From contig CALMST010000245.1 in assembly GCA_937872315.1 (NCBI GenBank), positions 1-52,277 of the forward strand: a DNA stretch of 52,277 nt, in the 5' to 3' direction. This stretch comes from an uncultured Ignavibacteria bacterium. GTDB taxonomy: Bacteria > Bacteroidota > Ignavibacteria > Tepidaquicellales > Tepidaquicellaceae. The notes under the pieces were generated by a model that searched no databases, was not told the DNA's origin, and was given only the letters and a program-made list of their open reading frames with translations. Position numbers and translations under genes: made by a program. Below, one piece after another: positions 1 through 52,277 of this stretch. The stretch's first letter is position 1. Every line of letters begins with the position of its first letter.

Positions 1-517
1 TAGCTTCTGTAGTTTCCGGAGCTTTAACTTCTGTTACTTCCGGAGCTTTAGCTTCTGTAGTTTCCGGAGCTTTAACTTCTGTTACTTCCGGAGCTTTAGC
101 TTCAGTTGTTTCCGGAGCTTTAGTTTCCGGAGTTTCTGCTTTTGTTTTCTTGGCTAGTTTTCTTCTCTTCTTCTTTTCTCTTGCTATTGCAATTTTAGAT
201 TCTCTTTGTCCTAAGAATTTCTGTAATTCAGATTCGATCTCTTCCGGGGAAGCGCCTTTTTTCTCAAGATAAAGTTTAAGAATTAAACCTTCGCTTTGAA
301 GCAGATTCTTAACGGTATCTGTAGGTTGCGCACCTACTTTCAGCCAGTACTTAACTCGTGTTTCTTTTAGTGTAACCTGCATAGGATCGATATTTGGATT
401 ATATGTTCCAACCGCTTCTATGAATCTTCCGTCTCTCGGAAAACGTGAGTCAGCCGCTACTATCTTATAGATCGGATAGTGCCTCTTTCCCATTCTTTTT
501 AGTCTTAATTTAACCAA
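1..517 (-). CDS. rpsP: 30S ribosomal protein S16, 3' end beyond window
   Basis: Component of the small ribosomal subunit. The minus-strand reading frame begins [19 protein letters not shown] after a TTG start at 517-515, the invariant S16 N-terminus; starting at the internal ATG (MGKRHYP) would remove conserved residues. The core S16 domain covers about residues 1-85. It is followed by a Lys/Arg-rich helix-like stretch and then an alternating eight-residue repeat (KAPETTEA / KAPEVTEV) that continues to the window edge. At least 172 codons are present, about twice the length of a plain S16; long charged C-terminal extensions are known on S16 of Bacteroidota relatives. It lies 54 bases downstream of ffh on the same strand, the familiar ffh-rpsP order that usually continues to rimM, trmD and rplS. 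No clear Shine-Dalgarno is visible. Confidence 0.95.
2..121 (-). repeat. 24-bp tandem repeats inside rpsP (five units)
   Basis: Five contiguous 24-bp units occupy 2-25, 26-49, 50-73, 74-97 and 98-121, alternating between two variants to give a 48-bp higher-order period. They encode the [16 protein letters not shown] octapeptides of the S16 tail. The array continues past the left edge and a partial unit follows at 122 onward. The units are nearly identical at DNA level, which suggests recent slippage or recombination. Confidence 0.9.
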
Positions 518-571
518 TGTTTATTTTTTTTGTTTTTTAATTTATTAATAAAAATTTTCCGTTGTAACGGA

Positions 572-1924
572 CTATGCTTTAAACTCTTTCATTAAATTTG
601 CCGGTAATTTCATTTTCTTCATTAATCCTCTGCCTTGATCTCGGTTAAATTGTTTCATCATTTTCTGCATATCTTCGAATTGCTTTATGACTCTGTTGAC
701 CTGCTGAATGGGATTTCCGCTACCGTCTGCGATCCTTCTTCTTCTGGAGCCGTTTAGTAAATTCGGATTTTCTCTTTCTTTATTTGTCATAGATAAAATT
801 ACTGATTCCACTTTGGTCAAAGCCGAATCATCAACTTCCTGATTCTTTAACATCTTATTTGCCCCTGGAATCATGGAGATCAGACTTGACAGCGATCCCA
901 TTTTTTTTATCTGATTCATATAAGACAGGAAATCATTAAAATCAAATTTGTTTTTTCTAAGCTTTTCTTCAAGCTTTCCGCTCTCGGACATGTCAAACTC
1001 GGTCTGGGCTTTTTCAACAAATGAAACAATGTCACCCATTCCAAGAATTCTTGATGCCATTCTGTCAGGATGGAACTGCTCTATTGCATCGAGCTTCTCA
1101 CCGATCCCTGCAAACTTTACAGGTACATTTACAACTGCCTTGATCGATAATGCCGCTCCGCCTCTTGTGTCTCCGTCTAACTTTGTTAATATTACACCGT
1201 CATAATTTAATTTATCATGAAATGCCTTTGCAGTATTAACGGCATCCTGACCAGTCATCGAATCAACTACAAATAAAAGCTCTTCCGGATCAAGAGCATC
1301 TTTTATCTTTGACACCTCATTCATCATCTCATCATCTATCGCAAGACGTCCTGCAGTATCAATTATTAATGTATCCCTAGCATTATCCTTAGCATACTGA
1401 ACTGCATCTTTTGAAATTTTCAGAACATCTTTTTCTTCAAGGTCAGAATAAACAGGAACACCTGCCTGTTTACCAAGGATCCTGAGCTGCTCAATAGCAG
1501 CAGGTCTGTAAACGTCGCATGCTGCCAGCAAAGGATTTCGCCCTTTGGCTTTCAAATATTTTGCAAGCTTTGCCGAAAAAGTCGTTTTACCTGAACCCTG
1601 TAGACCAACCATCATTATCACGGAAGGAATTCTGTCTGAAAATTTAATATCAGCTTTATCAGAACCCATTAGTGTAATGAGTTCATCATTTATAATTTTT
1701 ACTATAAGCTGTCCGGGAGTAATGCTTGTTAAAACATTCTGTCCGAGTGATTTTTCCCTGACATCATTTATAAACTTACTGACTACTTTGTAATTAACAT
1801 CTGCATCAAACAGGACACGACGAACCTCACGCAGAGACTCATCAATGTTCTTATCATTGATCTTTCCCTGCCCGCGGATCTTTTTTAAAACGCCATCGAG
1901 CTTATTTGTTAAGTCGTCTAACAA
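572..1924 (-). CDS. ffh: Signal recognition particle protein Ffh (SRP54)
   Basis: GTPase that binds 4.5S RNA and signal sequences and targets ribosomes to FtsY and SecYEG. The 450-residue length is normal. Domains in order: N-terminal helical bundle (about 1-90), NG GTPase domain with P-loop GLQGSGKTT near residue 108, DTAGRL (G3) and TKLDGDTRGG (G4 region), then the methionine-rich M domain (about 325-450) with the RNA-binding SRRRRIADGSG segment. The start is TTG at 1924-1922 (LDDLTNKLDG follows). It is followed by rpsP on the same strand, probably as one transcript. Confidence 0.97.
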   Translation of the reverse strand: MLDDLTNKLDGVLKKIRGQGKINDKNIDESLREVRRVLFDADVNYKVVSKFINDVREKSLGQNVLTSITPGQLIVKIINDELITLMGSDKADIKFSDRIPSVIMMVGLQGSGKTTFSAKLAKYLKAKGRNPLLAACDVYRPAAIEQLRILGKQAGVPVYSDLEEKDVLKISKDAVQYAKDNARDTLIIDTAGRLAIDDEMMNEVSKIKDALDPEELLFVVDSMTGQDAVNTAKAFHDKLNYDGVILTKLDGDTRGGAALSIKAVVNVPVKFAGIGEKLDAIEQFHPDRMASRILGMGDIVSFVEKAQTEFDMSESGKLEEKLRKNKFDFNDFLSYMNQIKKMGSLSSLISMIPGANKMLKNQEVDDSALTKVESVILSMTNKERENPNLLNGSRRRRIADGSGNPIQQVNRVIKQFEDMQKMMKQFNRDQGRGLMKKMKLPANLMKEFKA

Positions 1925-2740
1925 AACGCAGTTATAGTAATTTAATTATACAGGTGCATAAAATACCAATATAAATGAATTTTATCAAGGAAGTTAATTT
2001 AAGTCAGGCTAAACATCATTTTATTATCAGATATCAGGAGTCTGGGATGATTAAGATGATTAAATTGGGATTTTAGTGGCTTTAAATTTTGGATTTTTGA
2101 TCTTACTCTTTCAGAGTATCTCCCGTTCTATTGAAGAATTCAGAAAAGCGCATTATACTTCTGCGCATTTTATAAAATTTTATAGTGTGACTCATGTTCA
2201 ATGTTTACTGTATTGAATCCCATTTCAATCTGCTCATTAAAAAACATTTCAAAAACTGTAATATCAGTCCGCCTGGGTTAAATAATATTTTGAGTAAGCA
2301 ATTTATTTCATAGCAGGCGAGAAACGGGGATCACGGAATTACATTTATCTGTCTCGGAAATCGGATTTTATGTTTTAGATATAAGAAAGTGATTTGTTTA
2401 ATATGAGGAACTGTGTTGATGATTAAAAATTTTGCCTTAAAAGTATGTAGATTTTTAATTAGCGCAGCCAAATTTCTTGATCAACTATTTCTGTCCGAAA
2501 AAATATCATTATAATTATCCATTGAATATTCAAAAAAAATAACTGATTTTACACGCAACCAATCCAAAAACAAAAGTTAAAATTAAACAGAAGAGCTACT
2601 TTTTATTAAGTAACTTAAATTCATTTTATCTGAATAAAACATTAAACGTAATTCAGATAATCTGATTAAATTGTTTTTTTAATTTTTCTACAAAAAAAAC
2701 ACACTGGCAACACATTTATTAAACAAACAAAACAAGCGAA
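1925..2740. other. Long intergenic region with no recognised gene
   Basis: Divergent 816-base spacer between ffh (minus) and the Asp-box gene (plus). No open frame of useful length with family similarity is visible. A 9-base tandem duplication (gatgattaa) lies at 2046-2063. The last 150 bases are very AT-rich and presumably hold the promoter of the downstream gene, but I cannot place one convincingly. The rest could be degraded coding sequence. Confidence 0.6.
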
Positions 2741-5230
2741 ATGAAAGCAATGTTTACAATTGTGATCATGCTGTTCGTGGTATTTACCGGAACAACTTTT
2801 TCACAGGACAAACAGGATTGGAAATACATGCATCCAACTCCTCAAAACAACATTTTACGTAAAGTAAAAATGGTTGATGAAAATACCTGGGTAACTACAG
2901 GAGCTAATGGTAATTTCATGAAGTCAACTAATGCAGGACTAAACTGGTACTTCCAGTTTTTCTGTGGTAAAGTTACTGCAAATACACTTGCAACAACTCA
3001 GAATTATGACCTGTGGTTTTTTGATGGTAACACAGGTATCGTCACCGGTGATCAGGGATTCTTCGGAAGAACTGTTAATGGAGGTGTAACTTTCGATTCA
3101 GCTTATTCATATCTTATTCCGACCAATTCAAGAAACTGGTCAGTATGGTTTGCAGATGCAAATACCGGATACATCGGATCAGGAAGTCAGAATTCATTCA
3201 CTACTACTATTCTGAAGACAACAAATGCCGGACTAAGCTGGACTAAAGTTTATCAGGATCTTTCCGGATCTACAAGCTATCTGACTTCTCTAGGCGGAGT
3301 CGGAAATACAATTTGCGCAGCCTGGACAAACGGTTCCATTGTAAGATCTTCAGATGCAGGTGCTACGTGGACAGTTTTAGCTGGTGTAAACAATCCAAAT
3401 ACAAACAGTATAGAATTTGCAGATGCAAATAACGGATTTTCTGCAGGAGGCGCAGGTACTTTTTCAAGAACAACAGATGCAGGACTTACATGGACCATAT
3501 TACCATCTCCACAGGTTGACTGGTCATATTTTCAGGTAAAAGTTGTTTCCTTAAATGAAATTTATCTGATCGGTGATGCAAGTAATTTATACAAGTCCAC
3601 TGATCAGGGAACTACCTGGAGCACTTTGCCAATCAATGTTACAGGTCCGGCAGTTACATTTGTATGGTATTCACTGGATCATTACGGTTCTACCTATGTC
3701 TTATCAGGTGATTATGGTATCATTGCAAAATCAACTGACGGCTGCGCTACATGGACGGCACCGGGATATAAATCTCTGACTACAAGATTCGGATCACAAA
3801 TAACAACAATTCCGGGAACCAGTAAATACTGGATCGCAGGAGGAGCTTTTCCATTCGGATCTACTCAGGGACAAATAATGTATTCTTCGAACAGCGGAAC
3901 AGACTGGGAATTACGTGATCTTGGTGTAACTGGAGATCTTCAGGCTATTTCAATGATCAATGAAAATACAGGTTATGCAAGCGGAACAAATAATCAGGTA
4001 TTTAAAACAACCAATGGAGGATTGAACTGGTTTGCAAAAACAAGTCCATCCCCAAATGCAACTTCACAATTGTATTCATGTGAATTTGTTGATGAAAATA
4101 CAGGCTGGGTATTTGTTAATTTCTCAACTGTAGCAGGCGGTAATGTTTTTAAGACAACAAACGGCGGTGATAACTGGACTCAATATTCAACAGGAGCATC
4201 AAGCGAAAATATTTATGCGGCAGATATGGTAGATGCTAATACAGGATTCTGTGTAATGAATCAGTCAAACAGACCGATTTACAGAACAACAAACGGAGGT
4301 GTAAACTGGACCGGAGCAACCACAACAGGATTTACAGGTTCAATTCACGGTATCTCTTCACCTGACGGAATCACAGTTTATGCCTGTCAGAGTTCAGGTA
4401 CAAACAGACTGGCTAAATCAACTAACGGTGGAGTAAACTGGACTCTCATAACTTTACCTGCAAATGCAAATTTTTCTTATGTAAGCTTTAAAGATGCAAA
4501 TACAGGTTATGTATCAGGAAACAGTACCGCTTCTATCTGCAGAACTACAGACGGCGGAGTTACCTGGACTTTCCAGAATACACATAATGTCACTAACACT
4601 ACTGTATTTGTTTCACAGGGCGATACTGCATGGGCTTTAGGTGGTAACGGAGCAATTATGAGATATATCGGAGACAATAATCCGATCACGCTCAATTTAA
4701 CTGTTGCCCTGGAAGCTATGTATCCGATTGTTCCAAATGAACTGGTACGAACAGATCCGGTAACTGTATATCTGAGAAACGCAAGCGCACCATATGCAAT
4801 TGTTGACTCTGCAACAGCGAATATAGATTCACTTACCTTTACAGGACAGTTCACTTTCTCAAATGCTTCATCAGGTCAGTATTACATAGTTGCAAAGCAT
4901 TTTAATTCCTTGGAGACATGGAGCAGAAGCGGCGGAGAGACAATGCTGGCAGGCGGAACATATAACTATGATTTTACCAACCTGAGTTCTAAAGCATACG
5001 GAAACAATATGGTACTCAAAGGATCAAAGTATTGTATCTATTCAGGAGATGTCAACAATGACGGATTAATAGACCTTACCGATCTGGTAGCTACTTATAA
5101 TGATGCAGTTTCATTTGTATCCGGAAGTTATGTAATCACAGATATAAATGCTGATAATATAGTTGATCTTGGTGACGTATTGATCGTAAATAATAATACT
5201 TCAATATTTGTCAGTGTGGCAAAACCATAA
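2741..5230 (+). CDS. Secreted Asp-box/Ycf48-like repeat protein with dockerin-like C-terminus
   Basis: An 829-residue exported protein. A signal peptide (about residues 1-21, hydrophobic IVIMLFVVFTG) is followed by about 13 Asp-box (BNR) turns of the form [ST]T[ND]xGxxW, such as TTNGGVNWT, typical of a beta-propeller of the sialidase/Ycf48 (photosystem II stability factor-like) fold. Such folds in this lineage are usually of unknown ligand. The last 65 residues contain two Asp/Asn-rich calcium-loop motifs (GDVNNDGLIDLTDL and DINADNIVDLGDV) resembling a type I dockerin pair, and the protein ends SIFVSVAKP. No canonical T9SS domain is present. It is monocistronic and followed by a strong terminator. 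Specific function unknown. Confidence 0.8.
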   Translation: MKAMFTIVIMLFVVFTGTTFSQDKQDWKYMHPTPQNNILRKVKMVDENTWVTTGANGNFMKSTNAGLNWYFQFFCGKVTANTLATTQNYDLWFFDGNTGIVTGDQGFFGRTVNGGVTFDSAYSYLIPTNSRNWSVWFADANTGYIGSGSQNSFTTTILKTTNAGLSWTKVYQDLSGSTSYLTSLGGVGNTICAAWTNGSIVRSSDAGATWTVLAGVNNPNTNSIEFADANNGFSAGGAGTFSRTTDAGLTWTILPSPQVDWSYFQVKVVSLNEIYLIGDASNLYKSTDQGTTWSTLPINVTGPAVTFVWYSLDHYGSTYVLSGDYGIIAKSTDGCATWTAPGYKSLTTRFGSQITTIPGTSKYWIAGGAFPFGSTQGQIMYSSNSGTDWELRDLGVTGDLQAISMINENTGYASGTNNQVFKTTNGGLNWFAKTSPSPNATSQLYSCEFVDENTGWVFVNFSTVAGGNVFKTTNGGDNWTQYSTGASSENIYAADMVDANTGFCVMNQSNRPIYRTTNGGVNWTGATTTGFTGSIHGISSPDGITVYACQSSGTNRLAKSTNGGVNWTLITLPANANFSYVSFKDANTGYVSGNSTASICRTTDGGVTWTFQNTHNVTNTTVFVSQGDTAWALGGNGAIMRYIGDNNPITLNLTVALEAMYPIVPNELVRTDPVTVYLRNASAPYAIVDSATANIDSLTFTGQFTFSNASSGQYYIVAKHFNSLETWSRSGGETMLAGGTYNYDFTNLSSKAYGNNMVLKGSKYCIYSGDVNNDGLIDLTDLVATYNDAVSFVSGSYVITDINADNIVDLGDVLIVNNNTSIFVSVAKP

Positions 5231-5257
5231 ATGCAATTATATTAAAATATTAATTTC

Positions 5258-5290
5258 AGCCCCGGTGGTTTTTCCTCCGGGGCTTTTTTA
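5258..5290 (+). terminator. Rho-independent terminator after the Asp-box gene
   Basis: AGCCCCGG (5258-5265) pairs perfectly with CCGGGGCT (5277-5284) across an 11-base loop, followed directly by a T-tract (5284-5290). It lies 27 bases after the stop codon at 5230. Confidence 0.9.
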
Positions 5291-5574
5291 TTTTATTCAT
5301 ATATTCTGAAGACAATCACAGGGTGCTTTGTTTGAAAATCAGAATAAAAAATACTGATCTAAGAATGTAAAAATAATTTTCCAACTTTTTTAAATTAATC
5401 TGGCACTGCTGCTTCTGTTCTGCATTTATTGAAATGTAACAGACAGGGTCTGGCTAAGATTATAACAACAATATTTTTTATTGGAATTCATTATGAAATT
5501 TATTTAACTTGTCCTGTGGCATGCGATTTCAAATTTGATAACCATCTATTGCATAATTTATCTTTTATAATAAA
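5291..5574. other. Spacer before rnhB
   Basis: About 284 AT-rich bases between the terminator and rnhB. I see no open frame, RNA or clear promoter. The rnhB promoter must lie here because the upstream gene is terminated. Confidence 0.5.
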
Positions 5575-6153
5575 ATGCTGATCTGCGGAATTGATGAAGC
5601 CGGAAGGGGACCTCTTGCGGGACCTGTGGTGGCTGCTGCTGTTGTTTTTGAGGATAACTTTATAATGGAGGGAGTTAAAGATTCGAAGGTGTTAACGGAA
5701 TTTCAGAGAGATGAATATTTTTTGAAAATTACTGAAATGTGCCTTGATTACAAAGTGATCGAAATCAGTAATGTTGAAATTGATGAGATCAATATTCTTC
5801 AGGCAACTATGAAAGCGATGTATCTTGCATTAAAGAGCCTTAATGTGAAACCAGAAAAATATCTTATAGACGGAAATTATTTTAAACTGCCGGGAAAGTA
5901 TCAGACAGAAATTAATTATGAAACAATTGTAAAAGGAGATTCAAAAGTGTTTGCCATTTCGGCGGCTTCGGTCCTGGCGAAAGTAACAAGAGACAGGATC
6001 ATGAAAGAAAATCATTTGAAATTTCCCGGATATGAATTTGGCAGACATAAAGGTTACGCAACAAAACTGCATGATGAAAGAATAAAACAGCTGGGCTTGT
6101 GTGAAATTCACAGAAGAAGTTTCTGCAGTAAGTATTTAAAGGAATCAGTATGA
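5575..6153 (+). CDS. rnhB: Ribonuclease HII
   Basis: Endonuclease that cleaves the RNA strand of RNA:DNA hybrids, including single ribonucleotides in DNA. The 192-residue length is normal. The N-terminal signature GIDEAGRGPLAGPVV carries the catalytic Asp6-Glu7 pair. YLIDGN (about 95-100) supplies the third acidic residue and KVTRDR the fourth. The C-terminal GRHKGYATKLH motif is typical of the type 2 family. The ATG at 5575 directly precedes the signature. The stop overlaps the start of the yraN-like gene by four bases (ATGA), so the two are translationally coupled, a common rnhB-yraN arrangement. Confidence 0.97.
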   Translation: MLICGIDEAGRGPLAGPVVAAAVVFEDNFIMEGVKDSKVLTEFQRDEYFLKITEMCLDYKVIEISNVEIDEINILQATMKAMYLALKSLNVKPEKYLIDGNYFKLPGKYQTEINYETIVKGDSKVFAISAASVLAKVTRDRIMKENHLKFPGYEFGRHKGYATKLHDERIKQLGLCEIHRRSFCSKYLKESV

Positions 6154-6518
6154 AATGCATATATAAAAACCGGCTCGGCGCAAACGGTGAACTCATTGCG
6201 AAAAAATATTTAGCGGATAAAAATTATAGATTCATTAAAAATAATTACAGGTACGAAAGAGCGGAAGTGGATCTCATATTTGAAGATGTAAAGAATAAGA
6301 TCCTGATATTCGCTGAAGTAAAAACAAGGAGGAATAAAAATTTCGGTAAACCTGAAGATGCGATAAACTTTACGAAACAGGAACACATAAAAAAAGCCGC
6401 AATGGGTTTTGTAAGTGAAAATGAAAAATTCTCAGACCATGACCTCAGAATAGATGTAATAAGTATTTTACTCAAAGATGGAAAAGCAGAAATAGAGCAT
6501 TTTGAAAATGCATTCTGA
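6150..6518 (+). CDS. yraN: YraN/UPF0102 endonuclease-like protein
   Basis: A 122-residue protein of the UPF0102 family, which has a restriction-endonuclease-like (PD-(D/E)xK) fold. The conserved motifs are visible: GANGELIAKKYL near the N-terminus, RYERAEVDLIFED (ERAEVDLI is the GEIDLI-type element) and FAEVKTRRNKNFG, which carries the E-V-K active-site element. The biochemical role is not settled; some members process nucleic acid and many sit beside rnhB or rsmI. It overlaps rnhB by four bases and probably depends on translation of that gene. Confidence 0.9.
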   Translation: MKCIYKNRLGANGELIAKKYLADKNYRFIKNNYRYERAEVDLIFEDVKNKILIFAEVKTRRNKNFGKPEDAINFTKQEHIKKAAMGFVSENEKFSDHDLRIDVISILLKDGKAEIEHFENAF

Positions 6519-6573
6519 GTTTGGTTGTTTGTTAATTGTGTTAATTATGTTAATTGATAAAAAATTAAGCAAA

Positions 6574-6622
6574 AATACCTAATACCTAATACCTAATACT
6601 CAATACCCAATACCCAATACTG
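6574..6622. repeat. Heptanucleotide tandem repeat, locus A
   Basis: Seven consecutive 7-base units of the form aatacNN (three aatacct, then aatactc, two aataccc, aatactg). The array ends at 6622, one base from the stop codon of the minus-strand gene that begins at 6624. It shares the AATAC core with loci at 35914 and 41280. Confidence 0.9.
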
Positions 6623-6623
6623 A

Positions 6624-7460
6624 TCAAAAAGTAAACGTCATCCCCAGTTTAAAAGTATTATACCTGAGAGGTGCAACGCTTGTAAACGGCCAGTTCATCT
6701 GATTTTTTCTCAATTGATAGAAACCGTATTCATAAGCATTTCTCAGGACAAAATTCACAAAGCTACCTGCAACCGGTGTATTCTTCATTATTTGTCTTGT
6801 GAATCCATCGATCAGAAAAAGTCCGCTGTATTCAATCACGGAACTCATTAATTGTTTACCAAAAAGGGATCTTGGGTAAACATCAGAGATCTCATATTTC
6901 GGCTGAATGGAAAATCCCTGAGTGATCTGAAAATTTATGCCTGCTTCAGTGGATGTTCCGAACCTGAATGAACCGTCAAAATCCGCAAGAGCCTGAATTT
7001 CGTCAGGAGTTGCAAAAGTCTGATCGTATGTGAGTTGTGTCCAGGCGAAAGAATTTGAGCTGTATGGAAGTATTGAAAAGTTACCGGTCTTTACGCCATA
7101 ACCTTTTTTATCACCGACACCAAAACTCCACATGTCATTACTTAAACCGGGATTATCAGATCTTGAATAATTGTCTGATGAAGCATTGCGGAGAAACAGA
7201 TAATTGTTTCTGTAATTGATGATATTTTTCCCGTATTTACTTATGTTTTGCTTGGTGAATCCGAGTTTCATTTCTATCATACCGGCATTTGCGAGATTAT
7301 TATCATTCCCGTTGATACTGAGCCCGGAGAGACCGTAAGAGATCTCGATTGAAGGTTTTCTTAAGTATTTTTTAAAGTCTATGCTTGAAGATTTATTTTG
7401 TGCGAAAGATAAGTTAGAAAGAAGAAACAAAAACGTGAAAGTTACAATTAATCTGATCAT
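6624..7460 (-). CDS. Exported outer-membrane beta-barrel-like protein, function unknown
   Basis: A 278-residue protein. A signal peptide (MIRLIVTFTFLFLLSNLSFAQ, cleavage near residue 20) is followed by a sequence rich in alternating aromatic strands (YGVKTGNFSILPYSSNSFAW), ending KLGMTFTF with a C-terminal Phe as in outer-membrane barrels. I recognise no specific family. It is a single gene between the rnhB-yraN pair and the cold-shock gene, with a heptanucleotide repeat right behind its stop. Outer-membrane localisation is inferred from the signal peptide and terminal residue. Confidence 0.75.
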   Translation of the reverse strand: MIRLIVTFTFLFLLSNLSFAQNKSSSIDFKKYLRKPSIEISYGLSGLSINGNDNNLANAGMIEMKLGFTKQNISKYGKNIINYRNNYLFLRNASSDNYSRSDNPGLSNDMWSFGVGDKKGYGVKTGNFSILPYSSNSFAWTQLTYDQTFATPDEIQALADFDGSFRFGTSTEAGINFQITQGFSIQPKYEISDVYPRSLFGKQLMSSVIEYSGLFLIDGFTRQIMKNTPVAGSFVNFVLRNAYEYGFYQLRKNQMNWPFTSVAPLRYNTFKLGMTFTF

Positions 7461-7626
7461 ATCATTTACTCCTTATTATTTATGTAATTAATATAATTAA
7501 TATTTTTAAAAAATCTTAATTATAAATTATAAAATTAGGTTATTTTGAATCAAGTATACTGGTTTAGACGGAAAACCATTAACCAAGGTTTCCGAAAAAA
7601 AACCAAATATTGAAGTGATCCGAATT

Positions 7627-7654
7627 CCAAATCAAAAATCCCAAATCCCAATAT
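7627..7654. repeat. Imperfect heptanucleotide repeat, locus E (weak)
   Basis: Four degenerate 7-base units (ccaaatc, aaaaatc, ccaaatc, ccaatat) in the spacer upstream of the cold-shock gene. The period matches the clearer arrays elsewhere in the window but the core word differs. Confidence 0.4.
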
Positions 7655-7705
7655 TCATGTTTAGGATTTCATGTATTTTAGAAACATCTAAATCATTAAA
7701 CTATC

Positions 7706-7763
7706 CGATTTTTTATAAAAAAATCGATTCTCAATTGACAAAGTAAATATATATAGATATTTT
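7706..7763 (+). promoter_or_regulatory. Candidate cold-shock gene promoter with upstream palindrome
   Basis: A perfect 9-bp inverted repeat, CGATTTTTT (7706-7714) and AAAAAATCG (7718-7726), ends eight bases before a TTGACA at 7735-7740. With a 17-base spacer a TATTTT (7758-7763) could be the -10. This would give a 5' untranslated leader of about 140 bases, the long leader typical of cold-shock mRNAs. The -10 match is mediocre; the palindrome could be an operator or chance AT-rich symmetry. Confidence 0.4.
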
Positions 7764-7908
7764 TACAACGTTCCGGAAATAAATCAGTTGAAAAATATTT
7801 ATTTCTGGCACTTAGTAATGACAAATTCTGCATTTGAAACTGGAATAAATTATTAACCGTCATTGCTGAGCATGTTTCAAGTGCAATAAAAAATATAACG
7901 GAGGAAAA

Positions 7909-8115
7909 ATGCCACAAGGTAAAGTAAAATGGTTTGATGCTAAAAAAGGATACGGATTTGTAGTCACAAGTGACGGAAAAGATGCATTTGTACATTTCGG
8001 CGATGTGATCTCGGATGATTCTTACAAGACTCTCAACGAGGGAGCAGATGTGGAATTTGATATTACTGAAGATGCAAAAGGTCTGAAGGCAACCAATGTC
8101 AGACTAATCAGTTAA
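7909..8115 (+). CDS. Cold-shock domain protein
   Basis: A 68-residue single-stranded nucleic-acid chaperone of the CspA family. It contains the RNP1-like motif KGYGFV and RNP2-like DAFVHF, with the starting sequence PQGKVKWFDAKKGYGFV. The ATG at 7909 has an unusually strong Shine-Dalgarno for this window (GGAGG at 7900-7904). The leader upstream is long and AT-rich. The gene is ended by its own terminator at 8141-8171, so it is probably monocistronic. Confidence 0.97.
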   Translation: MPQGKVKWFDAKKGYGFVVTSDGKDAFVHFGDVISDDSYKTLNEGADVEFDITEDAKGLKATNVRLIS

Positions 8116-8140
8116 TTATTCTTTAAAGAGCTTAAATAAG

Positions 8141-8171
8141 ACCCTAATTGATAGCTTCAGTTAGGGTTTTT
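8141..8171 (+). terminator. Rho-independent terminator after the cold-shock gene
   Basis: ACCCTAATTG (8141-8150) pairs with CAGTTAGGGT (8158-8167) with one G-T wobble, a 7-base loop and a T-tract to 8171. It ends three bases before the GTG start of the next gene. Confidence 0.85.
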
Positions 8172-8173
8172 GA

Positions 8174-8611
8174 GTGAAAACAATTACTATATTGACATTT
8201 CAAAAAGTACAGATAAGTGAAGAAGATCTGAAAAAGATTGAAAAACTTTTCACTGAGAAATTCCGGAAAACCGAAAATTCATATCTGATAAATATCAGAA
8301 ATGAAAAAATAAACTCCAGCATTAGTGTTGAGATTTTTACTGACAGTGATGATTTCTATCTGATATCAGTTTATACGAACAACACTCATCTTCAGCTTCA
8401 GTCATGCACAAACTTTGTAATAAGTGAAATGCTTGAAGAGGTTATCTTTATTTCGGAGACAGAAGCAACTATCTCCGGACTGATTATTTCCAGGCAGGGT
8501 GATTGCGCATTGTATTCCAATGTCAGCCGAAAGATATTATCTTCGGATTTTACGGAATTAAATTCAGAGAAACTTCTTGCGGCAGTTGCATTGTCTGTAA
8601 CCGAACAATAA
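8174..8611 (+). CDS. Hypothetical protein, 145 residues
   Basis: I do not recognise this family. The frame opens with GTG at 8174, immediately after the cold-shock terminator; a TTG at codon 7 is an alternative. The protein has no signal peptide or membrane segment. It looks like an alpha/beta fold: an N-terminal strand-helix (ITILTFQKVQIS, EEDLKKIEKLFTEKF), several strands, then a segment (VIFISETEATISGLIISRQGDCALYSNVSRKIL). It precedes ybeY by 73 bases and lies in a colinear run with ybeY, smg and topA. Because the start touches the terminator, its transcript either reads through or starts inside the cold-shock gene. Confidence 0.7.
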   Translation: MKTITILTFQKVQISEEDLKKIEKLFTEKFRKTENSYLINIRNEKINSSISVEIFTDSDDFYLISVYTNNTHLQLQSCTNFVISEMLEEVIFISETEATISGLIISRQGDCALYSNVSRKILSSDFTELNSEKLLAAVALSVTEQ

Positions 8612-8684
8612 ATTTCAGGAATTTAAAAAGATTTTAAATCTTGTTATGGAATTTTTTTAAATTCAAAATTATTCCCCGGATGTC

Positions 8685-9113
8685 TTGAAAATAAATTTTT
8701 TATTCAAAAAGAAAATTCAATTTTCCAGAGAGATTAAAACCCGTCTTAAAGATGTGATAAAATATATTTCCGGAGAAGAGAAAACTGTATTTGGTAATAT
8801 CAATATTGTGTTTTGCGGTGATGAGTTTATAAAGGCGTATAACAGAGAATATTTGGATCATGATTATGAAACTGATATCATAACTTTTCACGATACTGAT
8901 GAAAACGGTTTTACTGAAGGTGAACTTCTGATATCTTCAGACACGGTCAAATTTAATTCGGAAAGATTTAAGACAAATATTGAAGAGGAATTCTCGAGAG
9001 TAATAATACACGGAATATTGCATTTATGCGGATACAGGGATGAGACGAAAAGTGAAAAGACTTTGATGAGAAAAAAAGAAAATTTTTATTTAAAAGAGTT
9101 AAACGAATCTTAA
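8685..9113 (+). CDS. ybeY: Endoribonuclease YbeY (rRNA maturation factor)
   Basis: A 142-residue member of the YbeY family, metal-dependent RNases that act in 16S rRNA 3' maturation and ribosome quality control. The signature HGILHLCGYRD (residues 109-119) supplies His109 and His113. The usual third metal ligand, His in HGxLHLxGxDH, is Asp119 here, a variant I know from Bacteroidota-type YbeY. DYETDIITF (about 60-68) is the conserved upstream motif. The start is TTG at 8685 (KINFLFKKK follows). Co-directional with the smg-like gene. Confidence 0.93.
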   Translation: MKINFLFKKKIQFSREIKTRLKDVIKYISGEEKTVFGNINIVFCGDEFIKAYNREYLDHDYETDIITFHDTDENGFTEGELLISSDTVKFNSERFKTNIEEEFSRVIIHGILHLCGYRDETKSEKTLMRKKENFYLKELNES

Positions 9114-9120
9114 AAAAACA

Positions 9121-9576
9121 ATGCAGGAAAAAATTATTGAGATCATTGTGCTGATCTTAAATGAGATCAGAGACAATAAACAAATAAGCGAGGAAGATCT
9201 GAAAAAATTAAATAGTGAAGGATATACTGAAGCTGAAATAAACACGGCCTTTGCCTGGATTTTTTCAAAAATAGAAACAGGAGAAAAAGTATTCAATGAT
9301 CCCGGTTACAAATCCAGATCACACAGGTTTTTTCATGATGCTGAAAAAAGTATCATAACTACCGAAGGACAGGGATTTATCATTCAGATGAAGGAACTGG
9401 GAATAATCTCTGACATTGAAGAAGAAATGCTGCTTGACAAATTAATAATCTCCGGGTTTCAGTATGCGGGAGTGGAAGAACTTAAAATAGTATTAACGGG
9501 AATTTTATTTAATTCCGATCAGATGGGTAAAAATTCATCAGTTATGGTGTTTGGTAACAATGAAACAGTTCATTAA
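9121..9576 (+). CDS. smg: Smg/DUF494 family protein
   Basis: A 151-residue cytoplasmic protein matching the DUF494/Smg family in length and pattern: an N-terminal helix (MQEKIIEIIVLILNEI), an EINTAFAWIFSKIE segment, then a C-terminal part with GFIIQMKELGIISDIEEEMLLDKLI. The molecular function is unsettled. In proteobacteria smg lies by dprA and a topoisomerase-like gene; here it lies seven bases after ybeY and 30 bases before topA, so the association with topoisomerase is retained in a distant lineage. Confidence 0.85.
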   Translation: MQEKIIEIIVLILNEIRDNKQISEEDLKKLNSEGYTEAEINTAFAWIFSKIETGEKVFNDPGYKSRSHRFFHDAEKSIITTEGQGFIIQMKELGIISDIEEEMLLDKLIISGFQYAGVEELKIVLTGILFNSDQMGKNSSVMVFGNNETVH

Positions 9577-9606
9577 TAAATTAAGAATTCAGAAATCAAA
9601 AAATAA

Positions 9607-11949
9607 ATGGCTAAATCATTAGTAATAGTAGAATCGCCTTCTAAAGCAAAGACAATTAATAAATATCTTGGAAAAGATTTTGTAGTGGAAGCAACTGTAG
9701 GGCATATAAAGGATCTCCCTAAAAGTAAAATGAACGTTGATCTTGAAAACGATTATGAAGGTACATTTGCTGTCATACCCGGAAAAGAAAATATAATTAA
9801 TAATCTCAGAAAAATAGCATCATCATCTTCTAAAGTGTATATAGCGACTGACCCTGATCGTGAAGGGGAAGCTATAGCATCAGACATAGCCGATGAGGTA
9901 GTATTGGATAAAAAGAAGATACACAGAGTTCTGTTTAATGAGATCACAAAAACCGGTGTCGAGCAGGCAATGGATAATGCGAGAAAGATAGATGAGAATC
10001 TTGTTTCGGCTCAGGTTGCAAGAAGGGTCATGGACAGGATACTCGGATATAAAGTCAGCCCGTTCCTATGGAAGACATTTTATTTCGGTTTATCAGCTGG
10101 AAGAGTTCAGTCGGTTGCATTGAAAATTATCTGTGAAAGGGAGGATGAAATTGAAAAGTTCAAACCGAAAGAATACTGGACTGTTGAAGGAATGTTCTCA
10201 AAACCGTCGGGCAATTCGAAAGCATTTTCCGCAAAGCTTTATAAAATAAATGACGATACATTAAAGTTTGACGGAGAAGATCCCTGTATAAGGGATATTG
10301 AGCACGCTCATAAAATATTACAGGAGCTCAGGGATAATAAATACAAGATCACTGACATTACCGTAAAAGAAGTTAAAAGAAATGCTCCTGCTCCATTTAC
10401 GACAAGCGTACTTCAGCAGACAGCTTCCACAAGGCTCGGATTTTCTCCGAAGAAAACAATGATGCTTGCTCAGAAACTGTATGAAGGTATTGAAGGAAAT
10501 AAAGAAGAAGGTCTTGTCGGACTGATAACATATATGAGAACTGATTCTACAAGGGTCAGTAATGAAGCTATTACATCTGCAAGAGATTTTATAGATGCTA
10601 ATTTCGGAAAAGAGTTTCTTCCTGCTAAACCCAAAGAATTTAAATCAAAAAAGAAAAATACTCAGGATGCTCACGAAGCTATAAGACCAACGGATGTAAA
10701 CAGACGTCCTGAAGACATGAAAAAGCTTGGCAAGGATCTGCATTTATTGTATGATCTGATCTGGAAGAGATTTGTTGCTTCCCAGATGTCACAGGCGGTG
10801 CTTGATCAGAAGACAGTTATAATAAGAGCTTTGTCTCCTAGAGGGGATAAGAATGTTTATCTTTTCAAAGCAACGGGAAGTGTTATGAAATTCAGCGGAT
10901 TTCTTAAAGTATATGAAGATGTAAAAGAAGATACCACGGACAATACCGGAAATGAAATCGATGAGGATGATCTTACATTGATTCCGGCAGATCTGAATGT
11001 TGAGGATTTTGTAAAGGTTTTAAACCTTAGTAAAGACCAGCATTTTACAAATCCTCCGCCGAGATATACGGAAAGCAGTCTGATAAAACAACTGGATAAA
11101 CTTGGGATCGGAAGACCGAGTACTTTTGCTGCCATTGTCTCGACGGTGATAAACAGAATGTATGTGGAAGTTAATGAAAAAAAACTATTTGCAACTAATC
11201 TAGGAAGGGCAGTTAATAAAGTTCTGTCCGAACATTTTGATGACGTGATAAATGTTAATTTTACAGCAAGGATGGAGGAAGAGCTTGATACGATTGCAAA
11301 TGGAAATAATTCTTATAAAACTGTTCTGGATGAATTTTATCTTCCTTTCAACAAAGATCTGACAGAAGCTGATGCAATAGCTGCTCAGATCAAAAAAGGC
11401 CTTGTTGAAAAAACAGACATACCGTGTCCGGAATGCGGAGCAGAAACCGGAGCTAAAATGGAAAAGAAATGGAGCCGTAACGGACAGTTTCTTTCCTGTG
11501 AAAATTTTCCGAAGTGTAAAGGCGCATTGCCATTGATGCAGCCGACTGAAAAAGACCTTGAAATGGCAAAAGGAGTTATCTGTGATAAATGCGGGGCTCC
11601 GATGCAGATTAAAGTTGGACGTTACGGTAAGTTTTACGGCTGCACAAATTATCCCAAATGTAATGGCATTAAACCAATTACACTAGGGATCAAATGCCCG
11701 AAGTGTAATGAAGGGGAGATATTGCAAAGAAAAGCAAAAGGCGGAAGATTCTTTTACGGGTGTACGAAATATCCCGATTGTGATTTTATAACAAGTTCGA
11801 TGCCTGTAATGCAGGATTGTACGGCTTGCGGAAATAATTATCTTGTAAAGAAAAACACTAAAAAGGACGGTGATTTTCTCGAATGTCCGAAATGCAAAGA
11901 GAGATATGAACTTAAAGAAGAAAAACAGGCTGAAGAAGTTAATAATTAA
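9607..11949 (+). CDS. topA: DNA topoisomerase I (type IA)
   Basis: A 780-residue type IA topoisomerase that relaxes negative supercoils through a 5'-phosphotyrosine intermediate. The Toprim domain begins KSLVIVESPSKAKTI, with the acidic TDPDREGEAI at about 80-90. The active-site tyrosine is Tyr309 in GLITYMRTDSTRVS, and the conserved QDAHEAIRPT follows. Four C-terminal CxxC...CxxxxC or CxxC zinc-ribbon modules occupy about residues 598-770. The start ATG at 9607 directly precedes the conserved N-terminus. It is transcribed with ybeY and smg upstream and the tldD-like gene 15 bases downstream. Confidence 0.97.
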   Translation: MAKSLVIVESPSKAKTINKYLGKDFVVEATVGHIKDLPKSKMNVDLENDYEGTFAVIPGKENIINNLRKIASSSSKVYIATDPDREGEAIASDIADEVVLDKKKIHRVLFNEITKTGVEQAMDNARKIDENLVSAQVARRVMDRILGYKVSPFLWKTFYFGLSAGRVQSVALKIICEREDEIEKFKPKEYWTVEGMFSKPSGNSKAFSAKLYKINDDTLKFDGEDPCIRDIEHAHKILQELRDNKYKITDITVKEVKRNAPAPFTTSVLQQTASTRLGFSPKKTMMLAQKLYEGIEGNKEEGLVGLITYMRTDSTRVSNEAITSARDFIDANFGKEFLPAKPKEFKSKKKNTQDAHEAIRPTDVNRRPEDMKKLGKDLHLLYDLIWKRFVASQMSQAVLDQKTVIIRALSPRGDKNVYLFKATGSVMKFSGFLKVYEDVKEDTTDNTGNEIDEDDLTLIPADLNVEDFVKVLNLSKDQHFTNPPPRYTESSLIKQLDKLGIGRPSTFAAIVSTVINRMYVEVNEKKLFATNLGRAVNKVLSEHFDDVINVNFTARMEEELDTIANGNNSYKTVLDEFYLPFNKDLTEADAIAAQIKKGLVEKTDIPCPECGAETGAKMEKKWSRNGQFLSCENFPKCKGALPLMQPTEKDLEMAKGVICDKCGAPMQIKVGRYGKFYGCTNYPKCNGIKPITLGIKCPKCNEGEILQRKAKGGRFFYGCTKYPDCDFITSSMPVMQDCTACGNNYLVKKNTKKDGDFLECPKCKERYELKEEKQAEEVNN

Positions 11950-11964
11950 AAATATTATAAATGA

Positions 11965-13572
11965 ATGAAAAGGAGAGAATTTATTAAAAACTCTGCAATC
12001 GGCTGTTGTGGTGCTGCATTGAGCGGTACACTTTTAGAAAAAGCTCTTGGTAATAATTCTTTTGATAATAATGTCAGTGAAGAGTCATTAAAGAATTTTT
12101 ATAGTTTTGATGAAAAGGATTTCAGGAAGCTGGCTGATACAATGATCTTTACTGCTAAAAATAACGGGGCGTCTTATTCCGATATCAGAATATGTAAAAA
12201 CAGGAATCAGCAGATAAGTACAAGACAGGAAAAAATTGCCGGGATCTCTGACGGTGAAAGTCTGGGATTCGGCATCAGGGTTCTGGTAAACGGTACCTGG
12301 GGCTTTGCCTCAAGCGCTTTTATCAGGGAAGAAGACATTGTGAAGAATACTGTACTGGCCTGTGAGATCGCAAAAGCTAATTCCATTCTGCAGAAAAATC
12401 CGGTAGAGCTGGTACCGGTAAAAGTTTATGATGACACATATACTTCACCTTTAATTACTAATCCTTTTGATATTCCAATTTCAGAAAAAGTTGATCTTCA
12501 GCTTAAGTATAATAAACTGGCAATGTCGCTGGGAGCAGATTATGTGGATTCATTTATGTGGTTCATTAATGAATGGAAATATTTTGCATCATCAGAGGGA
12601 TCAAACATAACCCAGGATCTGTACAGAATATGGGCACAGATTACTCCTATGGTAATTGATAAAAGTGAAGGAAAATTTGAATCTGTAGAAACTCAGATCG
12701 CCCCGCTAAGCATAGGATATGAATATTTTACCGAGTTTCCTTTTGAAAAGGAAATAGAAAGTTGTGTGGAAAGCGCAAAAATAAAACTCAAAGCTCCATC
12801 TGTAACTCCCGGTAAAAAAGATGTTATAATTCATGCAAATAATCTTTTCCTTACAATACACGAATCCTGCGGACATCCTACGGAGCTTGACAGAGCTCTT
12901 GGGTATGAAGCTAATTATGCCGGTACCAGTTTTATGACTCCTGACAAACTCGGTAATTTAAAATATGGATCTGATCTTATAAATCTTATAGCTGACAGAA
13001 CTCAAAAATACGGACTTGCTACCAGAGGATATGATGATGACGGTGTAAAAACTGTTGAGTGGCCGATCATTGATAAAGGTTTATTTGTAAATTATCAGAC
13101 TACAAGAGAGCAGGCAAGAATAGTAAATCAGGAAGATTCTTTTGCATGCGCATATGCCGACAGCTGGTCAAGTTTTCCGATCCAGCGGATGCCTAATATT
13201 TCTCTGAAGCCATCTGAACAAAAAATGTCACTTGAAGATCTTATCTCTGATACAGAAGATGCAATACTTATTGTAGGACGGGGAAGCTGGAGCATTGATA
13301 TGCAGAGATACAATTTTCAGTTTACCGGCCAGGAATTCTGGGAAATAAAAAACGGCAGGAAGACCGGAATGTTAAACGATGTTGCATATCAGGGAAATAC
13401 AATTGATTTCTGGAATTCGTGTGATGCATTATGTGATGAAAGTGAATATTATCTCGGCGGGTCGTTATTTTGCGGAAAAGGCGAGCCCGGCCAGATATCA
13501 CCGGTTAGCCACGGTGCAGTTCCGGCAAGATTCAGAAACATCAATATTTTAAATACGAAATCACAAATATAA
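11965..13572 (+). CDS. tldD: TldD-like metalloprotease with twin-arginine signal
   Basis: A 535-residue protein of the TldD/PmbA (U62) family; TldD is the metal-bearing subunit of the TldD-TldE protease that degrades unfolded peptides and matures some RiPPs. The metal motif HESCGH gives HExxxH at His299, Glu300 and His304. A conserved FCGKGEPGQ segment near the C-terminus carries the likely Cys ligand. Unlike E. coli TldD (about 480 residues, cytoplasmic), it begins MKRREFIKNSA followed by AIGCCGAALSG, a good Tat signal and possibly a lipobox. The start is ATG at 11965; an ATG four bases earlier is out of frame. The tldE-like partner follows after 12 bases. Confidence 0.9.
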   Translation: MKRREFIKNSAIGCCGAALSGTLLEKALGNNSFDNNVSEESLKNFYSFDEKDFRKLADTMIFTAKNNGASYSDIRICKNRNQQISTRQEKIAGISDGESLGFGIRVLVNGTWGFASSAFIREEDIVKNTVLACEIAKANSILQKNPVELVPVKVYDDTYTSPLITNPFDIPISEKVDLQLKYNKLAMSLGADYVDSFMWFINEWKYFASSEGSNITQDLYRIWAQITPMVIDKSEGKFESVETQIAPLSIGYEYFTEFPFEKEIESCVESAKIKLKAPSVTPGKKDVIIHANNLFLTIHESCGHPTELDRALGYEANYAGTSFMTPDKLGNLKYGSDLINLIADRTQKYGLATRGYDDDGVKTVEWPIIDKGLFVNYQTTREQARIVNQEDSFACAYADSWSSFPIQRMPNISLKPSEQKMSLEDLISDTEDAILIVGRGSWSIDMQRYNFQFTGQEFWEIKNGRKTGMLNDVAYQGNTIDFWNSCDALCDESEYYLGGSLFCGKGEPGQISPVSHGAVPARFRNINILNTKSQI

Positions 13573-13584
13573 AATTGTTACACA

Positions 13585-14922
13585 ATGATCATAGATAAAG
13601 ATGAAGTTGCCGGAATAATTGAAAAAATTTTAAGCTATTCCAAAGCTGATTCTGCTTCCGTAAATTTATCAGGAAGTAACTCAAATAATCTTAGATTTGC
13701 ATTGAATTCCGTTTCGACATGCGGAGCAGCGGACTCTGTCTCCGTAAGTATTACTTCCAGTTTTGGCAAAAAGTCAGGTTCAGTAAGTATTACTTCAATA
13801 GATGACGAATCATTAAAAAACGGAGTGCTGCAATCCGAGAATATCGCAAAGTTATCCCCGGATAATGAAGAATTCATGCCTCCGCTTGAAGCGCAGACAG
13901 GTTATTATGATGTTAAAGAATATTTTGAAAATACCAGTGATGTAACTCCGGAAAATTTAGCGGAAAAGATATCATACACACTGGATAAGGCAGTTCAAAA
14001 TGATCTGGTATCTGCCGGGTTTTCCAAAATAGAAACAAAGTTTAATGCGATAGGGAATTCAAATAAGTTATTGGCTTATAATAAATCTACAAATTCATCC
14101 TTCTCATCGACAATGCGCTCGAGATCAGGAAATGGCTCAAGTAAGGTCAACAGAGCTTATGCGAATATAGACCTTCTTGATATAAGAAAATTTTCTGATA
14201 AAGTCATCAATAATGCTTTGTTGTCAAAAAATCCCCAGAGCTTTGAACCTGGTAAATATGTGACAATACTGGATAATTCAGCTGCAAGTGATATGCTTAA
14301 CAATATGTTATGGACTTTGAGTCTTAGAAGTGCTGACGAGGGTAGAAGTTTCTTTTCCAATAACAGTAAAGGAAATAAGATCGGTCAGAAACTTGTATCT
14401 GATAATGTACATATTTATTCAGATCCTCAGAATGAACTTGCGCCTTCTTCACCTTTTTACAGTGATGGATATCCTATCAGAAAAACTGACTGGTTTTCTG
14501 AAGGCGTTCTTGAAAATTTATATTCCTCCAGATACTGGGCAAAAAAAACCGGTACAGAGTATATTCCTTATCCGTCAAACATTATAATGGATGGTACTGA
14601 TAAAACCGTCGAGCAGCTTATATCTGAAACGGAAAAAGGAATTTTCGTCACAAGGTTATGGTATATCCGATCGGTTGATCCGAAGCAAATGCTCCTTACT
14701 GGCCTTACCCGTGACGGAGTGTTTTTGATTGAAAATGGTATGATCAAAAATCCGATAAATAATTTCAGATTTAATGAATCGCCCATTAATGTGCTTAAAA
14801 ATGTAACAGATATGTCTGTTGCTGAAAAAGTTGTCGGGAGTGAAACAGGAGATTCTAAAATAGTAGTCCCGGCATTGAAATTATCAGAATTTAATTTTTC
14901 CACAATTTCAGACGCATTCTAA
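13585..14922 (+). CDS. tldE: TldE/PmbA-like protease subunit
   Basis: A 445-residue protein of the PmbA/TldE half of the family, which lacks the metal motif and forms the heterodimer with TldD. The N-terminal domain (about 1-200) includes SYSKADSASVNLSGS; the C-terminal domain includes EPGKYVTILDNSAASDMLNNML and SDGYPIRKTDWFSEGVLENLY, both family-typical. I see no HExxxH and no signal peptide, in contrast to the preceding TldD. It starts with ATG at 13585, 12 bases after tldD, and ends one base before the recombinase gene. Confidence 0.85.
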   Translation: MIIDKDEVAGIIEKILSYSKADSASVNLSGSNSNNLRFALNSVSTCGAADSVSVSITSSFGKKSGSVSITSIDDESLKNGVLQSENIAKLSPDNEEFMPPLEAQTGYYDVKEYFENTSDVTPENLAEKISYTLDKAVQNDLVSAGFSKIETKFNAIGNSNKLLAYNKSTNSSFSSTMRSRSGNGSSKVNRAYANIDLLDIRKFSDKVINNALLSKNPQSFEPGKYVTILDNSAASDMLNNMLWTLSLRSADEGRSFFSNNSKGNKIGQKLVSDNVHIYSDPQNELAPSSPFYSDGYPIRKTDWFSEGVLENLYSSRYWAKKTGTEYIPYPSNIIMDGTDKTVEQLISETEKGIFVTRLWYIRSVDPKQMLLTGLTRDGVFLIENGMIKNPINNFRFNESPINVLKNVTDMSVAEKVVGSETGDSKIVVPALKLSEFNFSTISDAF

Positions 14923-14923
14923 T

Positions 14924-15853
14924 ATGCAAAAGCTTTTATCGGAATATATCAATGAATATCTTGAATACCTGAAGGTCACGAAAAATTATTCACCTCATAC
15001 CATCCTTTCATATGAAACTGATCTTCTTCAGTATTCGGATTACATAATAAAATCAAACGGAAGCAAAAAAGGAGATGAGATCAGCATCTCTCCGGACAGT
15101 CTGGATCTGAATTTTTTAAGATCATTTATCGCGGATATATCAGATCCATTTGCAAGAAAAAAGAACTTTTCAAAAAAAACGGTCTCAAGAAAAATTTCGG
15201 TCTTAAAGTCTTTTTACAGATTTTTATATAAAAGAAAATATATTAAAAAGAATTACTCGTCCTCATTGATCTTTCCAAAGACGGATAAAAAACTGCCTTC
15301 GTTTTTATCTGAAAAGGAACTTGATAAACTTCTCGGCGAGAAATATTTTACCGAGATCAGTATTCCTGATAAGGCAATTATAGAATTATTCTACAGTACA
15401 GGCATCAGATTATCAGAACTGATAAATCTAAGAATTCATAATATTGATTTTACAAAAAAAACAATTAAAGTATTAGGTAAAGGTTCGAAAGAAAGGATTA
15501 TACCTTTTGGTCTGGAAGCTGATAAGGCAATGAAAAACTATATTTCAATAAGAGAGATCATAAATGTAAATGGTCTTGATATATTTTTTATGAGCAACAA
15601 CGGTAAGAAGCTATATCCTATGAAAGTAAACAGATTAATAAAGAAAAATCTATCCATGGTTTCAGATCTTAAAAAGAAATCACCTCACGTTCTGAGACAT
15701 ACATTCGCAACACATCTTCTTGACAACGGCGCCGATATCAGAGCAGTAAAGGAAATGCTCGGTCATGAAAGCCTCTCTACAACGCAGATATACACTCACA
15801 TTACTCCCGAAAGACTCAGGAAAGCTTACAAGCAATCTCATCCGAGATCATAA
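14924..15853 (+). CDS. Tyrosine recombinase XerC/XerD-type
   Basis: A 309-residue site-specific recombinase with the size and layout of XerC/XerD, which resolve chromosome dimers at dif. The N-terminal SAM-like domain (about 1-100) includes YSPHTILSYETDL. The catalytic residues are visible: Arg162 (STGIRLSEL), Lys186 (LGKGSKER), His255 and Arg258 (PHVLRHTFATHLL), His281 (LGHES) and the nucleophile Tyr290 (TTQIYTH). The start ATG is one base after the tldE stop, so the genes are coupled. Its housekeeping location and lack of flanking att-like repeats argue against a phage integrase. XerC and XerD cannot be told apart here. Confidence 0.92.
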   Translation: MQKLLSEYINEYLEYLKVTKNYSPHTILSYETDLLQYSDYIIKSNGSKKGDEISISPDSLDLNFLRSFIADISDPFARKKNFSKKTVSRKISVLKSFYRFLYKRKYIKKNYSSSLIFPKTDKKLPSFLSEKELDKLLGEKYFTEISIPDKAIIELFYSTGIRLSELINLRIHNIDFTKKTIKVLGKGSKERIIPFGLEADKAMKNYISIREIINVNGLDIFFMSNNGKKLYPMKVNRLIKKNLSMVSDLKKKSPHVLRHTFATHLLDNGADIRAVKEMLGHESLSTTQIYTHITPERLRKAYKQSHPRS

Positions 15854-15975
15854 TATTACTTCAAAATCTATGATATTTACAGGCCTGTTTTAATTGAAAT
15901 AGTAACGAAGGATCGGATTGAATTGCAGCAGCGGATTTATTAATCCATAACGGCTGGTATTCGACGGAATAAAAT

Positions 15976-16572
15976 TCAGTTTCTAAAAAAACTTATGTAA
16001 AGAAAATATATTATAATTATAGCTGAAGTGATCAGAAATGCCTGAAGCGATCTTCTCTCAGATCTGATCCCTTCATTGAATTTAAAGTTAAGATCTGATA
16101 AAATGCTCTCCGGAACATTGTAGAACCAAGGCAGAAATCTTCCGACAGATGATCTGTAAGTGGAAAACTTGTCAGCGAATTTCCCTGAAAGAAAATCCTC
16201 TTCCGCAAGAATTATGCATTGATACTGAAAAATGAAAAAAATGAATGCAAAGATCTGAAGCCAGGGAAAAAGCGCCATACTCATTATGCCTATTCCGACA
16301 TAGAGCATAATGTTTCCAATATATAAAGGATTTCTTACCATGGAGTATGGTCCTTGGGTAACGAGATACGTTCCGCCTACACCCGATGTGGTTCTTGTTT
16401 CACTTCCGGCATAACCCACAGACCATATCCTTATTAGTTCACCGGTCAGAGCTACGGAAAATCCTATTATAATGCTCAGGAGTGTCGGTTCCATGAATAA
16501 AAGCATCAATACGACAAACGGTACCGGAATATAACTACGGTATTTAAAAAAGTATTTCCCTAATTCTCTCAT
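15976..16572 (-). CDS. Isoprenylcysteine/phospholipid methyltransferase-like membrane protein
   Basis: A 198-residue integral membrane protein of the ICMT/PEMT superfamily. The hallmark is GPYSMVRNPLYIGNIMLYVG (about 94-113), the conserved S-adenosylmethionine-binding R-x-P-x-Y-x-G core, followed by an acidic segment LAEEDFLSGKFADKFSTY. About five hydrophobic helices flank it, including one at the C-terminus (AFLITSAIIIIYFLYISFF). The substrate cannot be assigned; bacterial members methylate varied lipids or small molecules. It lies 34 bases downstream of the phosphatase on the same strand. Confidence 0.85.
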   Translation of the reverse strand: MRELGKYFFKYRSYIPVPFVVLMLLFMEPTLLSIIIGFSVALTGELIRIWSVGYAGSETRTTSGVGGTYLVTQGPYSMVRNPLYIGNIMLYVGIGIMSMALFPWLQIFAFIFFIFQYQCIILAEEDFLSGKFADKFSTYRSSVGRFLPWFYNVPESILSDLNFKFNEGIRSERRSLQAFLITSAIIIIYFLYISFFRN

Positions 16573-16606
16573 AAAATTTATTATTAAAAATTATAAATCT
16601 GCCGGT

Positions 16607-17347
16607 TTATCCGCCCATAAAAATATCTTTTCTCCTCACACGCGCTTCCTGTCTTTGTTTGATCTTTCCCGCGCTTATCATCTTTTCCAGCTTATTCTGA
16701 ATATCATGAAAATTTTTATATTCAAAATAAGTTATGTTATTTTTCCAGCAGTAAGAAGCCAGTTTACCTTTTGCAAATACTATGTCAGCGAAATTACTTA
16801 CGCAATAATCTGAAGCTCCGTCTCCTATAAATACTGACACTTCATTATCAAGATCATTTGTGTTTGTAATAAGGATATTCCGTTTACAAGTCTCGCAGAG
16901 CTGACAATATTCATCGGTATAATTATACTTTGTGGAAAGTTTATATTCTGAATCTTCTGACTTTTCAAGAACTAATTCTGTTGAATAAACTTTCAGGTCA
17001 ATTTTCTCTGAATCAAAAATCCTGTTTATGTAATGATCCCATCCGCTGCTGAGAATCCTCAATTCAAAATTATTTTCTCTGCAGTATATGATAAAGTCTT
17101 TAAAATATTCATCGATCTCTTCTTTGTCAATTGCATCATTAAACTTGCCCGGGGAAAAATTCTCTATCAGTCCGACGATTAGACTGCCGGTTTCTCTGGT
17201 TCCTATGTTACCGTCGTGAAACTGCTTTATGACATTATCAAACTTATCTTTGTCATTTATAAATTGTAAAATTGTGTTTATCCAGACGTCATTCTTTGAG
17301 ACAGTGCCGTCAAAATCACAGAAGATCTTAAGCTTGCAGGACTTCAT
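16607..17347 (-). CDS. HAD-family phosphatase, MtnX/SerB-like
   Basis: A 246-residue haloacid-dehalogenase phosphatase. Motif I is IFCDFDGTVSKNDVW, with the nucleophile and acid Asp pair. LRILSSGWDHYINRIF carries motif II, and VFIGDGASDYCVSNFADIVFAK is motif III/IV. This resembles MtnX (methionine salvage) and SerB-type enzymes; the substrate is unproven and no other salvage gene is nearby. The frame extends to a TTG at 17371, but the ATG at 17347 just before the motif is the better start. It overlaps the smc 3' end by 20 bases. Confidence 0.8.
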   Translation of the reverse strand: MKSCKLKIFCDFDGTVSKNDVWINTILQFINDKDKFDNVIKQFHDGNIGTRETGSLIVGLIENFSPGKFNDAIDKEEIDEYFKDFIIYCRENNFELRILSSGWDHYINRIFDSEKIDLKVYSTELVLEKSEDSEYKLSTKYNYTDEYCQLCETCKRNILITNTNDLDNEVSVFIGDGASDYCVSNFADIVFAKGKLASYCWKNNITYFEYKNFHDIQNKLEKMISAGKIKQRQEARVRRKDIFMGG

Positions 17348-20300
17348 CGGATTTGAATTTTGTCTCAACAATAGTCGTCACTCCTGCTTCCTGCATGGTC
17401 ACTCCGTAAAGTCTGTCAACGGATTCCATCGTTCTTTCGTTATGTGTGATCATAATAAACTGAGTATTGTCGGAAAACTTTCGGATCATCTTGTTAAATC
17501 TGCCGAGATTGGCAACGTCAAGCGGCGCATCCACTTCATCAAGCACGCAGAATGGGGAAGGTTTTACAAGATAGATTGCAAACAGAAGCGCAATAGCAGT
17601 AAGAGTTTTCTCACCTCCGGAAAGTAATTCTATGGATGTCGGTCTCTTGCCCCGGGGCTTAGCAATGATCTCAATTTTTGCTTCAAGCGGATCTTCTTTT
17701 ATCTTTCCTTCTTCATCCTGTTCATAAACGATTTTCAAATTAGCTTCATCTCCTTCAGAAAACAATTCTTTGAAGATAATGATGAAATTTTCTCTGATCT
17801 GTTCGAATACACCCAGAAATCTTTCCCGGGCTTCCTTATTTATCTTATCTATGGTTTTCCGGATATCTTTTTCGGATTCCAGCAGATCGGCTTTCTGTTC
17901 GATAAGATTATTCAGTTCGGTTTTTTCATTCTCAAAATCCTCAAACAAAATCTGCTGATAACCTCCTCCGAGTTTTTTCAGCCTTTCAGAGAGTTCATCA
18001 ACACTTTGTTTTGCAGGTGCATATTCAAAATCATCATAGGTAAACGCAAGATTATCATCTGAGCCGTCTCGTGAAAAATCTTTTTCATATTTCTTAAGAA
18101 TATAATCTGTGATCTGATCAGATTTGATCTCATTCTCTTTTATTTTTATCTGTGCATTGATAAGCTTCTGTGAAATATTATCAAAATCAATTCTTCTTTG
18201 TCTTTGATCTACATCAACTGAGTGCTGTTGTTCTTTTACCGCATCATAAGATTCTTTCATTTCAGAATATCTTGTCCCGGTAATGCTGAATTTTTCTTTT
18301 AAAGAACTCAATCCCGAATTATTCTCTTCTATCAGGAGATTATAATTTTCGAGATTCTTTTTATTGTTCTCAATGCTTTCAGAATTTTTAATTATCTGAT
18401 TCTCATTAAATGAAAGAGTATTGATTATCCTTGCTTTGTTTTGCTCTTCATTTTTGATCTCATTCCTGATCTTTGTTAATTCAAGATTGAAATTGTTGTA
18501 GTCCAGAGAGTCGGCAGAGAAACCCTGCTCGATAACATTAAATTCATCTGTCAGAAAAATAAGCTCTTTATCCAGATTGAACTGTTCATTTTCAGATTCA
18601 TTTACTTTCTTAATGAGATCGTTGATCAATCCGTTAAGTATATTATTCTTTTCTTTAAGGTCATTATAAGTATTCTCATTATCGGTAATGGATCTGTTCA
18701 TCTGCTCTTTACGGAAATCAAGATTGGATAATTCAAGCTCAGTTTTATCCAGATCTTTCCTTGCGGTTTCATATTTACTTTTAGGTATGCCCGGTAAGAT
18801 CTCATTGAATTTAATATTCAGGACTTCGTTTTCACCAATTAAAATTTCAGCCTCTTTTTTAATGGAATCAGCTTTCTCAATATACTCATCTATCTTTTTT
18901 TGTCTGCCGAGTCTGAGAGATTCTTCATTAATGTTCCCACCTGCTCTGACAAAGCCTTTTGTTATAATGTCGCCATCGAGAGTAATGAATTTATAGTAAT
19001 TGTCTTCAGCTAATTTACGTGCAGTCGCAATATCTTCTACTATGACATATTCATCAAAGATATACTGCATCAGAAGAAGATATCTGTCATTTACGCATTT
19101 TACAAATTTATCAGCAAAACCATAAACGCCTTTTGTACCAATAAATTCAGGATCCGCAAATTCAAACGGAATGTAGTCATTGTTTTTATAATTCAGTACA
19201 TCATTGAGTATAAAGGTCACTTTGCCTTTTTCCTTTTCGGCAAGTTCTTTTATGAGTTCGTCCGTTATCTTCGAGTCATCCAGTATCAAATAACCCGAGA
19301 TCTCTCCAAGCGCCGTCTCTATGGCAATTTTAAATTTGTCTTCAACTTCAATGGTATCAAGTATTGTCGTGATCCTGCTCTCCTTACGTTCGCTTACAAG
19401 ATATTTCACGCCTTCACTGTAATCATCAAAATTTTCTTTAAGCTCTTCAAGATGTTCAATCTTATTCCTGATAATCTGCTCATCGGTCTTTAAGGCGGAT
19501 ATCTTTTTTTCGTTTGCGGAAATCAGTTCACCAAGTTTATTTTTTTCTTCTTCCCCGGCCTTGAATTCTTTTTCCGAAATTTTTACCAGCTCTGTCAGTT
19601 CGCTTATCTTATTTTCAAGAATGCTTTTTTCCTCTTCGATCTTATCAATACTTGCGATATGAACAGCATTCATATCCGAAAGTTTTTCAAGCTGTTTCAG
19701 ATTATTTTCATAATTGATCTTGTTTTTCTGATATTCTGATTTGTTTTCGGTAACGATCTTTGTGGCTTCCTTAAGTTTTTTACCAAGCTCGATCATTTCA
19801 GTTTTTTTAGCATTAATGATCTTTATGGAATCATCGACCTTTGCTTTCTTTTCGTTCAGAGAGATCTCCGAGATAAGAATTGTATTTGCAAGTACTTTTA
19901 TGTTATTTTCGAGATCGGTGAGTTTATCTTTATTTCTGCTGATGCTATTGTTAATCTGGGTTGTTTCGTTACTGATCCTTTCAATATCCTTTTCAAGATT
20001 CTTTTTCTTTTCTCCCAGTACGAGATTTTCTTTTTCAATTATGTCAATATCTTTTTTTTCTTCCGTAAGCTGAGCATTGATCTCGTCAAGTTTACTTTCC
20101 TTTGCTGAAAGCTCTGTTCTGAATTCATCCAGCATCAGATCATATTTTTTAAGTCCTTCGGATAATTCTTCTTTCAGGTCAAGATTTTCCTGTTCATGAT
20201 TTTTAATTTCTGTGATCTCACTTTTGAGTTTTTTAAATTCATAATAAGATACTTTTAACTCCAGCGATCTTAATTCTTCTGAAACAAGTTTAGCTTCTTC

Positions 20301-20936
20301 ATTCCGTTTTGCCTGTCTTTCAAGCGCATTTACATTTCTCTGTTTTTCCCGGATGATATCGTTAACTCTAAGGAGAGATTCATGAACAGCGTCAAGCCTG
20401 TTGAATGTAAGGTCCCTGTTATGTTTATAGGAAACGACTCCGGCGGCTTCTTCGAAGAGTTTTCTTCTTTCGTGTTTGACATCGGATAAAATGGTTTCAA
20501 CCATTTTTAGCTCGATCACTGAATATGCATCAGGTCCGATCCCGGTATCTATGAAAAGTTCTTTAATGTCCTTGAGTCTGACCTTTGTTCCGTTAAGATA
20601 ATATTCAGTTTCACCGCTTCTGTAAAATCTTCTGGCAATCTGAACTTCTGAATATTCGGTCGGCAGTTTATTCCTATTATTCTGAATTGTCACAGCTACT
20701 TCAGCCACGCTCAGCGGCTTTCTGTATTTTGTTCCGTTAAAAACCACATCTTCTCTTTTGCCGCTTCTAAGAACTTTATCGCCCTGCTCTCCGAGCACCC
20801 ATCTCAATGCATCTACTATGTTGGATTTTCCTGAGCCGTTGGGTCCTACAATAGCAGATACCCCGCTGTCAAACTCTATTGAAGTTTTATCGGCGAAAGA
20901 TTTGAATCCGAAAATTTCTAATTTAGATAGATACAA
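17328..20936 (-). CDS. smc: Chromosome segregation protein SMC
   Basis: A 1202-residue condensin ATPase that compacts and segregates chromosomes with ScpA/ScpB. Walker A is GPNGSGKSNIVDA (about 32-44). A long coiled coil follows, then the flexible hinge (about 520-650, including the EGVKYLVSERK and SGYLILDDSK region), the returning coiled coil, the ABC signature LLSGGEKTLTAIALLFA near 1107 and Walker B FCVLDEVDAPLD near 1131. The start is TTG at 20936-20934 (YLSKLEIFGFKSFADKT follows, the universal SMC N-terminus). One base separates it from the stop of the GH2-like gene upstream, and its end overlaps the phosphatase, so it sits in a tight operon. Confidence 0.97.
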   Translation of the reverse strand: MYLSKLEIFGFKSFADKTSIEFDSGVSAIVGPNGSGKSNIVDALRWVLGEQGDKVLRSGKREDVVFNGTKYRKPLSVAEVAVTIQNNRNKLPTEYSEVQIARRFYRSGETEYYLNGTKVRLKDIKELFIDTGIGPDAYSVIELKMVETILSDVKHERRKLFEEAAGVVSYKHNRDLTFNRLDAVHESLLRVNDIIREKQRNVNALERQAKRNEEAKLVSEELRSLELKVSYYEFKKLKSEITEIKNHEQENLDLKEELSEGLKKYDLMLDEFRTELSAKESKLDEINAQLTEEKKDIDIIEKENLVLGEKKKNLEKDIERISNETTQINNSISRNKDKLTDLENNIKVLANTILISEISLNEKKAKVDDSIKIINAKKTEMIELGKKLKEATKIVTENKSEYQKNKINYENNLKQLEKLSDMNAVHIASIDKIEEEKSILENKISELTELVKISEKEFKAGEEEKNKLGELISANEKKISALKTDEQIIRNKIEHLEELKENFDDYSEGVKYLVSERKESRITTILDTIEVEDKFKIAIETALGEISGYLILDDSKITDELIKELAEKEKGKVTFILNDVLNYKNNDYIPFEFADPEFIGTKGVYGFADKFVKCVNDRYLLLMQYIFDEYVIVEDIATARKLAEDNYYKFITLDGDIITKGFVRAGGNINEESLRLGRQKKIDEYIEKADSIKKEAEILIGENEVLNIKFNEILPGIPKSKYETARKDLDKTELELSNLDFRKEQMNRSITDNENTYNDLKEKNNILNGLINDLIKKVNESENEQFNLDKELIFLTDEFNVIEQGFSADSLDYNNFNLELTKIRNEIKNEEQNKARIINTLSFNENQIIKNSESIENNKKNLENYNLLIEENNSGLSSLKEKFSITGTRYSEMKESYDAVKEQQHSVDVDQRQRRIDFDNISQKLINAQIKIKENEIKSDQITDYILKKYEKDFSRDGSDDNLAFTYDDFEYAPAKQSVDELSERLKKLGGGYQQILFEDFENEKTELNNLIEQKADLLESEKDIRKTIDKINKEARERFLGVFEQIRENFIIIFKELFSEGDEANLKIVYEQDEEGKIKEDPLEAKIEIIAKPRGKRPTSIELLSGGEKTLTAIALLFAIYLVKPSPFCVLDEVDAPLDVANLGRFNKMIRKFSDNTQFIMITHNERTMESVDRLYGVTMQEAGVTTIVETKFKSDEVLQA

Positions 20937-20937
20937 A

Positions 20938-23553
20938 TTATGAAGTTACAGTTAAATTCTTAACGAGATCAATTGTTTCTGTTGCTCCCGTAAAAAAGTA
21001 AAAATAAGAATAAATAACAACAAATATAATAAGTATTATTACTGTTCCGTAAATATATACTTTCCCTGTCCTGATATCAAAAAGAGTCTTGGCGCCGATT
21101 ATTAATCTGTTCAGATACAGAAAATATAAAATCACAAACAGCCACATAGTAATATTGATGTAAGCGGGATTAGAGTCTGATAATTTATAAAGTACCGTTC
21201 CGATAAATAAAAAGATAAGCATTGGTAAAGTTGACCATACACATATGCTGTATATTATCTTCAGATAGGATTTACCTTTGGTATAGAAAGAGATAAAATA
21301 AAGAAAAAAAGCTGTTATAAATGTTAACAATAAATTTAAAATTGTCAGTGAGGCTATCAGATAAAATTTATTATTTGATATATCGCTGAAAACAATCTTT
21401 GCCTGACCGTCTGAAAAGATCTTTGCCAGTATCATGTCAAATGAATTGCTATCTGCATAATAAAATATCACTGAAGAAAAATACAGACCCAGTCCTATCG
21501 AGATGCTAACTGCAAGAAGAATATTGTAACCGGTAGAAACGATCATCTGATCTTTTACCAGCGAAAAGAAATATGTCGGCTTATACAGGCATCTCAGGAG
21601 ATTTGATCTGAATTTTTTATCTCTGTTGACGAAATATATAAGTATCAGGATCATTGTAATTCCTGTAACTATAAAAATATATGGCAGCTCCTTGACATAA
21701 TTTCCTTCCTGAATTCTCGGAAGATCCTCTTTGTTAAGCATTCTTTTTGCAAACTCTGCCGAACGTTTCTGTTCACGGTTGTATGTATATAGTCCGCTGG
21801 TATTTAAATATGGATTTGCATCAAGAGGATAGTTAAGAGGATTTTCGGAATTGTAATCAGCATAAGATGCAATAAAATTACCGAACATGGATTGTGATAT
21901 CTTAGGATAACATTCAGACAAAAATTTCATCTGTGACTCCTGTGACTTTGGATCACTGAACCCGTTGCTGTTACTGTTCTCGATCTTTATTCCGTAATAT
22001 GACACAAATAAATTTCTGTTCTTTCTGTTTTCAACAGGCTTTGATCTGTCAGTTATCTCGGCAGTGATCTTGTTTATCTTTTCATAACTCTTATCATAAA
22101 AATTTATTCCGGTAAAATCCACTTCCTCCGAACATATGTCCGTATTGAATGCCCGTGATGTATAATATTTAAATCTACCGTTAAGCGAATCGATCAAAGC
22201 AGTTGCAGTCCTTACATATTCAAGAGAAAGAGGCGTGGAGACATCAAAGTCATTACCAATTCCCCAGGCAAATATGCAGGGAGAATTTTTATCTCTTTCA
22301 ACGATATCCGTTATATAATTCAGTGATAATCTTACATATTTATCACTTTCAAGATAATACGGGTTAAGCTCATTGAATGGGATCTCCTGCAGAACAAACA
22401 GACCGAGGATATTACATGCGGAAATAATATATTTGTTTGCTGATCTGCCGGGAACTCTGACAGCATTGAATCCCATCGTCTTAATATTCTTCATGTCCTT
22501 ATACACTTCAGAATATTCCAATGCAGAGGCATATCTTGGATGGTCTTCGTAATAGTTGATCCCGTTTATCACAAACGGTCTTCCGCTAATGAATACCTGA
22601 TTATCCTTAGTCGTCAGATTTGTAAATCCAGTCTCGGTTACCAGTTCGTCAAAAACAGTTTCTTTGGCATTTGTGATCAGGACTTTTACCGAATACAGCA
22701 CGGGATTCTCAGGACTCCATAAAACAGGGTTGGATATATTTATGTCATTATTAATCTTAAGTGAGTTATTGTTTCCTATCTTAAAGGGAATCCTGTCGCT
22801 TTTACCGGCAACTGAGCTGTCTGCTTTCCTGTAAATTAATGTCTGAACAAAAAACTCTCCTGAATTCAGCGAATCGCTTAGAGTTCCAAGTTCAGAAGAC
22901 TTTATATCTATAATGTTAGAGATCTTTAGAGTAAGTAAATTATCAACTTTGTATCTGATATAATTACCGAGAACAAAAAGCTTCGGAACGGCAATTAAAT
23001 AAATGTCTTTTGTGATGCCTCCATAAACTTTGGAATAATTTATCTGATCGGAAAGCGGGATGGTGTTTTTGAAATTGAGTTCATTATCCGCATTGATCAG
23101 GATCTCGTTGGAAAGTGTGATGATACCGTCTGTCAGCGGAAAATAAACAGGCGTAAATCCGCCGGAATGCTTTGTGATAAAATTATTATTGATCCTGATC
23201 TCGGATTCATATTCAATGCCTTCAGCTACTAATATAAATGTGAAATTGTTTAAAGTCTCCTGGTCTATGGTAAAATTCTTTTTGAATATGACCTTACCTT
23301 CAAAATCAAATGCCATTGGAATTATGAATTTATCATAACTCTTAGCTTCATTAAACGATACATCCCATTGACCGTTGAGACTGATGATCTTCCTTGCGGG
23401 ACTCCGGGGATAGATATCCGGATTAGAAAACACGTTCTCTGTAGGTCTCTCAAAGACCCTTATCTGGGAATAAATAAAACCGGGACTGTACAATAATATT
23501 ATCAGAATCAGCAGAGCGCTGAGCTTGATCTTACCGGCGAAATCTTTTCTCAT
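20938..23553 (-). CDS. GH2-like protein with six-helix membrane tail, catalytic residues lost
   Basis: An 871-residue protein. It has a signal peptide (about 1-29). A glycoside-hydrolase family 2 layout follows: sugar-binding jelly roll (SLNGQWDVSF near 58), Ig-like domain with NPVLWSPENPVLY near 275, and a TIM-barrel-like domain with ING-type start (VFISGRPFVINGINYYEDH, about 320) and GFNAVRVPG (361-369). The usual acid/base motif W-x-x-G-N-E reads WGIGND (Asp435), and the nucleophile motif T-E-Y-G reads SYYG (Tyr519), so the known catalytic glutamates are absent. Six hydrophobic helices occupy about 624-855, perhaps Yip1-like. It is probably a non-hydrolytic envelope protein that binds sugar or protein. 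The gene ends one base before smc. Confidence 0.75.
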   Translation of the reverse strand: MRKDFAGKIKLSALLILIILLYSPGFIYSQIRVFERPTENVFSNPDIYPRSPARKIISLNGQWDVSFNEAKSYDKFIIPMAFDFEGKVIFKKNFTIDQETLNNFTFILVAEGIEYESEIRINNNFITKHSGGFTPVYFPLTDGIITLSNEILINADNELNFKNTIPLSDQINYSKVYGGITKDIYLIAVPKLFVLGNYIRYKVDNLLTLKISNIIDIKSSELGTLSDSLNSGEFFVQTLIYRKADSSVAGKSDRIPFKIGNNNSLKINNDINISNPVLWSPENPVLYSVKVLITNAKETVFDELVTETGFTNLTTKDNQVFISGRPFVINGINYYEDHPRYASALEYSEVYKDMKNIKTMGFNAVRVPGRSANKYIISACNILGLFVLQEIPFNELNPYYLESDKYVRLSLNYITDIVERDKNSPCIFAWGIGNDFDVSTPLSLEYVRTATALIDSLNGRFKYYTSRAFNTDICSEEVDFTGINFYDKSYEKINKITAEITDRSKPVENRKNRNLFVSYYGIKIENSNSNGFSDPKSQESQMKFLSECYPKISQSMFGNFIASYADYNSENPLNYPLDANPYLNTSGLYTYNREQKRSAEFAKRMLNKEDLPRIQEGNYVKELPYIFIVTGITMILILIYFVNRDKKFRSNLLRCLYKPTYFFSLVKDQMIVSTGYNILLAVSISIGLGLYFSSVIFYYADSNSFDMILAKIFSDGQAKIVFSDISNNKFYLIASLTILNLLLTFITAFFLYFISFYTKGKSYLKIIYSICVWSTLPMLIFLFIGTVLYKLSDSNPAYINITMWLFVILYFLYLNRLIIGAKTLFDIRTGKVYIYGTVIILIIFVVIYSYFYFFTGATETIDLVKNLTVTS

Positions 23554-24043
23554 TAAGTTTTTTAAAATATATGCAAATATAATGATTACACTATGGAAAT
23601 TAAAGTTTAGAATGAGAAATAAATCTGCTTTGGCGGGTAATTATTTTTACTGTTGATTTCGTGGAATTTATAGTTTCAATCCTTTCCGTTAAAACGCCAT
23701 AACCTTCTTTGATAAGATTTGTTTTACTTCCGGCTTCGTATCAATTCCGGCAAAACAACCGGTCAGATCAGGAACTTAAACTCCGGATGAGTTTTAATTT
23801 TATTATGATAATTGTGTATTTGAGGTTCCTTATTTAAAAATAACTTTAGATTATTTTAGAATTATACGCGGAACTCTCTTTTAAATCAAATCTTCAAAAA
23901 AGCAAACAAATTTAGAAATCGGAAATAATATGTTCTACTGTCTTTATCTATAAAAACAAATAAAAACAGGCAAAGAGAATTCAATCGGTTTTACCGGGCT
24001 ATTTTTACATTGATGATATCAGGTAATAAAATATGTTTACCTG
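23554..24043. other. Intergenic region without recognised gene
   Basis: A 490-base AT-rich spacer between two minus-strand genes. I see no open frame, tRNA or strong hairpin. It should contain the promoter for the GH2-like/smc operon near its left end. Confidence 0.5.
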
Positions 24044-24277
24044 TTATAATAAGTCTTTGATCCTTCTTTCATTTTCGAGCCAGTCAATATAGCTTACCCG
24101 CTTTTTAGCCCTTGAGCTCGCAGCAATTTTTTGCAGTCTGACAATGTCTTTAACAAGCTTTTCCATTTTATTATGCAGTTTTACAAGTTTCTGATCAATT
24201 GCCTTAACTTCTTTTCTTACGGCATTCATTTGCTGAGTTTGAGTCTGAACCGGCTTTTGGTTCTGTGTCTTTTTCAT
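24044..24277 (-). CDS. Small basic coiled-coil protein
   Basis: A 77-residue, Lys-rich cytoplasmic protein of unknown function. A Gln-rich N-terminus (KKTQNQKPVQTQTQQ) leads to a heptad-patterned helix (VKAIDQKLVKLHNKMEKLVKDIVRLQKIA, with I/L at a/d positions) and a short C-terminal WLENERRIKDLL. No family recognised. The ATG at 24277 is preceded by a poly-A stretch rather than a Shine-Dalgarno. It lies 75 bases downstream of the T9SS cargo gene with a hairpin between. Confidence 0.65.
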   Translation of the reverse strand: MKKTQNQKPVQTQTQQMNAVRKEVKAIDQKLVKLHNKMEKLVKDIVRLQKIAASSRAKKRVSYIDWLENERRIKDLL

Positions 24278-24309
24278 AGGTTTAGATTTTTTTTATGATT
24301 TTATAATCA

Positions 24310-24331
24310 CGGCCGGAATAATCTCCGGCCG
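24310..24331. other. Perfect GC-rich hairpin between two minus-strand genes
   Basis: CGGCCGGA (24310-24317) pairs with TCCGGCCG (24324-24331) across six bases. No T-tract follows closely on either strand, so it may be a weak terminator or RNA stabiliser behind the T9SS cargo gene. Confidence 0.55.
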
Positions 24332-24352
24332 CTTTGATTAGTGTTCTTGAAG

Positions 24353-26554
24353 TTATTTTAAAAGTATCATTCTGTTTGTCTCAATGTTTCTGCCTGATTC
24401 AAGTCTGTAAAAATAAAAACCACTTGATAAAGAACTTCCGTCGAAAGCTGATTCATAGGCTCCTGCATTTCTGAATTCATCTACAATTGTTCTTATTAAT
24501 CTGCCGGTAATGTCATATACTGAAAGTTTAACATGCCCGTTTTCCGGAATTTCAAATCTGATAATAGTTGAAGGATTAAACGGATTTGGATAGTTCTCGT
24601 GCAGTTTGAATTTAAATTTGTTACTGGATCTCAGTTCGGCATTATCTTTTATTGGATCTTCTGATTTAATGTAGGATCCGTTGATCTTTAGATAATAATA
24701 ATGATCCTTATCCATATTCTTTTTATTCAAAAAACTAAGGCTGACATTTCTTCCGTTTCCAACTGTCAGGTAATTATTGTCATCATAAGCAATAATTTTC
24801 GAAAAATCCCTTTGATTGTCGGGTGGAGGGATCATATCAAGTTCATACACAGAATTTGTATTGAGATCTTTTACCAAAGCAATTCTGTCAATTTCACATT
24901 TCTGAAGCGCGGTTAAAGTTAAACTCGTGAAATTCGGTTTATCAAGTTTTATACAGACATCACCGGGTAATTCTCTCAGATAAATATCAGCATTTTCATT
25001 CAGGGAAGTATTCATCCGGAATGAAATTATTTCCTTGCTTGCCTTTGTTCTTCCGCGAATTACAAGATAATTTTCATCTCCGGGCGGAACAATTATTTTC
25101 AAAACTGAATCTTTATCCAAGGTATATGTGATATTATCAATTGATCTGAGTTCTTCGGAAACATCCAGATCATGATTTGTAATAACTTTGTTTCTATCCT
25201 GATCATTTTCAAAGTTTATAACCTGACCATCGACAGTGACTGCGGCTTCAGTATTCTTCTCAGCTTCGATCTGATACATTTTCAGAAGATCGATCTTTGT
25301 AATGTCATTTCCTTTCTCCGAAACATTGAAACTTATGGTATCTTTATCAGCATTGAAAGGATTATATGTCAGATAAAAATCGTCCACATCTGATCCGGGA
25401 TTTGCCAAAGATGTCGTCAGAATATGATTCTCCGTCACATCAATGCCTTTTTCTTTAAAAACTACAGCAGGACAACCCTGGGGATCCTGACCGAAAATCG
25501 GATGAAATTTAAAACTATTGGAATTAAAATAATTGTTTGATACCTGAAGATGGATAGAATAATATTCAAGAAGTTCGGATGTTGATCCAGACATATTCGC
25601 ATTTAAAATTGCATAATCTAAATACGGAGTCATTTGATGATTTTGAATATTATTTGAATCTGACCAGATACTTGAATCATAATAGCCGGATGTATTATTG
25701 GTTATAATTGCTAAATGATTGGATGGAGTGAGCAATGCAGGATAAGACTGCATGTATAGTATGTTAGGCTGCCCGTCATATCTGAATACAACCCGCGCTT
25801 CTTCCGGACGGCAGGGGACATAACCCAGATCCTGCCCGAGTATATTTCCCAGTCGGTAAACAAATGTCCCGAATTTAATTTCATTGTCCGTACGGCTGAT
25901 AACATAAGCCCATCTGTTCTGAGGATTAGGCAAAGATCCCGGATAACCTAAACTATATTCATTAACCAGATCAGGTATTGAATCCGTAAAATCACCCTGT
26001 ATTGTAAATGTAATTTTATATTGTTTCAGATAATAAGCGCCGGATGCGACTGATTCACAATCTTCACTGCTGAAAAAGACACCGAAAACATTTTCTCTTA
26101 ATAATTCGACTGATCCGTTACTCAGTGAAAAGAAGGGGCTATTATTACCGTCTCTGTAAATAATAAAATAAAAATATTTTGTGTACGGGAACATCGGATA
26201 CATTGTACTTATTGCAGTGATCTTTATAGTAACAGGTTCATTGTATTTTAAACCCGGTAAATTTTCCGGGTTAAGCGGAGTTGAAAGTTGCTGACCTTTA
26301 GGAACGATCTGATCATACATTAAAATTTGTACACCTCTCTGCACCAGATAGATCCTGCAAATGGGATCTCCACGGTCAAGACTTCCGGCAGAATCAATTT
26401 TATAATTGATATTTATATTGCCGGTAGGGTAATAAAAAGGAGTCGGGTTTTGCTGACTCGGACAAATGTTGTTGACAGTTATCAAATATGACATTCCCAT
26501 GTCATTAATTAAAAATGTGAACATTACTAATAGAAATACTTTAATCGTTTTCAT
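24353..26554 (-). CDS. Secreted protein with type IX (T9SS) C-terminal sorting domain
   Basis: A 733-residue exported protein. A signal peptide (MKTIKVFLLVMFTFLIND, about 1-20) precedes a long, mostly beta-rich region I cannot assign to a family. The C-terminal 85 residues are a classic T9SS type A sorting domain: FKLHENYPNPFNPSTIIRFEIP, VKLSVYDITGRLIRTIV, AGAYESAFDGSSLSSGFYFYRL and the terminal TNRMILLK. Such domains route cargo through the Por outer-membrane translocon and are then cleaved. The gene supplies the strongest lineage clue in the window. It stands alone with long spacers upstream. Confidence 0.9.
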   Translation of the reverse strand: MKTIKVFLLVMFTFLINDMGMSYLITVNNICPSQQNPTPFYYPTGNININYKIDSAGSLDRGDPICRIYLVQRGVQILMYDQIVPKGQQLSTPLNPENLPGLKYNEPVTIKITAISTMYPMFPYTKYFYFIIYRDGNNSPFFSLSNGSVELLRENVFGVFFSSEDCESVASGAYYLKQYKITFTIQGDFTDSIPDLVNEYSLGYPGSLPNPQNRWAYVISRTDNEIKFGTFVYRLGNILGQDLGYVPCRPEEARVVFRYDGQPNILYMQSYPALLTPSNHLAIITNNTSGYYDSSIWSDSNNIQNHQMTPYLDYAILNANMSGSTSELLEYYSIHLQVSNNYFNSNSFKFHPIFGQDPQGCPAVVFKEKGIDVTENHILTTSLANPGSDVDDFYLTYNPFNADKDTISFNVSEKGNDITKIDLLKMYQIEAEKNTEAAVTVDGQVINFENDQDRNKVITNHDLDVSEELRSIDNITYTLDKDSVLKIIVPPGDENYLVIRGRTKASKEIISFRMNTSLNENADIYLRELPGDVCIKLDKPNFTSLTLTALQKCEIDRIALVKDLNTNSVYELDMIPPPDNQRDFSKIIAYDDNNYLTVGNGRNVSLSFLNKKNMDKDHYYYLKINGSYIKSEDPIKDNAELRSSNKFKFKLHENYPNPFNPSTIIRFEIPENGHVKLSVYDITGRLIRTIVDEFRNAGAYESAFDGSSLSSGFYFYRLESGRNIETNRMILLK

Positions 26555-27092
26555 GGCCTGAAATTTAAATTTTAAAATAGAATCAGTTTATGTTTATGAT
26601 CATGCATTAATATGCTGATAAATATTTGGCCACTGGTTTTAAAAAGTGCATTCTGAAACTGTTGTTTTTCATTTTGTTTTATGTCTCAGAAATTTAAATT
26701 GTAACCGGATCAGAAGTATCCTTTGGACTATTGTAGTTTGGTGGCCAACACTAACTTTATAATTTTACAAAGAGATATTCTCTGATCCTTTTTTATTTTA
26801 ATCATCCGGCGCTCTTATCATAACTTCCTCCTTTTTTATTTATTATTCTGTTTTCATTTCAGCTGAGCAAAATTAAAATGAATAATACAATTTGTGAAGA
26901 GTTAAATTATGCGATTTGTGAAACCGTTATAAAATATTATTTATAATTGATCCAAGCAGTTTTGTTAAACCGGCTTATGGTTTTTCTGATGGGAATACAG
27001 ATAGGAATTGAACAGAGTTAAAAGAAACAGAAGTATTCAGTTGAAATGATTTTCGGATCTGTTTTTGAAAAAATAAGGTGTGAACAATAACA
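26555..27092. other. Intergenic region without recognised gene
   Basis: A 538-base AT-rich spacer. An 8-bp inverted pair (ttggccac at 26626-26633, gtggccaa at 26741-26748) is probably chance. No open frame or RNA gene is seen. Confidence 0.5.
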
Positions 27093-27584
27093 TCAGCGTT
27101 TTAATATCATCACGAAGTCATTCATGACAAACCCGTTCCCTATATCAAAATCTGCGACTTTTTCTATGATGAAGCCGATACGGAAATAAAAATTCACGGC
27201 TTTGAAATTCTGCCTGTTGACTGTCAGTCTGATCGCAGTATAATTTTCATTCTTGAAGACAAATTTAAATAATGCTTTACCTATGCCTTTCATGTGCAAT
27301 GAAGTATCGACATAAAGTTTATGTATGAAAAATTCACCAGACCCGACAGTACTTACAGAAATATAACCTGCCATTTTACTGTTTTTATATGCGCCTGTAA
27401 AAATATGTTTGTCTTCAGTCATCTGTTTCTTCAGGCTTTCTGCATTATATGATTGTCCGAGCATATAATCTATCTGCTTCTGTGATATTATATCGGGATA
27501 ATATGCATTCCATATCTTGGCAGCGAGTGCTGAGAGTTCGGGAATGTCAGTCTCAGGGTCGATTTGTCTGAATGTGATATCCAT
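27093..27584 (-). CDS. GNAT-family N-acetyltransferase
   Basis: A 163-residue GCN5-related acetyltransferase. The core motif A reads FFIHKLYVDTSLHMKGIGKALFKFVF (Q/RxxGxG/A-like KGIGKA binds acetyl-CoA pyrophosphate), followed by RLTVNRQNFKAVNFYFRIGFIIE, the standard motif B with N-x-x-A-x-x-F-Y. The acceptor is unknown. The frame extends four codons to a TTG at 27596, but ATG at 27584 (MDITFRQIDPETDIPEL) is the natural start. Confidence 0.9.
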   Translation of the reverse strand: MDITFRQIDPETDIPELSALAAKIWNAYYPDIISQKQIDYMLGQSYNAESLKKQMTEDKHIFTGAYKNSKMAGYISVSTVGSGEFFIHKLYVDTSLHMKGIGKALFKFVFKNENYTAIRLTVNRQNFKAVNFYFRIGFIIEKVADFDIGNGFVMNDFVMILKR

Positions 27585-27713
27585 ATCCAAATTCAATATT
27601 TATTATTTAAATTTTCGGTCTTACCTTTAAGGTGCAAATACACTAAAAAATAATTCTCATTAAATCAGATCTCTGAGTTCAAGTGTCTTGTAAGAAAATT
27701 AATTTTCGATTTA

Positions 27714-28424
27714 CTATTCTGAAATATTCTTCCCGGGCTTTACAAGTTCCGGTATCTGCTTCTGAGATCTTTTTATCCTCGGAATAGATTCATGAATGAC
27801 ATACGGATTATCGGGATTATGAGAGATGTAATCCTGATGGTATTTTTCAGCCGGATAAAATTTTATGAGTTCTTTTACTTCAACCGAGATTGACTTGTCA
27901 TATTTCGCTGATCTTTCAAGACCTGCTATGTAATTTTCCGCGAGTTCTTTTTCCATATCATTAGTATAGAAAATTATTGAACGGTATTGAGTGCCGATAT
28001 CCGGACCCTGTCCGTTTACCTGTGTAGGATCAAGCGAGGAAAAATAAACTTTTAGTAAAGTATTATAATCTGTAACTGTGGAATCATAATAAACAAGAAA
28101 TGATTCTGCGTGACCTGTTCTGCCCGAACCCACTTCTTCATAAGTAGGATCATCAGTATTACCTCCCGCATAACCCGATATGACTTCACCAACCCCATTT
28201 ATACTTTCAAACAAAGTCTCTTCGCACCAGAAGCATCCCGCGGCGAAAACTGCTTTGCTTAATTTTGATGTATCAGGGAGTGTGGATTCCGGCGCTGAGG
28301 ATCTTTTGATTTGGGACCGGGTAGTATCAGATCTGTTATCCGATTTACCGGAATTTTCCTTTGAACACGAAGAAAATAATGCCAAAGACAAAATTAAAAT
28401 TAATGCTAAATTGATCTTTTTCAA
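27714..28424 (-). CDS. msrA: Peptide-methionine (S)-S-oxide reductase, lipoprotein form
   Basis: A 236-residue MsrA that reduces S-epimer methionine sulfoxide in proteins. The catalytic motif FAAGCFWCEETLF has Cys64 as nucleophile; GYAGG and HAESFLVYYD (substrate-binding) and YHQDYISHNP follow. The N-terminus is a lipoprotein signal (hydrophobic core, LFSSC with Cys20), so the enzyme is probably membrane-anchored and extracytoplasmic, repairing oxidised envelope proteins. No MsrB domain is fused or adjacent. The start is TTG at 28424. It follows the peptide-binding lipoprotein gene by 55 bases. Confidence 0.95.
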   Translation of the reverse strand: MKKINLALILILSLALFSSCSKENSGKSDNRSDTTRSQIKRSSAPESTLPDTSKLSKAVFAAGCFWCEETLFESINGVGEVISGYAGGNTDDPTYEEVGSGRTGHAESFLVYYDSTVTDYNTLLKVYFSSLDPTQVNGQGPDIGTQYRSIIFYTNDMEKELAENYIAGLERSAKYDKSISVEVKELIKFYPAEKYHQDYISHNPDNPYVIHESIPRIKRSQKQIPELVKPGKNISE

Positions 28425-28479
28425 AATACTATTTTTAGAAAATAACGCAGCTTAATCAGGTTCAGATCTGTTTAATGTG

Positions 28480-30171
28480 TTAATTCTTTTTGGTGTATTT
28501 AAGATTTATAATATTCAGCCCGTCCACATAAAATCCATTTACATCTTTATTGAGAAGATATGCTTTCTGATTATAATAAAGGGTCAGCCATACTGCATCT
28601 TCGATTACTATCTTCTGCATCCTGTCATATATCTCTTTCCGCTTCCCAAAATCAGTGATCTTCAGAGCTTCTTCATACAATTTATCGACTTCCGGATTTG
28701 AATATCCGACACGATTAGGTCCGTTTGGAGTAATGTTCTTACTGTAGAAAAGCGCCATAAAATTTTCAGGATCATAGTAATCCGCACCCCAGCTGGCGCG
28801 CCAGAAAGAGAAGACCCCGTCTTCCTGCTTTGATATGAGAGTTGACTGGATCATCTGATCAAGCTGAAGATCTATGCCGTACTCTTTTAACTGCTCCTGC
28901 ACCGCTACGGCAATTGTTTTCTGGATCTCTTCATTGCCTGTTACCAGAACAAGTTTTAAGCCTTTTCCGTCGGGATAACCCGCTTCCGAAAGTAATTGTT
29001 TAGCTTTATCCTTGTCATAAGAATAACCTTTTATATCCGGATTAAAGCCCGGCATTCCGTCCGGAATTGGACCATTATCAGCAGGCATTCCTCTGTTTTT
29101 CAGAACATATTTTACGATCTTATTTTTATCAACCGCATAGTTAAGAGCCTGCCTGAGCTTTTTATTATTAAGGAACGGACCGTCTTTTCCGCCCGGAAGA
29201 TCAGGTGACTGATTCATTCCGAAAAATACCGTCTGAAGCCAAGGCTGTTTGATCAGTGAATATGGTTTGATATCAGCGTCGATCAGATTACCGTTGTCGT
29301 CCGTGATCTGATCATATGTTTCTGAAGACGGATCATGATAGTCATATTTACCGTTTTGAAAATCAAGAAATTCTGTTTCCGAGGATTGTGTGAAAGTGAT
29401 TTTTATTCCGTCCAGATATGGAAGTGAGCTACCGTTTTCATCCTTTCCCCAGTATTTATCATTCTTTGCATAGATCAGCTCTTTATCTATATCCCATTTC
29501 ACAAATTTAAAAGCTCCGGTGCCAACGGGATTCTGTCCGAATTTCTCTCCGTAAAATTCTACTGCTTCTTTCGGATATACATATCCGTAAGACATTGTCA
29601 GAATGCTTAAGAAAGGAGCAAAGGGTTTTGTGAGTTCGATGGAAAGCGTACTGTCATTGACTGCTTTTATACCGGTTATTCCGTCAGCTTCTGCAGTGCT
29701 TTTCCCCGACATAAAATCTATATATTCCTGAGCGCCTTTGATCCGGTCTCTGTAAACCCATTGTCCCCTGGTTTTGGTTTTCGGATTGCAGACTCTCTCG
29801 AGACAGTATTTAAAATCCGAAGCTACGACTTTTCTGCCTTTACCGCCAGTATCTTTGAAAGATTCATTGTCATGAAAGTAAACATCATCCCTTAAAGTAA
29901 ATGTATAGGTCAGAGCGTCATCACTGATCGTCCAGCTCTTTGCAATCAATGGCCTGAGATCTGCATTTCTGTCAAATTCCACAAGCCCTTCCATCATTAT
30001 TGCCAGCCCCCAGATTATCTGAATCGAATTGGACCTGACGGGTTCGAGTGTTTCTATATTCTGATTTAAATTTATGCTGAATATTTTTTCGTTTGAGACT
30101 TCTTTCTCGGCGCAGGAAAAATTGAATAGTGAAATGGAAATAATAAAGAATAATATTAGAGTTTTTTTCAT
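28480..30171 (-). CDS. ABC transporter oligopeptide-binding lipoprotein (SBP_bac_5)
   Basis: A 563-residue solute-binding protein of the OppA/DppA type. The preferred start is ATG at 30171 (MKKTLILFFIISISLF, then FSCAEKE with lipid-modified Cys20); the open frame extends 29 codons further but lacks a signal. Family features are LEPVRSNSIQIIWGL, WTISDDALTYTFTLRDDVYFHD (the LRxxVxFHxG block), NPVGTGAFKFVKW and KKLRQALNYAVDK. No permease or ATPase gene lies next to it, so the cognate transporter is elsewhere. It is possibly co-transcribed with msrA. Confidence 0.92.
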   Translation of the reverse strand: MKKTLILFFIISISLFNFSCAEKEVSNEKIFSINLNQNIETLEPVRSNSIQIIWGLAIMMEGLVEFDRNADLRPLIAKSWTISDDALTYTFTLRDDVYFHDNESFKDTGGKGRKVVASDFKYCLERVCNPKTKTRGQWVYRDRIKGAQEYIDFMSGKSTAEADGITGIKAVNDSTLSIELTKPFAPFLSILTMSYGYVYPKEAVEFYGEKFGQNPVGTGAFKFVKWDIDKELIYAKNDKYWGKDENGSSLPYLDGIKITFTQSSETEFLDFQNGKYDYHDPSSETYDQITDDNGNLIDADIKPYSLIKQPWLQTVFFGMNQSPDLPGGKDGPFLNNKKLRQALNYAVDKNKIVKYVLKNRGMPADNGPIPDGMPGFNPDIKGYSYDKDKAKQLLSEAGYPDGKGLKLVLVTGNEEIQKTIAVAVQEQLKEYGIDLQLDQMIQSTLISKQEDGVFSFWRASWGADYYDPENFMALFYSKNITPNGPNRVGYSNPEVDKLYEEALKITDFGKRKEIYDRMQKIVIEDAVWLTLYYNQKAYLLNKDVNGFYVDGLNIINLKYTKKN

Positions 30172-30484
30172 TAATTCATAATTGTTATTTTGCAATGGTT
30201 GTAAAATAATCAAATTCATTTTTAAAAAATAATTAAAACTTTTTTTCACCGAAGGCATAAAGATCCATGGTTTTGATTTGGTTTCCCTTTTGATAATTTT
30301 ATTGTAAAGGATTCAAGAATGGTTCTTTTAAAAAATATTTTTTCGGATACACGGAAATTTATTTTTTATTTCTTTTAAGAAGTAAGTTAAGACTTTACAA
30401 AACTTTCAAACTATTCAAATATTATAAAAATTAAAAATACAGAGCCTTGGAGTTATAGTGTCTTCGAGGTGAAATTTCTTTAAC
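30172..30484. other. Divergent promoter region, AT-rich
   Basis: A 313-base spacer between the peptide-binding lipoprotein gene (minus) and the acyl-CoA ligase gene (plus). It must hold both promoters; none is clear enough to call. Confidence 0.45.
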
Positions 30485-32152
30485 ATGGACGAGATAACAA
30501 TTAAAAACATTCTCAAAGCTCAGAGCTTTGGAGAAAGATCTGCAACAGATTATCTGACAGAATACATTAACATGTCAGAAATAATGCATCATCATTTGAA
30601 TGAAAAACCGGACATGGTTTATCTGAAGTATTATGATTCGGATGGAAAAATAATAACTTATACGTATCAGGAATTTGTCAAGAAAGTTCATCAACTCTCT
30701 AATTTTCTTCTTCAGAGCAATATAAAAAAAGGAAACCGCATAGCAACATTTTCACATAATCACAGTGATACAGTGATATTGTATTTTGCAAGCTGGGTGA
30801 TCGGCGCGGTAGTTGTACCTGTCAATGTGAGTGAAGAATCCGGCAGAGTTCAGTATATAGTTGAAAATTCGGATGCGAAAATGATTTTCACAAGGAAAGA
30901 ATATCCGGGAAAGTTAAAAGCCGCTTCAATTCCGGATAATGTTCAGATAGTCGATTTTGATGAATTTGATTTTGATGAATATCAGGATAATATTAATATA
31001 TCCTATCATGTAAATAAAGAAGACGAATGTCTTATCGTTTATACTTCCGGAACAACAGGAAATCCCAAAGGCGTAGTTCTTACTCAGTACAATCTTATGG
31101 CAGATGCGCTTTCGATATCCAACTGGCATAAGCTTCACAATGATGATGTTATGATGTGCGTGCTTCCCATTCATCATGTAAATGGGACAGTGGTTACGAT
31201 CATGACAACAATGTTTTACGGCGGGAAATTAATTCTCAATCAGAAATTTCAGACAGATACTTTTTTAAAGAGACTTGAGGAAAATAATGTGAAAGTTGTA
31301 AGTGTCGTGCCGACATTGCTTCAGTTCCTCCTGCACTCGGAGGAAGAAAGTAAAAATTACGATCTGAAAAATTTTTCACACATTATCTGCGGGGCAGGAC
31401 CTCTGACCTGTGAAATTGCAAAAAATTTTGAAGACAGGTTCGGATTAAGGATAGCGCACGGATACGGATTGTCAGAGACTACTTGCTACTCTTGTTTCGT
31501 CCCCGTTGATCTCAGTAAATCCGAACATACAAAATGGCAGAATGAATATGGATTCCCGTCTATTGGAATTCCGATTGAGTGTAATCAGATGGAAATTCAA
31601 GATGACAAAGGAAAGAGTCTTGATGAAAATGAAAAAGGTGAAATAGTGATAAGAGGACATAATGTGATGAAGTATTATTTTAATAACGATGAAGTTAACA
31701 GAAAGACATTCGAATTCGGCTGGTTCAGAAGCGGGGATGAAGGCTTCTTTAAATATGATGATAAACGAAGGAAATATTTTTTCATAACCGGCAGAATCAA
31801 GGAACTGATAATAAGGGGAGCAGTTAATATTTCACCGCTTGAGATTGATGAAGTTCTGTCAATGTGTAAACCCGTAGCTGCGGGCATAGCAGTAGGTTTT
31901 GATAATGACTGGTACGGTGAAGAAGTCGGCGCGTTGGTAAAACTAAAAGATCCTCAGGCTTCGGATGAGGAAAAAGAAATTTATAAAAACCAGATACTTG
32001 AACATTGCAAAAAGCATCTGCCGTTTTTCAAATCTCCGAAAGTTATAATTTTTTCGGATTCAATTCCCGTAACATCAACAGGGAAGTATCAGAGGAACAG
32101 GGTGAAGGATCTTTTTCAGGAATGGAAGGAAGTTCAGTTTAAGAATAATTAA
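30485..32152 (+). CDS. AMP-forming acyl-CoA synthetase
   Basis: A 555-residue ANL-superfamily adenylating enzyme, probably a medium- or long-chain fatty acyl-CoA ligase. The P-loop-like motif YTSGTTGNPKGVV is at about 186-198; HGYGLSETT is the A5 motif, EIVIRGHNVMKYYFNN, FRSGDEGFF and TGRIKELIIRGAVNISPLEID are A6-A8, and the A10 Lys occurs in STGKYQRNRV. Substrate cannot be fixed by sequence alone. ATG start at 30485. A convergent DUF2165 gene follows. Confidence 0.92.
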   Translation: MDEITIKNILKAQSFGERSATDYLTEYINMSEIMHHHLNEKPDMVYLKYYDSDGKIITYTYQEFVKKVHQLSNFLLQSNIKKGNRIATFSHNHSDTVILYFASWVIGAVVVPVNVSEESGRVQYIVENSDAKMIFTRKEYPGKLKAASIPDNVQIVDFDEFDFDEYQDNINISYHVNKEDECLIVYTSGTTGNPKGVVLTQYNLMADALSISNWHKLHNDDVMMCVLPIHHVNGTVVTIMTTMFYGGKLILNQKFQTDTFLKRLEENNVKVVSVVPTLLQFLLHSEEESKNYDLKNFSHIICGAGPLTCEIAKNFEDRFGLRIAHGYGLSETTCYSCFVPVDLSKSEHTKWQNEYGFPSIGIPIECNQMEIQDDKGKSLDENEKGEIVIRGHNVMKYYFNNDEVNRKTFEFGWFRSGDEGFFKYDDKRRKYFFITGRIKELIIRGAVNISPLEIDEVLSMCKPVAAGIAVGFDNDWYGEEVGALVKLKDPQASDEEKEIYKNQILEHCKKHLPFFKSPKVIIFSDSIPVTSTGKYQRNRVKDLFQEWKEVQFKNN

Positions 32153-32202
32153 GGATCACAAACTACAAAAAAGAATTATCAGGAAAATGTAAGAGTATTC
32201 AT

Positions 32203-32217
32203 ATCCGGGATCCGGAT
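32203..32217. terminator. Short hairpin between convergent genes (candidate bidirectional terminator)
   Basis: ATCCGG (32203-32208) pairs with CCGGAT (32212-32217) around three bases, between the convergent acyl-CoA ligase and DUF2165 genes. Only six pairs and no good T-tract, so a weak call. Confidence 0.3.
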
Positions 32218-32223
32218 TATTTG

Positions 32224-32706
32224 TCACTCTTTAATATTAAGATATATCAAAGATAACCCCGACATCATGAATAATTTCAGGGCTGCCGATTCACCGTTCC
32301 ATATTTCAGACTGCCACATAAGAAACCACTCTCCCGCAACGGTTATGAATGCAAATCCAAACAGAAGTGCGCACAATGTCAATCCTATGGTTGCCGGATT
32401 CTTTGCATTATCAAATTCTTCCGGAGTTGATTTAATTTTTCTTAACAATTTTATGATCCCATACCAGCAGAAAAAAGCAATGGCAAATTCCCATAAAATG
32501 ATAAGTATATAGGCAGCATTCCAGAGAAAGGGAGATGTTATAGCCCTGTGCATCAGCTTATTATCCGGAAAAGTAGTGTCCATGCTGAGCACGTTTTTTA
32601 CAAACAAATAGTTTGAAGTGTAATCAACGAGATTATTTACAGCCACGATCGTGAGATTTGATGCAATAATAAATATCAGAGTTATTTTAGATAGACGTTT
32701 TATCAA
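32224..32706 (-). CDS. DUF2165 small integral membrane protein
   Basis: A 160-residue protein with about four transmembrane helices. Conserved DUF2165 blocks are present: VAVNNLVDYTSNYLFVKNVLSMDTT, WEFAIAFFCWYG, and FAFITVAGEWFLMWQSEIWNGE. Function unknown. The start is TTG at 32706, 14 bases from a heptanucleotide repeat upstream. Convergent to the acyl-CoA ligase gene. Confidence 0.85.
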   Translation of the reverse strand: MIKRLSKITLIFIIASNLTIVAVNNLVDYTSNYLFVKNVLSMDTTFPDNKLMHRAITSPFLWNAAYILIILWEFAIAFFCWYGIIKLLRKIKSTPEEFDNAKNPATIGLTLCALLFGFAFITVAGEWFLMWQSEIWNGESAALKLFMMSGLSLIYLNIKE

Positions 32707-32720
32707 AATAAAAAAATAAA

Positions 32721-32748
32721 AGTTGAAAATTGAAAGTTGAAAGTTGAA
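32721..32748. repeat. Heptanucleotide tandem repeat, locus D
   Basis: Four 7-base units (agttgaa, aattgaa, agttgaa, agttgaa). The array lies 14 bases upstream of the TTG start of the DUF2165 gene. The period equals that of the AATAC arrays but the core word is different. Confidence 0.8.
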
Positions 32749-32885
32749 ATCCCATATTCAAGGATCCAGTGAAATCCCAAATCTAATACATTGAGATACG
32801 TTATCAATATTAGTAAATTGATTAAAACTTACAATAAAATTTCTTAACTCCGCTGCAGCGGATAAAAAACTCTAACCAATATTAA

Positions 32886-34277
32886 ATGAAAGAATTTGAT
32901 GTAGTCGTGATCGGCAGCGGTCCGGGCGGATATACGACGGCAATTCGCGCTTCGCAACTTGGATTTAAAACAGCAATTATTGAAAGAGACCGATTAGGAG
33001 GTGTCTGTCTGAACTGGGGATGCATACCGACAAAGGCACTTTTGAAAAATGCTGAACTTATGAACGGAATTAAACATCTGGATAAATATGGCATTTCTGC
33101 TGAAAACGTAAAATTTGATTTTGAAAAAATTATTGAAAGATCAAGAGGCGTTGCGGATATGTCTGAAAAAGGTGTTAAATATCTCATGAAAAAAAATAAG
33201 ATTGAGGTCTTCGAAGGTTCAGGATTTATTAATAAAGATAAATCAATAACCGTAACGGATAAGGAAGGCAAAGAAATTGATAAGATAATCTCAAAACATA
33301 CTATAATCGCGACAGGCGCAAAAGCAAGATCACTCGGAAATCTGAAATTTGATGAGAAAAAAGTTCTCTCATCTACAGGCGCTATGATCTTAAAAGATCT
33401 TCCGGAAAAAATGACCATAGTAGGAAGCGGTGCCATTGGTGTTGAATTTGCATATTTTTATAACGCATTCGGTACGGAAGTTACTGTGATAGAAATGATG
33501 CCTAATATTATGCCGGTAGAAGACAAGGATATATCAGATGTTGTAGCCCGTGAATTCAAAAAGAGCGGAATAAAAATACTGACAGACACAAAGACTGAAA
33601 GCGTAGAAGTCAAAGGGGGAGTAGTCACAACAAAAGTATCAGGCAAAACTAATGAAGATATTGTGTCAGATGTAGTGCTGATAGCAATAGGAGTTACGGG
33701 TAATGTAGAAAATCTGGGACTAGAGGATCTTGGTATAAATATAGATAAGTCCAGCATTAAAGTAGATAAGGATTACAAAACAAATGTAGATGGCATATAT
33801 GCGATCGGTGATGTGATCGGACCGCCCTGGCTTGCTCATGTTGCATCATCCGAAGGTATAAATTGCATTGAAAAGATCAAAGGAATGCATACACCTGATA
33901 TAGATTATAACACAATACCCGGATGCACATACTGCCAGCCTCAGGTCGCATCAGTCGGGTTAACAGAAAAGAAAGCGATCGAAGAAGGTTATGAAGTAAA
34001 TGTAGGCAAATTTCCGTTTTCCGCTAACGGAAAATCACGGGCAATTGGTGAAACCGCCGGAATGGTTAAGGTCATTTTTGATAAGAAATATGATGAACTT
34101 ATCGGTGCTCATATTGTAGGAGCAGAGGCAACCGAATTGATTATGGAATTTGTTCTGGCGAAATCCCTTGAAGCTACCCATGAGCAGATAATCAAAACCG
34201 TTCATGCTCATCCGACACTTACAGAATCAAATCTTGAAGCCGTTGGTGTCGCATACGGAGAAGCAATAAATATTTAA
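32886..34277 (+). CDS. lpdA: Dihydrolipoamide dehydrogenase
   Basis: A 463-residue FAD flavoprotein that reoxidises dihydrolipoamide in 2-oxoacid dehydrogenase or glycine cleavage complexes. N-terminal dinucleotide motif VVIGSGPGGYTTAIRASQLG, redox disulfide GGVCLNWGCIPTK (Cys41 and Cys46), NAD-binding VGSGAIGVEFAYFY, GDVIGPPWLAH, and the C-terminal His-Glu dyad HAHPTLTE are all present. Length is normal. No E1 or E2 subunit gene is adjacent. ATG start at 32886. Confidence 0.96.
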   Translation: MKEFDVVVIGSGPGGYTTAIRASQLGFKTAIIERDRLGGVCLNWGCIPTKALLKNAELMNGIKHLDKYGISAENVKFDFEKIIERSRGVADMSEKGVKYLMKKNKIEVFEGSGFINKDKSITVTDKEGKEIDKIISKHTIIATGAKARSLGNLKFDEKKVLSSTGAMILKDLPEKMTIVGSGAIGVEFAYFYNAFGTEVTVIEMMPNIMPVEDKDISDVVAREFKKSGIKILTDTKTESVEVKGGVVTTKVSGKTNEDIVSDVVLIAIGVTGNVENLGLEDLGINIDKSSIKVDKDYKTNVDGIYAIGDVIGPPWLAHVASSEGINCIEKIKGMHTPDIDYNTIPGCTYCQPQVASVGLTEKKAIEEGYEVNVGKFPFSANGKSRAIGETAGMVKVIFDKKYDELIGAHIVGAEATELIMEFVLAKSLEATHEQIIKTVHAHPTLTESNLEAVGVAYGEAINI

Positions 34278-34346
34278 TTTGCATTATATAATAATTTAGT
34301 ATATTTTATTAGCATACTTTTAAAAAATAAAAACAGGAGAATAACA

Positions 34347-34766
34347 ATGGACGAAAATAAAACAGCAAAAGGATTATTACTCGGATTAGTAACCGGGGGA
34401 TTGGTTGGAGCAGCTATAGCACTGCTTTATGCGCCAAAAAGCGGCAGAGAATTAAGAAGTGATATCAGATTAAAAAAAGATGAGCTGCTTGACGATACTT
34501 CTGAATATCTTCAAATTGCCAAAACTAAGGCAAGTGATATGATTAATGAAGGAAAAAGAAAATCAGAGGAACTCATTACTGATGCAAGAAAAAAAGCAAA
34601 TTCATTAATTGGTGATGCAAATTCAATTTTAAATGATGCTAAAGAAAAAGCTACTAATACACTTGGAGAGACAAAAGAAAAATTAACTCACGAAACTGAC
34701 AGAGTTAAAGACGCTTTCAAAGCCGGTATGGATGCTTTTAATCAGGAAAAAACAAAAAAATCATAA
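34347..34766 (+). CDS. YtxH-like general-stress-type protein
   Basis: A 139-residue protein. The N-terminal YtxH motif is KGLLLGLVTGGLVGAAIALLYAPKSGRELR, a glycine-rich transmembrane helix followed by APKSG. A long charged helical tail follows, with heptad-like Ala/Lys/Glu content. In Bacillus the relative YtxH is a sigmaB-type stress protein of unknown mechanism. A good Shine-Dalgarno (aggaga) precedes the ATG. The DUF948-like gene follows in ten bases. Confidence 0.88.
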   Translation: MDENKTAKGLLLGLVTGGLVGAAIALLYAPKSGRELRSDIRLKKDELLDDTSEYLQIAKTKASDMINEGKRKSEELITDARKKANSLIGDANSILNDAKEKATNTLGETKEKLTHETDRVKDAFKAGMDAFNQEKTKKS

Positions 34767-34776
34767 ATAGTATAAA

Positions 34777-35310
34777 TTGGAAACTGCACTTCAGATCACA
34801 CAGTTGCTGACTAATATTGTCGTAATTCTTCTTTTTGGGGGAATTTTAGCGGTTTTGATCAATCTGATTAAAAACTTAAAAAAGCTGAATATAAAAGTAG
34901 AATCTTTTTCAAAAGATTTTTCAGATGTCAAACCTAAACTGGTAGAAACTATAGAAAAGATAAATTATCTTACTGATAACTTTACATTAGTGGTAAAAAA
35001 TGTAAATGACAATATAGAAGTGCTTGGAACTGTAGTAGATAAAGTCAAAGATACAGCTGATAACATTATAGAGTTTGAACAGAAGATACAGAATTCAATC
35101 GAGCCGCCGGTAATGGATACTTTAAATACAATAACTGCAGTTTCCGTAGGTGTAAAAACCTTTTTCGATACATTAAAAAAAAATAAAACTGAAAAACTAA
35201 CTGAATCCGGTTATAATTATAATGACCATTTTTCCTCATCAGAAGTTTCGGATGATGTGGAAGAACTTTTATCTGATGAAGAATCAAAAAGACCGGATAT
35301 TGAGAATTAA
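34777..35310 (+). CDS. DUF948-like membrane protein (YtxG type)
   Basis: A 177-residue protein with one N-terminal transmembrane helix (LLTNIVVILLFGGILAVLINLI) and a cytoplasmic coiled-coil-like region with VKPKLVETIEKINYLTDNF, typical of DUF948. The acidic C-terminus is not conserved. The start is TTG at 34777, ten bases behind the YtxH-like gene; Bacillus ytxG-ytxH pairs the same two families, so they may form a membrane stress module. A terminator follows. Confidence 0.8.
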   Translation: METALQITQLLTNIVVILLFGGILAVLINLIKNLKKLNIKVESFSKDFSDVKPKLVETIEKINYLTDNFTLVVKNVNDNIEVLGTVVDKVKDTADNIIEFEQKIQNSIEPPVMDTLNTITAVSVGVKTFFDTLKKNKTEKLTESGYNYNDHFSSSEVSDDVEELLSDEESKRPDIEN

Positions 35311-35380
35311 ATATGAGAATTAAATAGAAGTCATTGAAAAATGACATTTATAAAAAAAACGCAAAGTTTTACTATCTTAA

Positions 35381-35414
35381 AAAAGCAGATTAAATAAATT
35401 TAATCTGCTTTTTT
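35381..35414 (+). terminator. Rho-independent terminator after the YtxH/DUF948 pair
   Basis: A perfect 14-bp stem, aaaagcagattaaa (35381-35394) with tttaatctgctttt (35399-35412), four-base loop and trailing Ts. A-rich on the left arm, so it may act in both directions. Confidence 0.9.
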
Positions 35415-35551
35415 ATTTGGTATGGAAAATGAAATTGAAATTATTGAGGATTTTATGATTCAAAATTTGATCTGACTACATACTAGAAAATTCTGGATTT
35501 TTTCAGATACAGCAAATTAAATATAATTAAAACTTAACCGGAGAAAACATA

Positions 35552-35863
35552 ATGGATGTTAAAAATCTTGAAGCATTAACTGAATATCAAACTGATTCAG
35601 TGGTAAGCAAAACAATTACAGGAAAAAAAAACGGAACTGTAACTTTGTTTGCGTTTGATAAAGGACAGGGATTAAGCGAACATACGGCTCCGTTTGACGC
35701 AATGGTTTATATTGCAGACGGGGAAGCTAAAATTACTCTTGACGGAACTCATTCCGATATAAAAAAAGGGGAATTTGTTATACTCCCCGCTAATATTCCT
35801 CATGCAGTTTTTGCAAAGGAAAAATTTAAAATGATGCTCGTAATGATAAAAGGGACAGACTGA
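35552..35863 (+). CDS. Cupin-domain protein
   Basis: A 103-residue single-domain cupin. Motif 1 is present as LSEHTAPFDAMVYIADGEAKITLDG, including G...HxxPxxxxxYxxxG-like spacing, and motif 2 as FVILPANIPHAVFAKEKFKMMLVMI with His. Metal ligands His (EHT) and His (PHA) are plausible. Substrate unknown. ATG at 35552 has a Shine-Dalgarno-like ggagaaa. Upstream of the heptanucleotide repeat and P-type ATPase. Confidence 0.88.
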   Translation: MDVKNLEALTEYQTDSVVSKTITGKKNGTVTLFAFDKGQGLSEHTAPFDAMVYIADGEAKITLDGTHSDIKKGEFVILPANIPHAVFAKEKFKMMLVMIKGTD

Positions 35864-35913
35864 ATCCGGTGTGTGTAAGACCGGCATCAGATCAGTTTCC
35901 ATTACCTGGTAAT

Positions 35914-35990
35914 TAATACCTGATACTTAATACTTAATACCTGATACTTAATACTTAATACCTGATACTTAATACTTAATACCTAATACC
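35914..35990. repeat. Heptanucleotide tandem repeat, locus B, with 21-bp higher-order period
   Basis: Eleven 7-base units: three copies of the 21-base word taatacc-tgatact-taatact, then two taatacc units. The array ends 14 bases before the TTG start of the P-type ATPase gene and begins 50 bases after the cupin stop codon. Confidence 0.95.
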
Positions 35991-36004
35991 AAAACCATAC
36001 AGCC

Positions 36005-38506
36005 TTGTCAGAAAACAATATAGAATACACAGGATTAACAACTGAGCAGATCATTCTTTCCAGAGAGAAATATGGTTCTAATGTCATTGAAGAAAAAAAA
36101 GAGAGCAGACTTTTTGAAATTGCAAAAAGCATGGCAGGAGAGCCAATGGTTATTCTGCTGCTTGCTGCTTCGATCTTGTATTTTATTTCAGGACAGACAG
36201 GTGACGGAATATTTCTCGCAGTTGCAATAGTGCTCGTATCTGCTATATCGCTCTTTCAGGATTCCAGAAGCCGTAATGCTCTGGAGAAACTGAAGATCTA
36301 TACAAAACCTAATTGTAAAGTTATCAGAAACGGGGATACTGAGGAAATTAAGACTGATGAACTTGTTGTCGGTGATTATCTTATCGCTGAAGAAGGAACG
36401 TCTGTTTCCGCTGACGGAATAATCATAAGGTCTAATGATTTTTCCGTAAATGAATCCATACTGACAGGGGAGTCTTTTCCGGTTTTTAAAGACAGAGGAA
36501 AGGATGATAATAAAATTTACAGAGGTACTTCAGTAACAAGCGGATTAGCTATTGCAGAAGTTACAGCAGTCGGAAGTGAGACACAGCTAGGAAAAATAGG
36601 AAAAAGTCTTGAAGAAATTAAAGTTGAAAAGACACCTCTTGAATTACAGATCAGCAATTTTGTAAAGAAAATGGTAATCGCCGGATCGGTGGTATTTATG
36701 ATCGTATGGGCGATAAACTATTTTATGTCATATGATATACTCGATAGTTTGCTAAAGGCTCTTACTTTGGCTATGAGTATTCTTCCTGAAGAGATACCCG
36801 TTGCTTTTTCAGTATTCATGGCTTTAGGAGCCTGGAGACTTATGAAGATGGGTATTGTAGTCAAACAGATGAAAACTGTTGAAACTCTCGGAAGCGCAAC
36901 TGTGATCTGTACGGATAAGACCGGTACCATTACTGAAAACAAAATGGAACTTGCTAAGATATATTTGCTTTCATCGGATAAAATTTCGGATCCAAAAGAA
37001 AAACTATCTGAGAAAGAAACTGAGCTGATAAGGATTTCAATGTTTGCAAGTGAACCGATACCTTTTGATCCAATGGAAATTGCTTTGCATGATGCATATG
37101 TTAATTCTTTTTCACTTGATGAGAGACAAAATTATAAAATGATCCATGAATATCCTCTCTCCGGAAAACCTCCAATGATGACGCATTTTTTTGAAGATGG
37201 AGCAGGTAACAGAATTGTGGCATCAAAGGGTGCTCCTGAAGCTATGCTAAAAGTTTGTGATCTGTCTGAAAAGGAAATTCAGAATATTAAAAATGCAATA
37301 TCCGGTTTGACCAATGGCGGGTACAGGGTTTTAGGAGTAGGTGAATCGGTATTTGACGGAGCTGATTTCCCGGAAACACAGCAGGAATTATCATTCAGAT
37401 TTCTGGGACTAATTGCATTTTTTGATCCTCCAAAAAAGAATATTGGGAAAGTATTTGAAGATTTTAATACTGCGGGCATTGATGTAAAGATAGTTACAGG
37501 CGATAATGCGCAAACCACAAAAGCCATTGCAGAAATGATTAATTTTAAAGGTTATGATAAAAGTATGTCAGGAGATGAACTGATGAAGCTCAATGAATCT
37601 GAACTGGAGGAAAAGGTAACCGGCACACAAATATTTACGAGAATGTTTCCCGAAGCCAAACTCAGAATAATAAACGCGCTGAAATCAGGAAAACAGATCG
37701 TTGCAATGACAGGTGACGGTGTAAATGACGGACCGGCTTTGAAAGCTGCGCATATCGGGATAGCAATGGGCAATAAAGGTACCGAAACTGCTAAACAGGC
37801 TGCTTCACTTATACTGGTGGATGATGATCTTTCCAAAATGGTGGATGCGGTTGCAATGGGAAGAAAAATCTATACAAATCTGAAAAAGGCGATACGCTAT
37901 ATTATTTCAATACATATTCCGATCGTGCTGACAGTTTTTATTCCTCTGGCGTTTGGCTGGCTTTATCCGAATATTTTTTCACCTGTTCACATAATTTTTC
38001 TCGAATTGATAATGGGTCCTACATGTTCAATTATATATGAGAATGAGCCGATTGAAAAAAATACTATGAAAGAAAAACCCAGACCTTTTACAACAACCTT
38101 TTTTGATCAGAAGGAACTTACTATAAGTATTATTCAGGGTTTAATGATAACCGCAGGTACACTGGCAGCTTATCAGTATTCAGTTTATAACGGATACAAT
38201 GAAGATCTTACAAGGACAATGGTATTTAATTCACTGATATCAGCCAATATATTCTTAACGCTAGTGAACAGGTCATTTTTTTACTCATTATTCACAACTA
38301 TAAAGTACAGGAATTACCTAGTTCCTCTGATGATCGCTATTACAATTATCATTACAGCAATGATATTTTATATAAAACCATTTGCCGATTTTTTTGAATT
38401 TGAAACTCCCGGTCTCAGAATGTTATTGCTTAGTACAGGAATCGGATTTATATCAGTGATATGGTTTGAAATTGTAAAATGGATAAAAAGGAAACATAAC
38501 ACTTGA
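36005..38506 (+). CDS. P-type cation-translocating ATPase (P2-like)
   Basis: An 833-residue membrane ATPase of the P2A/Ca-type layout. The A-domain motif LTGESFPVFKD is at about 153-163, the phosphorylation motif ICTDKTGTITENKM has Asp304, PEEIPVAF (about 261-268) is the M4 motif, and MTGDGVNDGPALKAA is at about 568. About eight to ten transmembrane helices frame them. In M6 the usual Asp/Glu ligand region reads LELIMGPTCSI, with Gly671 where D is usual in the family, so the transported ion may differ. The start is TTG at 36005 (SENNIEYTGLTTEQ follows). The repeat directly upstream may affect expression. Confidence 0.9.
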   Translation: MSENNIEYTGLTTEQIILSREKYGSNVIEEKKESRLFEIAKSMAGEPMVILLLAASILYFISGQTGDGIFLAVAIVLVSAISLFQDSRSRNALEKLKIYTKPNCKVIRNGDTEEIKTDELVVGDYLIAEEGTSVSADGIIIRSNDFSVNESILTGESFPVFKDRGKDDNKIYRGTSVTSGLAIAEVTAVGSETQLGKIGKSLEEIKVEKTPLELQISNFVKKMVIAGSVVFMIVWAINYFMSYDILDSLLKALTLAMSILPEEIPVAFSVFMALGAWRLMKMGIVVKQMKTVETLGSATVICTDKTGTITENKMELAKIYLLSSDKISDPKEKLSEKETELIRISMFASEPIPFDPMEIALHDAYVNSFSLDERQNYKMIHEYPLSGKPPMMTHFFEDGAGNRIVASKGAPEAMLKVCDLSEKEIQNIKNAISGLTNGGYRVLGVGESVFDGADFPETQQELSFRFLGLIAFFDPPKKNIGKVFEDFNTAGIDVKIVTGDNAQTTKAIAEMINFKGYDKSMSGDELMKLNESELEEKVTGTQIFTRMFPEAKLRIINALKSGKQIVAMTGDGVNDGPALKAAHIGIAMGNKGTETAKQAASLILVDDDLSKMVDAVAMGRKIYTNLKKAIRYIISIHIPIVLTVFIPLAFGWLYPNIFSPVHIIFLELIMGPTCSIIYENEPIEKNTMKEKPRPFTTTFFDQKELTISIIQGLMITAGTLAAYQYSVYNGYNEDLTRTMVFNSLISANIFLTLVNRSFFYSLFTTIKYRNYLVPLMIAITIIITAMIFYIKPFADFFEFETPGLRMLLLSTGIGFISVIWFEIVKWIKRKHNT

Positions 38507-38724
38507 TTTTTATTACCGGATCATAATTATTTTGTATTGCTGATTGTAAAGGCAATGCTCCATTTCTCCACATTGAATAAATTTTTCCTCCCGCTTAAAA
38601 ATATTTTCATTTAATGACATAGGTCAGAGATATATTATGATTCATATTGTATCTTTGTATAGGATTTATAAATAAAAATATCCTGATAAAATTAATAAAA
38701 AAGTTTTTAAACATTAATGCGATC

Positions 38725-38931
38725 ATGAAAACGAACATTGGTAAAATTGATAAAGTGATCAGAATATTCTTCGCCATTATAATTTCAGGTCTTTATCTTG
38801 AAGGACAGATCTCGGGATTCGGAGCAGTTCTGTTGGTACTCATTGCGGTCTTATTCTTTATAACCGGTTTTTTCAGCTTCTGTCCATTGTATTATCTTCT
38901 CGGAATATCAACTGAGAAAAAAAGGATATGA
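38725..38931 (+). CDS. DUF2892 inner-membrane protein
   Basis: A 68-residue protein of the DUF2892/YgaP-transmembrane family. The N-terminal MKTNIGKIDKVIRIFFAIII motif and the C-terminal TGFFSFCPLYYLLGIST motif (with the conserved Cys-Pro) frame two hydrophobic helices. The frame extends upstream to a TTG at 38647, but the ATG at 38725 matches the family start. In other proteins this domain accompanies rhodanese domains, so a sulfur-handling role is possible; no rhodanese is next to it here. Confidence 0.85.
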   Translation: MKTNIGKIDKVIRIFFAIIISGLYLEGQISGFGAVLLVLIAVLFFITGFFSFCPLYYLLGISTEKKRI

Positions 38932-38944
38932 TTTATAAAGGTTT

Positions 38945-39070
38945 ATGCATACCGCTGAAGTATCAAATAATCATAAATTCGAACCTGATTCCGTGACAAT
39001 GATGAATCAGAGTGTTGTTCAGAAATTTATTGATCCTGATAGAATGATGAGTAATTTTAAAGTTGAATAA
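38945..39070 (+). CDS. Possible small protein, 41 residues
   Basis: An open frame of 41 codons from ATG at 38945 to TAA at 39068-39070, between the DUF2892 and PLP-enzyme genes. The translation begins MHTAEVSNNHKF and contains DSVTMMNQSVVQKFIDP. No family recognised and no Shine-Dalgarno is visible. It could be a short leader, a remnant of a larger gene or an unused frame. Confidence 0.3.
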   Translation: MHTAEVSNNHKFEPDSVTMMNQSVVQKFIDPDRMMSNFKVE

Positions 39071-39093
39071 AAAATTAAATCGATAAAATTATC

Positions 39094-40404
39094 ATGAAAA
39101 GAAAAATGAAACCGGAAAGTCTGATGATGTCATATGGCTACAAACCCGAATTGTCAGAAGGGGCAGTTAAATGCCCGATATTTATGACCTCAACTTTTGC
39201 ATTTAAAACTGCTGAAGAGGGGAAAGCGTTTTTTGAAGTGGCTTATGGATTACGCGAACAAAATGAAGGTGAAAAACCAGGTCTTATATACAGCCGAATA
39301 AATAATCCCGATCTGGAAGTACTGGAAAACAGACTTACTCTGTGGGATGAAGCAGAAGAAGGAGCTGTCTTTGAAAGCGGTATGTCTGCTATTACCACCG
39401 TGCTGCTTGAATTCTTAAAACCAGGTGATCTGCTGCTGATGAGTCATCCTTTATACGGCGGAAGTGATCATTTTATAAAAAAAATTCTTCCCAAATATAA
39501 TATTAACATTGTTCCTTTCAAAGCCGGTCAAAGCAAGGATGAAATTATTAAGAATGTTGAGAAAACAGGTATGGCGGATAAGCTGGCATTAATTTTCATT
39601 GAAACACCTGCAAATCCTACTAACGATCTGCTGGATATAAGATGCTGTAAGGAGATCGCAGAACATTTCTCCACACCGGATAAAGAAATTTATCTTGCAG
39701 TGGATAATACATACATGGGACCGGTCTGGCAGCATCCGATTAGACACGGAGCTGATCTCGTGATTTATTCCGCCACCAAATACATTGGCGGACACAGTGA
39801 TGTCATAGCAGGTGCTTGCCTGGGTTCACACAGGCTGATTAAAAGAGTTAAGGAACTGAGGACCTTCCTAGGAAATATGGCAAGTCCGAATACGGGCTGG
39901 CTTCTTATGCGAAGTCTTGAGACACTTAAACTAAGAATGGATACTCAGGCATTTAATGCCGATAAAGTTGCAGAATTTCTTGCAGATCATCCGGCTGTGG
40001 AAAAGATTTATTTCCCGGGAACTCTTTCTGAAAAAGACGGAGAGCAATTTAAAATCAGGCAGCGACAGTGTCTTACCAACGGTGGTATGATATCATTTGA
40101 TCTTAAAGGAGGAGAAAAAGAAGCATTTATATTTCTGAATTCTCTGAATCATATAAAACTGGCTGTAAGCCTGGGAGGAACGGAAAGTCTTGCAGAGCAT
40201 CCCGCAACTATGACTCACTCGGATATGGACCCTGCTGACAGAATTGAATTATCTGTTACAGAAAAAATGGTAAGGCTGTCAATAGGTGTTGAGAATTATG
40301 AGGATATTATATCTGACATAGAACAGGCATTAAATAAAATTCCGGTAATGAAAAAACCGATAAAATTAAATTCAGAACTTAAAGCATCTTTGAATTTAGT
40401 CTGA
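39094..40404 (+). CDS. Cys/Met-metabolism PLP-dependent enzyme (cystathionine gamma-synthase/lyase or methionine gamma-lyase)
   Basis: A 436-residue fold-type I PLP enzyme. IYSRINNPDLEVLE (Tyr-Arg substrate-side motif), GMSAITTVLLEFLKPGDLLL, ETPANPTNDL and the PLP lysine Lys229 in VIYSATKYIGGHSD are all present. This block places it in the transsulfuration family, but synthase, beta/gamma-lyase and methionine gamma-lyase cannot be separated by eye. ATG at 39094. The OsmC gene 14 to 65 bases downstream, depending on its start, suggests a thiol or peroxide context. Confidence 0.9.
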   Translation: MKRKMKPESLMMSYGYKPELSEGAVKCPIFMTSTFAFKTAEEGKAFFEVAYGLREQNEGEKPGLIYSRINNPDLEVLENRLTLWDEAEEGAVFESGMSAITTVLLEFLKPGDLLLMSHPLYGGSDHFIKKILPKYNINIVPFKAGQSKDEIIKNVEKTGMADKLALIFIETPANPTNDLLDIRCCKEIAEHFSTPDKEIYLAVDNTYMGPVWQHPIRHGADLVIYSATKYIGGHSDVIAGACLGSHRLIKRVKELRTFLGNMASPNTGWLLMRSLETLKLRMDTQAFNADKVAEFLADHPAVEKIYFPGTLSEKDGEQFKIRQRQCLTNGGMISFDLKGGEKEAFIFLNSLNHIKLAVSLGGTESLAEHPATMTHSDMDPADRIELSVTEKMVRLSIGVENYEDIISDIEQALNKIPVMKKPIKLNSELKASLNLV

Positions 40405-40469
40405 TATGTATATCAATAATGCTTTTGAAAAATAACAGATCTGAAATTTCAAAAAATAAAATTAAAAAA

Positions 40470-40964
40470 ATGGAACCGCATTATTATTTTGTAGACGTAA
40501 ACTGGGATCAGGACAGAAAGGGTACATTATGCTCTCCTGAGTTAACATTTTCCAGCAATAATTTTAACGGATGTATAGATGTCGCAACTCCACCGCAATT
40601 TCCGAAAGGAATACCCGGTATATGGTCTCCCGAACATTTATTCACTGCTTCTGTATGCAGTTGTCTTATGACTACGTTTCTTGCAATTGCAGAAAATTCG
40701 AAACTTGAGTTCAAAAGTTTTAAATGTAAATCAAAAGGCAAGCTTGAAAATGTTGACGGAAAATTTGAAATGTCTGAGATTATACTTGAACCGATTGTAA
40801 CCATATTACATGAAAAAGACCGTGAAAGAGCTGAAAGAATAGTTCTTAAATCTGAAGCTGCATGTCTTATCACTAATTCAATAAAATCGAAGATCACTAT
40901 GAATGTTGAAATATTAGTTCATGAAATCCCGGTGGATGAAATCGAAGTTGATAGCTTAAAATAA
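40470..40964 (+). CDS. OsmC-family protein
   Basis: A 164-residue OsmC/Ohr-like protein if started at ATG 40470 (MEPHYYFVDVNWDQDRKGTL); an ATG at 40419 adds 17 basic residues with no family support. The fold is shown by GIWSPEHLFTASVCSCLMTTFLAIAENSKL, with one of the two conserved Cys sites in the ASVCSC segment, and CLITNSIKSKITMNVEI, with the second Cys. Such proteins reduce organic hydroperoxides or fatty-acid peroxides using thiols. It follows the PLP enzyme and may be co-transcribed. Confidence 0.85.
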   Translation: MEPHYYFVDVNWDQDRKGTLCSPELTFSSNNFNGCIDVATPPQFPKGIPGIWSPEHLFTASVCSCLMTTFLAIAENSKLEFKSFKCKSKGKLENVDGKFEMSEIILEPIVTILHEKDRERAERIVLKSEAACLITNSIKSKITMNVEILVHEIPVDEIEVDSLK

Positions 40965-41122
40965 TAGTTGATAGATCTTAATTGAATACTAAAAGTCAAA
41001 AGTAAATAGTTATTATTAAAAATATCACCGCCGTCCAAAACGATTTAAAGAAATAAAAATTATTTACTAATTGATTCCAAAATCGATCCGAATTTTATAA
41101 TCAATTAACAGACACCACCCGA

Positions 41123-41149
41123 ACCCTGCCCTTCGCAAGGAGATGGCTG
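41123..41149. repeat. GC-rich hairpin-like element in AT-rich spacer
   Basis: The segment ccctgcccttcgcaaggagatggctgg stands out as GC-rich in an AT-rich spacer and can fold imperfectly (CCTT-CGC-AAGG core with partial extension). It resembles the small dispersed intergenic elements seen in Bacteroidota-type genomes, but only one copy is visible here, so this is tentative. Confidence 0.35.
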
Positions 41150-41279
41150 GAGAAGGTTATTATTTTGAATTTCAGACATTATATCCTGAAATCAAATTTA
41201 ATAAACTTAACTAACAAAATTTGAATGAAAACGATTTAGACAGGTCTGTAAAAATATAATGTCACAATTTTAAAATTTC

Positions 41280-41340
41280 TCAATACACAATACACAATAC
41301 TCAATACTCAATACTCAATACTCAAACAAAATACTCAATT
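41280..41340. repeat. Heptanucleotide tandem repeat, locus C
   Basis: Six clean 7-base units of the form NcaatAc (tcaatac, acaatac, acaatac, then three tcaatac) to 41321, followed by a degenerate continuation to 41340. It abuts the stop codon (41341-41343) of a minus-strand exported-protein gene, like locus A. Confidence 0.9.
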
Positions 41341-42159
41341 CTATTTTAAAACATTCCCGATATAAAATGAAACACCTGCATATATCTGCAGATAAGAAAT
41401 GTTCCTTCCGCCGGCATCATCATTTAAAACTATCTGAGTAGAAGTAGCATCGGATTGATAATCACCTTTACCTATCAGATTTGCGAAGTTGTATTTCATA
41501 CCGCAAATTACACCTATATAATCATTACAGTTAAAATCGACACCGCCTCCCAGCTGAAGACCAAAACGCGTTTCAGATTTCAGATTATTTTTTGGGAAAT
41601 TGCTGCTTGGATTACTGCCGAAATTTCCTCCGAAAAAATTAGCCGTAAAATCAAGTCCTACAAAAGGATTAACAGATGTCTTTGGATTGAAATCATACTG
41701 ACCGCCTAAAGACAGGACTATTATACTTACATCTGGAAGGAACTGAACAGTTTGAGTTTCAGTAGCTCCGCCACCGTCTTTTTCGACCGGAACTGCCGTA
41801 TTCAGATCACCCCAGTTTTTAAAACCATTATATCCTAGATTGAAAACCAGCTTTATAGTTGCCTCTTTGTTCATTGTAAGTTTTCCGGTGAGATCAAGAT
41901 TATAACCCGTTCTCATCAAATACGGCCAGTCAGCTGATGCAGTATCATTTATTCCTATTGAATTTCTGAAATTTCCAACCGGCTGTGAATAACCACCTGT
42001 TACATTCAGGATGAATTTTGCCTGTGAATAGGAATGTTCAGCATGACCAAAAAAAATCAGCATAAAAAAAAGAATTAAAAAAAATCTGCCATAGTTTTTT
42101 CCGGAGGCTAATCCTGAATTTATATGAAAACATGTTTTATTTATTAAAAAATTATTCAA
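41341..42159 (-). CDS. Outer-membrane beta-barrel protein (porin-like, OmpA/OmpW-type fold inferred)
   Basis: A 272-residue protein. After an internal signal peptide (FFLILFFMLIFFGHAEHSYSQ, cleavage near residue 46), the sequence is typical of small barrel proteins: FILNVTGGYSQPVGNFR, VFNLGYNGFKNWGDLN, VLSLGGQYDFNPKTSVNPFVGLDF and terminal GVSFYIGNVLK. Specific family not recognised. The start is TTG at 42159. It is the last of three surface-protein genes on the minus strand, 15 bases after the DUF3943-like gene. Confidence 0.7.
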   Translation of the reverse strand: MNNFLINKTCFHINSGLASGKNYGRFFLILFFMLIFFGHAEHSYSQAKFILNVTGGYSQPVGNFRNSIGINDTASADWPYLMRTGYNLDLTGKLTMNKEATIKLVFNLGYNGFKNWGDLNTAVPVEKDGGGATETQTVQFLPDVSIIVLSLGGQYDFNPKTSVNPFVGLDFTANFFGGNFGSNPSSNFPKNNLKSETRFGLQLGGGVDFNCNDYIGVICGMKYNFANLIGKGDYQSDATSTQIVLNDDAGGRNISYLQIYAGVSFYIGNVLK

Positions 42160-42174
42160 ATTGTTTTAACTATT

Positions 42175-43722
42175 TTAATTGTTAAATAATCTAAAGTTTC
42201 CAAAACTGTATCCAAGATATAATTTCACCTCGTTATTTCTTACAAATACATCCGGATAATCTTTATAATATCCTTCTCTGTGATAAAAAAGATATTCAGT
42301 GCCAATGTTTAGAAAGTCAAGAAGATGGACTTCAAGCCTTGGTCTTAACAATCCGACATATTCATTACTAGCTGAGCCGATGACTGTATGAAGCCAGTAC
42401 AGATTATAATTAACGCCCATAAAACCCCAGTCAAAATTTACATAACTTTCAAACTTCATATTAAGTCCGCTGCTGAAATTATATTCCTTTTCTCCAAAAG
42501 CTGAATACAGGGAGTTGGCGGCTCCTAGAGGCATTACATTAAGATGAAGTGTCGTTACTATATTTGAGTTTTTTATTATTGAAGGAAATTTTGTTATAAC
42601 GCCTGCTCCGAAACTTATACCACCTACCTTGTAAACCTGATTATCAAAAAAATCATAATGCTGGAAAATACCCGCAAAAATTTTCTGATCTTTGTTTGCA
42701 TCATTATTTAAATTTGTTCCTGCCAAAGTACCGTATGCAGTTACAGCTCCGATCTGTGAATTATTTGTATCTCCTAAATTAAGCTGAGCCTGAATCCTGA
42801 AAAAATCAAACGGTTTAACTTTTCTTTCTTTAAAAGGATTTCCGTAAACCATTCTGAAATTTATTGCGGCAGTTAATGTTCCGGTGAAAAATTCTGTACC
42901 GTCAAGTATTCTGTTGGTTCCTGCTGATAACTCAAGATATACAGGCTCTATTTCAAAAGCTTCTTTGGAAGTCACTCTTGAGATTTTACCGGTAAGTATT
43001 CTGTTAAATGCCCGCATTGGATTCAGCAGTCCGGCAAAGAATTCCCTTGATACTCTTGCGAAACCTGTTTTGCTTTCATCAATAATAAGTGAACTTGATC
43101 TGTATAATATCTCCCCGAGCATATATCCGCTTACAGTTGTATTTATAAGGTCATTCGTGGCAGGTGGTTCATTTTCCATGAAGAGTTCCCACATCAGACT
43201 ACCTCCGAATGAGAATGGGGCAGATTCCCAGAATGAATATCCGTTTGATCTGGCAGTATTAAAATACAAATTACCGTGATATGGATGCGCAAAGAAGTTT
43301 GTAATAAAATGATCATGATCCCACACAGCGCCGATCTCAAGGTTTGTTGCCACTGTTTTAAAACTTATCTTAGCAAACTCGGATCCTGAGACATAAGCAT
43401 TAAACGAACCTATACCCGCATTTAATCCGATAACTTCAGTGACAGGGATCCAGATTGGATATTTTTTATTAAGGTCATTATCCGGATTGATCTTAATTTT
43501 TTTTAAATTTTTTAAAGGGTCCTGAATATTATATGAATCTTCAAATGAATACGGCAGCACTTTTTTACTAAAGATCCCTGAATTTAATTTTAAGGATGAA
43601 TATTCACCGGATTCTTTGTGGTTTAATTTTAAAACAATTTTTTCAATATGATCATTATCCTGAGCATATCCTCTGCAGGAGATCAAAATAATTATAAAAA
43701 GTATTTTTAAAAATTTTCCCAT
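42175..43722 (-). CDS. DUF3943-like outer-membrane protein
   Basis: A 515-residue exported protein. A signal peptide (MGKFLKILFIIILISCRGYAQ) is present, and the region with DHFITNFFAHPYHGNLYFNTARSNG, then WELFMENEPPATNDLINTTVSGYMLGEILYR, matches the DUF3943 pattern as I know it. Later beta-rich sequence suggests a barrel domain. Function unknown. It lies 19 bases downstream of the repeat protein and upstream of another barrel gene. Confidence 0.7.
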   Translation of the reverse strand: MGKFLKILFIIILISCRGYAQDNDHIEKIVLKLNHKESGEYSSLKLNSGIFSKKVLPYSFEDSYNIQDPLKNLKKIKINPDNDLNKKYPIWIPVTEVIGLNAGIGSFNAYVSGSEFAKISFKTVATNLEIGAVWDHDHFITNFFAHPYHGNLYFNTARSNGYSFWESAPFSFGGSLMWELFMENEPPATNDLINTTVSGYMLGEILYRSSSLIIDESKTGFARVSREFFAGLLNPMRAFNRILTGKISRVTSKEAFEIEPVYLELSAGTNRILDGTEFFTGTLTAAINFRMVYGNPFKERKVKPFDFFRIQAQLNLGDTNNSQIGAVTAYGTLAGTNLNNDANKDQKIFAGIFQHYDFFDNQVYKVGGISFGAGVITKFPSIIKNSNIVTTLHLNVMPLGAANSLYSAFGEKEYNFSSGLNMKFESYVNFDWGFMGVNYNLYWLHTVIGSASNEYVGLLRPRLEVHLLDFLNIGTEYLFYHREGYYKDYPDVFVRNNEVKLYLGYSFGNFRLFNN

Positions 43723-43741
43723 TAAGTTGTCACAATAATTT

Positions 43742-44908
43742 TTAATAAAATGAAAATCCGGCTAATCCAAAAACCTGATTCTTATTGAAATCATCACCGC
43801 TTTTAGCTATAACTCTGTAACTGTATCCGACACCGCCTATAAATCTTACTTTATCTGATATTGCATATTGTCCGATGAGTCTTCCCTGAATTGCAAACTG
43901 ATGAATCCAGCTGTCTCCTTCAGACTTATCTTCAAAAATTTCGACATAGCCCGCATTGGGAGTCAAAATAAATTTATTACTTAAGTTGAAATCATAACCG
44001 TAATATGCTGCTATAGAACCTGACCTGGTATTTTTTGTATCGAATATATTATAACTGCCTTCAAGGTAAGAAACAAATTTCGCAGCATTGATCTTTAAAC
44101 CGGTTGTATATGCCGCGAAATTACTTGAGAAATTTATCCAGGAAGCTCCGCCGTTCTTAGTGGCAATATTTACAGCTCCGATTGGCACTCCTTTCTGATA
44201 ATCGGTAATATTCACCAGTCCGAACTGTAAAAAATTATTCACGGAATTTACATTTAGTAAACCAATCTGTAAACCGTTGTTTATTCCTGCAATATTTCCT
44301 GGAGCTAACTGTAAACCATCAACTATATTTGTTACTGCGTTGAATGTAGTTCCGATCTGTAATCCGTTTAAATTTCCTCCGACAATATTTGAATTACCCA
44401 GCTGCGCTCCGGAAAAATTATTCCCGGTCATGTTCACAACAAGTGATAACTGGGAACCTTCAAAATTTCCGGCGGTGTAATTTGCCGCTCCTCCTATCTG
44501 AACTCCCTTGACATTCCGAGTAGTTGTATTATAAATACCTCCGATTTCTAATCCTGTTAAATTACCGCCATTCATATTACCGATAGCTGAAACCATAAAA
44601 CCGCCGTAATCCTGTCCAACACTTGTAAGCCCGGCATTAAGGTTAACTCCGCTCATGTTATTTTCAGCGCGGGTAAAACCTATTCCGGTATTGAATGTTT
44701 TAATGCTGCCAATATCAGTATAAAAAAGTGTCAGATTTACATCGGCTATGTCTTTATCTGTCCTGTTAATACTGAGCGCTTTGTACCAGGCGGAAACATT
44801 GAAGGGATATTTTTTTTCCTGAGCAAAAATATCTGTCGAATTGAACACAATGAAAAAAAAGAAATAAACAAAGATCAAAGATGCGGTAAAATACTTTTTA
44901 AAAGTCAT
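43742..44908 (-). CDS. Surface protein with GLQIG-type repeats (LA_2272-like)
   Basis: A 388-residue exported protein. A signal peptide (about 1-29, hydrophobic LIFVYFFFFIVFNS) precedes repeated 15-22-residue units such as NGLQIGTTFNAV, DGLQLAPGNIAG, NGLQIGLLNVNS and FLQFGLVNIT, plus G[VA]QxG variants, resembling LA_2272-type surface repeat proteins. The C-terminal third looks like a small barrel and ends GLAGFSFY. The repeated strands could stack as a beta-solenoid or thread the outer membrane. Function unknown. First gene of a three-gene surface cluster. Confidence 0.7.
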   Translation of the reverse strand: MTFKKYFTASLIFVYFFFFIVFNSTDIFAQEKKYPFNVSAWYKALSINRTDKDIADVNLTLFYTDIGSIKTFNTGIGFTRAENNMSGVNLNAGLTSVGQDYGGFMVSAIGNMNGGNLTGLEIGGIYNTTTRNVKGVQIGGAANYTAGNFEGSQLSLVVNMTGNNFSGAQLGNSNIVGGNLNGLQIGTTFNAVTNIVDGLQLAPGNIAGINNGLQIGLLNVNSVNNFLQFGLVNITDYQKGVPIGAVNIATKNGGASWINFSSNFAAYTTGLKINAAKFVSYLEGSYNIFDTKNTRSGSIAAYYGYDFNLSNKFILTPNAGYVEIFEDKSEGDSWIHQFAIQGRLIGQYAISDKVRFIGGVGYSYRVIAKSGDDFNKNQVFGLAGFSFY

Positions 44909-45375
44909 ATTTATCTGTCAATTCCGTTTATTAGTTAATACCTGAATTCAAAATATTGTTGAGTTTGTTATCAGTGAATATTTGTAATAACCGGATTTAA
45001 ATGTAATTAATGATTTTATAAAATATCCGGTTCTTTATGTATCTGATTTTTGCAAGATACTTATTTTGTAAAATTATATATAGTCTAATTATCATAAGAA
45101 ATCATAATGAAATTAATTATTCTATATATAATTGAAAAATTTTATAATTGATAAAATAATGGATCTCAAATCTGAATATTTTATCATATGCCGGTAATTG
45201 ATAAATTTAATTACAAACAGCTGAAATATAATTGCAAGGATCCCAGGCGGATATCATGAAAAAATTACATCCGGAAAAAAATCAGATCAGATTTAAAGAG
45301 AATAAAACGGAATTAAAAATTGTACATGGAGAATCTAACCAGATATTAAATTGAATATAATTTCTTCAAAAAATA
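44909..45375. other. Intergenic region without recognised gene
   Basis: A 467-base AT-rich spacer. Two very short frames occur (23 codons from about 45188 and 32 codons from about 45256), in different frames and with no family resemblance. I would not call them genes. Confidence 0.45.
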
Positions 45376-46434
45376 TTATTTGGTTAATGGTTCATTTGAA
45401 TTCACCCATTTAACAAGTAATGTATATCCTACCGACATTACGATCGCTCCCGTAAAAAGCCCTATAAAGCCGGATAATACACATCCTCCTATGACACCTA
45501 AAAATATTACAAGCATTGGAACCGGGGCATTTTTTCCCAGCATTAAAGGTGTGAGAAAATTATCAGAAATACTGACTGCCAACAGTGATATTGTCCAGAT
45601 TACCGCAGGTATAAATTCTTTGACCGAAAAAAAATAAATCATAACGGGTACTGTAACTATAAATACCGGTAATTGAAGTACAGCCAGAACAAATACGATC
45701 ATTGTCCAGATCCCCGCAAAAGGTACCCCTGCCAGTAAAAAAACAATTCCGTTTAATAAAGCAAGAACCATGGCTTCACCAATTACACCTTTTACTACAC
45801 TTCTGACTGTCCTTTCTGTAACATCAGCAATTTCATCTCCGATCTTTCCGCCTATCTTTCTGAAAAATTTAAGCATGTATTCATTTATCCCACCTTTTGA
45901 TAAAAGTACTCCGGCGATTACAAGAGAAATTAAAATCTGCAAAATTCCTCTGGTTGCTCCTAAAATTCCATTTCCGATATAACTTCCTACAGAAAGTATC
46001 TCGTTTTTAAATTTCAGAATTAACTGTTCCAGGTTAACATGCGCATTTTGCCATAATGTAAAAATGTTTTCACCTATCAATGGCCATTGTTTTACATTAT
46101 CTGTTGGAGGAGGTATTTTCAGATCACCATTGTTGTATTTCAAACTTAGCACTTTTATTTCATCTATTAGTTCACTGACCATATATCCGGCCGGAAGTAC
46201 AATGATAATAAATATGCCTGAAATTATAATAAGTGAAGCAAGCTTTGGACTTCCTTTTAATTTATTAGTAAGTTTGGTGTGAAGAGGAGAAAATGCAAGC
46301 GCAAGAATCAAACTCCATAATACAATGCTGGCAAATGGCGCAAGAATAAGAAGGCACCAGACAATTATGCCTAACAGAAAAATTAACTGGATTGTTATTT
46401 CGAAGATTGGTGTATTCAGAGTTTGATTTTTCAT
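45376..46434 (-). CDS. AI-2E family (PerM-type) membrane transporter
   Basis: A 352-residue integral membrane protein with about seven to eight hydrophobic helices. The family block around residues 209-225 (RTVRSVVKGVIGEAMVLALLNGIVF) and GVPFAGIWTMIVFVLAVLQL, plus C-terminal SDNFLTPLMLGKNAPVPMLVIFLGVIGG, match the AI-2E/PerM exporter family (TqsA, YdiK, YhhT). Substrate is unproven for most members. No quorum-sensing genes are nearby. It is divergent from the next gene with 161 bases between. Confidence 0.88.
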   Translation of the reverse strand: MKNQTLNTPIFEITIQLIFLLGIIVWCLLILAPFASIVLWSLILALAFSPLHTKLTNKLKGSPKLASLIIISGIFIIIVLPAGYMVSELIDEIKVLSLKYNNGDLKIPPPTDNVKQWPLIGENIFTLWQNAHVNLEQLILKFKNEILSVGSYIGNGILGATRGILQILISLVIAGVLLSKGGINEYMLKFFRKIGGKIGDEIADVTERTVRSVVKGVIGEAMVLALLNGIVFLLAGVPFAGIWTMIVFVLAVLQLPVFIVTVPVMIYFFSVKEFIPAVIWTISLLAVSISDNFLTPLMLGKNAPVPMLVIFLGVIGGCVLSGFIGLFTGAIVMSVGYTLLVKWVNSNEPLTK

Positions 46435-46595
46435 ATTATTATATTTGAGAAATTAGTTGCAGAAATTACTTTTTATATAAGCTAAATTAAATGAATTTTT
46501 AAAATTATATATTAATGCTAATATTTACATCTTTAATAAAATTATTTAAGTCAGACCCTGAATTATTTGTCCGGCTGAATATTGAATAAAAAAAT

Positions 46596-46982
46596 ATGAT
46601 ACCGGCTGCAAAATGGATAGTGATTTTTTTCGGAATATTTTTGATATCTGCCGGATTTTTAATGCTGTTTGCTCCCGGAAAAGCCAGAGAATTATTAAGA
46701 AAAGCCGGAAGTACAGATCTTATAAATTATTCTGAGATAACAATAAGGATGATCCCTGCAGCAGCGATGATCCTATATTCTGAAATGTCTGAATATCCTG
46801 CGTTATTCAATTTATCGGGCTGGTTTATGATCTTTACATCGGTTGTGCTTTTTTTCATTCCCCGCAGGTTGCATCACAGTTATTCTTTGAAATGTGCGGA
46901 TATTCTGAAACCTGTTTATTTAAAAATGTTATCTCCGGTTTCAATATTTTTTGGAATATTTCTTATTTACTGTATAATTTGA
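46596..46982 (+). CDS. Small multi-pass membrane protein
   Basis: A 128-residue protein with four hydrophobic helices (WIVIFFGIFLISAGFLMLF, ITIRMIPAAAMILY, FMIFTSVVLFFIPRR and SPVSIFFGIFLIYCII). No family recognised. The ATG at 46596 opens the first helix almost at once. It stands between the AI-2E gene (minus) and a GNAT gene. Confidence 0.7.
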   Translation: MIPAAKWIVIFFGIFLISAGFLMLFAPGKARELLRKAGSTDLINYSEITIRMIPAAAMILYSEMSEYPALFNLSGWFMIFTSVVLFFIPRRLHHSYSLKCADILKPVYLKMLSPVSIFFGIFLIYCII

Positions 46983-47036
46983 CGGATATTTTTATTGCAA
47001 AAAAAATATACGATCTGTAATTAATCATTCTGAAAT

Positions 47037-47534
47037 ATGATACATACTGCCCGGCTTTTTTTAGAGCCGCTTTCTGTAAAAGACAGTGACTTTATAATTG
47101 AACTGGTGAATACCAAAGGCTGGAGATCATTCATAGGCCATCGTAATATCAACACAAGGACCGAAGCTGCTGCATATATAAACAAATACGCCAGCGAAAA
47201 TGATACAAATATCTGGACAGTGAAACTAATAGAAACAAAAACTCCGATCGGTATAATCACTCTTTTAAAACGGGAATATCTGAAACATAAAGACTTAGGG
47301 TTTGCATTTCTGCCTGAATATTTTAATAAAGGCTATGCTTTTGAAGCTTCAGACGCTGTCTTAAAAGATCTCAATAAGAAAAATAAGTGTGAGATTATTG
47401 AGGCAATTACAGTTCCGGAAAATTTGAGCTCTGTCAGGTTGCTTAAAAAACTTGGATTTGATTATGATAAAGAAATTATGGTTGATAATAAAATAATGTG
47501 TGCATATATTTTTGAAATGACAGATCAGTTGTAA
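47037..47534 (+). CDS. GNAT acetyltransferase, RimJ/RimL-like
   Basis: A 165-residue protein: TARLFLEPLSVKDSDFIIELVN is the RimJ/RimL N-terminus, GFAFLPEYFNKGYAFEASDAVLKDL contains motif A (NKGYA) and VPENLSSVRLLKKLGFDYDKE motif B. Members acetylate ribosomal proteins or small molecules; acceptor unknown here. Start ATG at 47037. Confidence 0.9.
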   Translation: MIHTARLFLEPLSVKDSDFIIELVNTKGWRSFIGHRNINTRTEAAAYINKYASENDTNIWTVKLIETKTPIGIITLLKREYLKHKDLGFAFLPEYFNKGYAFEASDAVLKDLNKKNKCEIIEAITVPENLSSVRLLKKLGFDYDKEIMVDNKIMCAYIFEMTDQL

Positions 47535-47774
47535 TATGGATTTTGAATAATTTAAATTACTGTCTTATTATGCCGGAAAATTTTTTGTGGTTTTTATTTT
47601 TTTGAGTTACATTTGTAGAATTATATTTGCTGATTAAAACATTCTCTGCAACATTGATTTCTGAAATTACAGACCTGACTTTAAGAAAATATCATTATCC
47701 ATAAAATTATTATTCCGTCTGATAAAAATACAACTTATGTGTATTTTAAATATCAGCTTTTTTTAAAAAAAATT

Positions 47775-48116
47775 ATGACACCTAAGCAAGTTGCGGAAGC
47801 ATTTTCTAACGGAAAGTTCGATGTTGCATTTCCTTTTTTAGCAGATAACATAGAATGGACAGTGGCAGGGAAGGATAAATATATAGGCAGGGAAAGTGTA
47901 ATTGAAAATTGCATAAAGACTGAGGAATATTTTAAAACTGTCACTACTGATTTCAAAACGTTTAACATTATAGAAGAAAATCAATGTGTGGTAATAAACG
48001 GTACGGCAGAATTTTTAAAAGATAATAAAAGACTTGCTTTTATCTTTGCCTGTGATGTGTATGAATTTAATTCGGAGAATAAGCTGGAGAAAATAACTTC
48101 TTATTGTATTGAATAA
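47775..48116 (+). CDS. SnoaL/NTF2-like domain protein
   Basis: A 113-residue NTF2-fold protein. MTPKQVAEAFSNGKFDVAFPFLADNIEWTVAG is the standard SnoaL-like start, followed by GRESVIENCIKTEEYF and the C-terminal strand ACDVYEFNSENKLEKITSY. These fold types bind small ligands or act as isomerases; the role is unknown. Alternative GTG start at 47739 adds 12 unsupported residues. Confidence 0.85.
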   Translation: MTPKQVAEAFSNGKFDVAFPFLADNIEWTVAGKDKYIGRESVIENCIKTEEYFKTVTTDFKTFNIIEENQCVVINGTAEFLKDNKRLAFIFACDVYEFNSENKLEKITSYCIE

Positions 48117-48153
48117 CAAATAAAATTAAAATAAATATAAAAGTAAAAATAAA

Positions 48154-48525
48154 ATGATCACACTGAAAAAAACCGGAAGTTATAATTGTTTAAGAAATTT
48201 ATTCATGGTTATGTTTTTGTTTATATCCTTTTCATATGCAACAGCACAGGATGCAGATTATGATTTTTCAGGAAACTGGAAATCTAATCAGGGTCCTATA
48301 GTGCTTATCTCAAAATCAGGAGACTCTTTTAAAGGAGAAAATGTGGAACATAATAAAGTTGTACTTGAAGACTTAAAATATACTGACGGTAAATGGACTG
48401 GTGTTTTAATAAAACCTCAGGATGGAAGCAGGTATGACTGCACAGCAGTTGTTAATGGAAATAAACTGGAATTCACCGTAAGGAAAGGACTGTTTTCCAA
48501 AACCATAACCTGGATTAAACAATAA
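48154..48525 (+). CDS. Exported DUF2147-like protein
   Basis: A 123-residue exported protein. A signal peptide (about 1-31; LFMVMFLFISFSYATAQ) is followed by DFSGNWKSNQGPIVLISKSG and KWTGVLIKPQDGSRYDCTAVVNGNKLEFTVRKG, resembling the W...G..y.p..g..Y.c strands of DUF2147. The DUF assignment is an inference from this pattern. Function unknown. Periplasmic or surface-bound. Confidence 0.65.
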   Translation: MITLKKTGSYNCLRNLFMVMFLFISFSYATAQDADYDFSGNWKSNQGPIVLISKSGDSFKGENVEHNKVVLEDLKYTDGKWTGVLIKPQDGSRYDCTAVVNGNKLEFTVRKGLFSKTITWIKQ

Positions 48526-48601
48526 ATTATGTAAATTTTTCAAAAGAATAACGGGATTGTTAAAAAGTCTGATTCGTATGTTAAATAAATAATTAATTAA
48601 A

Positions 48602-48874
48602 ATGATCACAATAGTATTTTCACATGCGGTAAAAAATTTTCCGGAATGGAAAAAAATATTTGATGCAAATGCAGGACACAGGGCGAAAGCCGGAGTTGTT
48701 ATCACAGGTTTTTTTTAGTTAGTTGATGATCCGGACATGGTGACAATGACAGGTAATATACCATGTACAGAGGACTTTATGGAATTTAATTCGGATCCCG
48801 AACTGATATCCGAGATACAAAAAACCGGAGTCATTGGAATTCCTGAAGTTAAGATACTGAATAAAGTCGAATAA
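48602..48874 (+). pseudogene. Small cyclase/monooxygenase-like gene interrupted by in-frame TAG
   Basis: A 91-codon frame from ATG 48602 to TAA 48872-48874 is open except for a TAG at 48716-48718. The first 38 residues (MITIVFSHAVKNFPEWKKIFDANAG and so on) and the residues after the stop (LVDDPDMVTMTGNIP, EIQKTGVIGIPEVKIL) read as one continuous domain resembling small ferredoxin-like (ABM/cyclase-type) proteins such as those with VKDFxKWxxxFD and DPxMV motifs. The frame is kept on both sides, so the simplest cause is one nonsense change (for example CAG to TAG) or a base-call error; a run of eight T precedes it. Confidence 0.6.
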
Positions 48875-48957
48875 TGTATGCTTCTCTTAAGTTTACTTTT
48901 ATATAATTAAGCATTCCTGATATTTCTGAAGCTGATCAGTTTTAAACAAAATAATTA

Positions 48958-49335
48958 ATGAACACATTAGGATATTTCGAAATTCAGTCTTCCCAACCGG
49001 AAAGAGAAATTAAATTTTATGAAACAATCTTCGGATGGATATTCATAAAGGAAAATTTTGTACCAATTGAATATTACAGAATTGAAACCGGGACTATTTA
49101 TGGAGGTCTTCTAAAGAGACCGGCAAAAATTCCTCCTCCCGGATCAGGAACTAATGCGTTTGTTTGTTCTATTGAAGTTGCGAATTTTGATGAAACAAGT
49201 AAGCTCATCACAGATAACGGTGGGAAAATAGCTTTGGCTAAGTTTGCAATTGCGGGTCGCTGCTGGCAGGGATATTTCAATGATCAGGATAATAATACTT
49301 TCGGTATCTTTGAAGCTGATAAAGATGCCGGATAA
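48958..49335 (+). CDS. VOC-family (glyoxalase/bleomycin-resistance fold) protein
   Basis: A 125-residue protein with a single VOC domain: LGYFEIQSSQPEREIKFYETIFGWIF, ETGTIYGGLLKRP, and the C-terminal YFNDQDNNTFGIFEAD. The set of residues fits the VOC subset of metal-binding or ligand-binding proteins, but the usual first-strand His is replaced by Glu (FEI), so the metal site is unsure. Substrate unknown. Start ATG at 48958. Confidence 0.88.
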   Translation: MNTLGYFEIQSSQPEREIKFYETIFGWIFIKENFVPIEYYRIETGTIYGGLLKRPAKIPPPGSGTNAFVCSIEVANFDETSKLITDNGGKIALAKFAIAGRCWQGYFNDQDNNTFGIFEADKDAG

Positions 49336-49425
49336 AATTTTTCTTGCGGGAAAATCTGAAGATAAAAAAAAAGTTATGAGCATTAGCGCTTTTTAAACAT
49401 CAATATTAAAAAATAATATTCAGAA

Positions 49426-50229
49426 ATGTTAAAAAATAAAAATTTGTATAATAAAATCACATTGGTTAAAGTATCATTTGCATTATGCGTAATGATATTT
49501 CTCAATACATCAAACGCACAAAATCAAACTGAAAATAATATGAATAAAAAAGTATTGTTCGTAGTCACAAGCCATGACAAATTAGGCGATACCGGAGAAA
49601 AAACCGGTTTCTGGACAGAAGAATTTGCCGCTCCTTATTATGCATTATCAGATGCGGGAGTTTTAATAGATATTGCCTCACCTCTTGGCGGACAGCCTCC
49701 GGTTGATCCTAGAAGCGCTGAACCTTCATCCGCAACTGAAGACACTAGAAGATTTGATTCTGATAATGAGCTTCAGGATAAAATAAGTAAAACATTAGTG
49801 CTTTCAGAAGTGGATCAGTCTGGCTATGACGCTGTCTTTTACCCCGGCGGTCACGGACCATTATGGGATCTTGCAACAGATAAAAATTCTGAAGAGTTGA
49901 TTGCTTCATTTTATGAAAATGGAAAACCTGTAGCATTCGTTTGTCATGCTCCGGGTGTTTTAAAAAATGTAAAAGTAAACGGTGAATATTTAGTAAAGGG
50001 TAAAAAAGTTACCGGGTTTACAAATACCGAGGAAGCTGCTGTCGGATTGAAAGATATTGTTCCTTTCTTGCTGGAAGATGAACTTGAGAAAAACGGAGCA
50101 GAATTCTCTAAAGCCGATAACTGGCAGCCTTACGTTGTTGAAGATGGATTGCTGATCACAGGTCAGAATCCTGCTTCATCAAAATTAGTTGCAGAAAAAT
50201 TACTCGAACAGTTGAATGCCGGTAAATAA
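49426..50229 (+). CDS. Exported DJ-1/Hsp31-like (type 1 glutamine amidotransferase-like) protein
   Basis: A 267-residue protein of the DJ-1/PfpI superfamily. After a signal peptide (about 1-31, SFALCVMIFLNTSNAQ), KKVLFVVTSHDK, TGFWTEEFAAPYYA, FYPGGHGPLWDLA and FVCHAPGVLKNVKV are present; Cys173 with adjacent His174 is the nucleophile elbow and the Glu of TEE (about 65-66) the partner. These are features of the Hsp31/YhbO type: deglycase, glyoxalase III or chaperone activity has been reported for relatives. Export is unusual for the family and suggests a periplasmic role. Confidence 0.9.
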   Translation: MLKNKNLYNKITLVKVSFALCVMIFLNTSNAQNQTENNMNKKVLFVVTSHDKLGDTGEKTGFWTEEFAAPYYALSDAGVLIDIASPLGGQPPVDPRSAEPSSATEDTRRFDSDNELQDKISKTLVLSEVDQSGYDAVFYPGGHGPLWDLATDKNSEELIASFYENGKPVAFVCHAPGVLKNVKVNGEYLVKGKKVTGFTNTEEAAVGLKDIVPFLLEDELEKNGAEFSKADNWQPYVVEDGLLITGQNPASSKLVAEKLLEQLNAGK

Positions 50230-50317
50230 ATATCGGTCTCATCTAATGTTGTTTTGAAGCAGCAAACAGAATTACATATCCCGGATCGGTAAACAGAAAG
50301 ACGCAATATTGTGCATT

Positions 50318-50533
50318 ATGGATAAATCAAAAGTTAAATTTATAAAAAGGTTTATTTTCAGATATGGAGAAAATTTTATGTTGAACAATAAAGCAGATTT
50401 CTTAATATCATATGAACTAAATCTTTACAATTTCTTCAAAGATTATAAAGGCAAACAGAATGTGCTTGCGCGGATTCCTTCCATAGTTATATTATTCAAT
50501 GATCCCGTTGGTAATGCATTTGAAGATATTTAA
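50318..50533 (+). CDS. Possible small protein, 71 residues
   Basis: A short frame (MDKSKVKFIKRFIFRYGENF ... NDPVGNAFEDI) with ATG at 50318 and an alternative TTG nine bases earlier. Lys/Phe-rich and no family recognised. It occupies part of a 684-base stretch otherwise without genes. It could be real or a chance frame. Confidence 0.3.
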   Translation: MDKSKVKFIKRFIFRYGENFMLNNKADFLISYELNLYNFFKDYKGKQNVLARIPSIVILFNDPVGNAFEDI

Positions 50534-50913
50534 ATAAAACCGGCAATCAAAGTCCTTGTATATATAGATTGTAAATGGATTTTATGGGAATCACGTGAAC
50601 CTGTTCCCTGAGACATCATTCGGCTGAAACCCGGGGATATAAGTCATTTTCAAAAGGCAGTTCTTAGATCCGAAATTACATTATTGTTCAAGCAATGGAT
50701 GACACTATTAGCTTATGGTATTTTTAATCCGGACAAATCAAATACAAAGTAAAATAAGTTTTCCGGAAGTTTACAAAGATATTATTGAGATAACCAATCT
50801 TTAAATAATTTTTTTCCGGATTCATCCATAAACGGTCAAAGAGCATAATCTGAATTTTCAAATGAGATTAAAGGAATTTTAAAAAAAATATCAAAACAAT
50901 ATATATTCCCGGA
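50534..50913. other. Intergenic region without recognised gene
   Basis: About 380 AT-rich bases ahead of the glycosyltransferase gene. No tRNA, hairpin or family-like frame is seen. The promoter of the downstream gene probably lies here. Confidence 0.45.
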
Positions 50914-52188
50914 ATGAAAAATATCTTACTAACCACTTACGGATCTCACGGAGATCTTCATCCATATCTAACACTTGGAAGCTTGCTTGTAAAAGCCGGG
51001 TATAAAGTTTCGATCGCTACTATATTTTTATATAAAGAGAATGTAGAAGCAATCGGATGTGAATTCATTAATCTTCGTCCAAACGTAGATGAGATAGGAC
51101 CTGAAGAAGAATGGACAAAAAAAGTGAATGACAGTTTTAAAGGCGCTGAATATATTGCCCGTGAACTCATAATTCCTTATTCAGAAGAAAATTATAATAC
51201 GCTAATGCAGGCAACAGAAAATTGCGATCTTATCATTTCGCATGTGCTGACCTTTTTTTCACCTATAGTTGCGGAGAAGAGAGGCATTCCCTGGCTGACT
51301 GTAATGCTGCAGCCGTCAACAATAATGTCTGCATATGATCCGCCCGCTTTTTCTTTTGCAGTGAATTTACCGGAATATAAATTTTTAGGTCCGGGATTCT
51401 TTAAATTACTTTTTAAAGTATTTTCAAAATTTTCATATAACTGGTTTAAGCCGATTTATGAATTACGCAAAAAGGAAGGTTTAAAGAATATTTTTGCCAA
51501 TCCACTCATGAAATATTTTTCACCTTATGGAACTCTGATATTATTTCCAGAATCTTTTGCCGCACCGCAGGAAGACTGGCCGGTAAATTGTTATCAGCTT
51601 GGCTTTCCTTTATATTCGGATCCGGAAAGTACTCTTTCAGGTAAAGTTTCCGGCTTTCTGAATCAGGGTGATGAACCGGTAGTATTTACTCTTGGCTCTG
51701 CTGTTGTACAGATGAAAAGCGATTTTTTTAAGATCGCTTACAAAGCGGTAAAGCAAACCGGTATCCGCGCAATTTTTCTTATTGGTGAAAACCAGGATCA
51801 TATTACTGATGAAATGACAGCAGATTCCCGGGTATGTATTTCGGGATATGAATCGTATCCGCTTCTATTTTCTAAGTGTAAAGCAATAGTTCATCAGTGC
51901 GGTATCGGCACAACATCTCAGGCGCTCTTATCGGGAAAACCGCAGATTATGATCCCGTTTGCGCACGACCAGCCGGATAATGCGCATCGGGTGAAGAATC
52001 TTGGCTGCGGAGTAATAGTCTTTGCTAAAAAGTTGAGTACGGAAAGACTGGTCAAAGCCATAAATGAGATCACAAACAAACAATATTCCATTGCAGCAGA
52101 GAAATACAGGGAAGAACTTTTAAGGAATGATTTTGAGAAGAATTTTTCGAAAGCTGTAGAATCAATATTTGATAAGTTTAAAAAGTGA
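50914..52188 (+). CDS. GT1-family glycosyltransferase (MGT/UGT-like)
   Basis: A 424-residue GT-B fold enzyme. The N-terminal acceptor domain starts MKNILLTTYGSHGDLHPYLTLGSLL, the H/D-containing motif of macrolide-, sterol- and rhamnosyl-transferases. The C-terminal donor domain has PVVFTLGSAVVQ and CISGYESYPLLFSKCKAIVHQCGIGTTSQALLSGKPQIMIPFAHDQPDNA, with the conserved HxGxGTT and DQ. Donor and acceptor are unknown; rhamnolipid- or steroid-like acceptors are possible for the family. ATG at 50914. Confidence 0.92.
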   Translation: MKNILLTTYGSHGDLHPYLTLGSLLVKAGYKVSIATIFLYKENVEAIGCEFINLRPNVDEIGPEEEWTKKVNDSFKGAEYIARELIIPYSEENYNTLMQATENCDLIISHVLTFFSPIVAEKRGIPWLTVMLQPSTIMSAYDPPAFSFAVNLPEYKFLGPGFFKLLFKVFSKFSYNWFKPIYELRKKEGLKNIFANPLMKYFSPYGTLILFPESFAAPQEDWPVNCYQLGFPLYSDPESTLSGKVSGFLNQGDEPVVFTLGSAVVQMKSDFFKIAYKAVKQTGIRAIFLIGENQDHITDEMTADSRVCISGYESYPLLFSKCKAIVHQCGIGTTSQALLSGKPQIMIPFAHDQPDNAHRVKNLGCGVIVFAKKLSTERLVKAINEITNKQYSIAAEKYREELLRNDFEKNFSKAVESIFDKFKK

Positions 52189-52228
52189 ATAGTTTTAGGT
52201 AAAACCAATTACCTGAATTATTTATCAA

Positions 52229-52277
52229 ATGAAAAATCTACATATAATTACAAACCCTGAAGTTGAAACTAAATTCA
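52229..52277 (+). CDS. Start of a CDS truncated by the window edge (perhaps DUF1801)
   Basis: ATG at 52229 opens a frame still open at the end of the window (MKNLHIITNPEVETKF). NPEVxxxF at this position is typical of YdhG/DUF1801 N-termini, but 16 residues are too few to be sure. Confidence 0.4.
   Translation, partial: MKNLHIITNPEVETKF

Follow-up and report, generated by a model that had tools for sequence, protein, structure and literature searches.

A probable membrane-anchored GH2-like pseudo-glycosidase encoded next to smc in Ignavibacteria

The window analysed here, a 52,277-nucleotide stretch of DNA from an uncultured Ignavibacteria bacterium, carries on its minus strand a gene (20938–23553) for a GH2-like protein that lacks both catalytic glutamates of this glycosidase family, ends in a YIP1-type membrane tail and is encoded directly before smc. 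On balance, we favour the explanation that this protein is a membrane-anchored pseudo-glycosidase acting as an envelope receptor or scaffold and co-expressed with smc. On this view, a beta-glucuronidase/galacturonidase-type GH2 enzyme would have become fused to a YIP1-type membrane domain before the class diversified; nearly all lineages would then have lost retaining-glycosidase chemistry, with the fold and a specific loop staying under selection. The periplasmic GH2 part would use the face of the barrel near this NxNG[YF]SD loop to bind either a glycan of the envelope or a partner protein, and the YIP1 domain, together with a basic cytosolic segment, would relay binding across the inner membrane or hold a cytosolic partner.

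The reading frame runs from 23553 to 20938, an orientation that the sequence-only reading had not given, and encodes 871 amino acids (coding positions 20941–23553, TAA stop at 20938–20940). Residues 1–30 (23464–23553) are an N-terminal signal-type hydrophobic helix by hydropathy, modelled as a helix at residues 9–26, and among the 54 N-termini listed for orthologues the majority likewise begin with a hydrophobic stretch. It is followed, on the same minus strand, by GH2 N-terminal sugar-binding-type and Ig-like beta domains (approximately residues 50–310; 22621–23404), by a GH2 TIM barrel (approximately residues 313–606; 21736–22617) and by the membrane tail (residues 606–871; 20941–21738), which comprises one helix and a five-helix YIP1-type domain. 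All three GH2 profiles of Pfam score above their curated cut-offs, namely GH2_N (PF02837) at 32.8 bits against 28, GH2 (PF00703) at 36.3 against 23 and GH2_C (PF02836, E 3.2e-18) at 66.3 against 21. GH2_C is matched by all 50 aligned orthologues, and a search of the window's genome returned the gene before smc as its only GH2_C gene. An AlphaFold2 model built from the alignment of 50 orthologues (pLDDT 90) bears out the GH2 assignment made from sequence: residues 42–609 match structures of GH2 beta-galacturonidases and beta-glucuronidases (Foldseek E ~1e-37), and structural alignment to the beta-glucuronidase type gave a Z score of 38.7 at 2.6 Å over 530 residues. The protein shares its three-part architecture and fold with these enzymes (e.g. 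PDB 6ncx, 6xxw and 8dhw) but differs from them in that the acid/base and nucleophile glutamates are replaced, other pocket positions are variable, the loop after the nucleophile strand is different and a six-helix membrane tail is added.

The acid/base position is occupied by Asp435 (22249–22251, minus strand), within a WGIGND motif that starts at residue 430, and the nucleophile position by Tyr519 (21997–21999, minus strand), within an SYYG motif that starts at residue 518, in agreement with the loss of both glutamates noted from sequence. That positions 435 and 519 correspond to the two catalytic glutamates is secure from the alignment, because these columns read WGIGNE and ITEYG in orthologues from Kryptonia. 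We counted the active-site columns in 139 non-redundant orthologues sharing less than 85% identity and found that neither Asp435 nor Tyr519 is fixed. Position 435 holds G in 41, D in 33, E in 26, N in 16, S in 7 and Q in 6 of these sequences, and position 519 holds S in 28, R in 24, E in 19, K in 14, G in 13 and N in 11, with other residues in the remainder of each column. Within the barrel, the entropies of these hypervariable columns rank at the 55th and the 84th percentile, respectively, and the further expected pocket positions 335, 434, 484 and 486 also vary across orthologues. These counts rule out a fixed, specific substitution at the two sites. Just past the nucleophile strand lies the loop N528-x-N-G531-[YF]-S-D534, represented in the window by N528-S-N-G531-F-S-D534 (21952–21972, minus strand), in which G531 is present in 139/139 orthologues, N528 in 128/139 and D534 in 123/139; G531 and G587 are invariant.

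Kryptonia alone keep both glutamates, and with them H335 and N434 (L037, L075, L170 and L172 in our tree, and additionally L171), and their clade (support 100) nests inside the orthologue family in a FastTree phylogeny. We know of no catalytic GH2 without both glutamates. Given this and the nested position of Kryptonia, repeated loss of the catalytic glutamates is the simplest reading of the alignment and tree; at least 14 changes at position 435 and at least 6 at position 519 are needed on the tree, counts that carry no direction and come from an alignment with many rows of uneven composition. By residue criteria, the GH2 part is catalytically dead in nearly all lineages. The Kryptonia orthologues share domain order, loop and place before smc with the window protein but, unlike it, are probably catalytically competent, judging from their motifs, and since they could be active enzymes, the ancestral activity may persist there. 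The Kryptonia copies keep glutamates and linkage alike, so that inactivity is not strictly tied to the position before smc.

Judged by substitution rates, the GH2-like gene is clearly kept by selection: against a same-genus relative, its dN/dS is 0.044 overall, 0.034 in the barrel and 0.031 in the tail, and that of smc in the same genus pair is 0.033. The protein combines a glycosidase fold, lost catalytic residues and purifying selection, as a pseudo-glycosidase would. Klotho, a single-span animal protein of the GH1 family that serves as an FGF co-receptor, is to our knowledge of independent origin. There are established pseudo-glycosidases whose function is binding and not cleavage (PMC7828330), among them Klotho (PMC10628560), and Klotho-type membrane pseudo-glycosidases resemble the window protein in presenting a membrane-attached glycosidase-fold ectodomain without the conserved catalytic glutamates (PMC10628560). 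The comparison is one of analogous working and not of homology. A role as sensor or scaffold, as put forward from sequence, is the most reasonable inference for the GH2-like protein. Our literature search found no paper joining a Yip1 domain with a glycoside hydrolase and nothing relevant on an inactive GH2 with transmembrane segments.

The model places six membrane helices after the barrel, at approximately residues 625–644, 674–698, 729–755, 764–794, 797–825 and 829–855, the same number as had been read from sequence. In both structure models five helices follow the first one, which fits the approximately five helices of YIP1 (PF04893). The window copy scores 23.3 bits against the YIP1 profile in a genome search, below the Pfam curated cut-off of 28.6 bits, but several orthologues pass it over profile positions 3–171 (32.7, 31.3 and 29.6 bits), as do forms that consist of the tail only (29.2–34.7 bits, among them 33.0 and 34.7). 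Because these orthologues and tail-only forms exceed the cut-off that the window copy does not reach, we name the domain YIP1-type. At E values up to 0.1 the profile is matched by 19/50 orthologues, the best at 2.7e-6. With the YIP1 family, that is, eukaryotic Yip1p/YIPF and bacterial YIP1 proteins, the tail has a five-helix membrane domain in common; it differs in the sub-threshold score of the window copy, in its fusion to a predicted periplasmic GH2 domain and in one extra leading helix. Foldseek found no solved structure resembling the membrane domain (best E 0.13, the O-antigen transporter Wzm), and such a missing match is weak evidence. No function has been reported for prokaryotic YIP1 members (PMC6682643).

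Conservation of the tail is close to that of the barrel (mean entropy 2.38 versus 2.41 bits). Of the parts tested, the one that links helices 1 and 2 shows the strongest conservation (1.60). This segment, residues 645–673, is basic and has the consensus RRFRExxxRxLxRPYNFFADxRDQR, which most members show in the form RRFRExxxRxLxRPYNFFADIRDQR. Under the positive-inside rule its basic character would place it in the cytosol and the GH2 part outside, and the N-terminal signal-type helix likewise argues for a GH2 part outside the cytoplasm. The predicted topology is therefore one in which the GH2 part faces the periplasm.

An orthologue is present in 39/40 relatives and in 188/197 genomes of the class, generally once per genome, and the named records with orthologues are Ignavibacteria, Ignavibacteriae, Chlorobi/Chlorobiota and Kryptonia assemblies. 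Searches with the membrane tail also brought up full-length relatives in other classes of the phylum (families f29, f32, f47 and f59). Recurrence of the complete arrangement across the class, and beyond it in some neighbouring classes, shows that it is not a product of chance. Shortened relatives of two kinds exist. Those at loci L137–L143 and L147 (families f36, f48, f50, f51 and f62) are approximately 550–680 amino acids long and retain the TIM barrel and the same membrane tail, without the two beta domains or any catalytic residue, and do not adjoin smc. In genus g28 of family f11, no GH2 domain is left, and the gene directly before smc encodes only the YIP1-type tail, a protein of approximately 290–310 amino acids, as open frames of 294 (L144, 6321–7202, plus strand) and 312 amino acids (L245, 5320–6255, minus strand). 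As this genus does without the GH2 part altogether, the role of the protein cannot consist in glycan binding alone. A separate, strongly diverged copy in the 1.7 Mb genome G141 (L145, 3478–6033, plus strand) has lost most conserved residues and still stands before smc.

In the window, smc (17328–20936, minus strand; 1202 amino acids; PF02463 and SMC_hinge) begins with a TTG codon at 20934–20936, one base beyond the stop of the GH2-like gene, as the sequence-only reading had stated. It is followed by open reading frames for a HAD-type phosphatase (16607–17371, minus strand), which is the conserved +2 neighbour, and for a PEMT/ICMT-like membrane methyltransferase (15976–16572, minus strand), the conserved +3 neighbour, both named from Pfam matches of the orthologous clusters rather than of the window copies. 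On the other side, the upstream neighbour (24353–26554, minus strand) encodes a 733-amino-acid protein whose only assigned part is a Por secretion C-terminal sorting domain (PF18962). The smc start is TTG in the window's family and in f2, f10, f22 and f26 and mostly ATG in other families; the TTG start may reflect translational coupling.

Across many families and several classes, smc lies directly downstream on the same strand in 117/134 evaluable non-redundant loci, so the neighbourhood seen in the window does persist in other genomes. Stop-to-start gaps cluster at -1 to +16 nucleotides. All 17 unlinked loci lie within a single supported clade of 18 members, of which only L051 is still linked, at 336 nucleotides; both genes are kept in the unlinked genomes, with smc elsewhere. 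The ancestral-looking gene string reads sucC-gatB-tpiA-[GH2-like gene]-smc-HAD phosphatase-PEMT/ICMT-lpxB-lpxK, and its members other than smc are kept in about half of the loci or fewer.

It is quite plausible, if somewhat short of an even chance, that this linkage reflects a translationally coupled operon passed down by inheritance, without any functional tie to SMC. Such a proposal addresses the linkage alone and can stand alongside that of a membrane-anchored pseudo-glycosidase. The conserved string brings together genes for metabolism, translation, the chromosome and lipid A, and in the unlinked clade the gene adjoins genes as unrelated as hrcA-grpE-dnaJ, purC with an FtsW/RodA gene, glutamate-cysteine ligase and sprA. 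In one such genome (family f14; L072, 3–3746, minus strand), the divergent neighbour is this type IX secretion gene sprA, and L055, L071, L073 and L074 have long divergent frames at the same place. Set against mere inheritance, only the smc link is kept almost without exception outside the one clade, with neighbours decaying on both sides, and the tail-only form keeps it as well.

The same facts can be read, with less likelihood, as those of a dedicated membrane partner of SMC, in which the YIP1 tail would keep the SMC complex at the inner membrane or regulate it there, with the GH2 part reporting on the envelope. This reading, too, bears on the linkage and leaves room for the pseudo-glycosidase explanation. 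The recurrence and tight spacing of the pair, and the confinement of its exceptions to a single clade, speak for such a partner, as does the weaker conservation of the next best neighbours, tpiA at -1 (47/145) and HAD at +2 (61/125); the membrane domain, moreover, remains before smc after loss of the GH2 part. In addition, genomes G033 and G161 (94 and 99 percent complete) have neither gene in their draft assemblies, and in G161 tpiA sits deep within a contig and is flanked by neither of them. Most genomes in the comparison are draft assemblies, however, and the joint absence in these two may be a joint loss or a joint assembly gap. The partner reading is further weakened by the clade that keeps both genes apart and by the remote shortened relatives that do not adjoin smc, and gene order is not function. 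Co-occurrence is not obligate either, for smc is found without the GH2-like gene in the f11 genomes G057, G092 and G099 and in G218. For these reasons the link to chromosome segregation proposed from sequence has so far found no support: one large clade separates the genes, smc occurs alone in some f11 genomes and in other members of the phylum, and the string consists of housekeeping and lipid A genes. Of the options, a real connection with SMC would be the most interesting, and it may exist, but the inherited operon explains the same facts. A fuller version, with a class-wide membrane protein that would connect envelope and chromosome, in which the periplasmic pseudo-glycosidase would read a glycan of the wall or of lipopolysaccharide while the YIP1 domain would tether or regulate the SMC complex from the cytosolic side, the membrane part alone being enough in lineages such as L144, strikes us as distinctly unlikely. 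Our literature search found no paper combining Ignavibacteria, smc and GH2.

It is similarly doubtful that the protein is still a carbohydrate-active enzyme in which other conserved acids (E336, E390, D534 and D566) replace the two glutamates. Combined D and E conservation is high at these positions (0.84, 0.98, 0.89 and 0.99, respectively), and R366 at the second strand is kept in 123/139 orthologues. Judged from the alignment, however, E336, E390 and D566 resemble the usual landmarks of GH2 proteins, the neighbouring pocket positions 335, 434, 484 and 486 all vary, and no family-wide substitute acid pair was found among the orthologues. A decaying GH2 gene en route to loss, despite the many losses of catalytic residues and a broken copy in G063, is rejected by a dN/dS of approximately 0.04, single-copy presence in nearly every genome of the class, the invariant loop and the conserved tail, this family-wide conservation leaving it scarcely credible. 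The G063 copy (family f15; L146, 3830–6615, plus strand) is split into three frames, where sister genomes have one.

The GH2-like gene is part of the single-copy core of almost an entire bacterial class and has been without an assigned function. Its relatives form a natural series, from an intact active site in Kryptonia through half-lost and fully lost sites to an enzyme domain that is gone with the membrane part kept, and a shift from enzyme to receptor or scaffold therefore becomes directly testable. If the linkage to smc proves functional, the protein would be an unusual membrane-bound partner of a bacterial SMC.
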